From NCBI RefSeq assembly GCF_000745965.1, contig NZ_JQKI01000013.1, positions 1 to 64,000 on the forward strand: DNA of 64,000 nucleotides. The letters are read 5' to 3'. How positions within the stretch are numbered: position 1 is the stretch's first letter; every line of letters begins with the position of its first letter. Shown here in pieces: positions 1-64,000 of the stretch. The notes beneath the pieces are model-generated. The model was not told the origin of the DNA. It saw only the letters and a list, made by a program, of their open reading frames with translations, and did no database searches. The position numbers and the translations under genes were made by a program. The DNA is from Edaphobacter aggregans DSM 19364. GTDB taxonomy: Bacteria > Acidobacteriota > Terriglobia > Terriglobales > Acidobacteriaceae.

Positions 1-438
1 CGTGCCATCCACGGTGAAGTGCTCATCGCTCATGAAGCGCTTGGCCTGCCGGTTGACCTCGCGGAAGAACTGCTGCGCGACCGCGCTGCTCAGCAACCGA
101 TCGCGGTTCTTGGAAAACACCGCGTGGTGCCATACCGCGTCGTCCATGCCCAGCCCGACGAACCAACGAAACAGCAGGTTGTAGTCGATCTGCTCGACCA
201 ACTGCCGCTCCGAACGGATGGAGTAAAACAGCTGCAACAACAAGCCCCGCAGAATATACTCCGGCGCAATCGAGCGACGACCCGTCGCAGCATACAGCTG
301 GTCAAACTCCCCACTCAGTGACCCCAGAACCTGGTCGGTCAGCTGGCGCACCGCACGCAACGGGTGATCCTGAGGCACACGCTCCTCCAACGACACATAG
401 CTGAACATCCCATCCTGAACCCGCTCATCTCCACGCAT
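1..438 (-). mobile_element. IS5-family transposase, N-terminal part cut by the window edge
   Basis: Read on the minus strand from the ATG at 436-438, 146 codons stay open to the window edge. The product begins MRGDERVQDGMFSYVSLEER, continues with a helix-rich N-terminal domain (DUF772 type: GRRSIAPEYILRGLLLQ, then SERQLVEQIDYNLLFRWFVG) and stops at the window edge just after FTVDGT. In this family that last motif carries the first aspartate of the DDE catalytic triad. The catalytic core and the other end of the element lie outside the window, so it cannot be judged whether the element is intact. It sits directly upstream of the cox operon, which makes it relevant to how that operon arrived or is expressed. 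Confidence 0.85.
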
Positions 439-499
439 CCCAGTTAGACGAACATGACTGCACAGCAGTCGCATTCTTCAACAAGTTCCTAGACTAGGA
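439..499. mobile_element. Probable outer end of the IS element
   Basis: The 61 bases between the transposase start and position 499 probably contain the terminal inverted repeat. They end in a perfect palindrome, TCCTAG-A-CTAGGA at 487-499, with two CTAG tetramers; IS5-group elements often target CTAG-like or YTAR sites. The exact terminus cannot be fixed because the other end is not visible. Confidence 0.4.
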
Positions 500-565
500 T
501 TGCGGTCAGAACTTCCGGCTGGTCGATCGTGACGTTGTGGGGGCAACATCCATATCCTGCTGCGT

Positions 566-595
566 TTGACCTTCCGCCTTTCCGGAGACTATAAC
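566..595 (+). promoter_or_regulatory. Candidate sigma-70 promoter of the cox operon
   Basis: A -35 box TTGACC (566-571) and a -10 box TATAAC (590-595) are separated by 18 bases. This is close to the housekeeping consensus and lies about 95 bases before coxM in the correct direction, outside the IS sequence. No other comparable pair is seen between the IS and coxM. Confidence 0.5.
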
Positions 596-655
596 GTTGC
601 CGGGCCTGCAGGCTCTCTCAGTCTCGCGGGTTTCGCGTCAGTGGCTTTTCGTCAA

Positions 656-673
656 CATCCAGGAACCTGGATG
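656..673. promoter_or_regulatory. Perfect 18-bp inverted repeat before coxM (operator or RBS hairpin)
   Basis: CATCCAGG-AA-CCTGGATG is a perfect dyad between the candidate promoter and coxM. Its right arm runs into the purine-rich GGGAGG that serves as the coxM ribosome-binding site. It could be an operator for a dimeric regulator, or an RNA hairpin next to the ribosome-binding site. No regulator gene is adjacent. Confidence 0.45.
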
Positions 674-688
674 GGAGGGTAGACGACG

Positions 689-1558
689 ATGATCCCGCCG
701 GCCTTTGAGTATCTCAGACCGAATACCATTCCTGAAGCTATCGCCTTCTTGCAGCAGTACGGTGACGATGCCAAGATTTTGAGCGGCGGACAAAGTCTCA
801 TTCCCATGATGAAGTTCAGGTTGGCCAGGCCCGGCTACCTCATCGACATCAACCGCATCTCCGGCTTGTCCTACATCAAGGAAGAGGGCGGGTACCTGAA
901 GATCGGTGGCCTCACGCGAGAAGCCGAACTGGAAAACTCCCTGCTCATTCACTCGAAGTATCCCATTATTTTCGACACTGCCCGCATCATCGCCGACCCC
1001 CAAGTTCGGAATATGGCGACGCTGGCGGGCAACCTAGCTCATGGTGACCCAGCGAACGACCATCCGGCTACGATGCTGGCGCTCGGAGCGCAGGTCGTGG
1101 CGGTGGGGCCGCAGGGCGAGAGAGTGCTGCCCATTGAGAGCTTTTTCGTCACCCTCTTCACAACCGACCTTCAGCATGACGAGATCGTGAGTGAGATTCG
1201 CATTCCTACGCCGCCGCCAAGGAGTGGGGGCGCTTACCTGAAGCTGGAAAGAAAGGTCGGCGACTTTGCGACTGCGGGGGTAGCCGTGCAATTGACTCTG
1301 GATGGCGGAGGACTCTGCCAAAACGTCGGTATCGGTCTGACCAACGTGGGCGCGACGCCCGTGAAAGCCAGTAAGGCGGAGGAGTCCCTCCGTGGAAGGA
1401 AGCTGGATGAGGCCACCATCGCGCAGGCATCCCAGCTTGCCGCCGACGAAGCACAGCCAAGTTCTGACCTGCGGGGCCCTGTGGAATACAAGAAGGGCCT
1501 GGTCAAGGAACTGACCCGGCGGGCCCTCGCTCGCGCTTACGAGCGTGCAGGCAAATAG
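689..1558 (+). CDS. coxM: Aerobic CO dehydrogenase, medium (FAD) subunit CoxM
   Basis: The 289-aa product is the FAD-binding electron-transfer subunit of the cytoplasmic/membrane-associated molybdenum hydroxylase that oxidises CO. Two FAD-binding motifs of the family are visible: SGGQS at residues 32-36 and TLAGN at 111-115 followed by HGDPANDHPA, at nearly the same numbering as the Oligotropha enzyme. The ATG at 689 is preceded by GGGAGGG. The gene order M-S-L downstream is that of form I CO dehydrogenases; form II and other family members are usually S-L-M. Codon use is mixed in the third position, unlike genes after 9.8 kb. Confidence 0.93.
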   Translation: MIPPAFEYLRPNTIPEAIAFLQQYGDDAKILSGGQSLIPMMKFRLARPGYLIDINRISGLSYIKEEGGYLKIGGLTREAELENSLLIHSKYPIIFDTARIIADPQVRNMATLAGNLAHGDPANDHPATMLALGAQVVAVGPQGERVLPIESFFVTLFTTDLQHDEIVSEIRIPTPPPRSGGAYLKLERKVGDFATAGVAVQLTLDGGGLCQNVGIGLTNVGATPVKASKAEESLRGRKLDEATIAQASQLAADEAQPSSDLRGPVEYKKGLVKELTRRALARAYERAGK

Positions 1559-1588
1559 ACGTTGGGAAAGGCGGCAGAGGATCCTTAC

Positions 1589-2095
1589 ATGGCGAAGAAA
1601 CAATCGATTCAAGTCAAAGTTAATGGGCGTATTCGCGAAGCCCAGGTTGAACCCAGGCTGTTGCTGGTCCACTTCATCCGCGGATTTCCTGGACTGACCG
1701 GCACTCACGTCGGATGTGACACCACCCATTGCGGTGCCTGCACCGTGATGCTCGATGGAAAGACAGTCAAATCATGCACGATGTTCGCGGTGCAGGCCGA
1801 TGGCTGCGAATTGCTTACAGTGGAAGGCCTGATGCAAAACGGCAAACTTCATCCACTGCAAGAAGGGTTCAAAGAAGAGCATGGATTGCAGTGCGGCTAC
1901 TGCACACCGGGCATGTTGATGTCGTCATACGCCCTGCTTGAGAAGAATCCGAATCCTACTGAAGAAGAGATTCGCTGGGGGATCTCCGGGAACCTGTGCC
2001 GTTGCACCGGGTACCAGAACATTGTCAAAGCCGTGCAGTATGCCGCCGGCAAGATGAAGCAAGGAGGGAAAGATGATCTCCCGAACATCGCCTGA
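1589..2095 (+). CDS. coxS: Aerobic CO dehydrogenase, small (2Fe-2S) subunit CoxS
   Basis: The 168-aa product carries the two iron-sulfur domains of the family: a plant-type ferredoxin motif [16 protein letters not shown], and the four-helix domain with CGYCTPGM and GNLCRCTGY. It passes electrons from the Mo-Cu site of CoxL to FAD in CoxM. A TTG at 1562 would add nine residues, but the ATG at 1589 has GGCAGAGG at good spacing and matches the usual N-terminus. Its end overlaps the coxL start by 23 bases, pointing to translational coupling. Confidence 0.93.
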
Positions 2096-4427
2096 GATCG
2101 GTGGCATGGGCCACCCGATCAAGCGCAAAGAAGATCTGCGCTTCATCCAGGGCAAAGGCAACTATGTGGACGATGTTCACCTGCCCGACATGGTGTATGG
2201 ACACATTGTGCGGAGTCCCTATGCGCATGCCCGCTTGAAGAGCGTGAATACGGAGAAGGCCAAGGCACTCCCGGGAGTTTTGGCGGTGATTACCGGGGAG
2301 GACCTCGCCAAGTCAAACCTTGCGTGGATGCCTACTCTGTTCTTCGACAAGCAAATGGTACTGGCTACAGGGAAGGTGCTCTTTCAGTCGCAGGAGGTGG
2401 CCTTTGTGGTGGCCGAAGATCAATACACCGCTGCGGACGCTGCCGAACTGGTGGAGGTCGAATACGAAGAATTGCCGGTGCTGGTCGATCCGCATAAGGC
2501 GCTCGATCCAGGATCGCCTATCCTGCGCGAGGACCGCGAAGAGAAGAGCAATCATATCTTTCACTGGGAGGTTGGCGACAAAGTCGCCACAGAAAAGGCC
2601 TTCGTAGACGCAGAGGTGAAAGCCAAGGTGCATGCAGTCTTCCAGCGTTGTCACCCGGCGCCGCTCGAGACCTGCGGGTGCGTCGCCGACTTCAATGCAG
2701 CGACTGGGCGAATCACCATTTACCTGACGTCGCAAGCGCCACATGTGCATCGCACACTGTTCGCGCTGGTTAGTGGAATTCCAGAAAACAATATTCGTGT
2801 TGTTTCGCCTGACATCGGAGGTGGTTTTGGGAATAAGGTTCCGATCTATCCCGGATATGTCTGTGCGGTTGTGGCTTCACTGACTCTTGGGCGGCCGGTG
2901 AAATGGATTGAGACACGTTCGGAGAATCTGCAATCCACCGGGTTCGCGCGGGATTATCACATGACAGCGGAACTCGCTGCGGGGCAGGACGGGAAGATCA
3001 AAGCTATGCGGGTGAAGACCCTGGCTGATCATGGCGCCTTCAACGCCGCCGCTCAACCTACCAAGTTTCCGGCGGGCCTGTTCAGCATATGCACCGGTGC
3101 GTATGACTATCCCACTGCCTTTTGCGAGGTCGATGGGGTCTACACGAACAAGGCGCCGGGAGGAATCGCCTATCGCTGTTCGTTCCGAGTGACAGAGGCC
3201 GCTTATCTCATCGAGCGAGCGGTGGATGTGCTGGCACAGGAGTTGAAGACTGATCCGGTTGAGTTGCGGCGGAAGAATTTTATTCCTCCGCACAAGTTTC
3301 CCTACGCGTCGCCGCTAGGTTGGTCCTATGACAGCGGAGACTATGATGCCGCAATGAAGGTGGCACTGGATACGGTTGGCTACGATGCGCTGAGGAAGGA
3401 ACAGCAGGAGAAGCGCAAGAGGGGCGAGCTGATGGGCATTGGGGTTTCCAGTTTCGTCGAAGTTGTCGGGGCCGGGCCTGCCCATACCTTCGATATCGCC
3501 GGAATCAAGATGTTCGACAGCTGCGAGATTCGCGTTCACCCCACGGGCAAGGCCATGTGCCGCATGGGAACCAAGAGCCAGGGGCAAGGGCATGAGACAA
3601 CGTATGCACAGATTGTCGCGCAGGAGTTGGGCATTCCTGCGGATGATGTAACTGTTGAGGAAGGCGACACGGACACCGCTCCGTATGGTCTGGGAACGTA
3701 CGCCAGCCGCAGCACTCCCGTCTCCGGTGCAGCCACGGCCATGGCGGCACGTAAGATTCGCGGCAAGGCGAAAAAGATCGCGGCTCATCTGCTGGAGTGC
3801 AGCGAGGAGGATCTGGATTGGGAGCCCGGCAAATTCTTCGTCAAAGGCGCGCCGAGTAAATCCAAAACTATCCAGGACATTGCCTTCGCGGCATACACCA
3901 ATATTCCAGCGGGCATGGAAGCCGGACTCGAAGCGGTGGACTATTACGATCCACCGAATCTCACCTTTCCTTTCGGCACATACATCTGCGTCGTGGATAT
4001 CGACAAAGGTACGGGCGAGGTTAAAGTACGCCGCTTCGTTGCGGTGGACGACTGCGGCAACATCATCAATCCCATGATTGTGGAAGGTCAGATTCACGGA
4101 GGTTTGACCGAGGGGTTAGCCATCGCCTTCATGCAGCAGATTAGCTACGACGAGAGCGGCAATGTGCAGGGAGGGAGTTTTATGGACTACCTGATACCCA
4201 CGGCGGTCGAGACTCCTCACTGGGAGACAGGCAAGACCTGCACGCCTTCGCCGCATCATCCCTTCGGCGCCAAGGGCGTGGGCGAGTCGCCTAATGTCGG
4301 CTCTCCGGCGGCCTTCGTCAATGCCGTGGTCGACGCACTTTCCCATCTTGGCGTGAAACACATCGACATGCCGATTGCGCCGTGGAAGGTGTGGAACATT
4401 CTCAAAGAGAAAGGCGTGGTCAATTAG
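2073..4427 (+). CDS. coxL: Form I CO dehydrogenase, large Mo-Cu subunit CoxL
   Basis: The 784-aa product matches the full length of CoxL. It binds the molybdopterin cytosine dinucleotide cofactor and the Cu-S-Mo centre and oxidises CO to CO2. The decisive evidence is the form I active-site loop AYRCSFR at residues 366-372, whose Cys369 would bind copper. Form II enzymes and xanthine dehydrogenases lack this motif. The catalytic glutamate is in GVGESP near residue 738, and the N-terminal [19 protein letters not shown] block is typical. The start at 2073 has AAGGAGGG six bases upstream. A functional CO dehydrogenase is therefore predicted, not merely a paralogue. Confidence 0.96.
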
Positions 4428-4431
4428 GCTT

Positions 4432-4977
4432 ATGTCGATCGAAATCGAAAAAACATTTCAGGCGAAGGAGCCGATCGAGCAGGTGTGGAGTCTGTTGAGC
4501 GATCCCAGGCGAGTCGCCACCTGTGTACCCGGCGCCAAGATTACCGAGCAAGTGGATGAGAAGACCTACAAGGGCACGATCAGTGTGAAAGTGGGACCGA
4601 GCGCAACTGACTACAAAGGCGAGTTGGAGATCGTTCGTCTCGACCCAAAGAACTACGAGATGGAGATTCTCGGCAAAGGACAGGATGTGAGAGGCCGCGG
4701 AAGCGCGTCGATGAAAATGACGAGCAAACTGCGTTCGCTTGAGGATGGGGGCACGGAGGTCACCAGCGTCTCCGAGGTCAACGTAGTGGGAATCCTGGCA
4801 CAGATGGGATCGCGGGTGATTAGCGAAGTCTCCAACATTATGTTTCAGCAATTCACGAAGAACTTCCAGGCACAGCTACAACGGCCAGCAGATGCGGCAT
4901 CGCCTGAAGCCAAGCCCATTAGCGCCGCCTCCTTGGCGTGGGCCGCGGCAAAAGGAGCGTTTCACCGCGAATCCTGA
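4432..4977 (+). CDS. coxG: CoxG, SRPBCC-fold CO dehydrogenase accessory protein
   Basis: The 181-aa product has the CoxG/SRPBCC fold pattern: N-terminal QAKEPIEQVWSLLSDPRR, then VATCVPGAKIT, KVGPSATDYKGELEI and a GRGSASMKM strand. CoxG proteins link CO dehydrogenase to the membrane and are reported to carry quinone. The C-terminal ISAASLAWAAAKGAF segment could be a membrane-associating helix. An upstream in-frame start lies inside coxL, so the ATG at 4432, four bases after the coxL stop, is preferred. Confidence 0.88.
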   Translation: MSIEIEKTFQAKEPIEQVWSLLSDPRRVATCVPGAKITEQVDEKTYKGTISVKVGPSATDYKGELEIVRLDPKNYEMEILGKGQDVRGRGSASMKMTSKLRSLEDGGTEVTSVSEVNVVGILAQMGSRVISEVSNIMFQQFTKNFQAQLQRPADAASPEAKPISAASLAWAAAKGAFHRES

Positions 4978-5011
4978 AGTCTGCCGATTCATCAGAAGTG
5001 GAGCGACCGTT

Positions 5012-5923
5012 ATGCCAGCCCTGTCGGAGCAGCCCGCGGAGGAGTTTGTTAGAGACCCGGATGCTCTGATGCAGAGCTTTGGACGCCTGGGTTACATTGC
5101 AGACCGCTCCTTAGCCACAGCAGTCTACCTCATGACCAAATTGCGCAAGCCTCTTTTGATCGAAGGTCATGCAGGTCTCGGCAAGACAGAAGTGGCCAAA
5201 GTCCTGGCGTCGATGTTGGGGACCCAACTCATTCGACTGCAGTGCTACGAAGGGCTGGACATCAGTTCCTCAGTCTACGAATGGAATTATCAAAAACAAT
5301 TACTGGCCATCAAGATCCAGGAAGGGACAGAGCAGAGTGTGGAAGAGAAGGAGAAACACATCTTTAGCCCCGAGTTTCTGCTGGAGCGGCCGCTGCTCAG
5401 ATCGATCCTTGCTCAGGACGCTTCCCCCGTGCTCCTGATAGATGAAATCGACCGCGCAGATGAGGCATTCGAAGCATTTCTTCTCGAACTGCTTTCCGAT
5501 TTCCAGATCAGCGTGCCGGAGATGGGCACCATCAAGGCCAAACACATTCCTTACGTCATTCTCACCTCCAACCGCACACGGGAGCTGAGCGACGCTCTGA
5601 AGCGCCGGTGCCTCTATCACTGGATCGATTATCCGAGCTTCGAAAAGGAGATGAGCATTGTGCGCACCCGATTGCCCGGCATCGAAGAGGAGCTGGGCAT
5701 GCAAGTAGTGCGGTATGTTCAGACAGTGCGGGCGCTGGAACTGGTGAAGCCGCCCGGAGTGGCGGAGACGTTGGACTGCGCTCAGGCCGTGATTTCTCTT
5801 GGCAGCCGTCGCCTGAGTGCGGAGGTAATCGACGCTACGATCGGCTGCGTAGCGAAATCAATGGAGGATAGCGTGAAACTCAAGTCTGCGGGGATCGACA
5901 AGCTACTCCCGCGGACTTTCTAG
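5012..5923 (+). CDS. coxD: CoxD, MoxR-type AAA+ ATPase for CO dehydrogenase maturation
   Basis: The 303-aa product has a Walker A motif GHAGLGKTE around residues 52-60, a Walker B LLIDEIDRAD and the sensor segment VILTSNRTRELSDALKRRC. CoxD ATPases act with CoxE and CoxF in assembling the Cu-S-Mo site after the apo-enzyme is made. The longer reading frame from 4892 overlaps coxG, and the ATG at 5012 gives the normal N-terminus. It is followed after 24 bases by its usual partner coxE. Confidence 0.9.
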   Translation: MPALSEQPAEEFVRDPDALMQSFGRLGYIADRSLATAVYLMTKLRKPLLIEGHAGLGKTEVAKVLASMLGTQLIRLQCYEGLDISSSVYEWNYQKQLLAIKIQEGTEQSVEEKEKHIFSPEFLLERPLLRSILAQDASPVLLIDEIDRADEAFEAFLLELLSDFQISVPEMGTIKAKHIPYVILTSNRTRELSDALKRRCLYHWIDYPSFEKEMSIVRTRLPGIEEELGMQVVRYVQTVRALELVKPPGVAETLDCAQAVISLGSRRLSAEVIDATIGCVAKSMEDSVKLKSAGIDKLLPRTF

Positions 5924-5947
5924 AGTGGCGGCGACAGGGAGGACATC

Positions 5948-7084
5948 ATGCGTCAAGAACAATCCGAACGCCTGGCCGCCTCCATCGTAGAGTTCTGCCG
6001 CTTTCTCAGAATGAGTGGACTAGCCGCGGAACCGAGCCAGACGATCACGGCTCTCGAAGCAGTCAAAGCAATCAACGTTACAGACCGGCAAACCTTCGCC
6101 TTTGCGCTGCAGGCGGCGCTGTGTTCCACCAATGAAGAATTGGAGTTATTCCCTAAGCTCTTTCAGGAATTCTGGGGCGAATCACAACCTAGGCCACGGT
6201 CTGCCTCAGGTGAGTACAAGGGACACTCCAAGGGGAAACCGCCGGAACGGGAAGACGGCTCTACTGTATTTCTCGATCAACCCGCCTACGCAGCTGCGGG
6301 GCAGGACGGGAAAAGCAAAGCGGTTTATGGAGCGAGCGCACAGCAGCGATTGAAAAAGGTGGATTTCACTGAAGTGCCGTACGATGACCTGGCTTCTCTG
6401 GAGGAGCTCTCTCTGCGTCTTTTGCGGCGGATGAGCTTGCGCCGCTCGCGGAGACTCACCATCAGCACACTCGCAGATCGCGTCGATCTCCGCAGAAGCA
6501 TTCGGCGCAGCATCATGCATGGCGGTGAGCCGATCATCTTGGCTTACAAAGGTCGAAAGCCGAGAAGGAACAAGCTGGTAATTCTTCTCGACATCAGCGG
6601 CTCGATGAATTTCTACAGCTTGTTCCTGGTGCGTTTTGCCTATGCCCTGCAGTCGCGTTTCCAGCGCATGCATACGTTTCTCTTCAGCACCAACGTCGTC
6701 GAGATCAGCGACCTGCTTCGCACTTGCAATCTGCCTGAGGCTCTACAGCGGCTCTCGCAACGGCCAGCCGGCTGGTCAAGCGGTACGAGGATCGGTGAGT
6801 CGCTCCAGCAGTTCAACCAACTCTACGGAAGGAAGCTGCTCTCGCGCGATACCATCTTCCTTATCCTGAGTGACGGCTGGGATACCGGAGAACCTGACCT
6901 GCTGGCGGCGCAACTACGAGCTGTCAGGCGACGAGTGCAAAAGGTCCTATGGCTTAATCCGCTGCTGGGACTGAAAGAGTATCAGCCCATTACACGGGGC
7001 ATGGCTGCTGCGCTCCCTTACGTGGATGTCTTTGCTTCGGCGCATAACCTGGAGAGCCTGTTGGCACTGGAGAAATATCTGTAG
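5948..7084 (+). CDS. coxE: CoxE, von Willebrand A domain protein for CO dehydrogenase maturation
   Basis: The 378-aa product has an N-terminal helical region and a C-terminal von Willebrand factor A domain with the metal-binding MIDAS motif DISGSM near residue 216 and the later LSDGWDTGEP. MoxR-type ATPase/VWA pairs act as chaperones for metal enzymes, here with CoxD. A charged, low-complexity linker (about residues 80-130) separates the halves. The start has a GGGAGG-type site and follows coxD closely. Confidence 0.9.
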   Translation: MRQEQSERLAASIVEFCRFLRMSGLAAEPSQTITALEAVKAINVTDRQTFAFALQAALCSTNEELELFPKLFQEFWGESQPRPRSASGEYKGHSKGKPPEREDGSTVFLDQPAYAAAGQDGKSKAVYGASAQQRLKKVDFTEVPYDDLASLEELSLRLLRRMSLRRSRRLTISTLADRVDLRRSIRRSIMHGGEPIILAYKGRKPRRNKLVILLDISGSMNFYSLFLVRFAYALQSRFQRMHTFLFSTNVVEISDLLRTCNLPEALQRLSQRPAGWSSGTRIGESLQQFNQLYGRKLLSRDTIFLILSDGWDTGEPDLLAAQLRAVRRRVQKVLWLNPLLGLKEYQPITRGMAAALPYVDVFASAHNLESLLALEKYL

Positions 7085-7111
7085 GGATAGATATGGAAGA
7101 GGAGATAACAA

Positions 7112-8083
7112 ATGTTCGATCAGTTCCTGAACAAGGCGAGTGAACTGCTCGCAAAAGGTGAGCCCTACGCAGTCGCCGAGGTTGTGCGCTACCTGTCGCC
7201 GATCTCGGGCAAAGTTGGGGATAAGGCGATCGTCTTCGCCGACGGCACGGTTTGGGGCTGGATCGGTGGCGGCTGCGCACAACCAGCGGTGATCAAGGAG
7301 GCACTCAAAGCGCTCAAAGACGGTCGACCTCGGCTGGTCCGTATCAGCCCATCATCTTCTCAGGAGGAGGGCATCGTGGCTTACAACATGACCTGCCATA
7401 GCGGTGGCACTCTGGACGTTTATATCGAGCCTGTTCTACCGAAGCCGAATATCTTGATTCTGGGGCGTTCCCCTGTGGGACGAACGTTGGCCAAGCTCGG
7501 CAAGGCTATCAACTACTCAGTTTCGGTCGCCGCTCCGCAGGCTGACCGCGCGACCTATCCAGATGCGGACCAAGTGCAGGCGGATTTGGACCTCAGCGGA
7601 GTAAGGATCGGACCGCAGACCTTTATCGTCGTGTCCACCCAGGGAGAGTACGACGAAAAGGCGCTCGAACAAGCGCTCAAAACTAATGCGTCTTATGTGG
7701 CGTTTGTCGCTAGCAAGGTGAAGGCAGCGAAGGTCCTTCAATCCGTAGGCGAACGAGGGGTCAGTACGGAAAGACTGAACCAGGTTCGGGCCCCGGCGGG
7801 ACTGAACATTCAGGCTGGCACGGAAGAGGAAATTGCCGTGAGCATCCTCGCCGAGATCGTCCAGCTGAGCAGGAAACAAGCTGTCGAACAGAACGACATC
7901 GCCGCGTCGCAAGAAATCAAAGAGGAAGCGACAGATCCAATTTGCGGAATGACCGTAGACGTAAGGAAAGCCAAGTACAGATCGGAGTTTGCCGGTAAAC
8001 CGTTCCACTTCTGTTGTGGTGGCTGCAAAGAGGCATTTGATAAGCAGCCGGATAAGTATGTCCTAGCCCACCTTTCCACATAA
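7112..8083 (+). CDS. coxF: CoxF-like XdhC maturation factor fused to a YHS metal-binding domain
   Basis: The 323-aa product starts with an XdhC/CoxI-type domain (VGDKAIVFADGTVWGWIGGG, then VAYNMTCHSGGTLDVYIEP), followed by a Rossmann-like part (PNILILGRSPVGRTLAKLGK). These proteins insert the sulfurated molybdenum cofactor. The last ~50 residues form a separate YHS domain, DPICGMTVDV then FHFCCGGCKEAF, as found in copper and heavy-metal transporters. The fusion suggests copper handling, fitting the Cu-containing active site, but that is inference. It has a GAGGAGATAACAA leader and closes the operon. No coxI or cytidylyltransferase gene is in the window. Confidence 0.88.
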   Translation: MFDQFLNKASELLAKGEPYAVAEVVRYLSPISGKVGDKAIVFADGTVWGWIGGGCAQPAVIKEALKALKDGRPRLVRISPSSSQEEGIVAYNMTCHSGGTLDVYIEPVLPKPNILILGRSPVGRTLAKLGKAINYSVSVAAPQADRATYPDADQVQADLDLSGVRIGPQTFIVVSTQGEYDEKALEQALKTNASYVAFVASKVKAAKVLQSVGERGVSTERLNQVRAPAGLNIQAGTEEEIAVSILAEIVQLSRKQAVEQNDIAASQEIKEEATDPICGMTVDVRKAKYRSEFAGKPFHFCCGGCKEAFDKQPDKYVLAHLST

Positions 8084-8193
8084 GCCACTCCGGTGGGCGC
8101 TCGATGGCGCTTATCAACCCAGTTGACGCTACTCAGCACCTTTGCCAGCACTGGTCTAATCTCAAATGGGCACAGAACATTTCTTTCGCATCT

Positions 8194-9747
8194 CTAAGTA
8201 ACAGGAGCAGGGTTGAACAGAGCAAGGTCATTGTGCAGTCGCCAGTGATCGGCCCATGTCTCCCTACGACCGCTTGCCACCTCAACAATCATGTCGAAGA
8301 TACGTTGCCCCACCTCGGCGATCGTCTCTTCCCCGGTAGCAATCGTCCCCGCATTGATGTCGATCAGATCCTTCCAGCGCTCTGCAAGCGACGTTCTGGA
8401 AGCAACCTTAATCACAGGAGCCATCGCGAGCCCATACGGCGTCCCTCGCCCAGTCGTAAACACGTGCATGTTCATCGAAGCGGCAAGCTGCAGCGTACCG
8501 CAGATGAAGTCGCTCGCCGGTGTCGCGGCGAAGATCAGCCCCTTCGTCTTCACCTGTTCCCCCGGACCATACACCCCGACGATCGGCGAATTACCCGCCT
8601 TCGCAATCGATCCAAGCGCCTTTTCGACAATATTGGCAAGCCCGCCGCGCTTGTTCCCCGGCGTCGGGTTCGCGCTTCGATCCACGTGGCCCTGGTCGAG
8701 ATACGTGTCATACCACCTCATCTCCCGGATCAGCTCCGCCGCGACCCGTTCGTCTGCGGCCCTCGCCGTCAGTAGATGAATGCCATCGCGAACCTCCGTC
8801 ACCTCGGAGAACATCACCGTCGCGCCCGCCCGCACCAGCAGGTCCGCCGCATACCCCACAGCGGGATTCGCCGTAACCCCAGAGAAGGCATCGCTCCCCC
8901 CACACTGTAGCCCAACGACGAGATCCGACACTGGCCGAGTCGTTCTCCTCCGTCTATTCAGTTGATCCAGCCGTCTCTCCGCCATCGCCATGATCGCCTG
9001 CACCATGTCGCCGAAGCTGTGATGCTGCTCATCCTGCAGCCGAACCAGAAACGGCTCCTCAGACAGGATGGACAGCGTCCCCGCCGGAATCAGTTGCGAA
9101 GGCTGCAGCTTCTCGCACCCCAGACTCACCACCATCGGAGCGCCTCCCAGGTTCGGGTTCAGCATCAGATTCCGCAGCGTGCGGATCGGAATCTCAGCCC
9201 CCGGAGCGTTGATCGCAACCCCGCACCCATAAGGATGCGTGAGCGCAACCACATCGTCCACGTTGGAATACTTCGGAAGAATCTCCTTCTTGATGCGCGA
9301 GACCGCAAACTCAACCGTCGCCGCAACGCACTGCACCGTCGTCGTAATCCCAAGAATATTCTTCGTCCCCACCGACCCATCGTCGTTGAGAAATCCCTCA
9401 AACGTCACCCCTTCGAGCGGCGGCAGCACCGCCGACACATCGGTCGCAATCGGCAGATCATCAAGCGACGGCGGAGATGGCACACTGATATTCCCCTCAT
9501 GCACCCAGCTGCCCCTCGGAATATCGCTCTGCGCATGACCAATCGTGACGCCATAGCGAATCACCGCCGCCCCCTCCGGCAGGTCGACCAGAGCAACCTT
9601 GTGAGCCTCCGGAATGGCCTCCGTCAACACCAACCCCGAGGCAAACCGCGCCCCCGCCGGAAGACCGCCCTCGTTCACAACGATCGCGACATTATCCGTC
9701 GGAGCCACCTTGACATACAGCGGAGGCGTCTTCTTCGTATTCATCAC
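8194..9747 (-). CDS. garD: Galactarate dehydratase
   Basis: The 517-aa product matches E. coli GarD almost motif for motif: an N-terminal SAF domain (about 1-95, [16 protein letters not shown]), then [74 protein letters not shown] and the terminal FNPAPVT. It dehydrates galactarate to 5-keto-4-deoxy-glucarate in hexarate breakdown. No other hexarate gene is nearby. It is convergent with coxF and divergent from the next gene. A second Met three bases in could also be the start. Confidence 0.94.
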
Positions 9748-9830
9748 CGGTCAATCCCTGACCTTTCTGACAATCAACAAATCTACCGATCGCACCCCAC
9801 TCGCGTAAAACCGGTACCATCCTTCACAGG

Positions 9831-10958
9831 ATGCAGCCGACCTCCACCCAAGTCGCGCCAGCCGCGCCGCCCGCCCCCGGCCCGCTCTCCGGCTCCGTCC
9901 TCGTCCTTCTCCAGTTCGACATCTGCGAAGAGATTCGCCTCGACCAGCTCCGCCATATCCTCGGCGCCGCCACCGTCTCGCAGCCGTCGCTCAAACACCC
10001 CACTCCCGGCTACATCCGCTACCAGCGCCCGCCCGTCGTCGAACCCGTCGAACCTCTCGTCCTCGACAGCGGCGAGCGCCTCCGCGCCGAGATCAAGTAC
10101 TACGACTACGGCGTCCTCTCCGTCGTCTTCGAGCTCCCCTTCTCCGCCGACTGGCAACGCCTCATCTCCCTCTCCTCCCGCTGGGTCTGGGACGTCGACT
10201 TCGCCGCTCACGCCTCCCTCATCGTCCGCCAGAGTCTCGAGCGCGCCCGCCCCGCGCTCCACAAACCCTACGCCGACTGGCTCTCCGAGGACTACTTCAT
10301 CTTCCACCTCCGCGAGATCGCCGGCTCCCCCACCGCCTCGCAGCTCATCGCCAACCACGGCCCCAGCATCGCCCAGGTCGTCCGCGGCGAGAACCTCCAA
10401 CTCTCCGAAGGCGAGTGCCACGAGGTCCTCCAGTCCCGCATCTCCTACTACCCCTCCGACCTCGCCGTCATCGGCTGGAACGCCGCCCTCCTCTACGACA
10501 CCCCCGCCGGCGCGGAGACCGCCATCCAGCTCCTCGAGTACGCCAACTCCCAGCTCCTCGAGTTCCGCCACTACGACGACCTCCTCACCCGCGAGCTCGA
10601 CACCGTCTACGACTCGCTCGAAAAGCGCACCGGAATCCTCTTCCGCTGGCGCCTCGCCCGCTCCGCCACCAACCTCCACACCGTCCTGCTCGAGGTCATG
10701 GAACTCACCGAGCACGCCGACAACGCCATCAAATTCCTCAGCGACATGTTCGCCGCGCGCCTCTACCGCCTCGCCGCCTCCAAGGTCGGCGTCCCCGACT
10801 ACAAGGACCTCGTTACCCAAAAAATCAACACCGCCGAAGACCTCTACCGCTTCATGGTCGACCAGTTCAACCAGAGCCGCGCCCTCTTCCTCGAATCCGC
10901 CGTCGTCATCATCCTCGTCATCGAACTCATCTTCTTCTTCCGCGGCAACCCCTTCTGA
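9831..10958 (+). CDS. Membrane-anchored protein resembling the DUF155/RMD1 family
   Basis: The 375-aa product has no signal peptide but ends in a single hydrophobic segment, SAVVIILVIELIFFF (about residues 353-367), just before the C-terminus. A central region (EIKYYDYGVLSVVFELP) and the long helical C-terminal half ending in that anchor resemble the DUF155 (RMD1-like) family; the match is from memory and moderate. Nearly every codon ends in C, creating long false ORFs in the other frames. There is no clear Shine-Dalgarno; a TACCAT box lies 10 bases before the ATG. Function unknown. Confidence 0.7.
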   Translation: MQPTSTQVAPAAPPAPGPLSGSVLVLLQFDICEEIRLDQLRHILGAATVSQPSLKHPTPGYIRYQRPPVVEPVEPLVLDSGERLRAEIKYYDYGVLSVVFELPFSADWQRLISLSSRWVWDVDFAAHASLIVRQSLERARPALHKPYADWLSEDYFIFHLREIAGSPTASQLIANHGPSIAQVVRGENLQLSEGECHEVLQSRISYYPSDLAVIGWNAALLYDTPAGAETAIQLLEYANSQLLEFRHYDDLLTRELDTVYDSLEKRTGILFRWRLARSATNLHTVLLEVMELTEHADNAIKFLSDMFAARLYRLAASKVGVPDYKDLVTQKINTAEDLYRFMVDQFNQSRALFLESAVVIILVIELIFFFRGNPF

Positions 10959-11046
10959 CAACTCTTCGCAGCAACCGTTCTAAAGCAGCCTTCCTTCGGG
11001 GCATCCCATCGTTAGCCACTACGGTTTAGCCACTACGGTAAAGACC

Positions 11047-11080
11047 GTCATTCCGAGCGAAGCGAAGAACCCCCGTATTT
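11047..11080. repeat. Dispersed GTCATTCCGAGCGAAGCGAAG repeat, copy 1
   Basis: This is one of five related copies in the window (others near 12795, 51561, 57484 and 59392). The core is GTCATYCYGAGCGAAGCGAAG followed by AACCCCC or GACCTGC. It lies in the gap 10959-11224, which otherwise holds only a short duplicated gene tail. Confidence 0.75.
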
Positions 11081-11121
11081 CACACCGCTCGCACCGCCGA
11101 AGATCCCACCCGCTCCAAAAG

Positions 11122-11148
11122 TTAACAATTCAGATAAACCGGATTCCC
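11122..11148 (-). pseudogene. Detached duplicate of the last codons of the PHP-domain gene
   Basis: On the minus strand this reads (G)NPVYLNC followed by TAA, nearly the same as the real C-terminus GNPVYLNF-stop at 11225-11252. The two are about 100 bases apart. Between them lies a hairpin-forming segment (CCCACGTCTC...GAGACATGGG, about 11158-11182). This suggests an insertion or recombination at the gene end that left a copy behind. Confidence 0.6.
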
Positions 11149-11224
11149 GCAGGGTGCCCCACGTCTCGCTTCTGAGACATGGGTTCATCGTGCGCAAGCG
11201 CGACCCAACCGCACCAAGCACCCA

Positions 11225-12724
11225 CTAAAAATTCAAATAAACCGGATTCCCCAACACCAGCAACCCACCATCACTCCCCCTCACATTCACCCGCACCCAA
11301 TGCCGCTTCCCATCCGAAACCTCCTCAAACTCCCTCGTCTCACTCGGCCCGGCAACCGCATCCCCCAGAGCCTTCACCTCACCATCCCGCACCACCTCCG
11401 CACGCGCCCCCACCAGCCCCGTCATCGTCAGACGAAACTTCACCGCCACCCCCGCCGGCACCTTCAACGAATCCCCCATCATCACGTTCTCCCCACCCGC
11501 CGAAGCCCCAAACTCAATCGCGCGATCCCGCGATCCCGTCGCATCCACAAAGACATGTCCCGCGCGAATCCCCTCCAGTACCGCCGCCTCCGAAAGCTCC
11601 TTCGCATACACCACCGTCGTCGGCTTCCCCACTCCGTGCTGCGGTTCCAGCGTCGCATTGTGGTTATCGCTTCCACCCACCGCCGTCACCCGAAACCCAT
11701 CGTTCAGCCTCTTCTGCCAGAACGGAATTCCTGACAGCGGACCATCCATATTGCCTCCGTTGATCGCCTCAACCACATGCACCCTGCTGAATTCCGTATC
11801 CTTCACCGACCACCCACACCCCATGCAAGCGCTCCCCGTCGGCAGCCCCGGATGATTGATCGACAGCAGCCCACCCTTCCGCTCCACCTCATCCATCAAC
11901 GCCTTGAACGTCGGCACGCCCTTGCTCGTCAGCCGAAAATCAATGAACTCCGTCGTGCCAAAAACATTCGCATGACCATCGAAAGTCGTCACCTCGCGCC
12001 CCGGAATCAGCAGCATCCTGTCGAAGTAAGGCGCCAGCTCCCGCATCTCGTCGAAGTGCGACATCGTGTTGTGGTCCGTGATCGCGATAAAGTCCAGCCC
12101 CCGCGCCCGCGCCGCCTCCACCGTCTTGTACAGCGGACAAGGCACCTTCTTCCCCGCCTCGCTCGTGCAGCTTCCATCACTGTGTGCATCGTGCATATGT
12201 AGATCGCCGCGGTACCACGCCGCACCCTCGCGCACCGGCCCCGGCACCGCCTCCGCGCCAAACGTCGAAGCCCCGATCCTCTCGCCCTCGCGCGCAAAGT
12301 AAACCTTCGCCACATACTCCGAGCGCACCCCCTTCCCCACACTCGGAACCCCCAGCAGCAGCTTCCACACTCCCGGCCTCACCGGCCCCGGCAGATACGA
12401 AGGCGTAGCATCCGTGTCCGAGATCGTAAACGCACTCTTGTTGCCTCCGCTCCACCCGCGAAACCCCTCGCTATCCACCAACCCCAGGTCCACCGTCGTC
12501 TGCTTCTCATGCCCCGTGTAGTGAAAATCAACACTCACCCGCACCACACCCGCTGGAACCGTAAACGGCACCTCGACATACGTCTCGCGATCCTTCTCCG
12601 TAATCGTCCCCTTCAGCACCAGATCAGGCTTCCGCTCCTGGGCCCCTGCACTCCGAACTCCCAACACCACAGAAAACACTGCGACACAAATCCCAACCGC
12701 ACGCAAAAAAACAAGCCTCACCAT
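11225..12724 (-). CDS. Secreted CehA/McbA-type PHP-domain metallohydrolase
   Basis: The 499-aa product has a signal peptide (residues 1-29, cut after AGA-QE), a beta-sandwich N-terminal part, and a PHP domain with the metal motifs GDLHMHDAHSDG (about 172-183), ITDHNTMSHFDE, PGREVTTFDGHANVF, SINHPG and GGSDNHNA. CehA/McbA relatives hydrolyse carbamate or phosphoester bonds, but the substrate here is unknown. The stop codon and last residues are repeated about 100 bases downstream. The neighbouring genes do not suggest a pathway. Confidence 0.85.
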   Translation of the reverse strand: MVRLVFLRAVGICVAVFSVVLGVRSAGAQERKPDLVLKGTITEKDRETYVEVPFTVPAGVVRVSVDFHYTGHEKQTTVDLGLVDSEGFRGWSGGNKSAFTISDTDATPSYLPGPVRPGVWKLLLGVPSVGKGVRSEYVAKVYFAREGERIGASTFGAEAVPGPVREGAAWYRGDLHMHDAHSDGSCTSEAGKKVPCPLYKTVEAARARGLDFIAITDHNTMSHFDEMRELAPYFDRMLLIPGREVTTFDGHANVFGTTEFIDFRLTSKGVPTFKALMDEVERKGGLLSINHPGLPTGSACMGCGWSVKDTEFSRVHVVEAINGGNMDGPLSGIPFWQKRLNDGFRVTAVGGSDNHNATLEPQHGVGKPTTVVYAKELSEAAVLEGIRAGHVFVDATGSRDRAIEFGASAGGENVMMGDSLKVPAGVAVKFRLTMTGLVGARAEVVRDGEVKALGDAVAGPSETREFEEVSDGKRHWVRVNVRGSDGGLLVLGNPVYLNF

Positions 12725-12794
12725 GCCCTCCGCCTCAACCCAAGATATTGATCAGCAACCCATTAAATACAAAGCACACGACGCTTCGATAAAA

Positions 12795-13004
12795 GTGTCA
12801 TCCTGAGCGAAGCTCGAAGGTGTCATCCTGAGCCAAATTTCAAAGTGTCATCCTGAGCGAAGCTCCGCAGGAGCGAAGTCGAAGAGCCTGCCCTGAGCGA
12901 AGGCGAATGGGACCTGCGGTTGCTCTTTCCGTTGCTTTTGCAGTTGCTTCTAAGGTAGAGCGGGGCTTCAGCCCCGCGTCTAAAGCCCCGCCGCGATAGC
13001 GGCG
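12795..13004. repeat. Repeat cluster: three GTGTCATCCTGAGC copies plus GC palindromes
   Basis: Three head-to-tail copies of GTGTCATCCTGAGC start at 12795, 12820 and 12845. The third runs into GAGCGAAGTCGAAG...CCTGCCCTGAGCGAAG. Then come TTGC-rich short repeats (GTTGCTCTTTCC, GTTGCTTTTGCA), the palindrome CGGGGCTTCAGCCCCG (12961-12976) and CGCCGC-GATA-GCGGCG (12989-13004). It is part of the 748-base gene-free stretch 12725-13472. No reading frame here looks coding. Confidence 0.7.
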
Positions 13005-13151
13005 CACCACACTGCCGTAGGCTGGAGCGAAGCCCGAAGGGCGCAGCGACCACAATCTCTCCATCGCCCAGAAACCTAAGGTAAAGCAGCCCTCAGGCGT
13101 TCACATTTCAAAGACAATCCGCGGACACGCGGTTGCCTGCTGAAAAAATCT

Positions 13152-13234
13152 TGTCAAGCCCCAAAACCATCTATCTCCAACAAACCAAACCACATCTACG
13201 TTGCCGATTAATTCCCCTCCGCCTGCTATTCTTA
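13152..13234 (+). promoter_or_regulatory. Conserved non-coding element, copy A
   Basis: Three blocks occur at fixed spacing: TGTCAAGCCCC (13152-13162), then ATCTACGTTGCCGATTAATT (13194-13213), then a -10-like TATTCT (13227-13232). Copy B at 33878 has the same blocks with identical distances (42 and 33 bases between block starts), while the bases between them differ. The pattern fits a promoter or regulator-bound element. Copy A points toward the CRTAC1-type gene at 13473. Confidence 0.6.
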
Positions 13235-13250
13235 AAGAAGCTAAGTAGTT

Positions 13251-13285
13251 CGAAAGCCCTCGGCGCACCCCGCCGGGGGCTTTCG
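13251..13285 (+). other. Strong 14-bp hairpin in the leader of the CRTAC1-type gene
   Basis: CGAAAGCCCTCGGC pairs with GCCGGGGGCTTTCG (one G-T pair) around a 7-base loop. It starts 18 bases after the -10-like box of element A. There is no T run after it, so it is not a typical terminator. A second weaker stem (13420-13426 with 13440-13446) lies just before the gene, so the roughly 230-base leader appears structured. Confidence 0.5.
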
Positions 13286-13472
13286 CTTGGCAGCCCAAAC
13301 ACACGAAGGTACCAACCTAACTTACCTTGCTTGAATACTTTGCACACGTAAGTGCGGGGAGGGGGTACCTCAAACAGGAGGCGGAAACTTACGCGGAACT
13401 GGCACGGCATGGTAAACCTGTTCACGGCCCGAAAGCCCGCGTGAACTCGCCGCGCCAGACAAAGGACTCTGA

Positions 13473-15320
<1,848 letters not shown>

Positions 15321-15389
15321 CGCTCCCGAACATCTCAACCTTTTGATGGATAGCCAACTCATCCCGCGGTTCACTAGAATCAGCACGCT

Positions 15390-17624
15390 ATGAAACTCAG
15401 GTCTCTCCCCCAGCGAATCGGCCGCGTCCTCGTTGGCGCCCTGCTGGGTGGAAGCCTCACCTGCTTCCTTCTCGGAGCGCGAACCTCGACCGCGCACGCG
15501 GACAACGACGCTGCCCAGCCCGCACAACGCACCGTCTACTCGCAGTCCGTCGCCGAGCACTACAACACCCGCTTCGGCGCCGACCATCCCTTCCTTCCCT
15601 CGCTCGCCACCACAGACACCGGCGAGTTCATCAACCCCAGATCCTTCCCCACCGCGAAGTACTGCGGCCACTGCCACCAACAGGCCCACGCCGAGTGGCG
15701 CCAGTCCGCGCACTCCAACTCCTTCCGCACCCCCTGGTACACGCGCAATGTCAACCTCCTCATGGCAGAAAAAGGCATCGAGTACGCCCGCCACTGCGAA
15801 GGCTGCCACAACCCGATCGCGCTTACTTCGGGAGCCATGACCAAGGGCTCACCGATCAACCGCAAGTTCGACGAGGACGGCGTCACCTGCTCGGTCTGCC
15901 ACGCCATCCAGAAGGTCGACACCCGCGGCACCGGCAGCTACGTGCTCGCGCAGCCCGCCGTGCTCGTTGATGAAAATGACAAACCCATCTACGGCGACAT
16001 CTCCGACAAGGAGATCCTTACGCACCTCGACCGCCACTCGAAGGCGGTCATGAAAGACTTCTATCGCACCAGCGAGTACTGCTCGGCATGCCACAAGGCC
16101 GCGCTTCCTAGGCAGCTGAACGACTACAAGTGGCAGCGCGCCATCTTCCTCTACGACGAGTGGCAGCAGTCCAGCTTCGCCAAACAATCTCCGCTGCCCT
16201 TCTACACCAAGGACTCCGTCTCCACCTGCCAGACCTGCCACATGCCGCGCGAGGCGCTCACCCTCTCCGATCCCGGCGCGAAAGAGGGAAAGCTTGCAAG
16301 CCACCGCTGGCTCGGCGCCAACACCATCATGTCGAAGTTCTACGGCTACGACGTGCAGATGGATAAGACCGTCGCCTTCCTGCGCAACAACGTCTTCAAT
16401 ATCGACATCTTCGGCCTGGAGAAAAACGGCGGCAGCATGACCGGCCCGCTCGGCACGGAACCCGTCTCCATTGCCTCCGGCGACACGCTCACCACGTCGA
16501 TCATCATCCAGAACAAGGGCATCGCACACAGCCACGTCCCGGAGCAGCGAGATATGTACGAGAGCTGGGTCGAGTTCGAAGCCAAGGACGCCACCGGTCG
16601 CATCCTCTCCCACTCCGGCGGCCTTATGCCGAACGGCGATCTGGACCCGCGCGCACACAGCTTCACCAATCGCCTTGTCAACGTCAAAGGCGAGATCAAC
16701 GATCTTCACCAGGTCTGGAACAACCGCGTCGTCGCCTACAACAACACCATCGCCTCCGGCCGCTCGCAGATCGTTCGCTACCAGTTTCGAGTGCCTGTTG
16801 ACGCAAAGGGCCCCATCACCGTCACTGCGCGCGTCAACTACCGCCGCTTCGACCAGCACTTCATGGACTTCGCCATGGGCAAGGACCACTATCCTATGCC
16901 CATCGTCGAGATGGCCGCGCGTACACGTAGCTTCGAGCTAGGCAACAACCCAGCTACGAAGCCTGACCCTGTCGACAACCCGCTCTGGATGCGCTGGAAC
17001 AACTACGGGATCGCCATGCTCGACGCCCAGCAGTACGCCGAGAGCGTCCGCGCCTTCGAGCAGGTCGCCAGGCTCCGGCCCGACTACCCTGACGCCCACA
17101 CCAACATCGCCATCGCCAACTTCCAGTGGCAGCGCTACGACGACTCTCGCACCACGCTCGACCAGGCGCTCAAGCTCAGCCCGCGCAACGCGCGCGCGCT
17201 CTACTACCTCGCGCTCGTCGAACGCAATCAAGGCAACCTCGATGCCGCCATCGCCGATCTGCATGAGGTCATCGCGCAGTTCCCGCGCTCCCGCGATGCC
17301 CATCGTGAGCTCGGCTTCTCCTTCTATCAGCAGCGCAAATACAACGAAGCGCGCGCCGAGTACGAGACGCTCCAGACCATCGACCCGGACGATCTCGCGG
17401 CCCACTACATCCTCTCCATCGTCTATCGCCGCCTAGGCCTCGCCGACAAGGCTGCGCACGAGGCCGCCATGTTCGCCGACCAGAAGGACGACCCCACCGC
17501 CAGCACCTACGCTCTCGAGTTCCTGCGCAAGCACACCGAGGTGGCGAACGAGACAATCCCGTGGCACACCCACACCGATCTCACTCCGCAGCAGGCCAAA
17601 CAAGGCGGAACGCCCGCCCAATGA
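15390..17624 (+). CDS. Exported pentahaem cytochrome c with C-terminal TPR repeats
   Basis: The 744-aa product has a signal peptide (residues 1 to about 36, ending AHA) and five CxxCH haem sites: CGHCH at 92, CEGCH at 136, CSVCH at 167, CSACH at 231 and CQTCH at 280. A beta-rich middle region follows. The last 200 residues hold several TPR-like helix pairs (WNNYGIAMLDAQQYAESVRA, ALYYLALVERNQGNLDAAIA). It looks like a periplasmic or surface electron-transfer protein with a docking platform. TAGAAT lies 9 bases before the ATG and there is no Shine-Dalgarno. The next gene overlaps by four bases (ATGA). Confidence 0.88.
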   Translation: MKLRSLPQRIGRVLVGALLGGSLTCFLLGARTSTAHADNDAAQPAQRTVYSQSVAEHYNTRFGADHPFLPSLATTDTGEFINPRSFPTAKYCGHCHQQAHAEWRQSAHSNSFRTPWYTRNVNLLMAEKGIEYARHCEGCHNPIALTSGAMTKGSPINRKFDEDGVTCSVCHAIQKVDTRGTGSYVLAQPAVLVDENDKPIYGDISDKEILTHLDRHSKAVMKDFYRTSEYCSACHKAALPRQLNDYKWQRAIFLYDEWQQSSFAKQSPLPFYTKDSVSTCQTCHMPREALTLSDPGAKEGKLASHRWLGANTIMSKFYGYDVQMDKTVAFLRNNVFNIDIFGLEKNGGSMTGPLGTEPVSIASGDTLTTSIIIQNKGIAHSHVPEQRDMYESWVEFEAKDATGRILSHSGGLMPNGDLDPRAHSFTNRLVNVKGEINDLHQVWNNRVVAYNNTIASGRSQIVRYQFRVPVDAKGPITVTARVNYRRFDQHFMDFAMGKDHYPMPIVEMAARTRSFELGNNPATKPDPVDNPLWMRWNNYGIAMLDAQQYAESVRAFEQVARLRPDYPDAHTNIAIANFQWQRYDDSRTTLDQALKLSPRNARALYYLALVERNQGNLDAAIADLHEVIAQFPRSRDAHRELGFSFYQQRKYNEARAEYETLQTIDPDDLAAHYILSIVYRRLGLADKAAHEAAMFADQKDDPTASTYALEFLRKHTEVANETIPWHTHTDLTPQQAKQGGTPAQ

Positions 17625-17992
17625 TCCTGCGTCGCCTCGCTCTGCTCGCCATACTCTCAGCCGTCTCCTCCTTCGCGCAGGATTCCGCACCTCCTGCTCC
17701 CGCACCCTCGCCTGCCGAACCGGTTTCAACCGATCCCCGCATCCGCGGAGCCCAGGCATTCGCCAGCAGCGGTTGCCCACAGTGTCATACGATCCGCGGC
17801 AACGGCGGCGTGAAGGGCCCCGACCTCTCCGGAGTCGGCCGGCGTCTCAACGACGAGCAGATCCGCGCGCAGATACAAAACGGCAGCAAGCAGATGCCAG
17901 CGTTCAGTGATGTGCTACAGGCCAGCGAGACCGACGATCTCGTCGCCTATTTGCACTCGCTCCGCGATAAGAGCAAGCATCCCAAAAAGTAA
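17621..17992 (+). CDS. Small exported class I cytochrome c
   Basis: The 123-aa product has a short signal peptide (SSFAQ at about 16-20), a proline-rich linker, one haem site CPQCH near residue 52, GPDLSGVGRR after it, and a distal methionine in KQMPAFSD. This is a monohaem cytochrome c, the likely electron partner of the pentahaem protein, to which it is translationally coupled by ATGA. A longer upstream frame would lie inside the previous gene. Confidence 0.88.
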   Translation: MILRRLALLAILSAVSSFAQDSAPPAPAPSPAEPVSTDPRIRGAQAFASSGCPQCHTIRGNGGVKGPDLSGVGRRLNDEQIRAQIQNGSKQMPAFSDVLQASETDDLVAYLHSLRDKSKHPKK

Positions 17993-18045
17993 CGAGAATT
18001 TCGAGCGGTCTCACGCAACAGACCAGCTACCATCCAGAGAGCACA

Positions 18046-20979
18046 ATGAAGCCTCTTCTCCATCGCGCCCTCCGCTATGTGCTCGCGATCTGCTACGCAA
18101 CTGCGCTCTCCGGATTTGCGCAAACTATCTCCAACCTTGGCCACCAGGCCTGGACCACGGAAATCGGCCTTCCGCAGAATAGCGTTCATGCTATCTTCCA
18201 ATCGCGCGACGGCTATCTCTGGATCGCAACCGAGGGCGGTATCGCCCGCTTCAACGGCGTCGAGTTCAAGGTCTTTCAGCATGAAAATACTCCCGCCATC
18301 ACAAGCGAAGACATCTGCTGTTTCGCACAGACCGCAGACCCAGGAACCCTCTGGATCGGCACCGCCGATGGCATCCTCCGCTACTCCGCTGGATCGTTCC
18401 ATCGCTACAGCACCGCGGATCACCTGCCCTCGGCCGATGTCCTAGCACTGTCCTCCGATGGAAGCTCCATCTACGCCCTTACCGGTGGCGGGATCGCACG
18501 CTTTGACGGTACCGCCTTTTCGCCGATTGCCGTTAGCCCCACGCCCACAGCCATTGCCGCCACATCCAACGAGAGCCTTCTTATCGCCACAGCATCAGGA
18601 CTGATGCAGTACCGCCAGGGCAGCCTCACGCGCTCCTATCAGCAACTCGAACCAGTACGACAGCCCGTACAGGCCTTCGGTCTTCTCGCCGATCACACGC
18701 TCTGGCAGCGGTCTCGTTCCGCGCTCACGTTTACCGCGAACGGCAACTCACGCACCATTGACTCACGCGCACTCAACGGAGCGCGAATCGAATCCTTCCT
18801 GTCTGACTCGAACGGTGCCCTGTGGATCGGGACGAGCAAAGGTCTCTATCATCTCGACGATCCTGCCTCCGCGCCGCGCCTTGTCCCAGATCTCGCAACC
18901 AACAGCATCCTCTCCCTCTTCAAAGACGCAGAAGGCAACCTATGGGTCGGCACCGAAACCAGTGGCCTGCATGTTCTTCGCCGCCGCAACTTCACCGCTC
19001 TGCGTGATGGTTCCGATCGCGTAGTCACCGCAATCGCGCAGACCGGCGATGGAGCCATGTGGATCGGCTCCAACGGAGACGGTTTGGATCGCTGGCTCAC
19101 AACCACCACGAAGCATCTCTCCGCGCAAAACGGTCTTCTCAGCGACATCATCCTGTCCCTCGCGCCTGGAGACTCCGATGATCTCTGGGCGGGAACTCCC
19201 GACGGTCTCAATCACATTCAGGGCGACCACATCGATTCCCTCACCTCCGCCGACGGCCTTCCCGACGACTTCATCCGTTCCCTTCTTCCTGACAACAATG
19301 GCAGCCTTTGGATCGGTACGCGCCGCGGCCTCGCCAACCTGCACGACCATACGATCACAACCTTCACGCGTGCCAATGGCTTGCACAGCAACCTCGTAGG
19401 TGCTCTGCTCCAGTCGCACAGCAACGGCGATCTCTGGATCGCGACACTCGATGGACTCTCCCTGCTGCATAACGGCGCCATCAAGACCTTTACCACCGCC
19501 GACGGATTGTCAGGCAACATCGTCACTGCCCTCTTCGAAGACCCGACCGGCAATCTCTGGATCGGGACGCGCGGCAACGGACTTACACTTCGCACCGGCG
19601 AAGGGCGCTTTCTTGCGCTTCACCGCAGCGATCTCCCTGAAACCATCCATGCAATCGCCGGAGACGACCAGGGCGCGCTCTGGTTCGCCTCCTCACACGG
19701 CATCACCCGCGCACCTCTCTTCGAGCTGATCGCCTGCAGCTCCTCGGCCGCCTGCCCCCTCCACGTCAAACATTACGGTCTCTCCGATGGAATGCCCACC
19801 GAAGAGACCTCCGCAATCGGCCATCCCTCCGTCTGGAAGACCGCCGGTGGACCGCTATGGTTCGCGACCCGCAAAGGCGTCGCCATCGTCGACCCCGCGC
19901 ACCTGTTCTTCAACCGCGTTCCTCCGCCCGTCGTCATCGAACGCTTCGCCGTCGACGACATCGAGCAGCCCGCAGGCGTGCGCATCCCGCCCGGCCATAG
20001 CCGGCTCGACTTCCAGTACGCCGGACTCAGCTTCGTCGCTCCCCCCCAGGTTCGCTACCGCTATCGACTCGAAGGCTTCGACAAGCAATGGACCGACGCC
20101 GGCTCGCGCCGCACCGCCTACTACACCAACCTTCCTCCCGGCAGCTATCGCTTCCTCGTGCAGGCTGCAAACAACGACGGCGTCTGGAGCGAGCACGGCG
20201 CTGAGCTCGCCTTCTCCATTCAGCCGCCGTTCTACCGCAGGGTGTGGTTCCTTCTTCTAGCGGCAGCTGCGCTCGCAGCGCTAATCTTTCTGATCTACCG
20301 CCTGCGCCTGCGCCGTCTGCAATCGCAGTTTGCGGCCGTACTTGCTGAACGCAATCGCGTCGCCCGCGAGATTCACGACACCCTCGCCCAGAGCTTCGTC
20401 GGGGTCTCCGTGCAGCTCGAACTCGCCACGCAGCTTCTCGCAAACCAGCAGATCGACGCAGCGCGCAGCCAGCTAGACCGCACCCGCACCTACGTTCGCG
20501 AAGGCATCGCCGAGGCGCGCCGCAGCATATGGGACCTCCGCGCAGCGACCGCGCAGAACACCCTGCCCACGCGGCTTTCGCGCCTCGCCGAACAGTTCAG
20601 CTCCGATCATCTCGCCCTTCACCTCAACATCGGAGGAACCTACCGCCCGCTCGATGCAGCGATCGAAAACGAGCTTCTGCGCATCGCTCAGGAGTCTCTC
20701 ACCAACATCTCTCATCACGCTCACGCATCTTCGGCGACCATCGATCTGCGTTATGAAGCGTCGGATCTTACGCTGACCGTTGCCGACGACGGCCGTGGAT
20801 TTTCCCTTACGCCGGCCGATACCATCGCCGCTCAGGGACACTTCGGCCTGCAGGGAATGCGCGAGCGCGCCTCCCAGATCGGCGCCGACCTCTCCATCAT
20901 CACCTCGCCGGGCCAGGGAACTCGCATTACACTGGTCCTCCCTCTTGCTCCCGGGAAAGGAGCTCATGCGAATGCCTGA
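18046..20979 (+). CDS. Sensor histidine kinase with a two-component-regulator propeller domain
   Basis: The 977-aa product has a signal peptide ending near FAQ (26), then about ten propeller repeats with LWIGTxxGL signatures (LWIGTADGI, LWIGTSKGL, LWVGTETSGL, LWIGTRRGL and others). A Y_Y_Y domain follows (YRYRLEGFDKQWTDAG to about 725), one membrane helix (FLLLAAAALAALIFLIYRL), a HisKA_3 dimerisation box REIHDTLAQ with His777, and a HATPase_c domain (DDGRGFS). It senses something in the periplasm and phosphorylates the NarL-type regulator that overlaps its end. The ligand cannot be read; the adjacent cytochromes may be its targets. Confidence 0.92.
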   Translation: MKPLLHRALRYVLAICYATALSGFAQTISNLGHQAWTTEIGLPQNSVHAIFQSRDGYLWIATEGGIARFNGVEFKVFQHENTPAITSEDICCFAQTADPGTLWIGTADGILRYSAGSFHRYSTADHLPSADVLALSSDGSSIYALTGGGIARFDGTAFSPIAVSPTPTAIAATSNESLLIATASGLMQYRQGSLTRSYQQLEPVRQPVQAFGLLADHTLWQRSRSALTFTANGNSRTIDSRALNGARIESFLSDSNGALWIGTSKGLYHLDDPASAPRLVPDLATNSILSLFKDAEGNLWVGTETSGLHVLRRRNFTALRDGSDRVVTAIAQTGDGAMWIGSNGDGLDRWLTTTTKHLSAQNGLLSDIILSLAPGDSDDLWAGTPDGLNHIQGDHIDSLTSADGLPDDFIRSLLPDNNGSLWIGTRRGLANLHDHTITTFTRANGLHSNLVGALLQSHSNGDLWIATLDGLSLLHNGAIKTFTTADGLSGNIVTALFEDPTGNLWIGTRGNGLTLRTGEGRFLALHRSDLPETIHAIAGDDQGALWFASSHGITRAPLFELIACSSSAACPLHVKHYGLSDGMPTEETSAIGHPSVWKTAGGPLWFATRKGVAIVDPAHLFFNRVPPPVVIERFAVDDIEQPAGVRIPPGHSRLDFQYAGLSFVAPPQVRYRYRLEGFDKQWTDAGSRRTAYYTNLPPGSYRFLVQAANNDGVWSEHGAELAFSIQPPFYRRVWFLLLAAAALAALIFLIYRLRLRRLQSQFAAVLAERNRVAREIHDTLAQSFVGVSVQLELATQLLANQQIDAARSQLDRTRTYVREGIAEARRSIWDLRAATAQNTLPTRLSRLAEQFSSDHLALHLNIGGTYRPLDAAIENELLRIAQESLTNISHHAHASSATIDLRYEASDLTLTVADDGRGFSLTPADTIAAQGHFGLQGMRERASQIGADLSIITSPGQGTRITLVLPLAPGKGAHANA

Positions 20980-21598
20980 ACGAATCCGCATCCTCGTCGT
21001 CGACGATCATCACGTCGTCCGCCAGGGCCTCGTCGCTCTGCTCGGAATCCTGCCTGAGATCGAGGTCGTAGGACAGGCCGCCGACGGCGCCGAAGCCATC
21101 GCACTCCATCGCTCGCTGCATCCCGACATCACCCTGATGGATCTGCAACTTCCCAAGCTCTCCGGCGTCGAAGCGATCCGCCGCATTCGCGCCGAAGATC
21201 CCGCCGCGCGCGTCATCGTCCTCACCACCTTCGACGGCGACGAAGACATCTACCGTGCCATTGAGGCCGGCGCGAAAGCATATCTGCTCAAAGGCATGAC
21301 CGTCGACGAACTCACCTCGACCATCCGCGCCGTGCACTCCGGCAAGACGCGCCTCGCTCCGGCCATCGCCGAAAAGCTCGCAGAGCGCATGAGCGGTCAG
21401 GCCCTCACCGCTCGCGAACAGAACGTGCTTGAGCGCATCGTCGCCGGCCGTTCCAACAAAGAGATCGCCTCCGATCTCGACATCTCCGAGGCGACCGTCA
21501 AGACTCACGTCAACAACCTGCTCGGCAAACTCGGCGTCAGCGACCGAACCCACGCGGCCACCGTCGCCCTGCAGCGCGGCATCGTCCACCTCAAATGA
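20972..21598 (+). CDS. NarL/LuxR-type response regulator
   Basis: The 208-aa product has a receiver domain (acidic pair in VVDDHH, phospho-acceptor Asp57 in LMDLQLPKLSG, Lys in YLLKGM) and a LuxR-type HTH (LTAREQNVLERIVAGRSNKEIA then TVKTHVNNLL). AAGGAG is nine bases before the ATG at 20972 but only three before that at 20966, so the later start is preferred. It overlaps the kinase gene by eight bases and is its cognate partner. Confidence 0.93.
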   Translation: MPERIRILVVDDHHVVRQGLVALLGILPEIEVVGQAADGAEAIALHRSLHPDITLMDLQLPKLSGVEAIRRIRAEDPAARVIVLTTFDGDEDIYRAIEAGAKAYLLKGMTVDELTSTIRAVHSGKTRLAPAIAEKLAERMSGQALTAREQNVLERIVAGRSNKEIASDLDISEATVKTHVNNLLGKLGVSDRTHAATVALQRGIVHLK

Positions 21599-22134
21599 AA
21601 CGGCTTACTATGCACTCGGCGAAGATTCTTCTCACACTCGTCATCACGCTTCCGCTCGCTTCACCCATCACACTTGCCGCTCCGCCAAAGCCTTCGTGGC
21701 GCGCTGCGACTCCTGACGAACTCGCCGCCGCACTGCCCGCTCGCGCGCCGGTCGAAAAGGAACGCATCGAAACCGAGATGCGCACCGCATCCGGCATCAT
21801 CGATACACGCGGCAAGCTCATCGCCGGAGTCGTGCTGATCACCGCCGGCTACTCGGCCGACGGAAAATACTCTCACTACTTTCTAGTGCAGTCGCCCATC
21901 ACCATCGCCGGCATCGCCCTGCCGCCCGGCTCCTATGTCATCGGCTGGCAGCGCGGCGACGACTCCCTTGCCGTCGCCTTCTACGACGCCGCAACAGGCT
22001 CCCCTCGGGGCACCGCCACAGCTCACCGAATTCCAACCGGATCGCGCGTCGAGAGCTTCCGGCTCTGGCCGCCGAATGACCATGCCATCCTCCAGATCGG
22101 CCGCTTCGCCCTTCCGTACACGCTAGGAGATTAG
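21595..22134 (+). CDS. Small exported protein of unknown function
   Basis: The 179-aa product has a signal peptide (about 1-28, ending LAA). The mature part contains DTRGKLIAGVVLITAGYSAD and SHYFLVQSPI, and looks like a small beta-rich domain. I do not recognise a family. Its ATG overlaps the regulator stop (ATGA), so it is probably made with the kinase/regulator pair and may be an accessory or output of that system. An internal Met at 21610 is an alternative start. It overlaps the convergent next gene by four bases. Confidence 0.72.
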   Translation: MKRLTMHSAKILLTLVITLPLASPITLAAPPKPSWRAATPDELAAALPARAPVEKERIETEMRTASGIIDTRGKLIAGVVLITAGYSADGKYSHYFLVQSPITIAGIALPPGSYVIGWQRGDDSLAVAFYDAATGSPRGTATAHRIPTGSRVESFRLWPPNDHAILQIGRFALPYTLGD

Positions 22135-23801
22135 TGATTCAGCCGTGACTGCTTCGGCTCTCCTGAGTCCTGACCCTTGCGAATCTCTTCGCCCAGCAGG
22201 ATCGCCTCGGCGATCTCGAGCATCGACTTTCTTCGCTGGCGGCTCTCCCGCTGCATCATCCGGTAGGCCTCCTCTTCGCCAACCCCCAAGTCGCGCTGCA
22301 GAATTCCCTTCGCGCGCTCGACAGCCTTGCGAGCCTCCAGCCTTCCCGCCAGCTGTGCATTCTCGTTCTCCAGCCTCGCCCGCTCCACCTCTGCACCCAC
22401 CAAGTAGCCGATCGTCGACAGCAGCCTCACCTCATTGGCCGTGTGATGGTACGACTGGCGATGCTGCAGATTCATGACGCCTACCACCTTGCTCGCGCAC
22501 AGAATAGGCGTCGAGAGCATCGCCTCAAACCGGTCCTCCGGCAGATTCTTGAAGAGCTTGAAGCGCGGATCCTCCGACGCATTCGAGGCGATCGCTACCG
22601 GCTCACGATGCTCCGCCACCCAACCCGTAATTCCCTGCCCTATCTTGATGCCCAGGTGGTCGATCACGTCGGCGTGTGGGTTCTTCGAGGCGCGCAGCAT
22701 CAGCTTCTCTCCCTCAAGCACATAGATGAAGCACGAGTCGCAAGGAATCACTGTCGTGACAAAATCCACGATCCTCCCCAGCACCTTGTGAAACGAGTCT
22801 GCCGCCGCGATCCTGCTCGTGATCTCATGCAGAAAATCGATCGGCGCGATCGGCCCCGCCGCCTGCGCGTTCGCCGCTGCCTGCTTCTCGCTCTTGCTGT
22901 CCTGGGCAACCGCCACACGCAGTCCCACCTGCCTTGTGTTCAGGCTGCGCGCCAGGCTGTTCTTCTTCGCCTCCACCAGCCTGCCCGCATTCTGCGCCGC
23001 CTCGTTTACCAGAAAGCCCATCTTAGGATGCGACGGCTCAAAGTCCGGTGTGATGCCGTGCTGCTCCAGCTCTTCGGTGGTCGTCGGCCCGATCGAAGCC
23101 ACCACCAGCGACCGCAGCCCCGCTCGCAGAGCGTCCATCGACTCCATCTGCGCCGCCACTTGAAACAGATGAATCACCTGCGCCGCAGTCGTGAACAGCA
23201 CCACGTCCACGCCGCCGTTCGCTACGCCCAGAACCGCTTCGCGCAGCGGGCCGAGATCCTCCGGGAGCGCCCACTGGTACACCGGAACCTTCGTCACTTC
23301 AGCGGTGTTCTCCGTCAGCGCCTGCAGCAGCTCCGGGTTCGAGACACCGTACTCCTGCACCGCCACGCGAAAGCCGGCGAGCGAGATGCCGAACTCCGCT
23401 TCCATGGCCGTCATCATCTCACGCCAGGTATTCGGCTCCGGAGCCACGACCGCAATCGGCACCTTCAGCTCCTTGAGCGCCGCAACCGGCTTCGGACCGC
23501 GTGCCGCCACCCGAACCTTCCTGAGAGCCTCCAGAAACTCTTCGCTCCTGCCAGCCGACTCAACGATGCTCATCAGCGCGCGCACCCCGACCCCCGTCAG
23601 AAAGACGACCAGGTCGAAGCTACCCCCGATCAGTTTTTCCGCAAAGTCCAGGGCCAACCGGTTCGACTCCAGCGGAATCTCGCGCATCGCAGGCACCACA
23701 AACGGCTCGCCTCCGTACGTCCGGATCAGCTTCGCCATCTCGCTCGAACGCCTCGACTCCAGCGATAGAACTCTCAGTCCATCAAAGCTTGCAGGTGCCA
23801 T
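22131..23801 (-). CDS. Uroporphyrinogen-III-synthase-like / GAF / ANTAR fusion protein
   Basis: The 556-aa product has three parts. The first ~255 residues match the HemD fold (LSLESRRSSEMAKLI, VFLTGVGVRAL, VPVYQWALPEDLGPL, VVLFTTAAQVIHLF, ASIGPTTTEELEQHGI). A GAF domain follows (about 310-470; FLHEITSRIAAADSFHKVL, GQGITGWVAEHREPV). The last ~60 residues are an ANTAR RNA-binding antiterminator domain (LEARKAVERAKGILQRDLGV, EEEAYRMMQRESRQRR). The start at 23801 has GGGGAG six bases upstream; an upstream Met at 23840 has none. It may regulate transcripts by antitermination in response to a tetrapyrrole-related ligand, which is inference. No haem gene lies nearby. Confidence 0.88.
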   Translation of the reverse strand: MAPASFDGLRVLSLESRRSSEMAKLIRTYGGEPFVVPAMREIPLESNRLALDFAEKLIGGSFDLVVFLTGVGVRALMSIVESAGRSEEFLEALRKVRVAARGPKPVAALKELKVPIAVVAPEPNTWREMMTAMEAEFGISLAGFRVAVQEYGVSNPELLQALTENTAEVTKVPVYQWALPEDLGPLREAVLGVANGGVDVVLFTTAAQVIHLFQVAAQMESMDALRAGLRSLVVASIGPTTTEELEQHGITPDFEPSHPKMGFLVNEAAQNAGRLVEAKKNSLARSLNTRQVGLRVAVAQDSKSEKQAAANAQAAGPIAPIDFLHEITSRIAAADSFHKVLGRIVDFVTTVIPCDSCFIYVLEGEKLMLRASKNPHADVIDHLGIKIGQGITGWVAEHREPVAIASNASEDPRFKLFKNLPEDRFEAMLSTPILCASKVVGVMNLQHRQSYHHTANEVRLLSTIGYLVGAEVERARLENENAQLAGRLEARKAVERAKGILQRDLGVGEEEAYRMMQRESRQRRKSMLEIAEAILLGEEIRKGQDSGEPKQSRLNH

Positions 23802-24158
23802 CACGAACTCCCCAAAAGCCATAGAAGCTGCAGTTTGCATTACCAAACGGTAAATTTCGACTTAAGCGTAGGGTCTGTTGTCCATCATTTTACAGACACA
23901 CCCCAAATCGCATAGTTCCATGTTCTCCCTGCCGCTCTCTCGGGCCCGGGCCGTTCCATCGCAACGACGGCTGTGCTCCATGCGTTCGTGTCCCACCTTC
24001 GTGTTACATCGCCACTGAGAGCGCCTCATTTTCTCTATCGAAATCTTTGGCCGCATGGTCTACCCTATACCGCGAGGCAGCACACCACTTGCACTGATCG
24101 ATTCAAACAATTCGGCTCCCGAACCGCACCACCGATCGCTTTCGTTCCTCCCCCAACG
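23802..24158. other. Divergent intergenic region with a TTACC-AAAC-GGTAA dyad
   Basis: The 357 bases separate the HemD/GAF/ANTAR gene (leftward) from the sigma-factor gene (rightward). They contain a palindrome TTACCAAACGGTAA at 23840-23853, about 40 bases before the ANTAR gene start, placed where an operator or leader hairpin could act. I see no ORF with coding character and no clear -35/-10 pair. Confidence 0.4.
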
Positions 24159-24680
24159 ATGATCGCTTTCGACAAGTTCAACGCCATCTATGCTCAGCAC
24201 GTCGATGACATCTTCGCTGTCGCCGTGCTCGACGTGAGCCGCCGCGAGATCGCAGAAGAGATCACCAGAGAAGCCTTCCTCGCACTTCTCGAGTCGTCTG
24301 AAACCCTCACCCCCGATCAGGTCCCCGGCTGGCTCTTCACCTTCTCCAGGCGGCTCGCCTCCGAATACTGGTTGCGCTGGTACCTCGATCAGAGCTGGGC
24401 CGACTCCCCCGAGCCCGAACCGGTCCCTGCCCCGCAGCACCATCCCGAGATCCCCTTCGCAGACCTGCTCGCCCGCTGCTCCATGCTCAAGCCGGTCCAC
24501 CGTGCCTGCCTCATCCTCCGCTTCGTCCACGGCATGAGCCGCCGGGAGATCGCCTCTCACACCGGCCTCACGGAGAACGAGATCAAGGGCCATCTCCAGT
24601 ACGGCCTCCGGCTACTCCGCGACATGCTCGCGTCGCCCAGTGACGAGTTTCCCGCGCAGGAGCTTCCGGCCGATGCCTGA
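24159..24680 (+). CDS. ECF-type RNA polymerase sigma factor
   Basis: The 173-aa product resembles a sigma-70 family extracytoplasmic-function factor: a region 2-like start (FDKFNAIYAQHVDDIF, TREAFLALLES, WLFTFSRRLASEYW) and a region 4 HTH (KPVHRACLILRFVHGMSRREIA then LTENEIKGHLQYGLRLLRD). Region 2 is divergent. The start is uncertain: the frame is open from 23973, but the ATG at 24159 gives the normal N-terminus. The next gene overlaps by eight bases and encodes its likely anti-sigma factor. Confidence 0.8.
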   Translation: MIAFDKFNAIYAQHVDDIFAVAVLDVSRREIAEEITREAFLALLESSETLTPDQVPGWLFTFSRRLASEYWLRWYLDQSWADSPEPEPVPAPQHHPEIPFADLLARCSMLKPVHRACLILRFVHGMSRREIASHTGLTENEIKGHLQYGLRLLRDMLASPSDEFPAQELPADA

Positions 24681-25590
24681 CCCTCAAGACAACGACCGCC
24701 TCCCTCCGGGCGTCTACTCCTCGCCCGCCTGCCCGCCCCTCGCCCTTCTGCGAGCATGGAACCAACAGGTCCTCCCTGCTGATCTCTCCAGCGACGTGGC
24801 CTCGCATTTGGACTCCTGCGCCCTATGCCCGGCCCTGCTTCACGACCTCCAACAGATTGCCCAGTCGGCCATCACCTCCGCCGAGCGCTCCCGCATCCGC
24901 CGCAGACTTCCTCTCATCGCACCTCCCATTCGCGTTGCAGGATGGCGATGGTACGCCATCACCGCGGCAGCAGTTGCTCTTGTCGTCGCCGGCATACTGT
25001 TGGCCGTTCGCGAGACCGAGCACCCCGAGGAGGCCCGCGCCATACTGCCGACCTTCTTCACCCACACCGAGCAGGCACACGCCAGCGAATCCTCCGCAAG
25101 GACACCTGCCGTCACGCCGCCCGGCGATGCAGCGCGGATCGCCAAGCTCAACCCTCCGGCCAATCTCACATCGTCGCCCACCCCGCACAGCGATCCCTCG
25201 GCCGCGCCCGAGCCTTCCCCCCAGCAGCTCACCCCGGCCTTCGATGCCTACACCCGCGGCGACTATGCGCTCGCCACCCAGCGCTTCTCCCAGCTCGCCA
25301 AACAATTTCCCCGTTCCTGCACGCCCTTCCTCTACCTCGGCGTCACCCAGCTGCTCATCAACGACAACGCCAAAGCGCTCTTCAACCTCACCCGCGCCGA
25401 GCAGTTCGTCTCCCCCGAACAGAAAGACATCGCCTCCTGGTATCGCGCTATCGCCGCGCTGCGTACACGCGCACCCAATGCGGGCCAGCTTCTGCACGCA
25501 CTCTGCGGCCGCAACCAATCCGCCTATGCCGAGCAGGCCTGCGAGCTCGAGCAGCGCGCGGCTCCCACTGACGCAGGGCTCATTCGCTAA
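24673..25590 (+). CDS. Membrane-spanning anti-sigma factor with zinc motif
   Basis: The 305-aa product has the zinc-binding anti-sigma pattern HLDSCALC (H-x3-C-x2-C, about residues 45-52). One membrane helix follows (YAITAAAVALVVAGILLAV, about 95-113), then a low-complexity linker and a periplasmic TPR-like region (AFDAYTRGDYALATQRFSQL). It should hold the upstream sigma factor inactive at the membrane until a signal releases it. Its end overlaps the convergent membrane protein gene by four bases. Confidence 0.8.
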   Translation: MPDPQDNDRLPPGVYSSPACPPLALLRAWNQQVLPADLSSDVASHLDSCALCPALLHDLQQIAQSAITSAERSRIRRRLPLIAPPIRVAGWRWYAITAAAVALVVAGILLAVRETEHPEEARAILPTFFTHTEQAHASESSARTPAVTPPGDAARIAKLNPPANLTSSPTPHSDPSAAPEPSPQQLTPAFDAYTRGDYALATQRFSQLAKQFPRSCTPFLYLGVTQLLINDNAKALFNLTRAEQFVSPEQKDIASWYRAIAALRTRAPNAGQLLHALCGRNQSAYAEQACELEQRAAPTDAGLIR

Positions 25591-26540
25591 CCCAGCAACG
25601 CCCTTCGCATCGGCCTCCCCGAGGCCTTCCACCGCTTCACCGTCTCATATACCAGCACCGTCGTAAACGTCACCGCCATCCACAGCACCACCGCCTCAAT
25701 CGGCAGCCCTGCCCACGCCGTCACTCGCAGCCCCATCATCTGTCGTCCCTGATAGCCCCACCATCCATATGGAACAGCAAGCGTAGCCTCCCACACCAGG
25801 CTCGTCAGTAGAATGACGAAGAACGTCAGGCTGAACGCCCTCCAATTCACCACCTCTCGCGCCGAAGGATACAGAGCCACCGAAGGCGCCAGCGCGCCCG
25901 TCACTAGGAACGTCCAGTACCCCGGAAACCCCTCCGGCTCTGCCGAAAAAAATCTCTTGTACACAATCGCTGCCACAATCAGCGCCACACCCAGCACTGC
26001 CGACCACGGATGAAACCCCAGCAGCCGCTCGAACTCCACCCGCTCCGGCGCTTCCTCTTCGACCGCATACGCATGCAGCCAGTACCCGTCCAGCCAGATG
26101 TACATCAGCAGCACCGCAACAAACCCCAGGAAGTAGAACAGGTACTCCTCCACCGGCACGCCGCCATCGAGCGCCGGAGCCCTCCAGCCCACCGTCGCCT
26201 CCGGATTCGGAAATGTCAGAAAGATATGCGCGAAGAAAAAATCCAGCGCAGCCCCAATCGGAAACAGCAACCCAATCGTCCACCAGAACGCCTTCTTCGA
26301 GATGCGAACTCCCTCCTGCGGCACAAACCAGAACCCAATCCCCACAATCGGAACCGCAAACAGCAGCAGACTCACCGTGTACCCGAGCGGCGATGGGTTC
26401 TTCCTCGATACATCCACCACCGATGAGATCTGCACCGTATGCAGCGTCAGGGCGGCCGGCACTGCCACCATCGCGATCATCGCGGCCACCAGCCCAAAGC
26501 CCGCTTTCGGCGCAGGACCGCCGCCACGACGACTGCTCAT
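25587..26540 (-). CDS. Polytopic membrane protein resembling lycopene-cyclase-domain proteins
   Basis: The 317-aa product has about eight hydrophobic segments. Two similar halves each carry a proline-glutamate motif before a helix: GGVPVEEYLFYFLGF (about 123-137) and AGLPIEAVVLWMAV (about 279-292). The heterodimeric CrtYc/CrtYd lycopene cyclases have such paired P-x-E motifs. The similarity is partial and no carotenoid gene is adjacent, so cyclase activity is unproven. A GGGAGG site precedes the ATG. It ends 13 bases after the glucosidase start and is probably co-transcribed with it. Confidence 0.6.
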   Translation of the reverse strand: MSSRRGGGPAPKAGFGLVAAMIAMVAVPAALTLHTVQISSVVDVSRKNPSPLGYTVSLLLFAVPIVGIGFWFVPQEGVRISKKAFWWTIGLLFPIGAALDFFFAHIFLTFPNPEATVGWRAPALDGGVPVEEYLFYFLGFVAVLLMYIWLDGYWLHAYAVEEEAPERVEFERLLGFHPWSAVLGVALIVAAIVYKRFFSAEPEGFPGYWTFLVTGALAPSVALYPSAREVVNWRAFSLTFFVILLTSLVWEATLAVPYGWWGYQGRQMMGLRVTAWAGLPIEAVVLWMAVTFTTVLVYETVKRWKASGRPMRRALLG

Positions 26541-26553
26541 TCGGCCTCCCGCA

Positions 26554-29307
26554 CTAGTCGATCGCCACCGGCTCGCCGGGAACCATGACTTCGGTCCTGG
26601 CCACCGGTTGTTGGCGCATGGTCGCTGCCAAGCCTATTTCAAGCACATCCTCCGCCTCCACGCTGTCAAACAGCTGGATGAATCTTGCTACCAGCCCTGT
26701 CCAACCCGTCTGGTGGCTCGCTCCGATCCCTGCGCCATTATCACCATGGAAGTACTCGTAGAACAGAAGGTAGTCCCTCCAGTGCGGATCCGTCTGGAAC
26801 TTCTCTGTGTCCCCGAACACTGGCCTCCGGCCCTTCGCATCCACCCGGAAGATCCCTGCCAGCCTGTCCGAGATCTCACGCGCCACCTCGAACAGGTTCT
26901 TCTCCACGCCCGATCCCGTCGGGCACTCCACCTTGAACGAATCGCCGTAGTACTGGAACAGCAGCAGCAGCGACTTGATCAGAAGGCCGTTCACCGGCAT
27001 CCACACCGGCCCTCGCCAGTTCGAGTTCCCTCCGAACATCCCCGTCGTCGACTCGGCAGGCTCATACGCCACCGAGTACTTCGCTCCATCCATCTCAAAC
27101 TCGAACGGCCTCTCGTGATACTCCTTCGAGATCGCCCGGATGCCGTGATCGCCCAGAAACTGCTTCTCGTCCAGCATCCGCGTCAGAACACGTTTCAGGT
27201 TCTCCCGGTCCAGCACCGAAAGCATGTACCGCCCCTGCTCGCCCGGAACCTCCGGGTTGTGCAGATTGCACGCCAGCTCAGGCCTCCTCGCGAAGAAGAT
27301 CCTCGCCCGGTCCAGCAGGCGCGGGCACCGCTCGGCAACCTCCGGCGTAATGATCGAAACCGCAGCCAGAGGCAACAAGCCCACCATCGACTTCAGCTTC
27401 AGCCTGCAGGCCGATCCATCGGCATGATTCAGAACATCGTAGAAGAACCCATCCTGCGCATCCCACAGCTCGTTCGCATTGTCGCCCTGTGGATCCATCG
27501 CTCCCGCAATCCACAGGAAGTGCCCGAGGAACTTGATCGCAATCTCCTCGTAGCCATCAGCGTACGCCACCAGCTCCAACGCGATGCTCAGCATGCTCTG
27601 GCAGTACATCGCCATCCACGCCGTCCCATCCGCCTGCTCCAGGTACGCTCCGTTTGGCAGCGGAGAGCTCCGATCGAAGATTCCGATGTTATCCAGCCCC
27701 AGGAATCCCCCTTCAAAGACATTCTTCCCGCTGCGATCCTTCCGGTTCACCCACCAGGTAAAGTTCAACAGCAGCTTCCCGAAGCAGTTCTTCAGAAACT
27801 CCAGGTCCCCGGTACCGCGGATGCTCTTCTCCGTCATGTACACATACATCACCGCCCACGCATGCACCGGAGGATTCACATCGCTGAAGTTCCACTCATA
27901 CGCCGGAAGCTGTCCGTTCGGATGCGCGTACGCTTCGCTCACCATCAGCTCCAGTTGGTTCTTCGCAAAGTCCACATCCACCATCGCCAGCGTCGCCGCG
28001 TGAAATGCCAGGTCCCACGCCGCGTACCACGGATACTCCCACTTGTCCGGCATCGAGATGATGTCCGCGTTGATCATGTGATACCACGGCGAGTTCCTTA
28101 CATCCTTGCCTCGCCCCCCTGTCGGGTTGTACCCGTGCTCTCGCAGCCACACGTCCACGTCGAAGTGGTAGAACTGCTTCGACCACAGCATTCCCCCCAG
28201 CGCCTGCCGCATGATTCTCTTGTCATCGTCCGATGACTTCAGCGGAAAGACGTCCTCGTAAAACGAGTCCGCCTCGTCGATCATCTCGGCAAACACGCCG
28301 TCGAAGTCCTCACCAACCCCACCACCCTTCAACTCCGCCGCACGAGTCAGCCGCAGCCGCACCACCGCCTCGCCTCCCGCTGGAACCGTCAACTCATAGT
28401 GCGCCGCCGCCTTCGTCCCCTCTCCCGCGGGATTCACCGCGTCCTTCACTCCATGAACGAGATACTCATGGAACGCGTCCTTCACGTAGGGAGTCAGATT
28501 CTCCCCACCCCCAAGCCTCTTCTCGTTGGATTCGTTGTTTGTGAACAGCAGCTCGCCCGCGCCCTCACAGTGCAGAAATATCTGTCCCACCCTCGGCTCC
28601 CACGCCCAGACCACCGCCGTTCCCTTGTCGCCGCCCTTCACCTGCTTCAGCTCAGGAAGCTTCGGATCCTGGTCGCGGAACCATGTGTTGCGAAACCACA
28701 GCGTCGGCAGCAAGTGCAGCGACGCTGCCTCCGGCCCGCGAGTCGCCACCGTGATCCTCACCAGCACATCCTCGACGTCCGCCTTCGCGTACTCCACAAA
28801 CACGTCGAAGTACTTGTCTTCGTCGAAGACCTTCGTGTCGATCAGCTCATACTCCGGCTCGAACTTCGTCCGCTTCGCGTTCGTCCGCACCAGATCGTCG
28901 TACGGAAATGCCTCCTGCGGATACTTGTACAGGTACTTCATGTACGAGTGCGTCGGAGTGGAATCAAGATAGAAGTAGTACTCCTTCACATCCTCGCCAT
29001 GATTGCCCTCGCTGTTCGTCAACCCGAACAGCCTCTCCTTCAGGATCGGGTCCTTCCCATTCCACAACGCCAGCGCAAAGCACAGCCTCTGGTTGTCGTC
29101 CGAGATCCCTGCGATCCCGTCCTCGCCCCACTTGTAGAACTTCGACCGCGCCTGATCATGCGTGAAGTAGTTCCACGCATCCCCATTCGGCGAGTAGTCC
29201 TCGCGCACTGTTCCCCACTGCCGCTCGCTCAGGTAGGGCCCCCACAACTTCCACGCCTTTACCCCATCGCTCGCTTCCCGCAGACGAACCTGTTCCACTC
29301 CGGCCAT
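26554..29307 (-). CDS. GH63/MGH1-type glucosidase
   Basis: The 917-aa product is a large cytoplasmic glycoside hydrolase. It has an N-terminal beta domain (LWGPYLSERQWGTVREDYS, DDNQRLCFALALWNGKDP) and an (alpha/alpha)6 catalytic domain (GGMLWSKQFYHFDVD, YAAWDLAFHAATLAMVD, NGQLPAYEWNFSDVNPPVHA, FGGNSNWRGPVWMPVN). The family includes mannosylglycerate and glucosyl-oligosaccharide hydrolases; the exact substrate is not visible. No signal peptide is present. Confidence 0.85.
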   Translation of the reverse strand: MAGVEQVRLREASDGVKAWKLWGPYLSERQWGTVREDYSPNGDAWNYFTHDQARSKFYKWGEDGIAGISDDNQRLCFALALWNGKDPILKERLFGLTNSEGNHGEDVKEYYFYLDSTPTHSYMKYLYKYPQEAFPYDDLVRTNAKRTKFEPEYELIDTKVFDEDKYFDVFVEYAKADVEDVLVRITVATRGPEAASLHLLPTLWFRNTWFRDQDPKLPELKQVKGGDKGTAVVWAWEPRVGQIFLHCEGAGELLFTNNESNEKRLGGGENLTPYVKDAFHEYLVHGVKDAVNPAGEGTKAAAHYELTVPAGGEAVVRLRLTRAAELKGGGVGEDFDGVFAEMIDEADSFYEDVFPLKSSDDDKRIMRQALGGMLWSKQFYHFDVDVWLREHGYNPTGGRGKDVRNSPWYHMINADIISMPDKWEYPWYAAWDLAFHAATLAMVDVDFAKNQLELMVSEAYAHPNGQLPAYEWNFSDVNPPVHAWAVMYVYMTEKSIRGTGDLEFLKNCFGKLLLNFTWWVNRKDRSGKNVFEGGFLGLDNIGIFDRSSPLPNGAYLEQADGTAWMAMYCQSMLSIALELVAYADGYEEIAIKFLGHFLWIAGAMDPQGDNANELWDAQDGFFYDVLNHADGSACRLKLKSMVGLLPLAAVSIITPEVAERCPRLLDRARIFFARRPELACNLHNPEVPGEQGRYMLSVLDRENLKRVLTRMLDEKQFLGDHGIRAISKEYHERPFEFEMDGAKYSVAYEPAESTTGMFGGNSNWRGPVWMPVNGLLIKSLLLLFQYYGDSFKVECPTGSGVEKNLFEVAREISDRLAGIFRVDAKGRRPVFGDTEKFQTDPHWRDYLLFYEYFHGDNGAGIGASHQTGWTGLVARFIQLFDSVEAEDVLEIGLAATMRQQPVARTEVMVPGEPVAID

Positions 29308-29489
29308 ACCTCACCTCGTTGAACACGTATCTATCGAGCGCCGAGCCCGGGCAGCCTCCACTCTCTTGTACGAAAGACAACTAGGGCCTCACACGCATTT
29401 CAGTCAAACCCTGGGGGCTTTCTGGATGGAAAAATTAATCCCGCGCTTGCATCCGCGTACAATCGCTTCCTGAAAGAGGTTCCGCCACG

Positions 29490-30305
29490 ATGCCCAACCC
29501 CACTCTGCTCCTCATCGTCATCATAGTCCTCTACCTCATCAGCTCCATTAAGATCCTCAAGGAATACGAACGTGGCGTCATCTTCCGCCTCGGCCACATC
29601 ATTCCCGCCAAGGGTCCCGGCGTCATCCTCGTCTTCCGCCCCCTCGACCAGATGGTCCGCGTCTCCCTCCGCCAGGAGGCCATGGAGGTCCCTCCGCAGG
29701 ACATCATCACCCGCGACAACGTCACCCTCAAGGTCAACGCCGTCATTACCCTCCGCGTCATCGATCCAACCCGCGCCGTCATTGAGGTGGCCAACTACAT
29801 CTACCAGACCTCGCAGTTCTCCCAAACCACACTCCGCTCCGTCCTCGGCGAGGTCGAGCTCGACGAGCTCCTCGCCCACCGCGACCGCCTCAACCAGCGC
29901 ATTCAGACCATCATTGACGGCCACACCGCCCCCTTCGGCGTCAAAGTCGTCTCCGTCGAGGTCAAGCAGGTGGACCTCCCCGAGACCATGCTCCGCGCCA
30001 TGGCCAAGCAGGCCGAAGCCGAGCGCGAGCGCCGCGCCAAGATCATCCACGCCGAGGGCGAGTTCAACGCCGCACAGAAACTCGTCGACGCCGCCTCCCT
30101 GCTCGCCACCCAGCCCATGACCATCCAGCTGCGCTATCTCCAGACCCTTACCGAGATAGGTGTCGAGAAGAATACGACCATCGTTTTTCCACTTCCCATG
30201 GAGTTGATGACACTGTTGAATAAAACAGTGCAGGGTGCGGATACCGCCAGGCCCGGATCACCCGCAAAGACATTCGACGAGCAGCCGCAGGCTCCCGCCA
30301 GCTAG
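29490..30305 (+). CDS. Slipin/stomatin-like SPFH membrane protein
   Basis: The 271-aa product has an N-terminal membrane segment (LLLIVIIVLYLISSIKIL) and an SPFH domain (EYERGVIFRLGHIIPAKGPG, VPPQDIITRDNVTLKVNAV, VELDELLAHRDRLN, QAEAERERRAKIIHAEGE). The coiled coil that follows drives oligomerisation. Slipins organise membrane microdomains and often pair with NfeD proteases, none of which is here. AAAGAGG precedes the ATG. The gene likely forms a transcription unit with the following SPOR gene. Confidence 0.9.
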   Translation: MPNPTLLLIVIIVLYLISSIKILKEYERGVIFRLGHIIPAKGPGVILVFRPLDQMVRVSLRQEAMEVPPQDIITRDNVTLKVNAVITLRVIDPTRAVIEVANYIYQTSQFSQTTLRSVLGEVELDELLAHRDRLNQRIQTIIDGHTAPFGVKVVSVEVKQVDLPETMLRAMAKQAEAERERRAKIIHAEGEFNAAQKLVDAASLLATQPMTIQLRYLQTLTEIGVEKNTTIVFPLPMELMTLLNKTVQGADTARPGSPAKTFDEQPQAPAS

Positions 30306-30383
30306 GGTGCAAGCGCAAAGCCGCCAGCCGAACCGATGGAATAGGGCCCTCACGCAGGCCCTGCCGAACCAGAAGGACCGACC

Positions 30384-31064
30384 GTGAACAGCCGCTATCT
30401 CGAAGACGAAGACCTCGACTCCCCCCCGCGCGAACGCGAGATCTCACTCGGCGCCACGACCATCCTCGGCATCTTCCTCCTTCTCGCGCTCGTCTGCGCC
30501 GTCTTCTTCGGCTTCGGCTACTCCATGGGCCGCCGCTCCTCGCTCTCCACCGCATCTGCCTCCGACTCCGACTCCGCCGCCGTCAAGACAACTGGCACCG
30601 CCAAGCCCACCCCGAGCCTCACGCCCTCAGCGAGTCCATCCGCCGACTCGGCCGATGCCAGCAGCTCCGATGACACCGCCGGACCTCAGCTCCCGCAGCC
30701 CGCAGACGTTCCGGTCCAGCAGAAGCCGCAGTCTGCAACCGCCACCGCCGCCCGGCCTGCCGCTGAGTCCCCGCAATTCACCCCGCCCGCGGTCAGCAAA
30801 GCCATCCCTCCGCCCGCATTCCATCCAGCCGCAGCCGCCGACCCCGGCGCGCCCGCGCTCGTACAGGTTGCGGCCGTCTCTCATCAGGAAGACGCGGACA
30901 TGCTCCTAAACGCCCTCAAGCGCCGCGGCTACGACGTCACCATCCGCCATCAACCTCAGGACAAGCTCCTCCACATCCAGCTGGGACCCTTCCCCACGCA
31001 TAAGGACGCCGATGCCATGCGCCAGCGACTCCTCGCCGACGGCTACAACGCTATCGTCAAGTAA
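30384..31064 (+). CDS. SPOR-domain membrane protein
   Basis: The 226-aa product has a cytoplasmic N-terminus, one membrane helix (ILGIFLLLALVCAVFFGFGY, about 29-48), a long Ser/Pro/Ala linker and a C-terminal SPOR domain of about 75 residues (ALVQVAAVSHQEDADMLLNA, VTIRHQPQDKLLHIQLGPF). SPOR domains bind denuded septal peptidoglycan, so a role in cell division or envelope remodelling is likely. Confidence 0.85.
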   Translation: MNSRYLEDEDLDSPPREREISLGATTILGIFLLLALVCAVFFGFGYSMGRRSSLSTASASDSDSAAVKTTGTAKPTPSLTPSASPSADSADASSSDDTAGPQLPQPADVPVQQKPQSATATAARPAAESPQFTPPAVSKAIPPPAFHPAAAADPGAPALVQVAAVSHQEDADMLLNALKRRGYDVTIRHQPQDKLLHIQLGPFPTHKDADAMRQRLLADGYNAIVK

Positions 31065-31141
31065 GCAATCGTTCGTGCTGCGCTGAGCGTAACCCGAGTA
31101 AGAACCGGTCGTGGCCATCCGCAAATTGCTATCTTGGGCGC

Positions 31142-32020
31142 ATGCGAGCTCTTGTCATCGGCGGTTCTGGTTTCATTGGCACACAAATTGTGCGTCAGCT
31201 CGCAAGCCGGGAACACACCGTACTTATCTACCATCGGGGACAAACTCGGGCTGTTCTCCCGGCCAATGTACGTCAAATCGTCAATTCATCCTCCGTCATG
31301 CCCATCGAAAGATTTCCAGCGCAGCTCTTCGAGTTTGAGCCGGACGTAGTAATACACACGATCGCGATGGGTGCTGCCGATGCCACCGCATGTGTAAAGG
31401 CCTTCTCTGGCCGCACGGGACGACTTCTCCTGCTGAGCAGCGGCGATGTATACCGAGCCTACGGACGCCTTACCGGGATCGAGCCGGGACCAATCGAAGA
31501 AGGTCCGCTGACAGAGAGTGCGCCCCTACGGACAGTGATGTTCCCATACCGCAGGCAGGCTTCTTCGTCGACGTCTCTCGAATATTGGTACGAAAAAATC
31601 CTCGCCGAACATGCAGTGCTTGCGAACTCCAGTCTTCCAGGCACGATTCTGCGACTCCCGAAGGTGTACGGCCCGGGCAGCAATCAAGACCTCGCAACGG
31701 TGTATCGGTATCGCCACCATCCCTATTGGCGCTGGACCCATGGATATGTCGAAAACGTGGCCGCTGCAGTCGTTCTCGCGGTGACACACCCGTCTGCCGG
31801 AGGCTCCGTATACAACATAGGTGAAGCGTACACCCCAACAATTGCAGAGCGTTTGGCGTGGATGCCGCCATCAGACATCGAACCCGATCGCACCAGCGAG
31901 TTCAACTTCGCTCAGGATATTACCTACGACACCAGCAGAATTCGAAATGAGCTGGGCTACCAGGAGATCGTCTCGGAAGAAGAAGCTGTCTTGAGAACAC
32001 TCCAGGCAGGGTCAACCTGA
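31142..32020 (+). CDS. NAD-dependent epimerase/dehydratase family protein
   Basis: The 292-aa product is an extended short-chain dehydrogenase with the N-terminal nucleotide motif GGSGFIG (7-13), LLLLSSGDVYRAYG (about 98-111) and a YxxxK-like YWYEKI around 155. Late substrate-domain features are NVAAAVVLAV and GSVYNIGEAYTP. The substrate is unknown. A TATCTT box ends six bases before the ATG and there is no Shine-Dalgarno, so the message may be leaderless. Third positions are less C-rich than in its neighbours. Confidence 0.82.
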   Translation: MRALVIGGSGFIGTQIVRQLASREHTVLIYHRGQTRAVLPANVRQIVNSSSVMPIERFPAQLFEFEPDVVIHTIAMGAADATACVKAFSGRTGRLLLLSSGDVYRAYGRLTGIEPGPIEEGPLTESAPLRTVMFPYRRQASSSTSLEYWYEKILAEHAVLANSSLPGTILRLPKVYGPGSNQDLATVYRYRHHPYWRWTHGYVENVAAAVVLAVTHPSAGGSVYNIGEAYTPTIAERLAWMPPSDIEPDRTSEFNFAQDITYDTSRIRNELGYQEIVSEEEAVLRTLQAGST

Positions 32021-32090
32021 ACGCTGTATAAGTGCTTCTGTCTACCTCCGCGCACCGATATAGCGCGATCGATGCCCCCCAGTCACGCTC

Positions 32091-32807
32091 TCAATCCACC
32101 GGCTTCATCCGCTCCGGCAGCGCCTCCGCGATCTCCTGCCGAACCGCCCTCAACAGATCCTCTCGTGTCGCAAACGCGGAGGGCTCAATCACCGGCAGCA
32201 GCCGCACCTTCGCCACTCCCGGGGTGATCGCCGCGCTTCCCTTCCGCATCATCCCCTCGGTCCCCGATACTGCGATCGGAACGATAGGCGCGCCCGTCTC
32301 CATCGCCAGATAAAACGGCCCCTTCTTGAACGTCTGCAGCCGCCCGTCCCTCGATCGCGTGCCCTCCGGATACACAAGAAGATTCAGACCTTTTCGAAGC
32401 GCCTTCCCTGCCGCGATGACGCTCGCCTGCGCCGAGTCCCGCCTTCCCCCGCGCTCCACCGGAATGAAATCGCCCATCCGCATCGCCCGTCCCAGGATCG
32501 GAATACTCATCAACTCTCTCTTCAGCATCACCGAGCTTCGCCCCGGCAGCATCGGCAGCTCAACCGGAGGGTCGAGATTCGAGACATGATTGCTCATAAA
32601 GATGCAGGCCCTGTCCCGCGGAACATTCTCCAGCCCCGAGAGCTCCACCTTGATCCCCGCCGCCCTAATCCCTGCATTCGCAATCCACATTGCCACGCGA
32701 TACAGCAGGCTGATGTCACCCACCAGCAGCGTGTAAGGAATCCCCACCACGCCGGCCAAAGGACCCAGGGCCGTGTACACAAACAAAAGCTTTAGCGTCG
32801 CAAACAT
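32091..32807 (-). CDS. plsC: 1-acyl-sn-glycerol-3-phosphate acyltransferase (PlsC-like)
   Basis: The 238-aa product has an N-terminal hydrophobic segment (LLFVYTALGPLAGVVGI), the acyltransferase motif NHVSNLD (H-x4-D), PVERGGRRDSAQ, YPEGTRSRDG and a later GAPIVPIAVSG. It transfers a second acyl chain to lysophosphatidate. A longer frame to 32909 adds 34 residues without family character, so the Met at 32807 was chosen. Confidence 0.88.
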   Translation of the reverse strand: MFATLKLLFVYTALGPLAGVVGIPYTLLVGDISLLYRVAMWIANAGIRAAGIKVELSGLENVPRDRACIFMSNHVSNLDPPVELPMLPGRSSVMLKRELMSIPILGRAMRMGDFIPVERGGRRDSAQASVIAAGKALRKGLNLLVYPEGTRSRDGRLQTFKKGPFYLAMETGAPIVPIAVSGTEGMMRKGSAAITPGVAKVRLLPVIEPSAFATREDLLRAVRQEIAEALPERMKPVD

Positions 32808-33117
32808 CCGCTTTGCAGAATACCGTACCGCGCGTGAATCGCAGATCTCATTCAGTCGACAGCACTTGGGGGCAAAATCTTCTCGGGACCGAGCAAAAAG
32901 TTCATTCACACACGGTTAAACATCGAATAATCCATCTGTTTTCTGTGCCTATGCACTTGGCTCCCGGATTGCATCTAATGAAACCGGAGTGCTTTTGTCT
33001 CGAAAGAGAAGACGTTGCGATGTGCTGCAGTCGTCACGACAGAACGCCTCGAACGGGGCCCATTTAGTTCGGCCAACTTTTAACATGTCAGCTATTTGCA
33101 GGAGTTCCAGGAGAACA
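32808..33117. other. Intergenic region before the PEP-CTERM gene
   Basis: These 310 bases lie between divergent genes. The only clear signal is the purine-rich CAGGAGTTCCAGGAGAACA directly before the ATG at 33118. The reading frame of the downstream gene continues upstream to 32989, but that extension has no signal peptide and no coding bias. No repeat or convincing promoter was seen. Confidence 0.4.
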
Positions 33118-33801
33118 ATGAAACTCTATAAGCGAGTCTCTGTCTTTGGGGCGGCTCTGGCCTTCACCGCTGCCCTCGCGTCGGCTGAGACGATCCAGCT
33201 AGGAAGCTACCAAACCGGTGGCCCAAATCTGGGCAACAACAACAGTGCGGTGGCCTATATGGGATCACCGTCAACCACCTATGCGCTTAGCCCAGGCACC
33301 GCGTGGGCCCCGGCAGGGGCCAGCTCAGTCTGGGTTTCCAACAATCCCGGCTCCGGCCCCGGGGGGAACTACGTCGCTCCCTCGGGCAACTACTCCTACA
33401 CCACAACCTTCAGCACGATCACCGGCAACACCTACACCGGCTCCATCTCGGTGTTGGCCGATGACACAACCGCAATCATCTTTAATGGACATACCTTGGC
33501 TCCTCAGGGTCTTCTGGGATCCGACGCGCACTGCGCCGATGGACCTCCCAACTGCGTGACTCCCACCCTGATCAACCTTCCGTCGGCCTTCTTCCTCGAT
33601 GGTCTCAACACGCTCCAGTTCGACCTGAGGCAGACCATCCAATCCGCAGGACTTGATTTCTATGGATCGGCCACTGGAGCTGCACCCTCTTCCACACCTC
33701 CATCAGCTACCGCTCCCGAGCCGGGCACGCTCTTCCTGCTCGGAACCGGCTTGATCGGCTCTGCGGGCCTGCTGTTGCGTCGGTCGCGGAACGACGTCTA
33801 A
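33118..33801 (+). CDS. Secreted PEP-CTERM sorting-domain protein
   Basis: The 227-aa product has a signal peptide (about 1-22, ending ASA), a beta-rich mature domain (YSYTTTFSTITGNTYTGSIS, LADDTTAIIFNG), and a typical PEP-CTERM tail: PEPGTLFLLGTGLIGSAGLL followed by LRRSR. Such proteins are cut and released by an exosortase (EpsH/XrtA type), which is not in this window. They are linked to exopolysaccharide matrix. AGGAG is seven bases before the ATG. A strong terminator follows within 20 bases. Confidence 0.9.
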   Translation: MKLYKRVSVFGAALAFTAALASAETIQLGSYQTGGPNLGNNNSAVAYMGSPSTTYALSPGTAWAPAGASSVWVSNNPGSGPGGNYVAPSGNYSYTTTFSTITGNTYTGSISVLADDTTAIIFNGHTLAPQGLLGSDAHCADGPPNCVTPTLINLPSAFFLDGLNTLQFDLRQTIQSAGLDFYGSATGAAPSSTPPSATAPEPGTLFLLGTGLIGSAGLLLRRSRNDV

Positions 33802-33817
33802 AACCCCCAATAACCAA

Positions 33818-33865
33818 CCAGAACCCCGGGCGAACCAGAACCACCTCGCCCGGGGTTCTGGTTTT
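33818..33865 (+). terminator. Rho-independent terminator of the PEP-CTERM gene
   Basis: CCAGAACCCCGGGCGA (33818-33833) pairs perfectly with TCGCCCGGGGTTCTGG (33846-33861): 16 base pairs around a 12-base loop, followed by TTTT. It is the clearest terminator in the window. Confidence 0.85.
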
Positions 33866-33877
33866 CCACAGAAATCC

Positions 33878-33960
33878 TGTCAAGCCCCAGAATCGCGCAA
33901 GTAACTGAAAATTATAGAGATCTACGTTGCCGATTAATTACCGCCGGGTCGCTATAATTA
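33878..33960 (+). promoter_or_regulatory. Conserved non-coding element, copy B
   Basis: TGTCAAGCCCC (33878-33888), ATCTACGTTGCCGATTAATT (33920-33939) and a perfect -10 box TATAAT (33953-33958) occur with the same spacing as copy A at 13152. It lies just after a strong terminator. No plus-strand gene follows: the next gene is convergent on the minus strand. It may therefore start a short non-coding transcript. Confidence 0.6.
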
Positions 33961-34134
33961 AGAAATAGAACAAAAGACGTAGAGTAGGCACCCCCACCGG
34001 TACCAGCACATAAGTCTTTTCAAATCAAGGTTTTGATGTATAAGTTCCCTGTTTCCAATATTTTACGCAGATAAATTCTGTCATCTCATTGAAAACAGTA
34101 TGGTTATAAGCCAGAAGGGGGGCGGGGTACTCGG
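33961..34134 (+). other. Non-coding stretch after element B, possible short RNA
   Basis: No ORF is credible. Downstream of the TATAAT box, CAAAAGAC (from 33971) and GTCTTTT (34014-34020) could pair as a seven-base stem with a 35-base loop, ending in a T run. That would give a transcript of roughly 55-60 bases. The evidence is thin and the RNA is hypothetical. Confidence 0.3.
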
Positions 34135-35583
34135 TCAGGAAAACCGGCCCGCCAAACGCCCCGCAGTCGCAGCCTCCGCAATCCCTCGCGGCAGTTTCTG
34201 ATAGATTCCGCCAAAGCCGCCGTTGGAGAGAATGGCGACCACATCTCCGTTCCGCACCTCAGGCGACAACGCGGCCACGATCCCATCCGCATCCTGGTAC
34301 AGCGCAGCTGGAACGCCGCGCTCCCTCAGCCCACCAATCACGTGCGATGGATCGAGTCTCTCAATCGCAGGAATGTTCTCTGACTTGAACACTCCTGCCA
34401 GAATCACCCGATCGGCCAGCGCAAGGCTCTCCACAAGCGCAGCCTCAAAGACGTTCCTGCGCAGCGTATTCGACCGCGGCTCCAGCACCGCAATCAATCG
34501 CTGCCCCGGATATCTCTCCCGCAGTGCGCGCAGCGTCTCGCGAATCGCCGTCGGATGATGCGCAAAATCGTCGATGATCGTGACCCCTTCGGCGACCGCC
34601 TTCACCTCGAGCCGCCGCTTCACGCTGCGAAACGATTGCAGCGCCTCAACGATCATCCCAACCGGAATGCCCTGCCCCGCGGTAAGCGCAGCCGCAGCCG
34701 TCGCATTCAGAGCGTTGTGCTCGCCTGACATCGGAAGGCTCAGCTCCGCAAACTGCTCTCCCCCGCGCCAAAGCGTCCACCGCGTCATCGGACCGTCATG
34801 GCGCAAGTCCGCGATCCGCCAGTACGAGCTGTCCTGAAATCCATACCGCTCGACCGTGCAGAACGCCTTCGCCACACACTCGCTCACGTTCTCGCTCGCA
34901 TCGTAGGCAACTAACCGGCCACGACGCGGAATAAGATTCACGAACCGCTTGAACGCCGTCTTGACTGCCGCGAGATCTGCGTAAATGTCCGCATGATCGA
35001 ACTCAACGTGCGTCAGAATCGCTGAGTCGGGAAAGTAATGCAGAAACTTTGGCCCCTTGTCGAAGAACGCCGTATCGTACTCGTCTCCCTCTAGGATGAA
35101 CGGCTCGGTCGGCCTCACCATAAAGCTCGTGCCGAAGTTCTCCGCAACGCCGCCGATCAAGAACGACGGCGAAAGCCGCGGGTTCCTCGCCGAAGCCGTC
35201 TCGTAGATCCACGCCAGCATGCTCGTCGTCGTCGTCTTGCCGTGCGTTCCCGCGACCACCAATGACTCGCGCCCCACAAGAAACTCGTCATGCAGCACCG
35301 AAGCCATCGAGCAGAACGGAATTCGCTCATCCAGCACGCGCTCCAGCTCCACATTGCCGCGCGAGATCGCGTTGCCGACCACAACCAGGTCCGGCCGTCG
35401 ATCCAGGTTCCGCTCCGCGTACGGCTCATGCACCGTGATGTCGAGCGAGCGCAGAAGGTCGCTCATCGGCGGATAGGCCGCCGCATCCGAGCCCGTCACC
35501 TCGTGCCCCTGCTGCTTCAGCATTCCTGCCAGCGAGGCCATCGCCGTGCCGCAGATTCCGATCAGGTAGATATGTTTCTGCAT
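34135..35583 (-). CDS. mpl: UDP-MurNAc:L-Ala-gamma-D-Glu-meso-DAP ligase (murein recycling)
   Basis: The 482-aa product is a Mur-ligase-family enzyme with ATP-binding AGTHGKTTTTSMLAW, the Mpl-typical EGDEYDTAFFDKGPKF, SGEHNALNATAAAA and FAHHPTAIRETL. Mpl rejoins the recovered murein tripeptide to UDP-MurNAc, bypassing MurC, D and E. The Met at 35583 starts MQKHIYLIGICGTAM; the longer frame lacks family character. A TATCTT box lies seven bases before the ATG inside the tail of ldcA, so it may also be transcribed on its own. It follows ldcA by 16 bases. Confidence 0.93.
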   Translation of the reverse strand: MQKHIYLIGICGTAMASLAGMLKQQGHEVTGSDAAAYPPMSDLLRSLDITVHEPYAERNLDRRPDLVVVGNAISRGNVELERVLDERIPFCSMASVLHDEFLVGRESLVVAGTHGKTTTTSMLAWIYETASARNPRLSPSFLIGGVAENFGTSFMVRPTEPFILEGDEYDTAFFDKGPKFLHYFPDSAILTHVEFDHADIYADLAAVKTAFKRFVNLIPRRGRLVAYDASENVSECVAKAFCTVERYGFQDSSYWRIADLRHDGPMTRWTLWRGGEQFAELSLPMSGEHNALNATAAAALTAGQGIPVGMIVEALQSFRSVKRRLEVKAVAEGVTIIDDFAHHPTAIRETLRALRERYPGQRLIAVLEPRSNTLRRNVFEAALVESLALADRVILAGVFKSENIPAIERLDPSHVIGGLRERGVPAALYQDADGIVAALSPEVRNGDVVAILSNGGFGGIYQKLPRGIAEAATAGRLAGRFS

Positions 35584-35599
35584 CGTGCCAAAGATAAGA

Positions 35600-36544
35600 C
35601 TAACCCGAAACCGCCGCCTCCAGAAAGATAAGCCGCGGGTTCGCTGCATCGCCAAGATCGAGCCTCACACCAACCCCCAGCGGAAGCGACCGGTTCGCGC
35701 CATGCACATGCCCGCACCGCAGCCCGATCGCCACCGGTCCCGCAAAGCCGCGCAGCCCATGCATGATCGCCCGCTCCAGCAGCTCCTGCTCCTCCGTCTC
35801 AACACACTGCTCCATGTCGCCGAAGACAATGCCCTGAACTCCCTCAAGCCTGCCCGAGTAACGCAGATGCAGCAGCAGCCTGTCCCACTGATACGGCTTC
35901 GTGCCAATGTCCTCGAGGAACAGCACGCTCCCCTCAAGCTGAGGCGCGTACGGCGTTCCCAGCCCCGCCGCAAGAATCGAGATGCAGCCGCCCAGCATCC
36001 TGCCCTCTGCAGTCCCAGGCTGCAGAACGCGCAGTCCGTCCTCCGCCCCGAGCGACCATCTTCTCTCACCGCCAAAGACATTGCGCCAGCTCGCAAGATC
36101 CACACCATCCTCGCGACCAAAATCAGACGCGACCATCGGAGCGTAAAAACTGATGAGGTTAGCCTCGTTCTGGAACCAGCTGTGCAGCGAAGTGTGATCG
36201 CTGTATCCGATAAACGCCTTCGGATTAGCGCGAATCAGCTCGCGGTCGAGATGCGGCAACAGCTCCGCACAACCCCAGCCTCCGCGCGTGCAGATGATCC
36301 CATCGATCGCGTTATCGGCAAACGCAGCATGCAGGTCCTCGAGCCGCTCCACCACCGAGCCCGAATAGTAGAGCGGCCCGCTCGCCAGCGCATACTTGCC
36401 TAGTTTGACGCCATATCCCAGCGCCTCAAGCTCCGCAACGCCGTGCGCGACCAGCTCCGGCTTCGGCGTACTCGCCGGCGACACAACAGCCAGCGTCGCT
36501 CCGGGGCGCAGCGCAGGTGGCCTGGTAAACTCGCGCCCAGCCAT
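35600..36544 (-). CDS. ldcA: LD-carboxypeptidase (S66 family)
   Basis: The 314-aa product has the S66 nucleophile Ser115 in GYSDHTSL and later acid and histidine segments (LFLEDIGTKPYQWDRLL, GHVHGANRSLPLG). It removes the terminal D-Ala from murein tetrapeptide, making the tripeptide that Mpl uses. Its ATG overlaps the dapF stop (ATGA), so the two are coupled. No signal peptide is present, which fits a cytoplasmic recycling enzyme. Confidence 0.92.
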   Translation of the reverse strand: MAGREFTRPPALRPGATLAVVSPASTPKPELVAHGVAELEALGYGVKLGKYALASGPLYYSGSVVERLEDLHAAFADNAIDGIICTRGGWGCAELLPHLDRELIRANPKAFIGYSDHTSLHSWFQNEANLISFYAPMVASDFGREDGVDLASWRNVFGGERRWSLGAEDGLRVLQPGTAEGRMLGGCISILAAGLGTPYAPQLEGSVLFLEDIGTKPYQWDRLLLHLRYSGRLEGVQGIVFGDMEQCVETEEQELLERAIMHGLRGFAGPVAIGLRCGHVHGANRSLPLGVGVRLDLGDAANPRLIFLEAAVSG

Positions 36545-37350
36545 CACAGTCCAACGACCTCGCCGCGGCAGATGATCTCCGCCGGTCCCGTCAGACGCAT
36601 CGTCTGATCGTTCGCCAGCCACACCGTACGCTGCGCTCCCCCCTCGGCGACAGCTTTCAGCTCACGGTTCACGCTGCGCAGCGCCATCGCCGCCGCCGAA
36701 GAAGCGCACGTCCCCGTGCCCGACGAAGTCGTCGGCCCGCAGCCGCGCTCGAAGATGCGGAACGCAATCTCGCTCTCGGAGACAATCTTCACGAACTCCA
36801 CATTGGTGCCGTGCGCAAACAACGAGCTTGCGCTGATCTGCGCGCCCAGCACCTGCCATGCCAGCCCGTGCGCCGTGAAGTCATCGCCATCCACAAAGAT
36901 CACGAAGTGCGGATTCCCCACATTCACCATCGCTCCTACAACGTTGCCCACACCGGGAACCTCGATCGTCCGGGGCATCACGCGCGGAACCCCCATCTCA
37001 CTCTCGATCAGGTAGACCGGATCGGCGTCCTCCACCACATGGCACACGCGAGGACCGCCATGCGTCCCCAGCACGACATCGTCCCTGCCCTCCGAACTCG
37101 CCAGCCACGCGGCGACGCACCGCGTCCCATTGCCCGAAAGCTCCGCCTCGCTCCCATCGGCGTTGAACAGCCGCAGAAACAGCTCGCCGTTCGGCCTGCG
37201 CTCGAGGAACTCGATTCCGTCGGCTCCAATACTCGTATTCCTGCTGCAGAGCTTCCGCGCCAGCGCCGCGTGCTGCCGCCTCGCAACCTCTTCCTCAAGA
37301 ATCAGAAAATCATTACCGCACGCATGCGCTTTCACAAACGGAATCATCAC
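36544..37350 (-). CDS. dapF: Diaminopimelate epimerase
   Basis: The 268-aa product has both catalytic cysteines: Cys78 in LSGNGTRCVAAW and Cys215 in SSGTGTCASSAAA. HACGNDFLI is at the N-terminus and NVGNPHFVIF in the middle. It converts LL-DAP to meso-DAP for peptidoglycan and lysine. It is placed with ldcA and mpl in a murein precursor/recycling block and starts two bases after the MgtC stop. Confidence 0.94.
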   Translation of the reverse strand: MMIPFVKAHACGNDFLILEEEVARRQHAALARKLCSRNTSIGADGIEFLERRPNGELFLRLFNADGSEAELSGNGTRCVAAWLASSEGRDDVVLGTHGGPRVCHVVEDADPVYLIESEMGVPRVMPRTIEVPGVGNVVGAMVNVGNPHFVIFVDGDDFTAHGLAWQVLGAQISASSLFAHGTNVEFVKIVSESEIAFRIFERGCGPTTSSGTGTCASSAAAMALRSVNRELKAVAEGGAQRTVWLANDQTMRLTGPAEIICRGEVVGL

Positions 37351-37352
37351 TT

Positions 37353-38090
37353 TTATTCTTCCTCAATATCGCGAAAGACCACAACCTGGCCGGTCGCATC
37401 ACTCTCACGCAGCGCATCGAGCAGCTGCGTGTGTTGCTTCTCATTCGTTGAAACCGCAAACGTAATCCGCTCCGATCCGCCGACGCTGTCGCGCTCCTGG
37501 ACATTCAAACGAATCCCCATCCGGTCCAGCACACTCAGCACCGCCACATAAATCCTCTTCGGGTCATCGCCGCGAACCTCATACAGCATGGAGTAGTGCT
37601 TCCAGCCAGCAACCGACTCGAAATATCCAATAGCCGTCAATGCCACGAGCGTGATCAGGGTCGCGAGCACGGCTTCCAGATAAAGCCCCGCACCACACGC
37701 CATGCCAATTGACGCGATGACAAACACCGTGGCCGCGCTGGTTAATCCGACGACTCGAATACGCGTGTGCAGGATAATACCCGCGCCGAGAAAGCCGATT
37801 CCCTGCACAATATTGGCTGCCACCCTGCCCTTGTCGGGATTGGCATCGCCCGCCAGCACCGCCGAGAGCATCGTAAAGAAAGCGCACCCCAGGCAGAGCA
37901 GCATATTGGTACGCAGCCCCGAGGCCTTATGTCTCCACTCGCGCTCAAAGCCGATCACACCGCCGAGAAAGGAAGCGGTGAGTAACCGCGCCGCCATGCC
38001 GGTCGACAGCAGCTCGTGATCGATCTGGCTGAAATAAAGAAGCTGAGGAACGTGCATAAGTCTGCGAGAGATAGTAGCATCCGGCTCCAT
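37353..38090 (-). CDS. MgtC/SapB-family membrane protein
   Basis: The product (245 aa from this start) has four or five membrane helices with the family motifs FLGGVIGFEREWRHKASGLRTN and VQGIGFLGAGII, then a cytoplasmic ACT-like C-terminal domain (YEVRGDDPKRIYVAVLSVLD, ERITFAVSTNEKQHTQLLD). MgtC proteins modulate ATP synthase and Mg2+ or phosphate homeostasis. The start is uncertain: the frame extends to 38153, overlapping the upstream gene, and Met at 38057 is another option. GGAAGAG lies just before 38090. Confidence 0.82.
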   Translation of the reverse strand: MEPDATISRRLMHVPQLLYFSQIDHELLSTGMAARLLTASFLGGVIGFEREWRHKASGLRTNMLLCLGCAFFTMLSAVLAGDANPDKGRVAANIVQGIGFLGAGIILHTRIRVVGLTSAATVFVIASIGMACGAGLYLEAVLATLITLVALTAIGYFESVAGWKHYSMLYEVRGDDPKRIYVAVLSVLDRMGIRLNVQERDSVGGSERITFAVSTNEKQHTQLLDALRESDATGQVVVFRDIEEE

Positions 38091-38119
38091 CGCTCTTCCG
38101 GACAAACTGCAGACCAGAA

Positions 38120-39790
38120 TCAGAATCGGTCCGACCGGTAGACACGAGCGCATGGCTGCCCTGTCGTGCAGAGGACCACCATCTCCGTAAGCCCCTCGGG
38201 ATGCGCCGCCACCGCCGCTGCTACCGGGTCGCCCGCAATCGCTACCACGTAAGCCGCATGTTGCGACGGTGCGCCCAGCGCGGCCTTCCAGCTGTCGTAG
38301 TCGGTCTCACTCAGCGTCTGCCGCAGCGGAATCCCGGCCTGCTGCAACGCGCCAATATGGTCGGAGTTATACATCAGGATCGGAGCCCCGGCGGGAAACG
38401 AGCGCAGCTCGTGCGCCAGCGACGTCTCGAACGCAACACGCGTCGTCGAGTTCACCATCGCCTCCTTCAGCACCAGAGGCACGCGGTACATCATCGCGAT
38501 CACGCTGATGGCAATCAGAAGCACCGCAACCGGCTGCATCAGCCGCGCGGCCAGAGGCTGCGATGCCGCCCACCTCTGCTGCAGCCACGACAGCGCGACA
38601 AAGGCGAAGATCGCAAACGCAGGCAGCAGCTCCATCCCATAGCGCGAGTTATAGTACGAATGCGGCCACACAGGCGGAATAAAGATAGGAATCGATCCGA
38701 ATGCAATCGAATAGATGTAGAACGGAAACGGAATCCAGAGCAGCGTAGCCGCAAGCTCCAGGCGCCGGCGAATCGCGAGCACCAATCCCGTCACCGCAAG
38801 CGCCATCACAGCGAATCCCGTCTCCCACGCCGCTGCATCAAGTTGCGCCGTACGCAGATAAAGCGCAGCAGCACCCAGAGGGTCATGCCACCCCGGATAG
38901 TGCCGAGAGCCCGGAGGCGAGGTCTTCTTCTCAATCATCGCCGCCGAGTACGGCCCGCGCACGAAGTCCAGCGGATCGTGAAAGAAGTGCTGATTGTAGG
39001 CCAGCCATGCGATCGGTCCCGCAACCGCTAGAACCGTAAAGACCGTGAACCCCACAGCGTTGCGACGACGCGCATCCTCTGACCGCAGGATCTGCCACGC
39101 CATCACACACCAAACCGCAGCGCCAAACACCCAGCCGTCATACCGCGTAAACACCGCCGCAAGAATCAGCAGCCCAAGAGCGACGAGTCTCCGGTTGATC
39201 GTGCCGGCACGCTGCGAGCTAACCGCAGCAACGCACTCCATCGTCATAAGCGTCGCCCAAATCACAATCGCCAGGAACAGCGGCTCGGTCATCGCCGTCG
39301 TCGACAAATACAGCAGGTTCGGATTCAGCCCATAGAAGGCCGCCGCCACAAGCGCCCACGTGGGCGGCATCATCCGGCGCGCCAACCGATAGAGCCCAGC
39401 GACGCTCAACACATAGCACAACAACGAAGGCCACGCCCCCGCCAGCCCGTTCTGCCACCACTCCATCTTCTGAACGAAGGGCAGCATCAGCAGATGCGGC
39501 AGCGGCAGCCACACGCCTCCCAGCTGAATGATCCCCGGGTTCCGCGAATCGAGGATGCGGCGCGCGATGCCGAGATGAGCTACGGCGTCGCCGTACAGCA
39601 GCAGATAACCACGCGAGACACACACAATGAGCGCAACAAACGCAAAGGCCACAGCAGCCAGCGCGACCGGCATTACCTCTTCGCGCTTCGCCGGACGGAC
39701 CTCGAAGCTTAGCGGAGCAAGCTCTCCCGAGACCTTGTCTCCGGGCGCGCCCGCACCACGGCCTCGCCGTCTACCCCCCCGTGTATTCAA
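38120..39790 (-). CDS. GT39-family (ArnT/PMT-like) membrane glycosyltransferase
   Basis: The 556-aa product has a charged N-terminus then about eleven hydrophobic helices. The first loop carries the family aspartate in LLYGDAVAHLGIARRIL, followed by GGVWLPLPHLLMLPFV and NPNLLYLSTTAMTEPL. GT39/PMT-fold enzymes move sugars from polyprenyl phosphates to proteins or lipids; donor and acceptor are unknown. Its start overlaps the end of the PfkB gene by 20 bases. Confidence 0.82.
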   Translation of the reverse strand: MNTRGGRRRGRGAGAPGDKVSGELAPLSFEVRPAKREEVMPVALAAVAFAFVALIVCVSRGYLLLYGDAVAHLGIARRILDSRNPGIIQLGGVWLPLPHLLMLPFVQKMEWWQNGLAGAWPSLLCYVLSVAGLYRLARRMMPPTWALVAAAFYGLNPNLLYLSTTAMTEPLFLAIVIWATLMTMECVAAVSSQRAGTINRRLVALGLLILAAVFTRYDGWVFGAAVWCVMAWQILRSEDARRRNAVGFTVFTVLAVAGPIAWLAYNQHFFHDPLDFVRGPYSAAMIEKKTSPPGSRHYPGWHDPLGAAALYLRTAQLDAAAWETGFAVMALAVTGLVLAIRRRLELAATLLWIPFPFYIYSIAFGSIPIFIPPVWPHSYYNSRYGMELLPAFAIFAFVALSWLQQRWAASQPLAARLMQPVAVLLIAISVIAMMYRVPLVLKEAMVNSTTRVAFETSLAHELRSFPAGAPILMYNSDHIGALQQAGIPLRQTLSETDYDSWKAALGAPSQHAAYVVAIAGDPVAAAVAAHPEGLTEMVVLCTTGQPCARVYRSDRF

Positions 39791-40715
39791 GGTGCGAAAT
39801 CTCCCGGAACAGCTTGAATCTCTGCTCGATCTCGTCTCGTGTCACCGATTGCAGACGCTCGGTTCCAAAGCGCTCCACCGCAAACGATCCCATCACGCCG
39901 CCATAGAACATCGCCGTGCGGAACGCCGCAGGCGTCAACTCCGCCTGCGAGGCAAGATACCCATAGAAGCCGCCAGCGAAGGAATCCCCCGCACCGGTCG
40001 GATCCACGACCTCAGACAGCGGCAGCGCCGGCGCGCGGAAGGGATGTAGCGCGCGGACACCGCCTGGAAACGAGCGCGCGCTGAAGAAGGCCGTCGCGCC
40101 GTACTCGCCATGCTTCACGACCAGTGTCTTCGGCCCCATTGCAAGTACCTTGTTGGCAGCCATCACCAGGTTGCGGTCGCCGGCCAGCATCCGAACCTCA
40201 CCGTCGTTGATCAGCAGAACATCCAACTCGCGAAGCACCTTCGCCAGGTTTGCCGCATGATCAGCAATCCAGTAGTTCATCGTGTCGCCGCACACCATGC
40301 GGACCTTCGTCATCTGGCTGCGCACACGCGCCTGCAGCACCGGGTCGATGTTCGCCAGAAACAGGTAGTCGCTGTCCTGATACGCCTCCGGAATCTTCGG
40401 CTCGAACGTCTGAAAGACATTCAGGTCAGTGCCCAGCGTCTGCGCCTCATTCAGGTTGCTGACGTACGAGCCCGACCAGTGAAAGCTCAGCCCATCGGCA
40501 CGCTCGATGCCACGCGTGTCAATCCCGCGCTTCGTGAAGACCGCCTCATGCTCGGCGGTAAAGTCCTTACCGACGACGGCGATGACGCGGACATCGGTGA
40601 AGTAGCTCGCCGCCAGCGCAAAGTGCGTCGCTGCGCCGCCCAGGCAGTGATCCACGGAACCGCTCGGGGTCTGGATGCTGTCGAACGCCACCGAACCTAC
40701 GACAAGAATGGACAT
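39771..40715 (-). CDS. PfkB-family sugar/nucleoside kinase
   Basis: The 314-aa product carries both PfkB signatures: the N-terminal LGGAATHFALAASYF and the C-terminal DPTGAGDSFAGGFYGYLA with the catalytic Asp. The Met at 40715 has AGAGGAG upstream; a TTG five codons earlier is weaker. It lies 95 bases downstream of mtnP, so a substrate from methylthioadenosine or nucleoside salvage (adenosine, a ribose derivative) is possible but not shown. Confidence 0.88.
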   Translation of the reverse strand: MSILVVGSVAFDSIQTPSGSVDHCLGGAATHFALAASYFTDVRVIAVVGKDFTAEHEAVFTKRGIDTRGIERADGLSFHWSGSYVSNLNEAQTLGTDLNVFQTFEPKIPEAYQDSDYLFLANIDPVLQARVRSQMTKVRMVCGDTMNYWIADHAANLAKVLRELDVLLINDGEVRMLAGDRNLVMAANKVLAMGPKTLVVKHGEYGATAFFSARSFPGGVRALHPFRAPALPLSEVVDPTGAGDSFAGGFYGYLASQAELTPAAFRTAMFYGGVMGSFAVERFGTERLQSVTRDEIEQRFKLFREISHLEYTGG

Positions 40716-40810
40716 GAACTCCTCTTTCAAAACTCCAGTTTTTTTGAACTCAGAACCTGACGACAGAAGTAGGCGAGGTCTGCCCTGCGCCTCCGCTCCC
40801 TACTTGTAGC

Positions 40811-41671
40811 CTAAAAGTATTTATCGAGCAAAAGGCCCAACTTCTGCCGTGTGTGCTCAGGAATTGCCTTGCGATCGGTCATAATCGCATACTTCAAAGC
40901 ATCGCCACACGTGCAGCTCTTCTCTGCCGACATCGCCGCAACCGCTGCCCGAACCACCTTCGCCGCGTTCGCCGAGTTCTGATGCATCACAGCGACGATC
41001 TGGTCGACCGTCACATCGTCGTGGCCCTCGCGCCAGCAATCATAGTCAGTCACCATCGCCATCGTCGCATAGCAGATCTCCGCCTCGCGAGCCAGCTTGG
41101 CCTCCTGCAGATTGGTCATCCCGATCACATCGGCACCCCAGCTGCGGTACAGATTCGACTCCGCGCGCGTCGAGAACTGCGGACCCTCCATGCACACATA
41201 AGTCCCGCCGCTCTTGCCCACCACCCCAACCGCATCGCACGCCTTCTGCAACGTCGCAGCCACCGCCGCGCACACCGGATTTCCGAAGGCCACATGGCCC
41301 ACGATGCCATCGCCAAAGAACGTCGCGTTACGCGCAAACGTGCGGTCGATAAACTGGTCCGGCATCACGAAATCCGTCGGCTTGTGCTCTTCCTTCAGCG
41401 ACCCCACCGCCGACACCGAAAGAATCCGCTCCACTCCAAGCATCTTCATCGCATAGATGTTCGCTCGGAAGTTCAGCTCGCTCGGCAGCAGACGGTGTCC
41501 GCGTCCATGACGCGCCAGAAACGCCACCCGCCGCCCCTCTAGCTCACCCAGCACCAGCGCGTCGGAAGGTTCTCCAAATGGTGTCGTCACCTTCTCTTCG
41601 CGTACATCCGTCAAGCCCGGCATCGCATACAAACCGCTCCCGCCAATGATTCCAATCTCAGCCTTCTTCAA
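40811..41671 (-). CDS. mtnP: S-methyl-5'-thioadenosine phosphorylase
   Basis: The 286-aa product matches the MTAP subgroup of purine phosphorylases: GIIGGSGLYAMPGL, FLARHGRGHRLLPSELNFRA, VSAVGSLKEE, YVCMEGPQFSTRAES and MTNLQEAKLAREAEICYA. It splits methylthioadenosine into adenine and methylthioribose-1-phosphate. It starts 37 bases after the metallopeptidase stop and is followed by a PfkB kinase. Confidence 0.93.
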   Translation of the reverse strand: MKKAEIGIIGGSGLYAMPGLTDVREEKVTTPFGEPSDALVLGELEGRRVAFLARHGRGHRLLPSELNFRANIYAMKMLGVERILSVSAVGSLKEEHKPTDFVMPDQFIDRTFARNATFFGDGIVGHVAFGNPVCAAVAATLQKACDAVGVVGKSGGTYVCMEGPQFSTRAESNLYRSWGADVIGMTNLQEAKLAREAEICYATMAMVTDYDCWREGHDDVTVDQIVAVMHQNSANAAKVVRAAVAAMSAEKSCTCGDALKYAIMTDRKAIPEHTRQKLGLLLDKYF

Positions 41672-41708
41672 ACGTCTGTCTCCTCCACCGGCTCAGAGCC
41701 GGGCACCC

Positions 41709-43265
41709 TCAGTGGGAATGTCCTTCAGAAGTATATCGTTCGAGCCCGCCGGCCCTGATCATCCCAAAGGAGCGCAGCATCTCCGCCATCCCTAGCGAAG
41801 GCTCACGGCCCTGCTCTGCAATGCGCACCGGCCCCTCGGCCTGAACGCTTGCGATCGAGTCCCTCAGCTTGCGCGCCAGCGGCAGACTGAACCCTTCGCT
41901 GACGAAGACGCTTGCGCCGGAGATCGAAAGCAGCACATCGCCCTCACTCGTCGTGAAGACCTGCTCGCCTCCGGCCTCGTCCCCCTGCCTGCGCGACACC
42001 TTCGAGTACTTCCGCGGAATCTGCGCAGAGTAGATGCGCAGAAACGTCTTCGCCGAATCAGCATTCTTCCATCGCGAGTAGTAGAACAGCGCCAGCGAAG
42101 CCGTCGACTCCTTCTCCGCAGGCGTCGCCGCCTTCCTCTGCGCCGCATAGTAGATGCCGCCATTCCAGTCCGGCGCCAGGCCCTGCGCGATCTCGCGGCC
42201 GCCAAACAACTCCGTCAGGATACGCACATCCAGCTCCCCCATCACCCCCAGGTCATAGGGCTCATACTCAGCGTCGATCAGCGGATGAATATCCGGCAGC
42301 CGCAGCACCGGCACAGGCACGTGCGCCATGTACGACTCCGGATGCAGAATCTCAAAGCTCGACGACGGCGGGTTCGCCAGCACCCCGGCAAACGCCGCCT
42401 CCTTGCCTGACTTGGTCAAAATCGCCTGCTCGAAGCCCAGCCCATCGCTGTAAGGAAACAGCAGCGACTCCTGCAGCAGCAGCGGAGCCCGCGCCAGCAC
42501 AGGCGATCCGCTTACATCGCCCACCGTATCCTTCAGCCGCTCCGCCAGCCCCGGCGGAGCATCGGCCAGCGTCTTGCCGGTCGGCCGTAGAGTGTAGTCG
42601 ATGAAGACCGCCATCGCCTGCCCCTCGGCCACAGCCTCGCGCGCCGTATCCGCCTCGTCCACCTGTAGATGCCGGTTGTCATCCTGCACATTGCGCGACG
42701 TGTCGTTCAGTCCTACCTCGGACCACTTCGTCAGCCCCACCTTCTGATCCTGCAACGCGTGCGTCAGCTCGTGCGCCAGCACAGGCTTCTGCTCGTCCGG
42801 CGCGATCCAGTCCAGCAGGTTCACCGTCTTCGTCTTGTTGTCGTAAAAGCCCGCGATCTGCTCCGTCAGCAGCGACAGCAGAAACGGTCGTAGATGAAAG
42901 TCCCGATCCAGCAGGCCGAACTTCTTCAGCACCAGCTCCGACCGCTCCATCCGCTTGGCGCTCTCGTCCTCATCAAACTTCTGCCTCAGATACTTCGTCA
43001 CCTCATCGCGCGAGATCAGCTTCCGCTTCACGCTGTGCACAATCGGCAGCTTCGTGTCCGCGCTGATGAAGCTCAATATCTCGTCGACCGAGCGAAACAG
43101 CTCCTTCGCCTGCTCCTTGGTCATCGGAGCCTGCGGCTTGTCCTTGTCCTTCGCCTGCGGTGCCGTCTGCGCACCTGCTGCCGAGCAGCTTGCCAGCAGA
43201 ATCAACCCCGCGGCCCACACCCTCGCCGCCCGCCCGAACCTTCCGTCATCCATCCGTCGCAGCAA
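41709..43265 (-). CDS. Exported zinc metallopeptidase-like protein
   Basis: The 518-aa product has a signal peptide (to about residue 32, AGAQ). A gluzincin-type zinc motif, PVLAHELTHALQDQ (His165, Glu166, His169), is followed by AREAVAEGQA with a plausible third ligand at Glu210 or Glu214. The rest matches no family I know by name. A TTG at 43265 has GAGAGG five bases before it; the ATG at 43253 is the alternative. It is first in a long minus-strand run that continues into mtnP. Confidence 0.72.
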   Translation of the reverse strand: MLRRMDDGRFGRAARVWAAGLILLASCSAAGAQTAPQAKDKDKPQAPMTKEQAKELFRSVDEILSFISADTKLPIVHSVKRKLISRDEVTKYLRQKFDEDESAKRMERSELVLKKFGLLDRDFHLRPFLLSLLTEQIAGFYDNKTKTVNLLDWIAPDEQKPVLAHELTHALQDQKVGLTKWSEVGLNDTSRNVQDDNRHLQVDEADTAREAVAEGQAMAVFIDYTLRPTGKTLADAPPGLAERLKDTVGDVSGSPVLARAPLLLQESLLFPYSDGLGFEQAILTKSGKEAAFAGVLANPPSSSFEILHPESYMAHVPVPVLRLPDIHPLIDAEYEPYDLGVMGELDVRILTELFGGREIAQGLAPDWNGGIYYAAQRKAATPAEKESTASLALFYYSRWKNADSAKTFLRIYSAQIPRKYSKVSRRQGDEAGGEQVFTTSEGDVLLSISGASVFVSEGFSLPLARKLRDSIASVQAEGPVRIAEQGREPSLGMAEMLRSFGMIRAGGLERYTSEGHSH

Positions 43266-43286
43266 CCTTGCCTCTCATTCCACCGC

Positions 43287-43292
43287 TATAAT
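43287..43292 (+). promoter_or_regulatory. Perfect -10 box before ygfZ
   Basis: TATAAT lies 45 bases before the ygfZ start, in the short divergent region between the metallopeptidase and ygfZ. No good -35 hexamer sits 16-18 bases upstream, so only the -10 is claimed. Confidence 0.4.
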
Positions 43293-43337
43293 CAAGTGTA
43301 CGCAGAGTTTCATCGCGCCGTCGCGCGAGTGACGCCT

Positions 43338-44408
43338 ATGACATCAGTCCCTACCTCCAACACGCCGCCCGCAGCCCACCCTGGCGTCGACGCCTCCAGC
43401 TCCAATCCGCAACTCGCAGTACTCCTCGAAGGCGCAGGCATCGCTTCGCTCGAGCAGACCGGCTGGATCCGCGTCACCGGCGAGGACCGCGTCCGCTGGC
43501 TCAACGGCATGGCCACCAACTCCGTTCAGGACCTCGCCCCCGGCGCCGGTGCCTACAACTTCTTCCTCAACGCGCAGGGCCGTATCCAGGCCGACGGCAC
43601 CATCCTTGCTACGCCCGAAGCTCTGCTCATCGAGACCGCCCGCCGCCAGGTCCCCTCGCTCATCCCCTACCTCGATCACTACATCATCATGGACGACGTC
43701 GAGCTGACCGACGTCACCGAGTCCCGCCACGGCCTCACCCTCATCGGCCCCAAAGCCTCTGCTCTGCTCCGTCAACTCAACCTCGCCACAGACGACGTCA
43801 AAGAGCTTCAGACCCGCACCCTCCCGTGGCAGTCCACAACGGTCACCCTCATCCACGCCTACAGCCCGCTCGTTCCCCGCTACGAGCTCTGGACCGACTC
43901 CCCCGCCGAGGCCGCCTCACTCCTCGAAGCCCTCCGCACCGCAGAAGCATCCTTCTGTGATCCCGCCTCGCTCGAGCAGCTCCGCCTCCTCGAAGGAACG
44001 CCGCTCTACGGCGCCGACATCCGCGACCGCGACCTCCCCCAGGAGACAAACCAGACCCGCGCCCTGCACTTCGCCAAGGGCTGCTACCTCGGCCAGGAGA
44101 TCGTCGAGCGCATCCGCTCGCGCGGCAGCGTCCACCGCACCTTCACGGCCTTCCGGCTCGAAGGCGCACTCCCCGCACCTGGCACGCCGCTCGAATCCGC
44201 AGGCAAGCAGGTCGGTGAGCTCACCAGCGTTGCCTCCATCCCGCTCGCCGACACCACGCTCCAGTTCGCCCTCGGCTACCTACGCCGCGAGGTGCTCGAC
44301 CGCCACGACCCGCTCCAGTACTCCGGCGGCATCGCTGTCCCGGCACCATCACCCTCCGCCGAAGCCCAGGCTGCAACCTCCGCATCTGATTCCTCTGAGA
44401 GACCCTGA
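43338..44408 (+). CDS. ygfZ: Folate-binding YgfZ/GcvT-like protein for iron-sulfur maintenance
   Basis: The 356-aa product has the YgfZ signature KGCYLGQEIVERIRSRG (K-G-C-Y-x-G-Q-E) and a GcvT-like fold (ITGEDRVRWLNGMATNSV-like start, FFLNAQGRIQADG). YgfZ uses folate in the repair or assembly of certain iron-sulfur proteins. The frame continues upstream to 42894, but that part is antisense to the metallopeptidase, so the Met at 43338 is used. It heads a tight four-gene operon. Confidence 0.88.
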   Translation: MTSVPTSNTPPAAHPGVDASSSNPQLAVLLEGAGIASLEQTGWIRVTGEDRVRWLNGMATNSVQDLAPGAGAYNFFLNAQGRIQADGTILATPEALLIETARRQVPSLIPYLDHYIIMDDVELTDVTESRHGLTLIGPKASALLRQLNLATDDVKELQTRTLPWQSTTVTLIHAYSPLVPRYELWTDSPAEAASLLEALRTAEASFCDPASLEQLRLLEGTPLYGADIRDRDLPQETNQTRALHFAKGCYLGQEIVERIRSRGSVHRTFTAFRLEGALPAPGTPLESAGKQVGELTSVASIPLADTTLQFALGYLRREVLDRHDPLQYSGGIAVPAPSPSAEAQAATSASDSSERP

Positions 44409-44410
44409 TC

Positions 44411-45016
44411 ATGCCCGAACAGAACAAGCCCTTCGTCATCACCGATCGCCGCAAGTTCACCCTCGACGGCGAGCCCCGCCCTGACGCCGCCCCCTCCTCC
44501 GAGCGCGACGAGCACCAGACCACGGCAGCACAGCCCGCGGCCCCCGTCGAGCCTCCCCCGCCAGCACCCGAGCCCGAGACCGCACACGAGGAGAACCTCC
44601 CTCCGGCGCCGACAGCCGAGCAGGCCGAACAGGCCAACAACGCCTACCAGGCGACCTCCGACCGCCTCGACACCGCCATCCGTGCGTCGAACCCCGGTGC
44701 AGACCATCCGCCGGCCATGAACTTCGAGACTCTCATCCAGTCCGTCTACATGAGCACTCTCATGCAGCTCGGCGGAGCAGCGCAGGAGGGACAGCCGCCG
44801 CAGGTCGACATCCTGGGCGCACGCCAGAGCATCGACATGCTCGGCATCCTCGCCGAAAAGACCAAAGGCAACCTCACCCCCTCGGAGCAGCGCCTTCTCG
44901 ACAGCGCACTGTTCGAGCTGCGCATGGCCTTCCTCGAGATCACCCAGGCACTCGCACGCTCCGCAGCCGCCAAATCTCCCAACCCCACCCCAGGCAAGCC
45001 GAGCATCGTCCGCTGA
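44411..45016 (+). CDS. DUF1844 protein with a proline-rich N-terminal tail
   Basis: The 201-aa product has a disordered Pro/Glu/Ala N-terminal half. The C-terminal DUF1844 domain starts at NFETLIQSVYMSTLMQLGG and includes ARQSIDMLGILAEKTKGNLT and LLDSALFELRMAFLEI. Function is unknown. It starts two bases after ygfZ and four before the MBL gene, so it is co-transcribed with both. Confidence 0.82.
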   Translation: MPEQNKPFVITDRRKFTLDGEPRPDAAPSSERDEHQTTAAQPAAPVEPPPPAPEPETAHEENLPPAPTAEQAEQANNAYQATSDRLDTAIRASNPGADHPPAMNFETLIQSVYMSTLMQLGGAAQEGQPPQVDILGARQSIDMLGILAEKTKGNLTPSEQRLLDSALFELRMAFLEITQALARSAAAKSPNPTPGKPSIVR

Positions 45017-45019
45017 TCG

Positions 45020-45823
45020 ATGGAGGCGACTCTCACCTTCCTCGGCACAGGCACATCGATGGGAGTGCCCACGCTCGGCTGCAACTGCGCCGTCTGCGCC
45101 TCAGCCGTCTCACCTGAAGGCGACCCGCGCAACCGCCGAACGCGCACCTCGCTGCGCCTCACCTACAACAACCGCATCGTCCTCGTCGACACCGGCCAGG
45201 ACTTCCACGCCCAGGCCGTCCGCGAGAATATCCGCCACATTGATGCCGTTCTCTACACCCACGGGCACGCCGACCACGTCCTCGGCTTCGACGACCTGCG
45301 CCCCATCACATTCCAGCTCCCCGGCGGCCTTCCCATCTACGCCGACGCCGAGACCATCGCCACGCTCCATCGCATCTTCGACTACACCTTCCGCACCGAC
45401 AACCGCTACCCCACCAGCGCCCGCGTGCAGATTCACCCCATCGATGAGTCCACCCCCGGAGCCGGCTTCGATCTCTTCGGCGCCTGCTTCCAGCGCATCC
45501 CCGTCATTCACGGCGGGCAGCGCATCACCGGCTACCGCTTCGGCTCAGCCGCCTACCTCACTGACATGAGCGACATCCCTCCCGAAAGCATCCCTCTGCT
45601 CCAGGACCTCGACATCCTCATCCTCGACGCTCTGCGCCGTCAGCCCCACCCCAGCCACTCCCATCTCGAGCGCTCGCTCGACTACGTCGAGAAGCTCAAG
45701 CCAAAGCGCGCCTTCTTCACCCACATCAGCCACGACCTCGACCACGCCGCAACCGAGGCCGAGCTGCCTCCCCACGTCCGGCTCGCCTACGACGGCCTCC
45801 AGCTCACCTTCGAGATCGCCTGA
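45020..45823 (+). CDS. MBL-fold metallohydrolase (PhnP/RNase Z-like)
   Basis: The 267-aa product has the metallo-beta-lactamase motif THGHADH (H-x-H-x-D-H, about 74-80), LGTGTSMGVPTLGCNCAVC at the N-terminus with paired cysteines, and later HGGQRITGYRFG and FFTHISHDL. The closest relatives by pattern are PhnP-type phosphodiesterases, but no phosphonate gene is present. The last base of its stop is the first base of the ribF ATG. Confidence 0.88.
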   Translation: MEATLTFLGTGTSMGVPTLGCNCAVCASAVSPEGDPRNRRTRTSLRLTYNNRIVLVDTGQDFHAQAVRENIRHIDAVLYTHGHADHVLGFDDLRPITFQLPGGLPIYADAETIATLHRIFDYTFRTDNRYPTSARVQIHPIDESTPGAGFDLFGACFQRIPVIHGGQRITGYRFGSAAYLTDMSDIPPESIPLLQDLDILILDALRRQPHPSHSHLERSLDYVEKLKPKRAFFTHISHDLDHAATEAELPPHVRLAYDGLQLTFEIA

Positions 45824-46815
45824 TGCAGATCTACCGCTCCCTCTCCGAACTCCCTACCCCCTTCGGCCCCACCGTAGCCACCATCGGCAACTTCGACGGC
45901 GTGCATCGCGGCCACCAACTCGTCATCGGAAAGGTCATCCGTCGCGCGCGCGAACTCAACGCCCGCTCTCTCGCCATCACCTTCGATCCCCACCCCGTCC
46001 GCCTGCTCCGTCCAGACGCCAGCCTTCCCCTGATCACACCGCTCCCCGAAAAGCTCGAGCTCCTCGCCGCCACCGGCATCGATGCCACACTCGTCCTCCC
46101 CTTCACACCCGAGCTCTCCCACACCACCGCGCGCGACTTCGCCACCCGCATCCTTCGCGACAAGCTAGGCGTCATCGAGTTGCACGAGGGCGAAAACTTC
46201 CGCTTCGGCTATCAGGCCGAAGGCGGCATCGACACTCTCACAACCCTCGGCCACGAGCTCGGCTTCCACGTCTCCGCCTATGCTCCATGCGTCATCCGCG
46301 GGGCAGCCGTCTCCTCCAGTCGCATCCGCCAGCTAATCTCAGACGGCGACGTCCGCCACGCCCGCGCGCTCCTCGGCCGCCCCTTCGCCATCCTCAGCAG
46401 TCCAGCGCCGGGCCGCGGATACGGAACCCGCTACACCGTCCCCACTATCAACCTCGCGCCTTACACAGAGGTCGTCCCGGCCATCGGCGTCTACATCACC
46501 ACACTCACCATCGCCGGCGAGACCTTCGAAGCCGTCACCAACGTCGGCAACCGCCCCACCTTCGGCGCCGACTCCTTCACCATCGAATCCCACCTGCTCA
46601 ACTTCCACTCCATCGAGCTCACCCAAAGCACCCCCCTCACTCTCGCCTTCCTTCAGAGGCTGCGCAACGAGATTCGCTGGCCATCGCCCGATGCGCTCCG
46701 CGAGCAGATCGGCCGCGACGTCAGTCGCGCCCAACGCTACTTCACTCTGTGCCGCTTGCTGACCTCGCCACCGCAGGCTTCGAGCTCCCTCCGCCCGGCG
46801 CCTTCGCCCCGGTAG
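45823..46815 (+). CDS. ribF: Bifunctional riboflavin kinase/FAD synthetase
   Basis: The 330-aa product has an N-terminal FMN adenylyltransferase domain (TIGNFDGVHRGHQ, TFDPHPVRLL, GENFRFGYQAEG, SSSRIRQLISDGDV) and a C-terminal riboflavin kinase domain (GRGYGTRYTVPTINL, GVYITTLTI, NVGNRPTFG, ESHLLNF). It makes FMN and FAD. The last 25 codons overlap convergently with the penicillin-binding-protein gene. Confidence 0.95.
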   Translation: MQIYRSLSELPTPFGPTVATIGNFDGVHRGHQLVIGKVIRRARELNARSLAITFDPHPVRLLRPDASLPLITPLPEKLELLAATGIDATLVLPFTPELSHTTARDFATRILRDKLGVIELHEGENFRFGYQAEGGIDTLTTLGHELGFHVSAYAPCVIRGAAVSSSRIRQLISDGDVRHARALLGRPFAILSSPAPGRGYGTRYTVPTINLAPYTEVVPAIGVYITTLTIAGETFEAVTNVGNRPTFGADSFTIESHLLNFHSIELTQSTPLTLAFLQRLRNEIRWPSPDALREQIGRDVSRAQRYFTLCRLLTSPPQASSSLRPAPSPR

Positions 46816-49183
46816 GCGTCCCGGCCGGAGCAGCGGGCTTCGGCGAATCGCCCGCACTCTTCGGCGCCGCCGGCTCGTCCTCATCCGAATCCTTAGGCTC
46901 ACTCGCCTTCGGCGGTGCTCCCGTCGCAATCGACTTCACCGGAACATCCAGCACCTTCTTCGGCGCGCCCGCCACCGGAAACTGCTCGTTCGGCTTGTTC
47001 GCAATCGCCGCACGCATAAAATCCATCCAGATCGGCAGCGCCGCACGCGCTCCCGTCTCCTTCTCCCCCAGCGACTGCCGATTGTCGTACCCCATCCACG
47101 TCCCGCACGTCACCGACGGAGAAAACCCGATGAACCACGCATCCGTGTAGTCGTTCGTCGTGCCCGTCTTGCCTCCCAGCGGATGCTTCAGCTCCGAAGC
47201 TCTCGCCCCGGTCCCCATCCGCACCACCGACTGCAGCAGCTCCATCATCGTCCGCGCCGTGTCCACCGAGATCACCTCGTGAACATCCGTCGGCTTCTCA
47301 TCCAGCGGAAGCCCATCCGCCTTCGTCACCTTGCGGATGTAGTGCGGCTCAATCCGTATTCCATCATTCGGAAACACGCTGTAGGCACCCACCTGCTCGT
47401 ACAGCGTGATGTCCGCCGAGCCGATCGCCACCGGAAGAAACGCTGGAATATTGCTCGTGACGCCAAACCGGTGCGCCGTCTCGATCACCTTGCGAATCCC
47501 CACGCGTGCGGCCAGCTTCAACGCCGGAATATTCCGCGAGTCCGCAAACGCATACGTCAGTGTCATCGCGCCATGATAGTTGCCCTCATAGTTGCGCGGC
47601 GTATACGGCCCGCTCGGCGTCGGAAACGTCGTCGGCCCGTCCACGATGATGTCCGTCGGCTTCGCGCCCGCCTCCACCGCCGTCGTGTACACATACGGCT
47701 TAAACGACGACCCCACCTGGCGCTGCGCCTGCGTCGCGCGGTTGAACTGAGACAGCGCGAAGTCGCGCCCACCCACCATCGCCACCACCTCGCCGCTCGC
47801 GTTATCCACCGCCATCAGCGAGGCCTGCGCTCCCGTGTCCTGCTCGAGCAACGCCTTCCACGCTCCATCTTCCGCCGGCCCCGCAATCTTCACGTACACC
47901 AGGTCGCCCGTCTTCAGAAAACTGTCCGCATCCACATTCTCGGTCCACATCCAGTCCTCCGGCGTAAGCACCGCCTGCCTCGACCCCAGCTTTACCACGA
48001 CGCGCTTCGGGGCAACCTCCGTCACCACTCCGTGAACATACGTGTCCTTCGCGATCGGCTGCGTCCAATCCGGATACTTGTAGGTCTCAACATCCAGCCC
48101 CTCCAGAACGATGTTCTCCGGGCTCCCCTTCCACCCGTGTCTCCGTTCATACGCCGCCGCGCCGTCCAGCACCGCCTTGTTCGCCACCGTCTGCAGATCC
48201 AGGTCGAGCGTCGTATACACTCTCAACCCCGCGCCATGCACCTCTTCAACGCCATACTCCTTCTCCAGCTGCCGCCGCACCTCCTCCACAAAGTACGGAG
48301 CCGTGCTGTTCGGGGCAGGCTCGATATGCAGCCCCAGCGGAGCCGCCTTCGCCGCCTCCGCCTGCTCGCGCGTAATCTTCCTGTCGTCCAGCATCTCGTT
48401 CAGCACCAGGTTGCGGCGCTTCAACGCGCGCTCCGGGAATCGTACTGGCGAGTAGTACTCCGGCCCCTTCGGCAGCGCGGCAAGCAGCGCCGCCTCCGGC
48501 AGCGTCAGGTCGCGAACACGCTTGTTGAAGTAATACTCCGAACCCGCCTCGAACCCGTACGTCCCCCGGCCAAGATAGATCTGGTTTGCATACAGCTCGA
48601 AGATCTGGCTCTTCGTGAACCGCCTCTCGATCTGCATCGAGAGAATGACCTCCTGAAACTTGCGCCCAAACGTCTTCTCGTTCGAGAGAAACAGATTCCG
48701 CGCCAGCTGCATCGTCAGCGTCGACGATCCCTGCGTTCGTCTCTGATCATGCAGGTCCCGATACGCCGCGCCGACCGCGCGCACCAGGTTCACCCCCCAG
48801 TTGCTCTCAAAGCTCTTGTCCTCGATCGACAGAATCGCCTGCTTCAGCACCGGAGGAAAATCCGAGTACGGCACCACCACCCTGCGCTCCAGCGCGAACG
48901 ACCCGAACGGCCGGCCATGCACGTCCAGAAGCTCCGTCGTCGTATTCGGACGATACCGCGTCAGGTCGTCCATCTGCGGCAGATCGATCGAGTAGACCAG
49001 CATCAGCCCGCACATCGACCCGAACACCGCGGACAATCCCAGCAGAATGTAGAAGGTTACGCGACGCGCGATGCGGCGGCTTCGATACTCCGGCCCCTCG
49101 ACCACCCGTCGGGCGATCCGCTGCCACCGCGGCTCGGTCTCAACTGGGGTCGCCTCTTCTTCGCGTTTGAATAGGCTCTGCAC
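46742..49183 (-). CDS. Class A penicillin-binding protein 1A
   Basis: The 813-aa product has one N-terminal membrane helix (about 44-67) and a glycosyltransferase 51 domain (ILSIEDKSFESNWGVN, GSSTLTMQLARNLFLS, KFQEVILSMQIERR). The transpeptidase domain carries SxxK in QVGSSFKPYVY, SxN in ADSRN and KTGT in GGKTGTTNDYTDAWF. It polymerises and cross-links peptidoglycan. A Pro/Ala/Lys-rich tail follows the last domain, and its end overlaps ribF by 74 bases. Confidence 0.94.
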   Translation of the reverse strand: MQSLFKREEEATPVETEPRWQRIARRVVEGPEYRSRRIARRVTFYILLGLSAVFGSMCGLMLVYSIDLPQMDDLTRYRPNTTTELLDVHGRPFGSFALERRVVVPYSDFPPVLKQAILSIEDKSFESNWGVNLVRAVGAAYRDLHDQRRTQGSSTLTMQLARNLFLSNEKTFGRKFQEVILSMQIERRFTKSQIFELYANQIYLGRGTYGFEAGSEYYFNKRVRDLTLPEAALLAALPKGPEYYSPVRFPERALKRRNLVLNEMLDDRKITREQAEAAKAAPLGLHIEPAPNSTAPYFVEEVRRQLEKEYGVEEVHGAGLRVYTTLDLDLQTVANKAVLDGAAAYERRHGWKGSPENIVLEGLDVETYKYPDWTQPIAKDTYVHGVVTEVAPKRVVVKLGSRQAVLTPEDWMWTENVDADSFLKTGDLVYVKIAGPAEDGAWKALLEQDTGAQASLMAVDNASGEVVAMVGGRDFALSQFNRATQAQRQVGSSFKPYVYTTAVEAGAKPTDIIVDGPTTFPTPSGPYTPRNYEGNYHGAMTLTYAFADSRNIPALKLAARVGIRKVIETAHRFGVTSNIPAFLPVAIGSADITLYEQVGAYSVFPNDGIRIEPHYIRKVTKADGLPLDEKPTDVHEVISVDTARTMMELLQSVVRMGTGARASELKHPLGGKTGTTNDYTDAWFIGFSPSVTCGTWMGYDNRQSLGEKETGARAALPIWMDFMRAAIANKPNEQFPVAGAPKKVLDVPVKSIATGAPPKASEPKDSDEDEPAAPKSAGDSPKPAAPAGTPTGAKAPGGGSSKPAVARSASGTE

Positions 49184-49276
49184 AACGCCTCACCCCAACA
49201 TTATCGGTCAGCAGGCAGAGCTTTTCTCGCCGCAATCGCACACTTGAATCAACGCATGTAACTTTGAAGCAGACCG

Positions 49277-50518
49277 TCAGGCGGCCTTGCTCTTCAGCAG
49301 ATCCAGGGCCTTGTTCAACTGTTCGTCGATCGAAACACCCGGCTTCTTCGCCGCGGGCTGCGATTCCGTTGCCGGAATGCTGTCTTCGTTGCCGTCGCCG
49401 CCCGGTCCGCCGTCGTCGATGTTCGAGGCAACCAGCACACCCGGCGTCACGCCCTCGTCCTCAAGCTTCTTGCCCGAGGGCGACTCATACTTCGCCACCG
49501 ACAGAATCAGCGCCGCGCCATCCGGCAGCTCGAATGTCTTCTGCTGCGAACCCTCGCCAAACGTCTTCTCGCCCACCAGGTCCGCGCGCTTGTTGTCCAA
49601 CAGCGCCGCGGCAACAATCTCCCCCGGGCCAGCCGTTCCCCGGTTCACCAGTACCACCACCGGCGAGGTCGTATTGATCGCCTTCGAAGGGTCTGCCGTA
49701 AACGTCTGCTTGGCAACCTTCTGCCCCTCAAGCGTCGCAATCGTGCCCGACTTCAGCAGGAAGTTCGCCAGCCGCATCGCCTCAGGAATATCGCCAGCAG
49801 CCACATCGCGCAGGTCCAGCAGAATCTTCCTGTTGCCCGACTTCTGCATCGCCTTCAGCTTGCTCTCCACCTGCTGCACATGGTCATGGTCCAGAACCAC
49901 AGGCTTCAGATACAGAATCGACGAGTTCTCATACATCGTCTCGCTCACCGGTGGCAGCGACATCACCGCACGCGTCATCGTAATCTTGTCCGGCGCCGCC
50001 TTCCGCGGACGAACCACCGAGATCGTCAACTCACTCCCCGGCGCACCCTCCAGCATCATCCGGATCATCGCCAGCGAGATATCCCGCGTATCCCGGCCGC
50101 TGATCGCCTCAATGATGTCGCCATCATTCAGGTTCGCCTTGTCCGCCGGGCTTCCCGGAACCACCGAGACCACCGTCGCGTAGCCATACCGCTTCGAGAC
50201 GTTCAGCCCCACCTGCGCCTTGCCGCCCTTGTCCGCCTTGAACGCCTTGTAGTCCTCCGGCGTCAGGTAGCTCGAGTCCGCGTCCAGCGACTCCAGCAGC
50301 CCTCGCAGCGCTCCGTTCGTCACCGCCGGGATGTTCGGCTCCTCCACATAGTCCGTCTGGATATGCCGCAGCACCTCGCTGTACACGTTGATCTGCCGGT
50401 AGGCGCCATCCTGCGGCTCACTCGCCGCGCTCACGCCGCTCGAGTTCACGCCCAGAAATACGGTCAGCACCAGCACGACGGAGGCGGCAAGCAAAAGGAT
50501 CTTCGAAATCTTCGGCAT
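49277..50518 (-). CDS. S41 (CtpA-type) protease homologue lacking both catalytic residues
   Basis: The 413-aa product has a membrane anchor or signal segment (ILLLAASVVLVLTVFLGV), a PDZ domain (GYATVVSVVPGSPADKANLN, GDIIEAI) and an S41 core. The catalytic region reads VNRGTAGPGEIVAAAL where active enzymes have GSASASE: the serine position is Gly297. The lysine in GExTFGKG is Glu322 (KTFGEGSQQ). The fold looks intact but proteolysis is unlikely, so a scaffold or inhibitor role is possible. The Met at 50518 was chosen; the frame opens 13 codons earlier. Confidence 0.88.
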   Translation of the reverse strand: MPKISKILLLAASVVLVLTVFLGVNSSGVSAASEPQDGAYRQINVYSEVLRHIQTDYVEEPNIPAVTNGALRGLLESLDADSSYLTPEDYKAFKADKGGKAQVGLNVSKRYGYATVVSVVPGSPADKANLNDGDIIEAISGRDTRDISLAMIRMMLEGAPGSELTISVVRPRKAAPDKITMTRAVMSLPPVSETMYENSSILYLKPVVLDHDHVQQVESKLKAMQKSGNRKILLDLRDVAAGDIPEAMRLANFLLKSGTIATLEGQKVAKQTFTADPSKAINTTSPVVVLVNRGTAGPGEIVAAALLDNKRADLVGEKTFGEGSQQKTFELPDGAALILSVAKYESPSGKKLEDEGVTPGVLVASNIDDGGPGGDGNEDSIPATESQPAAKKPGVSIDEQLNKALDLLKSKAA

Positions 50519-50635
50519 AGGTGAAAGAACTCTCCCAAGCAGCGTGAGACGCCCCACAGGCGTTAGACGAAACTCACTGTCAAAATGATACTCTCGTACG
50601 GAGACTCCGCGATACCGGCAGGAACAACAACATTT

Positions 50636-50712
50636 TGGTGGCGGTGGACAGAATCGAACTGTCGACCTACGGGTTATGAGTCCGTCGCTCTAACCATCTG
50701 AGCTACACCGCC
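50636..50712 (-). tRNA. tRNA-Met (CAT anticodon)
   Basis: On the minus strand, a 77-base cloverleaf starts GGCGGTG at 50712 and ends CACCGCC-A-CCA with CCA encoded at 50636-50638. The acceptor stem pairs over seven bases, the D-arm has GCTCAGATGGTTAGAGC, the anticodon CAT is at 50676-50678, and the T-arm contains AGTTCGATTCT. The acceptor starts G-C, so it is not the initiator. Elongator Met is most likely; the lysidine-modified Ile tRNA cannot be excluded by anticodon alone. Confidence 0.93.
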
Positions 50713-50814
50713 GATGTGTGTGTGACCGTGCCCTTTTGAAATCATCGCGGATCGAGGAGAATCGCCGCGGCACAGCCAGATACCATCATACTTGATTCCA
50801 ACCATAGCGGAAAG

Positions 50815-51537
50815 ATCGGCGTCCTCGGTGTCATCCCCGCGCGCCTCGCCTCCACGCGGCTCCCCCGCAAGATCCTCCGCACCATCGCTGGCCGCCCCAT
50901 GCTCGCCTGGGTCTACGACGCCGCCCGCGCCTGCCCCCAGCTCGACCACCTCATCGTCGCCACCGACTCCGACGAGATCGCCGCCCTCTGCCGCGAGAAC
51001 AACTGGCCCTGCATCCTCACCTCACCCGACCTCCCCAGCGGCACCGACCGCGTCCACGCCGTCTCCAAGCTCATCGACGCCGAGATCTACGTCAACATCC
51101 AGGGCGACGAGCCGCTCCTAAAGCCCGAGCACCTCACCGCCCTCCTCCGCCCCTTCGCCACCCCCCACGTCGAGGTCTCCACCCTCAAGGTTCCCTGCAC
51201 CCCCGCCAACATCGACAATCCCAACGCAGTCAAAGTCGTCACCGCCGCCGACGGCCGCGCCCTCTACTTCTCCCGCGCCACCATCCCCTACAACCGCGAC
51301 GGCGCCCCCACCGAGTACTGGAAGCACATCGGCCTCTACGCGTACCGCAAGTCCGCCCTCCAGCGTTTCCCCACCCTCCCCCACAGCACTCTCGAGCACA
51401 CTGAGCGCCTCGAACAGCTCCGCTTCCTAGAAAACAACATCACCGTCTACGTCGAACCCACCAACCACGACACCATCGGCGTCGACACCGAAGAAGACCT
51501 CAAACTGGTCGAATCCATCCTTCTTCAACGCCAGTAG
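50815..51537 (+). CDS. kdsB: 3-deoxy-manno-octulosonate cytidylyltransferase, no canonical start codon
   Basis: The protein is clearly KdsB: GVIPARLASTRLPRKIL at the N-terminus, LIVATDSDEIAALC, NIQGDEPLLKPEHLTALL, NPNAVKVVT, ALYFSRATIPYNRD and GVDTEEDL. It makes CMP-KDO for lipopolysaccharide. The first in-frame ATG (50899) would remove the essential N-terminal motif. The frame is open back to the TGA at 50737 and holds no ATG, GTG, TTG or CTG before that motif. The ATC at 50815 aligns with Met1 of E. coli KdsB; another ATC at 50761 follows GAGGAG by one base. The start is uncertain. Confidence 0.85.
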   Translation: MGVLGVIPARLASTRLPRKILRTIAGRPMLAWVYDAARACPQLDHLIVATDSDEIAALCRENNWPCILTSPDLPSGTDRVHAVSKLIDAEIYVNIQGDEPLLKPEHLTALLRPFATPHVEVSTLKVPCTPANIDNPNAVKVVTAADGRALYFSRATIPYNRDGAPTEYWKHIGLYAYRKSALQRFPTLPHSTLEHTERLEQLRFLENNITVYVEPTNHDTIGVDTEEDLKLVESILLQRQ

Positions 51538-51560
51538 GCGTCGCTCGCCGCTACATGCTC

Positions 51561-51600
51561 GTCATTCTGAGCGCAGCGAAGAACCCCCGCATTTTGCTTG
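51561..51600. repeat. Dispersed GTCATTCTGAGCGCAGCGAAG repeat, copy 3
   Basis: GTCATTCTGAGCGCAGCGAAG is followed by AACCCCCGCATTTTGCT, very like copy 1 (AACCCCCGTATTT). It lies in the short gap after kdsB, again at a gene 3' end. Confidence 0.75.
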
Positions 51601-51628
51601 TGGTGCCAAAAAAGTGGCGCCTTCCAGC

Positions 51629-52294
51629 TCACCTCACCGCCGTAAATCGCAGCTCCAACCCGTCACCCTTCACCATCACTACCTGCCCCTCCAGCGAATC
51701 CACCACCCAATCCGCCTCCCGCAACTCCTCGAGCGTATGCGTCCCCAGCACCCCCAGCACCCGCGAACCCGCAGCCTTCCCCGCCCCCACCCCCGAAGGC
51801 GCATCCTCCACCACAATGCACTCATCAGGCCGCAATCCCAGCAGCTCCGCGCCACGACGGTACGGCTCAGGATGAGGCTTGCCCCGCTCTACCATATCCG
51901 CGCTGATCAGCCTCTCCGGAAGCGGCAACCCCGCCACCTTCAGCCGCTCCACCGTCAGCCGATGCGTCGCCGAGGTCACAATCGCCCACATATCCGCCGG
52001 CAGGCTCTCCAGCAGCCTCTTCACCCCTGGCAGAACCTTCAGGTCCGCCGTGTCCTCAACCTCGATGTCCTCAATCACCCGCAGCCCAGCCTGCGCATCG
52101 ATCTCCGGCCGCAGGCTCTTCACGATCTCAATCGCCCGCATCCCATGCGGAATCTCGTAGTTCTCCGCATCCGGCACGCCGTACATCTTCGCCCACTTCC
52201 TCCAGGACCGCCGCACCGAGCCGATCGAGCTGATCAGCACCCCGTCCATATCGAACAGCAGACCCTTCGTCTCCACCACAATCACTTCGCTCAA
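51629..52294 (-). CDS. HAD-superfamily sugar-phosphatase-like hydrolase
   Basis: The 221-aa product has HAD motif I LLFDMDGVLISS, motif II ATSATH, a conserved lysine in ERGKPHPEPY and motif IV VVEDAPSGVGAGKAAG. The cap insertion is of subfamily I (beta-phosphoglucomutase/sugar phosphatase type). The start is probably a TTG at 52294 overlapping the mutase stop (TTGA); GTG at 52285 is an alternative. It likely acts on a sugar phosphate connected to the mutase. Confidence 0.85.
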   Translation of the reverse strand: MSEVIVVETKGLLFDMDGVLISSIGSVRRSWRKWAKMYGVPDAENYEIPHGMRAIEIVKSLRPEIDAQAGLRVIEDIEVEDTADLKVLPGVKRLLESLPADMWAIVTSATHRLTVERLKVAGLPLPERLISADMVERGKPHPEPYRRGAELLGLRPDECIVVEDAPSGVGAGKAAGSRVLGVLGTHTLEELREADWVVDSLEGQVVMVKGDGLELRFTAVR

Positions 52295-53748
52295 CCCGCC
52301 GTTCCCTTCAGCACAAACTCCTGCGCCGCCTTCAGCACCTTCTCCACCGACTCCTTCGAGCAGCTCTCGCAATAAACCCGCAGCAGAGGTTCAGTCCCCG
52401 AGGCCCGCAGTAGAAGCCACGTCTCCGCCGCATTCTCCTTGCCCGCGGACGCCGGATTCTCCAGAAAGAACTTGATCCCGTCCAGCGTCTCCACCCGAAG
52501 CACCTTCATCCCCGCCAACTTCTTATCGCCCGCCCCATCTTTCATAGCGCCAGCGCGCGTAATCGCCGACTGCTTCAACTCCTCGTTGATGTGCATATCC
52601 ACGCGCCCATACTCATGCACGCCAAACTCCGCCTGCAGCGCGGCCACCAGCTCGCCCAGCGTCTTCTTCTCATCGGCCATCACATTTGCCAGCAGAAGCG
52701 AGTTCAGCAACCCATCCCTCTCCGGCAGATGCCGGCTGATCCCAACGCCGCCCGACTCCTCGCCGCCAATCAGGATCTCCTTCTCCAGCATCAGGTCCAC
52801 CACGTACTTGAACCCGATCCCGTGCTCGTTCAGCCTGCGGCCATACTTCGCCGCAATCCGGTCGATCATCTTCGTCGTGTTGAACGCGCGCGTCACCTCG
52901 CCCGGCCACCTCTTCCGCTCCAGCACCCACCACGCCAGAATCGAAAAAATTCGATGTGCGTCCACCACATTGCCGTGCTCATCCACAGCGCCGATGCGGT
53001 CCGCATCACCGTCCGTAATCAACCCCGCATCGCACCTCTCTGCGACCACAGCCTCCTGCGTCGCCTTGATGTGCGGAAGAATCGGCTCCGGATTGATCCC
53101 CAGAAACGTCGGGTTCACCTCACTGCGAATCTCCACGCACGGCACGCCCGCCCGCGCAAGGATCCCCGAGATCACCCCGCGCCCCGCGCCATACATATCG
53201 TCCACCAGAAATCTGTACCCGCTCGCCTTGATCGCCTTCAGATCGACGAACCGCTCGAGCGCCGCCACATACTCCGGCAGAAAATCAACCTCGCAAATCG
53301 CCGCCGCCTTCTCCGCGGCCGGAACCGGCTTCAGCAGATAGCTCTCAATCGACGCCATGATCGACGGCTTGCCCGAGCCCCCATAGCTCGCCTTGTACTT
53401 CACGCCGTTCCACTCCGCCGGATTGTGGCTCGACGTAATCATCACGCCCCCCGCGGCCTTCCGCTCCCTCACCGCATACGAAAGCGCCGGAGTCGGCGTA
53501 ATCCCGCTCGCTATCTGCACAGGAATCCCCGCGCCCGCCAGCACCTCGGCCACCAACTTCGCAAACGACCGCGACCCAAACCGCGTATCCCACCCGATGC
53601 AGACGCCCGCCTTCGCGTCCTCGTGCGCCAGCACATAGTTCGCAATCGCCGCCGCCGCTACCCGCACATTTGCATAGGTAAAGTCATCGGCGATCACGCC
53701 GCGCCACCCATCCGTCCCAAACTTCACCACCGTCTTCGTCTCAGCCAT
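52291..53748 (-). CDS. Phosphoglucomutase/phosphomannomutase family enzyme
   Basis: The 485-aa product has KFGTDGWRGVIADDF at the N-terminus, the phosphoserine loop MITSSHNPAEWNG, the Mg2+ loop TDGDADRIGAV and the sugar-binding loop GGEESGGVG. It interconverts hexose-1- and hexose-6-phosphates. With the guanylyltransferase upstream it could feed GDP-mannose, although glucose specificity is possible. A GTG four codons earlier is an alternative start. Confidence 0.9.
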   Translation of the reverse strand: MAETKTVVKFGTDGWRGVIADDFTYANVRVAAAAIANYVLAHEDAKAGVCIGWDTRFGSRSFAKLVAEVLAGAGIPVQIASGITPTPALSYAVRERKAAGGVMITSSHNPAEWNGVKYKASYGGSGKPSIMASIESYLLKPVPAAEKAAAICEVDFLPEYVAALERFVDLKAIKASGYRFLVDDMYGAGRGVISGILARAGVPCVEIRSEVNPTFLGINPEPILPHIKATQEAVVAERCDAGLITDGDADRIGAVDEHGNVVDAHRIFSILAWWVLERKRWPGEVTRAFNTTKMIDRIAAKYGRRLNEHGIGFKYVVDLMLEKEILIGGEESGGVGISRHLPERDGLLNSLLLANVMADEKKTLGELVAALQAEFGVHEYGRVDMHINEELKQSAITRAGAMKDGAGDKKLAGMKVLRVETLDGIKFFLENPASAGKENAAETWLLLRASGTEPLLRVYCESCSKESVEKVLKAAQEFVLKGTAG

Positions 53749-53769
53749 AGAAATCTTCACGTTATTCCG

Positions 53770-53856
53770 TTGCTGCTGCCCTTGCCTTTGTTGCTGCCCT
53801 TGCCTTTGTTGCTGCCCTTGCCTTTGTTGTCGCCGTTGCTGTTGCCCTTGCCTCTG
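53770..53856. repeat. Tandem repeat with 18-bp unit TTGCTGCCCTTGCCTTTG
   Basis: Two perfect 18-bp units (53791-53808, 53809-53826) are preceded by a nearly full unit and followed by a degenerate one. There are no spacers, so it is not a CRISPR array. It lies between two sugar-nucleotide genes. A related TTGC-rich patch precedes a palindrome in the 12.9 kb cluster, suggesting one composite repeat family. Confidence 0.75.
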
Positions 53857-53862
53857 AGGTAG

Positions 53863-53916
53863 GCCTGGGCTTTAGCCCAGGCACAAAATCTCCCCCCATA
53901 AGGGGCTTTAGCCCCT
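53863..53916. repeat. Pair of GGGCTTTAGCCC palindromes
   Basis: GCCTGGGCTTTAGCCCAGGC (53863-53882) and AGGGGCTTTAGCCCCT (53901-53916) are REP-like palindromes with the same core. The 12961-12976 palindrome (GGGGCTTCAGCCCC) is a relative and also follows TTGC repeats. Confidence 0.7.
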
Positions 53917-53938
53917 GAGGTATGTCTTCCTCTCTCCA

Positions 53939-55108
53939 CTACACCAGATCTTCCCGGCCCGCCTGCTTCAACTCCGCCACAACCTTGCCCACATCCTGCG
54001 ACCGCTCCCTCGTCGTAATCAGCAGCGCATCCTCCGTCTCCACCACCACCAGGTCACTCACGCCAACCAGCGCCACCGCCTTACCCGGAGCGAACACATA
54101 GTTCCCATGCGCATCGATATCCACGCACGGCTGGTCCGTCTTATCGAAGACATTCTTCTTCGCCAGGTCCTCCGGCCCGCAGTGCGCAACATGCTCATGC
54201 AGCGCCGACCAGCAACCAAGATCATTCCAGCAGAAGTCTCCTGGCAGGCAGTAGATCTCCGAGGCCTCCTCGCCCTTCGCCGACCGCGGCTCCAGCACCG
54301 CAAAGTCGATCGAGATGTTCTCGCACTGCGGATACAACTCCGCAAACACCTGCTCGAACTCTGCCGTCCCGTAAGCCGCCGCAATCTTCTCCATCAACAC
54401 GGCCATCGCAGGCGAGTGCTCCCGGATCGCGCACGCCAGCGTCCTCGCGCTCCACAGAAACATCCCGCTGTTCCACGCATAGTTGCCCGAAGAGACAAAC
54501 GCCTCCGCCAGCGCCTTGTGCGGCTTCTCCGTGAACCGCTTCACCCTCCGCACCTCGATGCCACCCGTCAGCCCCGAAGCCTCTTCCACCGCCGCTCCGC
54601 GCTCGATGTACCCATACCCGGTCTCGGCCTTCACCGCCGGCACGCCGAGCACCACAATCCTCTCGCCGCTCGCCGCCAGCTTCACACCGGCCCGCACCAC
54701 CTCCGCGAACCGCTTCCTGTCCTCCACCACGTGGTCCGAAGGAAAGATCCCGATCACCGCGCCCGGGTCCTCCTTCTCCATCAGGAACGCCGCCAGCGCG
54801 CACGCCGGAGCCGTATTCCTCGCCGCCGGCTCGCTCAGAATATGCTCCTCGAGCACCTCCGGAAGCTGATGCACGATCTCGTCCCGCAGCAGATCGTTCG
54901 TAATCACCCAGATGTTTGCCGAATCCGCCACCGGCAGCAGACGATCCACCGTCTGCTGAATCATCGTGCGCTCGCCATCCAGCGCCAGCACCTGCTTCGC
55001 CCGCGCCTTCCGGCTTCGTGGCCAGAACCGCGTTCCGCTACCGCCTGCAAGAATCACCGGAGCAAATCGCGGCTCCGCGCCTAACGCCTCACGTCCAGCC
55101 TTGCTCAT
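53939..55108 (-). CDS. manC: Mannose-1-phosphate guanylyltransferase
   Basis: The 389-aa product has the nucleotidyltransferase signature VILAGGSGTRFWPRSRKARAK, then ARNTAPACALAA, IGIFPSDHVVED, GYGYIERG, RFTEKPHKALA, YAWNSGMFLW and the C-terminal LGCWSALHEH and TEDALLITTRERSQDV. It makes GDP-mannose from mannose-1-phosphate. It lacks the extra isomerase domain of bifunctional ManC/AlgA. The Met at 55108 was preferred over one five codons earlier. Confidence 0.92.
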   Translation of the reverse strand: MSKAGREALGAEPRFAPVILAGGSGTRFWPRSRKARAKQVLALDGERTMIQQTVDRLLPVADSANIWVITNDLLRDEIVHQLPEVLEEHILSEPAARNTAPACALAAFLMEKEDPGAVIGIFPSDHVVEDRKRFAEVVRAGVKLAASGERIVVLGVPAVKAETGYGYIERGAAVEEASGLTGGIEVRRVKRFTEKPHKALAEAFVSSGNYAWNSGMFLWSARTLACAIREHSPAMAVLMEKIAAAYGTAEFEQVFAELYPQCENISIDFAVLEPRSAKGEEASEIYCLPGDFCWNDLGCWSALHEHVAHCGPEDLAKKNVFDKTDQPCVDIDAHGNYVFAPGKAVALVGVSDLVVVETEDALLITTRERSQDVGKVVAELKQAGREDLV

Positions 55109-55170
55109 GCCTCTCCATTCCAAAGGAAAGCCGCATCGGCACCCCGATGCGGCTCTCTCCTTTGATCACT

Positions 55171-56367
55171 CTAGCCAAGCTTTCGAAGGTACTCCCGCAT
55201 CCGCCTAACGCCCTCATCCACCACGTCATGCGATACAGCATACGACAACCGTATGTGCTCCGCCGTCCCAAACGCCTCGCCCGGAACCACCACCACATGC
55301 GCCTCGCTCAGCAGCTTCGCCGCAAGGTCCGTCGCCGACGTCACCCCGCCCTTGCCGATAAAGTTCTTCACGTTCGGATACACATAGAACGCACCCTCCG
55401 GCACCGTGCACGTCAGCCCCGGAATCGTCTTGAAGCCCTCAAGAATCCGGTCGCGCAGCTTGATGTAGTCCGCCCTCATCTCCGCCACGCACTCCTGCGA
55501 TCCGCTCACCGCCGCAATCGAAGCCCGCTGCACCATGCTCGCCGTGTTCGACGTCGACTGCGACTGCAGCTTGCTCATCGCCGCAATAATCGCCTTCGGC
55601 CCCAGAGCATACCCCGCGCGCCAGCCCGTCATCGCGTACGTCTTCGACAGCGAGCCCAGCACCACAACATGCTCCTTGCAGTCCAGAAAGCTTCCGCCGC
55701 TCACAATGTTGCCCGTGAAGTTCAGATACACATAGCACTCATCCAGCAGCACAAAGATGTCGCGCTTGTGCCCCAGCCGGACGATCGCCTCCAGGTCCTT
55801 CGGCGAGACCACCGCGCCCGAAGGGTTCGACGGCGTGTTCAGAATGATCGCCTTCGTCTTCGGCGTAATCGCGTCTTCGATCATCTTCGCCGTCACGCGG
55901 AAGTTCTCCGCCTCGCTCGTCTGCAGGATCACCGGCGTGCCGCCCGCATACTGAATGATGTCCTTGAACGACACCCAGTACGGCGCCGGCAGAATCACCT
56001 CATCGCCGTGGTCCACCAGCACCTGAATCGCGTTGAACAGCGCCAGTTTGCCGCCCGTCGTAAACACGCACTCCTCCGGCGTGTACTGCGAGCCAAAGTC
56101 CGCCGAGTGGCGATCCACAATCGCCTTGCGAATCTCCGGCGTTCCCGCGACGTTCGTGTACCGTGTGAAGTTCTTCTCGATGGCCTCAATCGCCGCGTCC
56201 TTAATGTGCCGCGGAGTGTTGAAGTGCGGCTCGCCTGCGCCAAAGTCCGCCAGGTTCACACCCTCAGACTTCAGCTTCAAAGCCGCCGCCGTAATCGCCA
56301 TCGTCGCCGAAACTTCAATGCGGCCGATCCGGTCCGCAAAAACCTTGGTAGCAGTCGCTGTGCTCAT
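55171..56367 (-). CDS. Class I/II PLP aminotransferase (aspartate aminotransferase type)
   Basis: The 398-aa product has the Schiff-base lysine in LGSLSKTYAMTGWRAGY, NTPSNPSGAV, LDECYVYLNF, GEPHFNTPRHI and a C-terminal RLSYAV arginine motif for the substrate carboxylate. It belongs to the thermophilic-type aspartate/prephenate aminotransferase group (subgroup 1-gamma); which amino acid it prefers cannot be read. It is a single gene with no clear operon partner. Confidence 0.9.
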   Translation of the reverse strand: MSTATATKVFADRIGRIEVSATMAITAAALKLKSEGVNLADFGAGEPHFNTPRHIKDAAIEAIEKNFTRYTNVAGTPEIRKAIVDRHSADFGSQYTPEECVFTTGGKLALFNAIQVLVDHGDEVILPAPYWVSFKDIIQYAGGTPVILQTSEAENFRVTAKMIEDAITPKTKAIILNTPSNPSGAVVSPKDLEAIVRLGHKRDIFVLLDECYVYLNFTGNIVSGGSFLDCKEHVVVLGSLSKTYAMTGWRAGYALGPKAIIAAMSKLQSQSTSNTASMVQRASIAAVSGSQECVAEMRADYIKLRDRILEGFKTIPGLTCTVPEGAFYVYPNVKNFIGKGGVTSATDLAAKLLSEAHVVVVPGEAFGTAEHIRLSYAVSHDVVDEGVRRMREYLRKLG

Positions 56368-56525
56368 ACCTCTAGTGTGTCAGATTTGTCCACCAAGCGA
56401 AAGCAGGCCTTATTTCTCAGGAAATAGCTCACTGGCCGTCTACCAGCCATCGGCGTCAACAAGCCATAAACATCCCCGAACTACCTCACGATGATGTAAT
56501 AGCCTTCCATAGTTCAGGAGACCTC

Positions 56526-57452
56526 ATGAAGCGAATCCTTCCAGTCGCCACACTCCTCTGCACGCTCGCCACACCATTCGCCCACGCTCAGGTCAAAACA
56601 ACCCGCGACCAGATCCTCTTCTACACCTCCGACTGGCACGGCGAGCGCTTCCCCGACGGCCGCCCCAAGCTCCCCGACTCCCTCCTCACCCGCGCCCTCT
56701 CGGTCTCCATCGAAGACCTCTGGGACTTCCTCCGCGAGCATAAGTACAACAACCAGTTCGAGGGAAACTGGCAGGCCCTCCACCCCGACCAGCCCTTCGC
56801 CGGACGCGCCCTCACCGCCCAGTACATGCCCTCGCGCCCTGACATGGACCGCGCCATCACCGCCGAAGGCAAAACCGAGCACCGCCAGAGCTTCAACAAC
56901 AGCTGGCCCATCAACGACCTCCAGCAGGGCGATGTATACGTCGCCGACGGCAACGGCAAGATCTTCGAAGGCACCCTCATCGGCTCCAACCTCGGCTCAG
57001 GAATCGCCGCCCACACCCACTCCGGCTTCGTCTTCGACGCCGGCATCCGCGACGCCGAAGAGAACCGCGAGGTCCCCAACCTCAACGGCCTCTACCGCGG
57101 CTACGACCCCTCCTACCTCATCGGAATGACCCTCACTGCCATCAACGCCCCCATCCGCATCGGCCACGCCACCGTCCTCCCCGGCGACCTCGTCCTCGCC
57201 AAGCACGACGGAGTCGTCTTCATCCCCGCCATCCTCGCCGAAGCAGCCATCGCCTCCGCCGAGTTCACCAAACTCCAGGACGCCTTCAACTTCGAGCTCA
57301 ACCGCTCCGGCCAGAACAAGGGCGAGTTCGAAGGCGGCTGGACCCCCGCCAAGTACGACGCCTTCACCAGATGGATCGACGCCCACCCCGACAAACTAAA
57401 AATGCCCCGCAGCGAGTTCGAGGCCCTGCTCAAACAGCACCGCTACGAGTAG
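56526..57452 (+). CDS. Exported RraA/HMG-aldolase-fold protein
   Basis: The 308-aa product has a signal peptide (1-21, AHAQ) and an RraA-like domain: GDVYVADGNGKIFEGTLIGS, GIAAHTHSGFVFDAGIRD with the conserved Arg175 and Asp176, then IGHATVLPGDLVLAKHDGVV. Cytoplasmic relatives are 4-hydroxy-4-methyl-2-oxoglutarate aldolases or RNase E inhibitors; an exported version is unexpected and its role is unknown. The C-terminal ~80 residues are extra. CAGGAG precedes the ATG. A short GCCGGG-CCAT-CCCGGC hairpin follows the stop. Confidence 0.8.
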   Translation: MKRILPVATLLCTLATPFAHAQVKTTRDQILFYTSDWHGERFPDGRPKLPDSLLTRALSVSIEDLWDFLREHKYNNQFEGNWQALHPDQPFAGRALTAQYMPSRPDMDRAITAEGKTEHRQSFNNSWPINDLQQGDVYVADGNGKIFEGTLIGSNLGSGIAAHTHSGFVFDAGIRDAEENREVPNLNGLYRGYDPSYLIGMTLTAINAPIRIGHATVLPGDLVLAKHDGVVFIPAILAEAAIASAEFTKLQDAFNFELNRSGQNKGEFEGGWTPAKYDAFTRWIDAHPDKLKMPRSEFEALLKQHRYE

Positions 57453-57483
57453 CCGGGCCATCCCGGCACCTTCACTAGGAAGG

Positions 57484-57560
57484 CGTCATTCCGAGCGGAG
57501 CGCGCAGCGCGAAGTCGAGAGCTTGCCCTGAGCGAAGTCGAATGGGAACCCCTGTATTTT
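57484..57560. repeat. Dispersed CGTCATTCCGAGCG repeat, copy 4
   Basis: CGTCATTCCGAGCGGAGCG is followed by GCGAAGTCGAGAGCTTGCCCT and GAGCGAAGTCGAATGGGAACC, matching the inner part of the 12.8 kb cluster. It lies in the 270-base gap before the amine oxidase, whose other feature is CCCCGGGG followed by TAATTA (57651-57656), a possible -10. Confidence 0.75.
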
Positions 57561-57722
57561 GCCCGAAGCGCCGCCATCTCTCGTCGAATACCGCCGATCT
57601 CTACGTGCCCCCACACAAAATCTCTACCCAACCATGACACCCCGGGGACATAATTAACCTTCCACTCTTCCATGCCGAAGAAGGGCCCCTCAAAAAATCA
57701 CCACCCGTACGGAGCACACACC

Positions 57723-59330
57723 ATGAGCTTCACTCGGCGCGCTTTCATCCAGCGCATGGCCCAGATCGGCGGATACTCCGCTGCCTTCTCGGCAATGCAG
57801 GCACTCGGCCTCCTCCCCGCTGCCATCGCCTCCACTCTCCCGCAGCTTCCCTCCGACTTCGGCAAAGGCAAAAAGGTCGTCATCCTCGGCGGCGGAATCG
57901 CCGGCCTCACCTCCGCTTACGAGCTCCGCAAAGCCGGCTTCGACTGCACCATCCTCGAGGCCCGCTCGCGCCCCGGCGGCCGCTGCTGGACCGTCCGCAA
58001 CGGCTCCAAGGTCGAGCTCACCGACGGCACCACACAGGAGTGCAACTGGCAGAGCGGATACCTCAACCCCGGCCCCGCCCGCATCCCCTCCATCCACACC
58101 AACCTCCTCGGTTACTGCCAGGAACTTGGCGTTCCCCTCGAGGTCGAAGTCAACACCTCCCGTTCCGCCCTCATGCAGTCCCCCGCCGTCGAAGGCGGCA
58201 AACCCATCCAGCAGCGCCAGGTCGTGCACGATACCCGCGGCTACCTCGCCGAGCTCCTAACCAAGGCCATCAATAAGCACACCCTCGACGACGAGCTCTC
58301 CAAAGAGGACCTCTCCCTCCTCCGCGACTTCCTCTCCACCTTCGGCGACCTCAACCGCGACGGCAAGTACACCGGAACCATGCGCGCCGGCTTCGTCACC
58401 CCGCGCGGCGCAGGCCTCGCCCAGTACGTCATCCACAAGCCCCTGCCCTTCCACGATCTCCTCGCCGCCGACTTCACCTACGGCGAGTTCTACGAGGAGC
58501 AGATCGACTGGCAGGCCACCATGTTCCAGCCCATCGGCGGCATGGATCGCATCCCCTATGCCTTCGCCAAATCCCTCGAGCCGCTGATCCACTACAACTG
58601 CGTCGTCAGCGAGATCACCACCAGCGACAACAACGTCACCGTCGCCTACGACAAAGGCGGCGAAGGCCATGACAAGTCCGCAAAGACCATCACCGCCGAC
58701 TTCTGCATCTGCACCATGCCCATCTCCGTTCTCTGCAACACAAAAAACAACTTCTCCCCAGCGACGAAGCAGGCCTTCATCGGCATGCCCATGACCGCTC
58801 TCTTCAAGATCGCCTGGGAGTCCCCACGCTTCTGGGAGAAGGAGAACAATATCTACGGCGGAATCTCCTTCCTCAACGACGACAAGATCAACCTCGTCTG
58901 GTACCCCACCGACAAGCTCTTCTCCCCCACCGGAGTCCTCGTCGCCGGCTTCGGCTCCGAGCGCGAAGACACCTCCGGCGGCGCCATGGGCGGAGCCTTC
59001 ATCGGCAAGCCCACTCCCTTCGGAGCCCTGCGCACCGTCGAAGCCAAGTTCGAAGCCTCGCGCTCCGCCGTCGAGAAGCTTCACCCCGGCAAGTCTCAGC
59101 TCCTCGCCAAACCCATCTTCGTCCCCTGGAGCAGGGTTCCTTACTCGCTGGGCTGCTTCGCCAACATCTACCTCCCCAGCAGTCAGGCCCCCTACGCGCA
59201 ACTCGACGAGCCGCAGGGCCGCACTTACTTCGCCGGAGACTACATCTCGCACCTCGTAGGCTGGCAGGAAGGAGCCATCCTCTCCGCCCACCACGCCATC
59301 GAACGCATCGCCAAACAGATCCAGGCCTAG
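57723..59330 (+). CDS. Tat-exported flavin monoamine oxidase family protein
   Basis: The 535-aa product begins MSFTRRAFIQRM, a twin-arginine signal. Then comes the FAD dinucleotide motif VVILGGGIAGLTSAYELRKAG (about 54-74), ILEARSRPGGRCWTV, and the C-terminal FAD contact YFAGDYISHLVGWQEGAILS. It should oxidise an amine or amino acid outside the cytoplasm. An upstream in-frame ATG (57672) would bury the Tat signal, so 57723 is preferred. The exported RraA-like gene precedes it on the same strand. Confidence 0.88.
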   Translation: MSFTRRAFIQRMAQIGGYSAAFSAMQALGLLPAAIASTLPQLPSDFGKGKKVVILGGGIAGLTSAYELRKAGFDCTILEARSRPGGRCWTVRNGSKVELTDGTTQECNWQSGYLNPGPARIPSIHTNLLGYCQELGVPLEVEVNTSRSALMQSPAVEGGKPIQQRQVVHDTRGYLAELLTKAINKHTLDDELSKEDLSLLRDFLSTFGDLNRDGKYTGTMRAGFVTPRGAGLAQYVIHKPLPFHDLLAADFTYGEFYEEQIDWQATMFQPIGGMDRIPYAFAKSLEPLIHYNCVVSEITTSDNNVTVAYDKGGEGHDKSAKTITADFCICTMPISVLCNTKNNFSPATKQAFIGMPMTALFKIAWESPRFWEKENNIYGGISFLNDDKINLVWYPTDKLFSPTGVLVAGFGSEREDTSGGAMGGAFIGKPTPFGALRTVEAKFEASRSAVEKLHPGKSQLLAKPIFVPWSRVPYSLGCFANIYLPSSQAPYAQLDEPQGRTYFAGDYISHLVGWQEGAILSAHHAIERIAKQIQA

Positions 59331-59391
59331 GCTGTATCGACATTAAGCGAATCGACTAAGCTAATTGCTTCAAGCTCGGTTTATGTAGGAA

Positions 59392-59460
59392 GTGTCATCC
59401 TGAGCGGAGCCTATCGCGGTTCTATCGCGATTGGCTTAGTCGAAGGACCTGCGTTTGCTC
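59392..59460. repeat. Dispersed GTGTCATCCTGAGCGGAGC repeat, copy 5
   Basis: GTGTCATCCTGAGCGGAGC and TCGAAGGACCTGCGTTTGCT form the two ends of the repeat. In between there is an extra insert with two ATCGCG units. The repeat overlaps the last codons of the LssY-like gene on the minus strand. Confidence 0.7.
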
Positions 59461-60928
59461 GTTCCGCCAACAACCCCTGGCGCTGCACCGCCGGCCTGCG
59501 CAGTGCCGTCACCGTCATGCGTCCCACGTCGTAGACGCCATAGATCACATTGGCGCGCACGATGTCGTTGCGGAACGTAAGAATCTGCCGCCGGAAAAAC
59601 CGGAAGACATGGTTGCTCGGCCTGTAGCTTCCGCTCGCCTTTGAGCTCAGCGGCAACTCCGTAGCCGTGCACGGCTGCAACCGAACCACAGCCACCGAGC
59701 CGTCCGTATGCATCGGATCGCCGACAGCGTTATGCGTCTCCGTCGGCACATCAGGCCGCGGCACAGAGCTCACCGAGCGCACACACCCCGCAAAGCCCAG
59801 ATCGCGAATGATCATCGCCCGCTCCTCGTCGATCGCAGGCGCAATATGGTGCACAAAGCTCATGTGCTTCAACGCCAGCGCCGCCCCAGTATCGCGCGTC
59901 GACGAGCTCACCCACACCGCCTCGCCGCTCTCCGCCGGCACCCACTTCCATATGCGAAGATGATCGCGGCGGTCATAGCTGTTCAGGCTCTTCTGCAAGC
60001 TCATATCCTGAGGCCTGCCGTTCAGATAGAACGTCATCATCGGCTGTCGCGCGTAGCCGCTGTTATTCAGCAGCGCATACAGGCTCTTCATCGCCGTATG
60101 CCTCGACACAGGATCGGCATCGTCCCATCCCGCCGCACGAAACGCCGACCTCACCGCATCCTCCGGCCCCAGAAAAACCACGTTGATCAGATCCGCGTCC
60201 ACATTCTTGCTCGTGGAAACGCGTGAAGGAAGCCCGCTCACCAGCCGTTCCAGCCGTTCCGACTCCTCCTTCACCACCGGCGAAGACTCACGCACCACCG
60301 CTGAAGGCTCACGCTCGCTGCTCGTTGCAATTGGCGGAACCGAGATCTCACTCGTCGTCCGCAGTCGAATATCCGTACCAACCGGATAGTAGATCTCAGG
60401 CTCCGGAAAGATCGGAAACACCGCCTTGTACGCGATCAGCACCGGATCCGAGTAAGGATTCCACGTCGGCAGATGGATCAACCGGCTGTTGATGCGCCCC
60501 TGAAACGTATCCGAGCTCCGTATCCCCTGGATCACTCCCTTGCGCACCAGCTCCCGTGCATTCTCCACCTCTTCCACCCGCGCCGTAAACTCGACCGGCA
60601 CACCGGAGCCGCTGTCACCGCGTTCGAACTCCAGCTCCAACGCCGCCGTCTCGTGCCGAATCCCCAACCCAACCTTGCGCTTGCTCCGAACCACTCCATC
60701 CACGCCCGAGCCCATCGGTAACACGACTTCGTTCTCGCACACCAAGTCTCGCGTCACCACCGCATGAACCTGGTCCCCTGCCTTCGCCGTATACGTCGAG
60801 ACCGGAGCCGTCAGCCGCACCCACAGCGTCTGTCCTGCCGGAAGCTGATCGCACGCAAAAGCCACCCGCGCAGCACACACCATCCACAACCATACGAGCC
60901 CACGTCTTTGGCAGAACATGGTTCTCAT
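59411..60928 (-). CDS. Exported LssY C-terminal-domain protein
   Basis: The 505-aa product has a signal peptide (about 1-25, ending in AFAC, possibly a lipoprotein-type site). The N-terminal domain resembles a barrel (TAPVSTYTAKAGDQVHAVVT). A C-terminal LssY-like domain follows (DLINVVFLGPEDAVRSAF, MMTFYLNGRPQDMSLQKS, RDHLRIWKW, FVHHIAPAIDEERAMIIRDL). LssY is named from a Legionella secretion locus; its biochemical role is unclear. The last ~17 residues are encoded by a dispersed repeat. The frame could start eight codons earlier at 60952. Confidence 0.78.
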   Translation of the reverse strand: MRTMFCQRRGLVWLWMVCAARVAFACDQLPAGQTLWVRLTAPVSTYTAKAGDQVHAVVTRDLVCENEVVLPMGSGVDGVVRSKRKVGLGIRHETAALELEFERGDSGSGVPVEFTARVEEVENARELVRKGVIQGIRSSDTFQGRINSRLIHLPTWNPYSDPVLIAYKAVFPIFPEPEIYYPVGTDIRLRTTSEISVPPIATSSEREPSAVVRESSPVVKEESERLERLVSGLPSRVSTSKNVDADLINVVFLGPEDAVRSAFRAAGWDDADPVSRHTAMKSLYALLNNSGYARQPMMTFYLNGRPQDMSLQKSLNSYDRRDHLRIWKWVPAESGEAVWVSSSTRDTGAALALKHMSFVHHIAPAIDEERAMIIRDLGFAGCVRSVSSVPRPDVPTETHNAVGDPMHTDGSVAVVRLQPCTATELPLSSKASGSYRPSNHVFRFFRRQILTFRNDIVRANVIYGVYDVGRMTVTALRRPAVQRQGLLAERANAGPSTKPIAIEPR

Positions 60929-61034
60929 CACAGAGGGGGACGATCCCTGCACCTAACAATAGCAAACGGTCAGGCCCTCTTCGCACCAATCTCGCACCAG
61001 ATGTAACAAAATCAAGTACAACCTTCCCACATCC

Positions 61035-62276
61035 CTACCGCCCACGCCGCTTCAGCCGAGGCTCACACACATCCGAAAACGGATTCACCAGAAACGTCCC
61101 CGGCATCCCCGATACAATCACCGTCCCATCCGCATTGAAGTGCGCCGACCGATACTCCCCATCCGGAAGATCGTTCAGCCTTCTCCAACTCTGCCCGCTG
61201 TCCTCGCTCACGTACACGCCCGTGATCGCGGTCACCACCAACCTCTGCGGCCGCCGCGCATCCACCTCAATCCCATACGCCCGAATGTTCGACCCCGCCT
61301 CATCCGACATCCGATGCAGCAGAAACTTCGCATTCGTCACTCGCCTCACCATCCCCGGCCCCACTGGGTTATACACTCCCCAGCACGCCGCCAGGTGCAG
61401 CCCGCCCACCACCGTCATCCCATGGATCGCCGAGTCCGGCCCCACCCCATCCACTCTGCTCCATCCCATCGTGCGAAGGTTCAGCAAAAATACCTGGTCT
61501 CCCGTCCCCAAATATAGAAAGCGCGGCTGCGCATTCTTCGGATCGTCAAACTGCGCCGTCAGCAGATCCATCTCCGTCGGCAGATTCCCAATCTGCCCAT
61601 CCTCAATCCACGACCCATCCGCCCCTCTGCGATACCGAAACAGCAGCGGCGACCGGTCGAAGTACCCATACCCGATAATCAGCCGGCTCTCATCCGCCGT
61701 CATCTCCACCACATTCGCCCTCACCGGCTCCCCCGGCTTCTTTGTAATCTGCACCTTCGGTGGAGTATCCGGAACCACAGGCCCCGCAATGGGCTTCACC
61801 ATCGCGTTCCCGCTCGGCTGCGGAAACACCTGGAACGCCCCCCGCTGCGTCGTGATCACAAAATACTTCCCACCCGGGGCCACAATAAAACCATTCCTCA
61901 GCCCCTCCCCAATCCTCGCATCGAAGTACCTCGAGTCCACCCGCGCCACCTGCGTCCACATCGCGCCGCCATCCTCCGACCGCGAGATATACATCGCCCT
62001 GCTCGCAGCCGGAACCGCCTCACTCAGATCCGCCGTCAGCCCCCACACCACGTCCCCATCGCCCGCCATCGCCTCGATAAAATCCCCCGCATACCCATGG
62101 CTCCCCGGGAGGCTCGTCACCCGGTGAACACGACAGCTCTCCAGGTCTCTCCTCGCGCCATCGTCCGATCCCGCACCACCTTGACCCCACGCCCCCATCG
62201 TGGCCGCGACAACGCACACAACCAGCGCCAGCCTCTTCCACCCGACACCCCCGCGACCAATGTGCATGACTGCCAT
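61035..62276 (-). CDS. Exported BNR/sialidase-like propeller protein
   Basis: The 413-aa product has a signal peptide (about 10-32, ending GAWGQ) and beta-propeller-like repeats with Asp-box motifs: SRSEDGGAMWTQV and VSEDSGQSWRRLND. Other blades are less regular (FLYLGTGDQVFLLNLR). No enzymatic residues can be assigned, so it may be a binding protein rather than a sialidase. Several N-terminal Met residues are possible (62306, 62276, 62267). It lies 106 bases after the LssY-like gene start and may share its transcript. Confidence 0.7.
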   Translation of the reverse strand: MAVMHIGRGGVGWKRLALVVCVVAATMGAWGQGGAGSDDGARRDLESCRVHRVTSLPGSHGYAGDFIEAMAGDGDVVWGLTADLSEAVPAASRAMYISRSEDGGAMWTQVARVDSRYFDARIGEGLRNGFIVAPGGKYFVITTQRGAFQVFPQPSGNAMVKPIAGPVVPDTPPKVQITKKPGEPVRANVVEMTADESRLIIGYGYFDRSPLLFRYRRGADGSWIEDGQIGNLPTEMDLLTAQFDDPKNAQPRFLYLGTGDQVFLLNLRTMGWSRVDGVGPDSAIHGMTVVGGLHLAACWGVYNPVGPGMVRRVTNAKFLLHRMSDEAGSNIRAYGIEVDARRPQRLVVTAITGVYVSEDSGQSWRRLNDLPDGEYRSAHFNADGTVIVSGMPGTFLVNPFSDVCEPRLKRRGR

Positions 62277-62376
62277 GACCGGAACACCCCCACTCCGCTC
62301 GAGCACTCACCTCAAATCTACTGCGATGCGCGTTTATTGCAAGGTTTGCAAATACAGCAGCTCGCTCTACCCCCAC

Positions 62377-63453
62377 CTACGTGCGGACAGAGGAGAAGTC
62401 CGGCAAAAAGAAAAAGACAATCGCCAGGATGACATAGACGGCCAACAACTGCACTCCTTCAAGCCAGTTTGTCTCTCCGTCCGACGCAACCTGGCCCGTG
62501 ATCAGGATCGAAAGAAAGATCGCCAATACCTCCGCAGGAGTGAATGCGAGGTCCATCGGTTGCGGCCCGATAAAGCGACTCAAAATCACAAGCAGCGGTG
62601 CTACGAGCAACGCGATTTGAATGCTGCTTCCCACCGCGATGCCGAACGATAGCTCCATCTTGTCTTTCATTGCTGCGAACACCGCAGTGCTATGCTCCGC
62701 CGCATTGCCAATGATGGCCACGACGATCACGCCGACGAAGACCTGTGTCATTCCAAATGCAGCGGCAGCCTGCTGTACCGATCCAACTAAAATCTCGCTG
62801 ATCCACGCAATCAGCGCCGTAGCGACAGCCAGCGTAATCACGGATCGGACCAGACTGACGGGCTTTTCCTCGTGCTCCGTCGAGTCCGCACCTCCACCCT
62901 GAAATAAAGACTTGTGCGTGTAAAGGGAAAAGATCAGGTGCGCCACATACGTCAGAAGAAGAACGATCGCAATGTCGAGGCCCAGCCGGTTCTCCAGTTG
63001 GTGCGGCCCATAGTTTTTCAAATGATGAAAGGCTGCCGGAACGATGAGCCCGACCGCGGCCAGCGTAAGCAGTATCGCCTGTGCACTGGCCGCAGTCGGA
63101 TTGAACCTCTGAGACTTATAGCGCAACCCTCCGGCAAAGGCAGACAACCCAAATACCAGAAGAACATTGCCAATGATCGATCCCGTCAGAGATGCCTTCA
63201 CCACATCGTAAAGGCCCCTCTGCAGAGCGGCGATCGCGATGATCAACTCGGCTGCATTGCCGAACGTTGCGTTCAACAAACCGCCGATCCCCTCCCCTAA
63301 CCGGTGAGCGATCTGCTCTGTCGCACGCCCCAGTATTCCTGCAAGAGGAACAATCGACAGACACGCTGTTATGAAAATGTAGGTGTGGGCCTCTGGCCGA
63401 AGCAGTTCAAGCCCGATCGTGATCGGTACAAAGACAAGCAGCCATTTGAGCAT
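62377..63453 (-). CDS. cax: Calcium/proton exchanger (CaxA family)
   Basis: The 358-aa product has about eleven membrane helices and both CaCA-family repeat motifs: GGLLNATFGNAAELIIAI (about 57-74) and VAIIGNAAEHSTAVFAA (about 240-256). An acidic loop lies between the halves (ADSTEHEEKP). It exports Ca2+ in exchange for H+. Third positions are less C-rich than in neighbouring genes. Confidence 0.92.
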   Translation of the reverse strand: MLKWLLVFVPITIGLELLRPEAHTYIFITACLSIVPLAGILGRATEQIAHRLGEGIGGLLNATFGNAAELIIAIAALQRGLYDVVKASLTGSIIGNVLLVFGLSAFAGGLRYKSQRFNPTAASAQAILLTLAAVGLIVPAAFHHLKNYGPHQLENRLGLDIAIVLLLTYVAHLIFSLYTHKSLFQGGGADSTEHEEKPVSLVRSVITLAVATALIAWISEILVGSVQQAAAAFGMTQVFVGVIVVAIIGNAAEHSTAVFAAMKDKMELSFGIAVGSSIQIALLVAPLLVILSRFIGPQPMDLAFTPAEVLAIFLSILITGQVASDGETNWLEGVQLLAVYVILAIVFFFLPDFSSVRT

Positions 63454-64000
63454 AAAGGTCTACTAAAAATAGCCTCTACCCTCCCGGGATGCAACAAAGC
63501 GGCCCTTGGGACAGCTCAACGTCCCTCAACAATTGAGGCGATCTAACGCCATCAATCGGCTGTCTCACCGGCTTCCGGTTAGCCGACGATGCAGAAGTAA
63601 CGTTGTTGATCAACACCAGCCGTGCCCACCAGTGACACCGGATCACTCGGCTGCATCCATATAGCATCGACTCCAGTAATTCCCCGAGGAAAAACTTCTG
63701 CCCCACCTTGGCTCCATTGACACAGGGTTGTCCCCACCGCTTCCACACCTGCGCCCTCCAGCTAAAACGCCGAGTTCAACTGCGAGTACGCCAGGAAGGG
63801 CACATCCAACAGCGATATTCCATCCATCTCCGGAACCCCGCAACGCATCTTGTGGAGTGCACCCAGACTGAAACACGATCCAGTGGAATCCAACCATCGG
63901 TTTTCTTGAAAGGAGCAATCTAACCTTTGAGGGGCCTATCAACGAACTGCCTTACGGAGATGTCGTGTCTTGGTAAAACTTTTTTGGAGTCTTGCAGCCG
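63454..64000. other. Gene-free end of the window, possible decayed coding remnant on the minus strand
   Basis: These 547 bases have no convincing intact gene. On the minus strand one frame reads a protein-like stretch ending DVPFLAYSQLNSAF-stop, and beyond the TAG continues with VFPRGITGVDAIWMQP and GVDQQRYFCIVG-stop. That could be a gene broken by an in-frame stop, but I do not recognise it. Overlapping frames of 70-100 codons look no better. No RNA gene or repeat seen. Confidence 0.25.

Follow-up and report, generated by a model that had tools for sequence, protein, structure and literature searches.

The window analysed here is a stretch of 64,000 nt from Edaphobacter aggregans DSM 19364 (contig NZ_JQKI01000013.1). 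On its minus strand, an open reading frame at 22131–23846 opens at a TTG codon at 23846, while a better start, which is also the start found in relatives, is the ATG at 23801. From this ATG (22131–23801, minus) the frame encodes a protein of 556 amino acids. The features of the locus are the following, where clade A denotes the group of close relatives to which the window copy belongs (see below).

22131..23801, minus strand: fusion protein with HEM4, GAF and ANTAR domains; 556 aa when started at ATG 23801, the frame being open as far as TTG 23846
23007..23744, minus strand: HEM4 (uroporphyrinogen III synthase-like) domain, putative sensor; Pfam, Foldseek and PDB sequence match
22389..22799, minus strand: GAF domain, nearest to PtsP GAF domains; Pfam, PRK11061, PDB and Foldseek
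22197..22358, minus strand: predicted ANTAR RNA-binding domain; Pfam and equivalents of NasR residues
23887..23896, minus strand: TCTGTAAAAT, conserved minus-10-like element upstream of the gene, from an upstream alignment of 13 clade-A genes; a putative promoter element of the HEM4-GAF-ANTAR gene

An initial sequence-only reading, which also placed the gene at 22131–23801, had proposed that HemD-like, GAF and ANTAR domains are joined in this one protein, and Pfam, AlphaFold and Foldseek all confirm it. The Pfam matches lie above their cut-offs (HEM4, 2.7e-38; ANTAR, 8.6e-16, with 57.9 bits against a curated cut-off of 27.3; GAF_2, 1.1e-13; GAF, 3.6e-13) and, numbered from the TTG, span residues 35–280 (HEM4), 350–486 (GAF) and 497–550 (ANTAR); the same Pfam search returned no winged-helix and no NIT match. 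The nearest solved sequence to the HEM4 part is the Thermus synthase 1wcx (7.8e-12), and the GAF part lies near PtsP (PRK11061, 5.8e-17; PDB 3e0y, 3trc and 3ci6). PtsP-type GAF domains sense nitrogen status. The ANTAR part matches the solved ANTAR proteins Rv1626, AmiR and NasR. Mapping residues by a constant offset, the equivalents of NasR R340, K341, K345 and K347 are R506, K507, R511 and K513, with K345 changed to R, while NasR W362, R366 and N373 are replaced by Y, Q and R. The AlphaFold model, built on a 35-row alignment (mean pLDDT 82.6, pTM 0.51), contains a HEM4 domain, a GAF domain and a single long helix (470–520) that runs from the GAF domain to the ANTAR helices. Foldseek ranks uroporphyrinogen III synthases first (Thermus, 1.5e-16) and PtsP GAF domains next.

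We searched the E. aggregans genome (assembly G000) for other proteins with these domains. The profile searches returned a single ANTAR match, the window protein itself, and two HEM4 matches, of which a stand-alone protein scores 198.6 bits versus 134.5 bits for the fused domain. The stand-alone gene is the second after a hemC-like gene and lies two genes before a HemQ-like gene, both named by sequence recognition, and so the separate hemD that had been raised as a check on the sensor idea is present, near hemC. The best NCBIfam profiles are NF004584 and PRK07239 for the fused domain, the latter presumably an NnaR-type model, and PRK05928.4-2 and the HemD/HemX model for the stand-alone protein. 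The N-terminal half of the window protein is thus like Thermus-type HemD in fold and sequence, but unlike it is fused to GAF-ANTAR and accompanied by a stand-alone HEM4 protein near hemC in the same genome. Because that second protein is there, synthase function is not needed from the fusion protein, whose HEM4 domain probably serves as a sensor.

Profile and sequence searches of the same genome found no nirA, nirB or nirC. NIR_SIR matched two of its proteins, recognised by sequence as CysI-like and CobG-like, and there is no PF01226 match, hence no nirC. The assembly comprises 8.18 Mb in 345 contigs with 7.2% contamination, and some small contigs may be foreign; the surroundings of the window gene share neighbours with relatives. 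Next to the gene and divergent from it, the ECF sigma half of a suggested sigma/anti-sigma pair holds up (Sigma70_r4_2, 8.7e-9). For the anti-sigma half, the following gene has no Pfam match, and so that label comes only from the appearance of its N-terminus. Of 12 clade-A relatives inspected for gene order (L037, L039, L041, L054, L132–L137, L211 and L216), L135 alone has an ECF-like gene no more than two genes away, and we rejected the ECF sigma gene as a functional partner because it is not a conserved neighbour.

When the full-length protein was searched against 200 genomes of the order, 98 of them had matches at E ≤ 1e-20, and by hand count of the match list 62 genomes contain a near-full-length fusion; in G082 it is in two pieces. 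We also scanned one genome per species across 84,980 species and retained the best 80 loci of at least 488 relatives. These best 80 are labelled Acidobacteria or Edaphobacter, Granulicella, Terriglobus, Acidipila, Bryocella or Candidatus Acidiferrum, with the exceptions of L243 (Rhodanobacteraceae) and L239 ('bacterium'), and 64 of them hold the full fusion. Since near-full-length matches recur in 62 of the 200 genomes and 64 of the 80 best loci, the fusion is neither a chance product nor an assembly join.

Among these 64 full fusions from the best 80 of at least 488 relatives, 49 have nirA, nasA, its FeS partner or nirB nearby, as counted within the fetched stretch, which often ended at a contig end; the other 15, four of them from clade A, have no such nitrate gene in the stretch. 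Pfam matches of example neighbours include NIR_SIR, a flavodoxin/FAD/NAD reductase, a molybdopterin oxidoreductase, a 4Fe-4S protein, an MFS transporter and the outer-membrane barrel types Alginate_exp and Phenol_MetA_deg, while nirB was named by sequence recognition. The fusion is therefore a real acidobacterial family, found mostly beside assimilatory nitrate and nitrite genes. At four loci (L266, L267, L281 and L282) the protein is split, with a HEM4 gene adjoining a GAF-ANTAR gene, whose GAF and ANTAR domains Pfam confirmed in L266 and L282; the L282 pair directly follows nasA and nirB. L052 belongs to another family of the order; there nirB is grouped with a stand-alone HEM4 gene and a GAF...ANTAR gene, and a match to the leader model R2 described below (E 0.0017) lies just upstream of nirB. 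The split pairs and the L052 arrangement suggest two interacting partners and a later fusion event. GAF-ANTAR proteins lacking HEM4 also occur with no nitrate genes close by (L050, L279, L280 and L283–L289).

We found that the nirA leaders carry a recurrent hairpin. Scanning from −400 to +120 relative to the called start and leaving the loop free, the pattern GCTC-N6-GAGC occurs in 39 of 45 leaders as the second hairpin of a pair (H2), with the form GCUC-CNNGAN-GAGC. Loop positions 1 and 4 are C and G in 39/39 and position 5 is A in 36/39, while positions 2, 3 and 6 vary. A first list of H2 had required G4, whereas this count did not, and it excludes a match at −345 in L076 whose loop and place fit an opposite-strand porin leader. 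The stem pattern by itself was counted 244 times in the same loci (2.02 Mb, both strands). Six leaders lack H2 (L051, L067, L068, L071, L072 and L074); in L067, L068, L071 and L072 it is in the FeS-nasA leader instead. The first hairpin (H1), typically GGCAC-CAUGCY-GUGYC, lies upstream across a linker of 21–37 nt (median 28), and the two-hexaloop pair is also found in some nasA-FeS, porin and nirC leaders.

We aligned 20 of 47 leaders, chosen for a clean H1 located by a pattern that requires G4 and a closing AC/GT; the other 27, whose H1s are irregular, were left out. In H1, four of six pairs show changes on both sides, though only 8 of the 20 rows form the outermost pair, and the alignment's covariation is 0.184 versus 0.097 when shuffled (0 of 500 as high). 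The four H2 pairs are invariant in these rows and thus uninformative on covariation. In six leaders from genomes that also hold the window's clade, the first loop is 8 nt. A search of four loci against Rfam returned two weak, unrelated matches and nothing relevant. Paired hexaloop hairpins exist in relatives, as H1 and H2 of the nirA leaders. They had been expected in hem, cob and cys leaders, and they sit instead in leaders of nitrate and nitrite assimilation, not of hem or cob, the latter two covered through whole-genome covariance-model searches only. Of the original picture of a HemD-fold sensor on an RNA regulator, the HemD-like domain and the RNA-binding end stand, and hem and cob transcripts as its targets are not supported by these searches.

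The covariance model R2, built from these 20 leaders of 19 genomes, gave 33 matches at E ≤ 1e-3 in 29 of the 200 genomes. The full fusion is present in 28 of the 29, and the remaining genome, G180, has an ANTAR-end match near a contig start. Apart from the 19 training genomes, the fusion is present in 9 of 10 positive genomes compared to 43 of 181 overall (hypergeometric 1e-5, with relatedness between genomes ignored). Weaker matches, up to E 0.5, are found both in genomes that have the fusion and in genomes that lack it, and most of them are noise. Other genes follow four of the 33 matches, namely a formate/nitrite transporter (G091 and G061) or a porin (G131 and G180); the G061 transporter matches PF01226 at 1.5e-66, while the G091 gene fits TIGR00790 below cut-off. 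In G068, a PF01226 gene begins about 110 nt after another of the 33. Among the best 80 of at least 488 relatives, several of which are training genomes again, there are 23 matches at E ≤ 1e-3 in 21 loci, and none at this threshold in the clade-A loci L211, L212, L213 and L216. Four loci also have a weak R2 match (17–19 bits) on the strand opposite to the nirA hairpins, some 210 nt away from them and directed towards the porin and HEM4-GAF-ANTAR genes (L044, 7688–7755 plus; L093, 5955–6020 plus; L090, 5824–5888 plus; L087, 9744–9810 minus); in these four loci the operon that encodes the regulator may be under autoregulation.

Terminator-like hairpins follow H2 in 22 of 47 leaders, compared to a shuffled mean of 15.4 (maximum 17), and under stricter cut-offs in 14 versus 10.1 (maximum 14) and 8 versus 5.8 (maximum 9). 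As this excess over shuffled leaders is only slight, the antitermination step of any mechanism is weak.

We then located the window copy within the family. A quick-method tree of 86 rows, in which the labels of L132–L137 were set by hand, places it in clade A, a group of 15 Edaphobacter-type rows (SH-aLRT 96; two pairs identical) nested inside the nitrate-linked family. No nirA, nirB or nasA occurs in the fetched stretch of any of the 15. Of the 11 genomes with clade-A copies, seven (G045, G065, G105, G033, G006, G068 and G176) also hold a nitrate-type copy together with a nirA-like second match, and the other four (G000, G010, G074 and G177) have neither. The frame is full-length in all 15 rows. 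Compared to three relatives, the window gene has an overall dN/dS of 0.11–0.15, with 0.11–0.16 for HEM4, 0.04–0.05 for GAF and 0.01–0.03 for ANTAR, which is 97% identical; the protein linker reaches about 0.5 in two comparisons, the third being saturated at synonymous sites. The ANTAR end is the most constrained part of the window copy, and at this dN/dS and identity we take the RNA-binding end to be in use.

Searches for its targets in the E. aggregans genome gave no convincing hexaloop pair with R2, with a second model (R3) or with patterns. The best R2 match (21 bits, E 0.14) is inside a gene. R3, built on six sister nitrate leaders, recovers those six at E < 1e-13 and misses a seventh (G068); its best match (E 0.02, G000:C1:557455, identical to L101) lies between convergent genes. 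The H2 pattern has 35 matches compared to 70 for a control pattern. We inspected the 30 that had a fetched locus: 22 are inside genes according to a simple gene finder, and the other eight (L101, L111, L116–L119, L121 and L124) are all within some open frame of at least 60 aa. A partner hairpin was found for L101 and L124, and we consider both unconvincing, as L101 lies between convergent genes and L124 at the end of a 93-aa frame. Three matches of a hairpin-pair pattern are all in open frames, and autoregulation of the window copy was rejected because its upstream alignment yields a promoter-like element and no hairpin pair. A genome-wide lack of ANTAR target hairpins, which had been named as evidence against an RNA-binding role, so far describes this genome and not the family.

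We propose, at a probability of roughly 0.6, that the family is a one-component, tetrapyrrole-reading, RNA-binding regulator of nitrate leaders and that the window copy is a retargeted, constrained paralogue. In the commonest form, the HemD-like domain would read a tetrapyrrole signal, the GAF domain would read a second signal, perhaps nitrogen status, and the long helix would relay both to the ANTAR end. The ANTAR end would then bind two hexaloop hairpins (loop C-N-N-G, C:G closing pair) in nirA, nasA-FeS, nirC and porin leaders, and transcription of a bound leader would run on, so that the cell would produce its sirohaem-dependent nitrite reductase when this is of use. ANTAR proteins usually act by antitermination. 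The window copy would be an Edaphobacter-type paralogue that arose inside the nitrate-linked family and acts on other RNA targets. The domain architecture, the family, its gene neighbourhoods, the leader hairpins and the constraint are observed; we infer binding of the hairpins through a changed loop code, antitermination, the ligands and the retargeting of the window copy. A more specific version is tentative, and we would lean against its holding in full: that the HemD fold senses a tetrapyrrole and directly gates an antiterminator whose loop code is C-N-N-G rather than A-N-N-G, coupling sirohaem supply to nitrite reductase expression, and that the Edaphobacter duplicate was retargeted with its RNA-binding end nearly unchanged.

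Alternatively, the HEM4 part could be an active second uroporphyrinogen III synthase that boosts sirohaem along with nitrite reductase, the ANTAR end regulating the same genes. Its fold does match the synthases, and its nearest solved sequence is one of them. However, a separate and better scoring HEM4 protein is encoded near hemC, E. aggregans has no nirA or nirB to serve, and the HemD domain of S. coelicolor NnaR is described as inactive in the available text of the reports on it (PMC6277429, PMC11162112), which together make an active synthase improbable. The leader hairpins could also be regulated otherwise, by another protein, Rho or translation, with the ANTAR protein a mere neighbour, and the lack of clear terminator enrichment and the departure of loop position 1 from the published ANTAR code would fit this. 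We nevertheless regard such regulation as unlikely, because R2 matches co-occur with the fusion across genomes and are also found before nirC and porin genes located away from the regulator, and because G4 and a C:G closing pair in a paired hexaloop form the ANTAR signature as described in the accessible parts of the published work. That the window copy lost its function along with the nitrate genes and is now decaying would account for a genome with no nirA, nirB or nirC and no detected target, but the 15 full-length frames, the low dN/dS, lowest in ANTAR, and the seven genomes that retain a clade-A copy beside a separate nitrate-type copy make decay very improbable.

An RNA-binding regulator of nitrate leaders can be compared with three known systems. 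According to the available text of earlier reports, published ANTAR targets comprise a pair of hairpins, each with a hexaloop that has A1 and G4 and is closed by a C:G pair, with linkers of 5–12 nt in E. faecalis eut and 2–25 nt accepted in actinobacteria (PMC3369931, PMC7496416, PMC8164766). Relative to these descriptions, the acidobacterial leaders share the two hairpins, the hexaloops (in clean cases), the C:G closing pair and G4, whereas their loops begin with C or, less often, U and their linker is longer, at 21–37 nt. Klebsiella NasR, a NIT-ANTAR protein, is alike, as far as its accessible description goes, in its ANTAR output, nitrate leaders, two hexaloops, G4 and C:G closing pair; the acidobacterial system differs from it in a HEM4 plus GAF sensor rather than NIT, in C1 and in the longer linker. 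Actinobacterial NnaR is described, in the portions available, as a HemD-like domain fused to an OmpR-type DNA-binding domain (PMC6277429, PMC11162112). It shares with the acidobacterial family the N-terminal HemD-like domain, a separate HemD elsewhere in the genome and, at family level (49 of 64 full fusions among the best 80 of at least 488 relatives), a tie to nitrate and nitrite assimilation. Unlike NnaR, the acidobacterial output is GAF-ANTAR, hence RNA, and the window copy lacks nitrate genes that it could regulate. The family thus looks like an RNA-level counterpart of NnaR. We class it as an ANTAR-regulator variant that is closest to NnaR in input and biology and to NasR in output, and that is itself not NnaR, NasR or HemD.

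We found no report of a HemD-ANTAR fusion in the open-licence PubMed Central literature. A study of Acidobacteria genomes lists genes for nitrate assimilation in several of these genera, and no such regulator is named in its available text (PMC5900883). The family places a HemD-like domain on an RNA-binding output in another phylum than NnaR's, again mostly beside nitrate and nitrite genes. As a second independent system with short candidate RNA targets, it would make testable the question of HemD sensing that the accessible part of the NnaR literature raises (PMC11162112). The hairpins are candidate ANTAR targets for Acidobacteriota, none of which we found named in the literature searched, and their C1 loops suggest that the ANTAR loop code can change.

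Minor observations concern sulfur assimilation. We considered cysI and cysD as clade-A targets, cysD being close to the clade-A gene in several genomes, and rejected ANTAR control because their leaders contain short cysteine-rich frames and, in the case of cysI, a terminator-like hairpin. Such frames, with CCC-type runs, precede both genes in 11 of 11 Edaphobacter-type genomes (cysI leaders L139–L149, in E. aggregans at G000:C21:27470; cysD leaders L188–L198), although some of the cysD frames exist only with a non-ATG start. These leaders look like cases of cysteine-codon attenuation, for which we found nothing before these genes in the literature searched. The cysI leaders also have a CCCACTC..GAGTGGG-like hairpin and a T-run next to the start. 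Separately, L037, L054, L091, L134, L217 and L218 have cysD, often with cysN, at most about 10 kb from the HEM4-GAF-ANTAR gene, a proximity that spans both clades and may reflect chance or shared sirohaem use.
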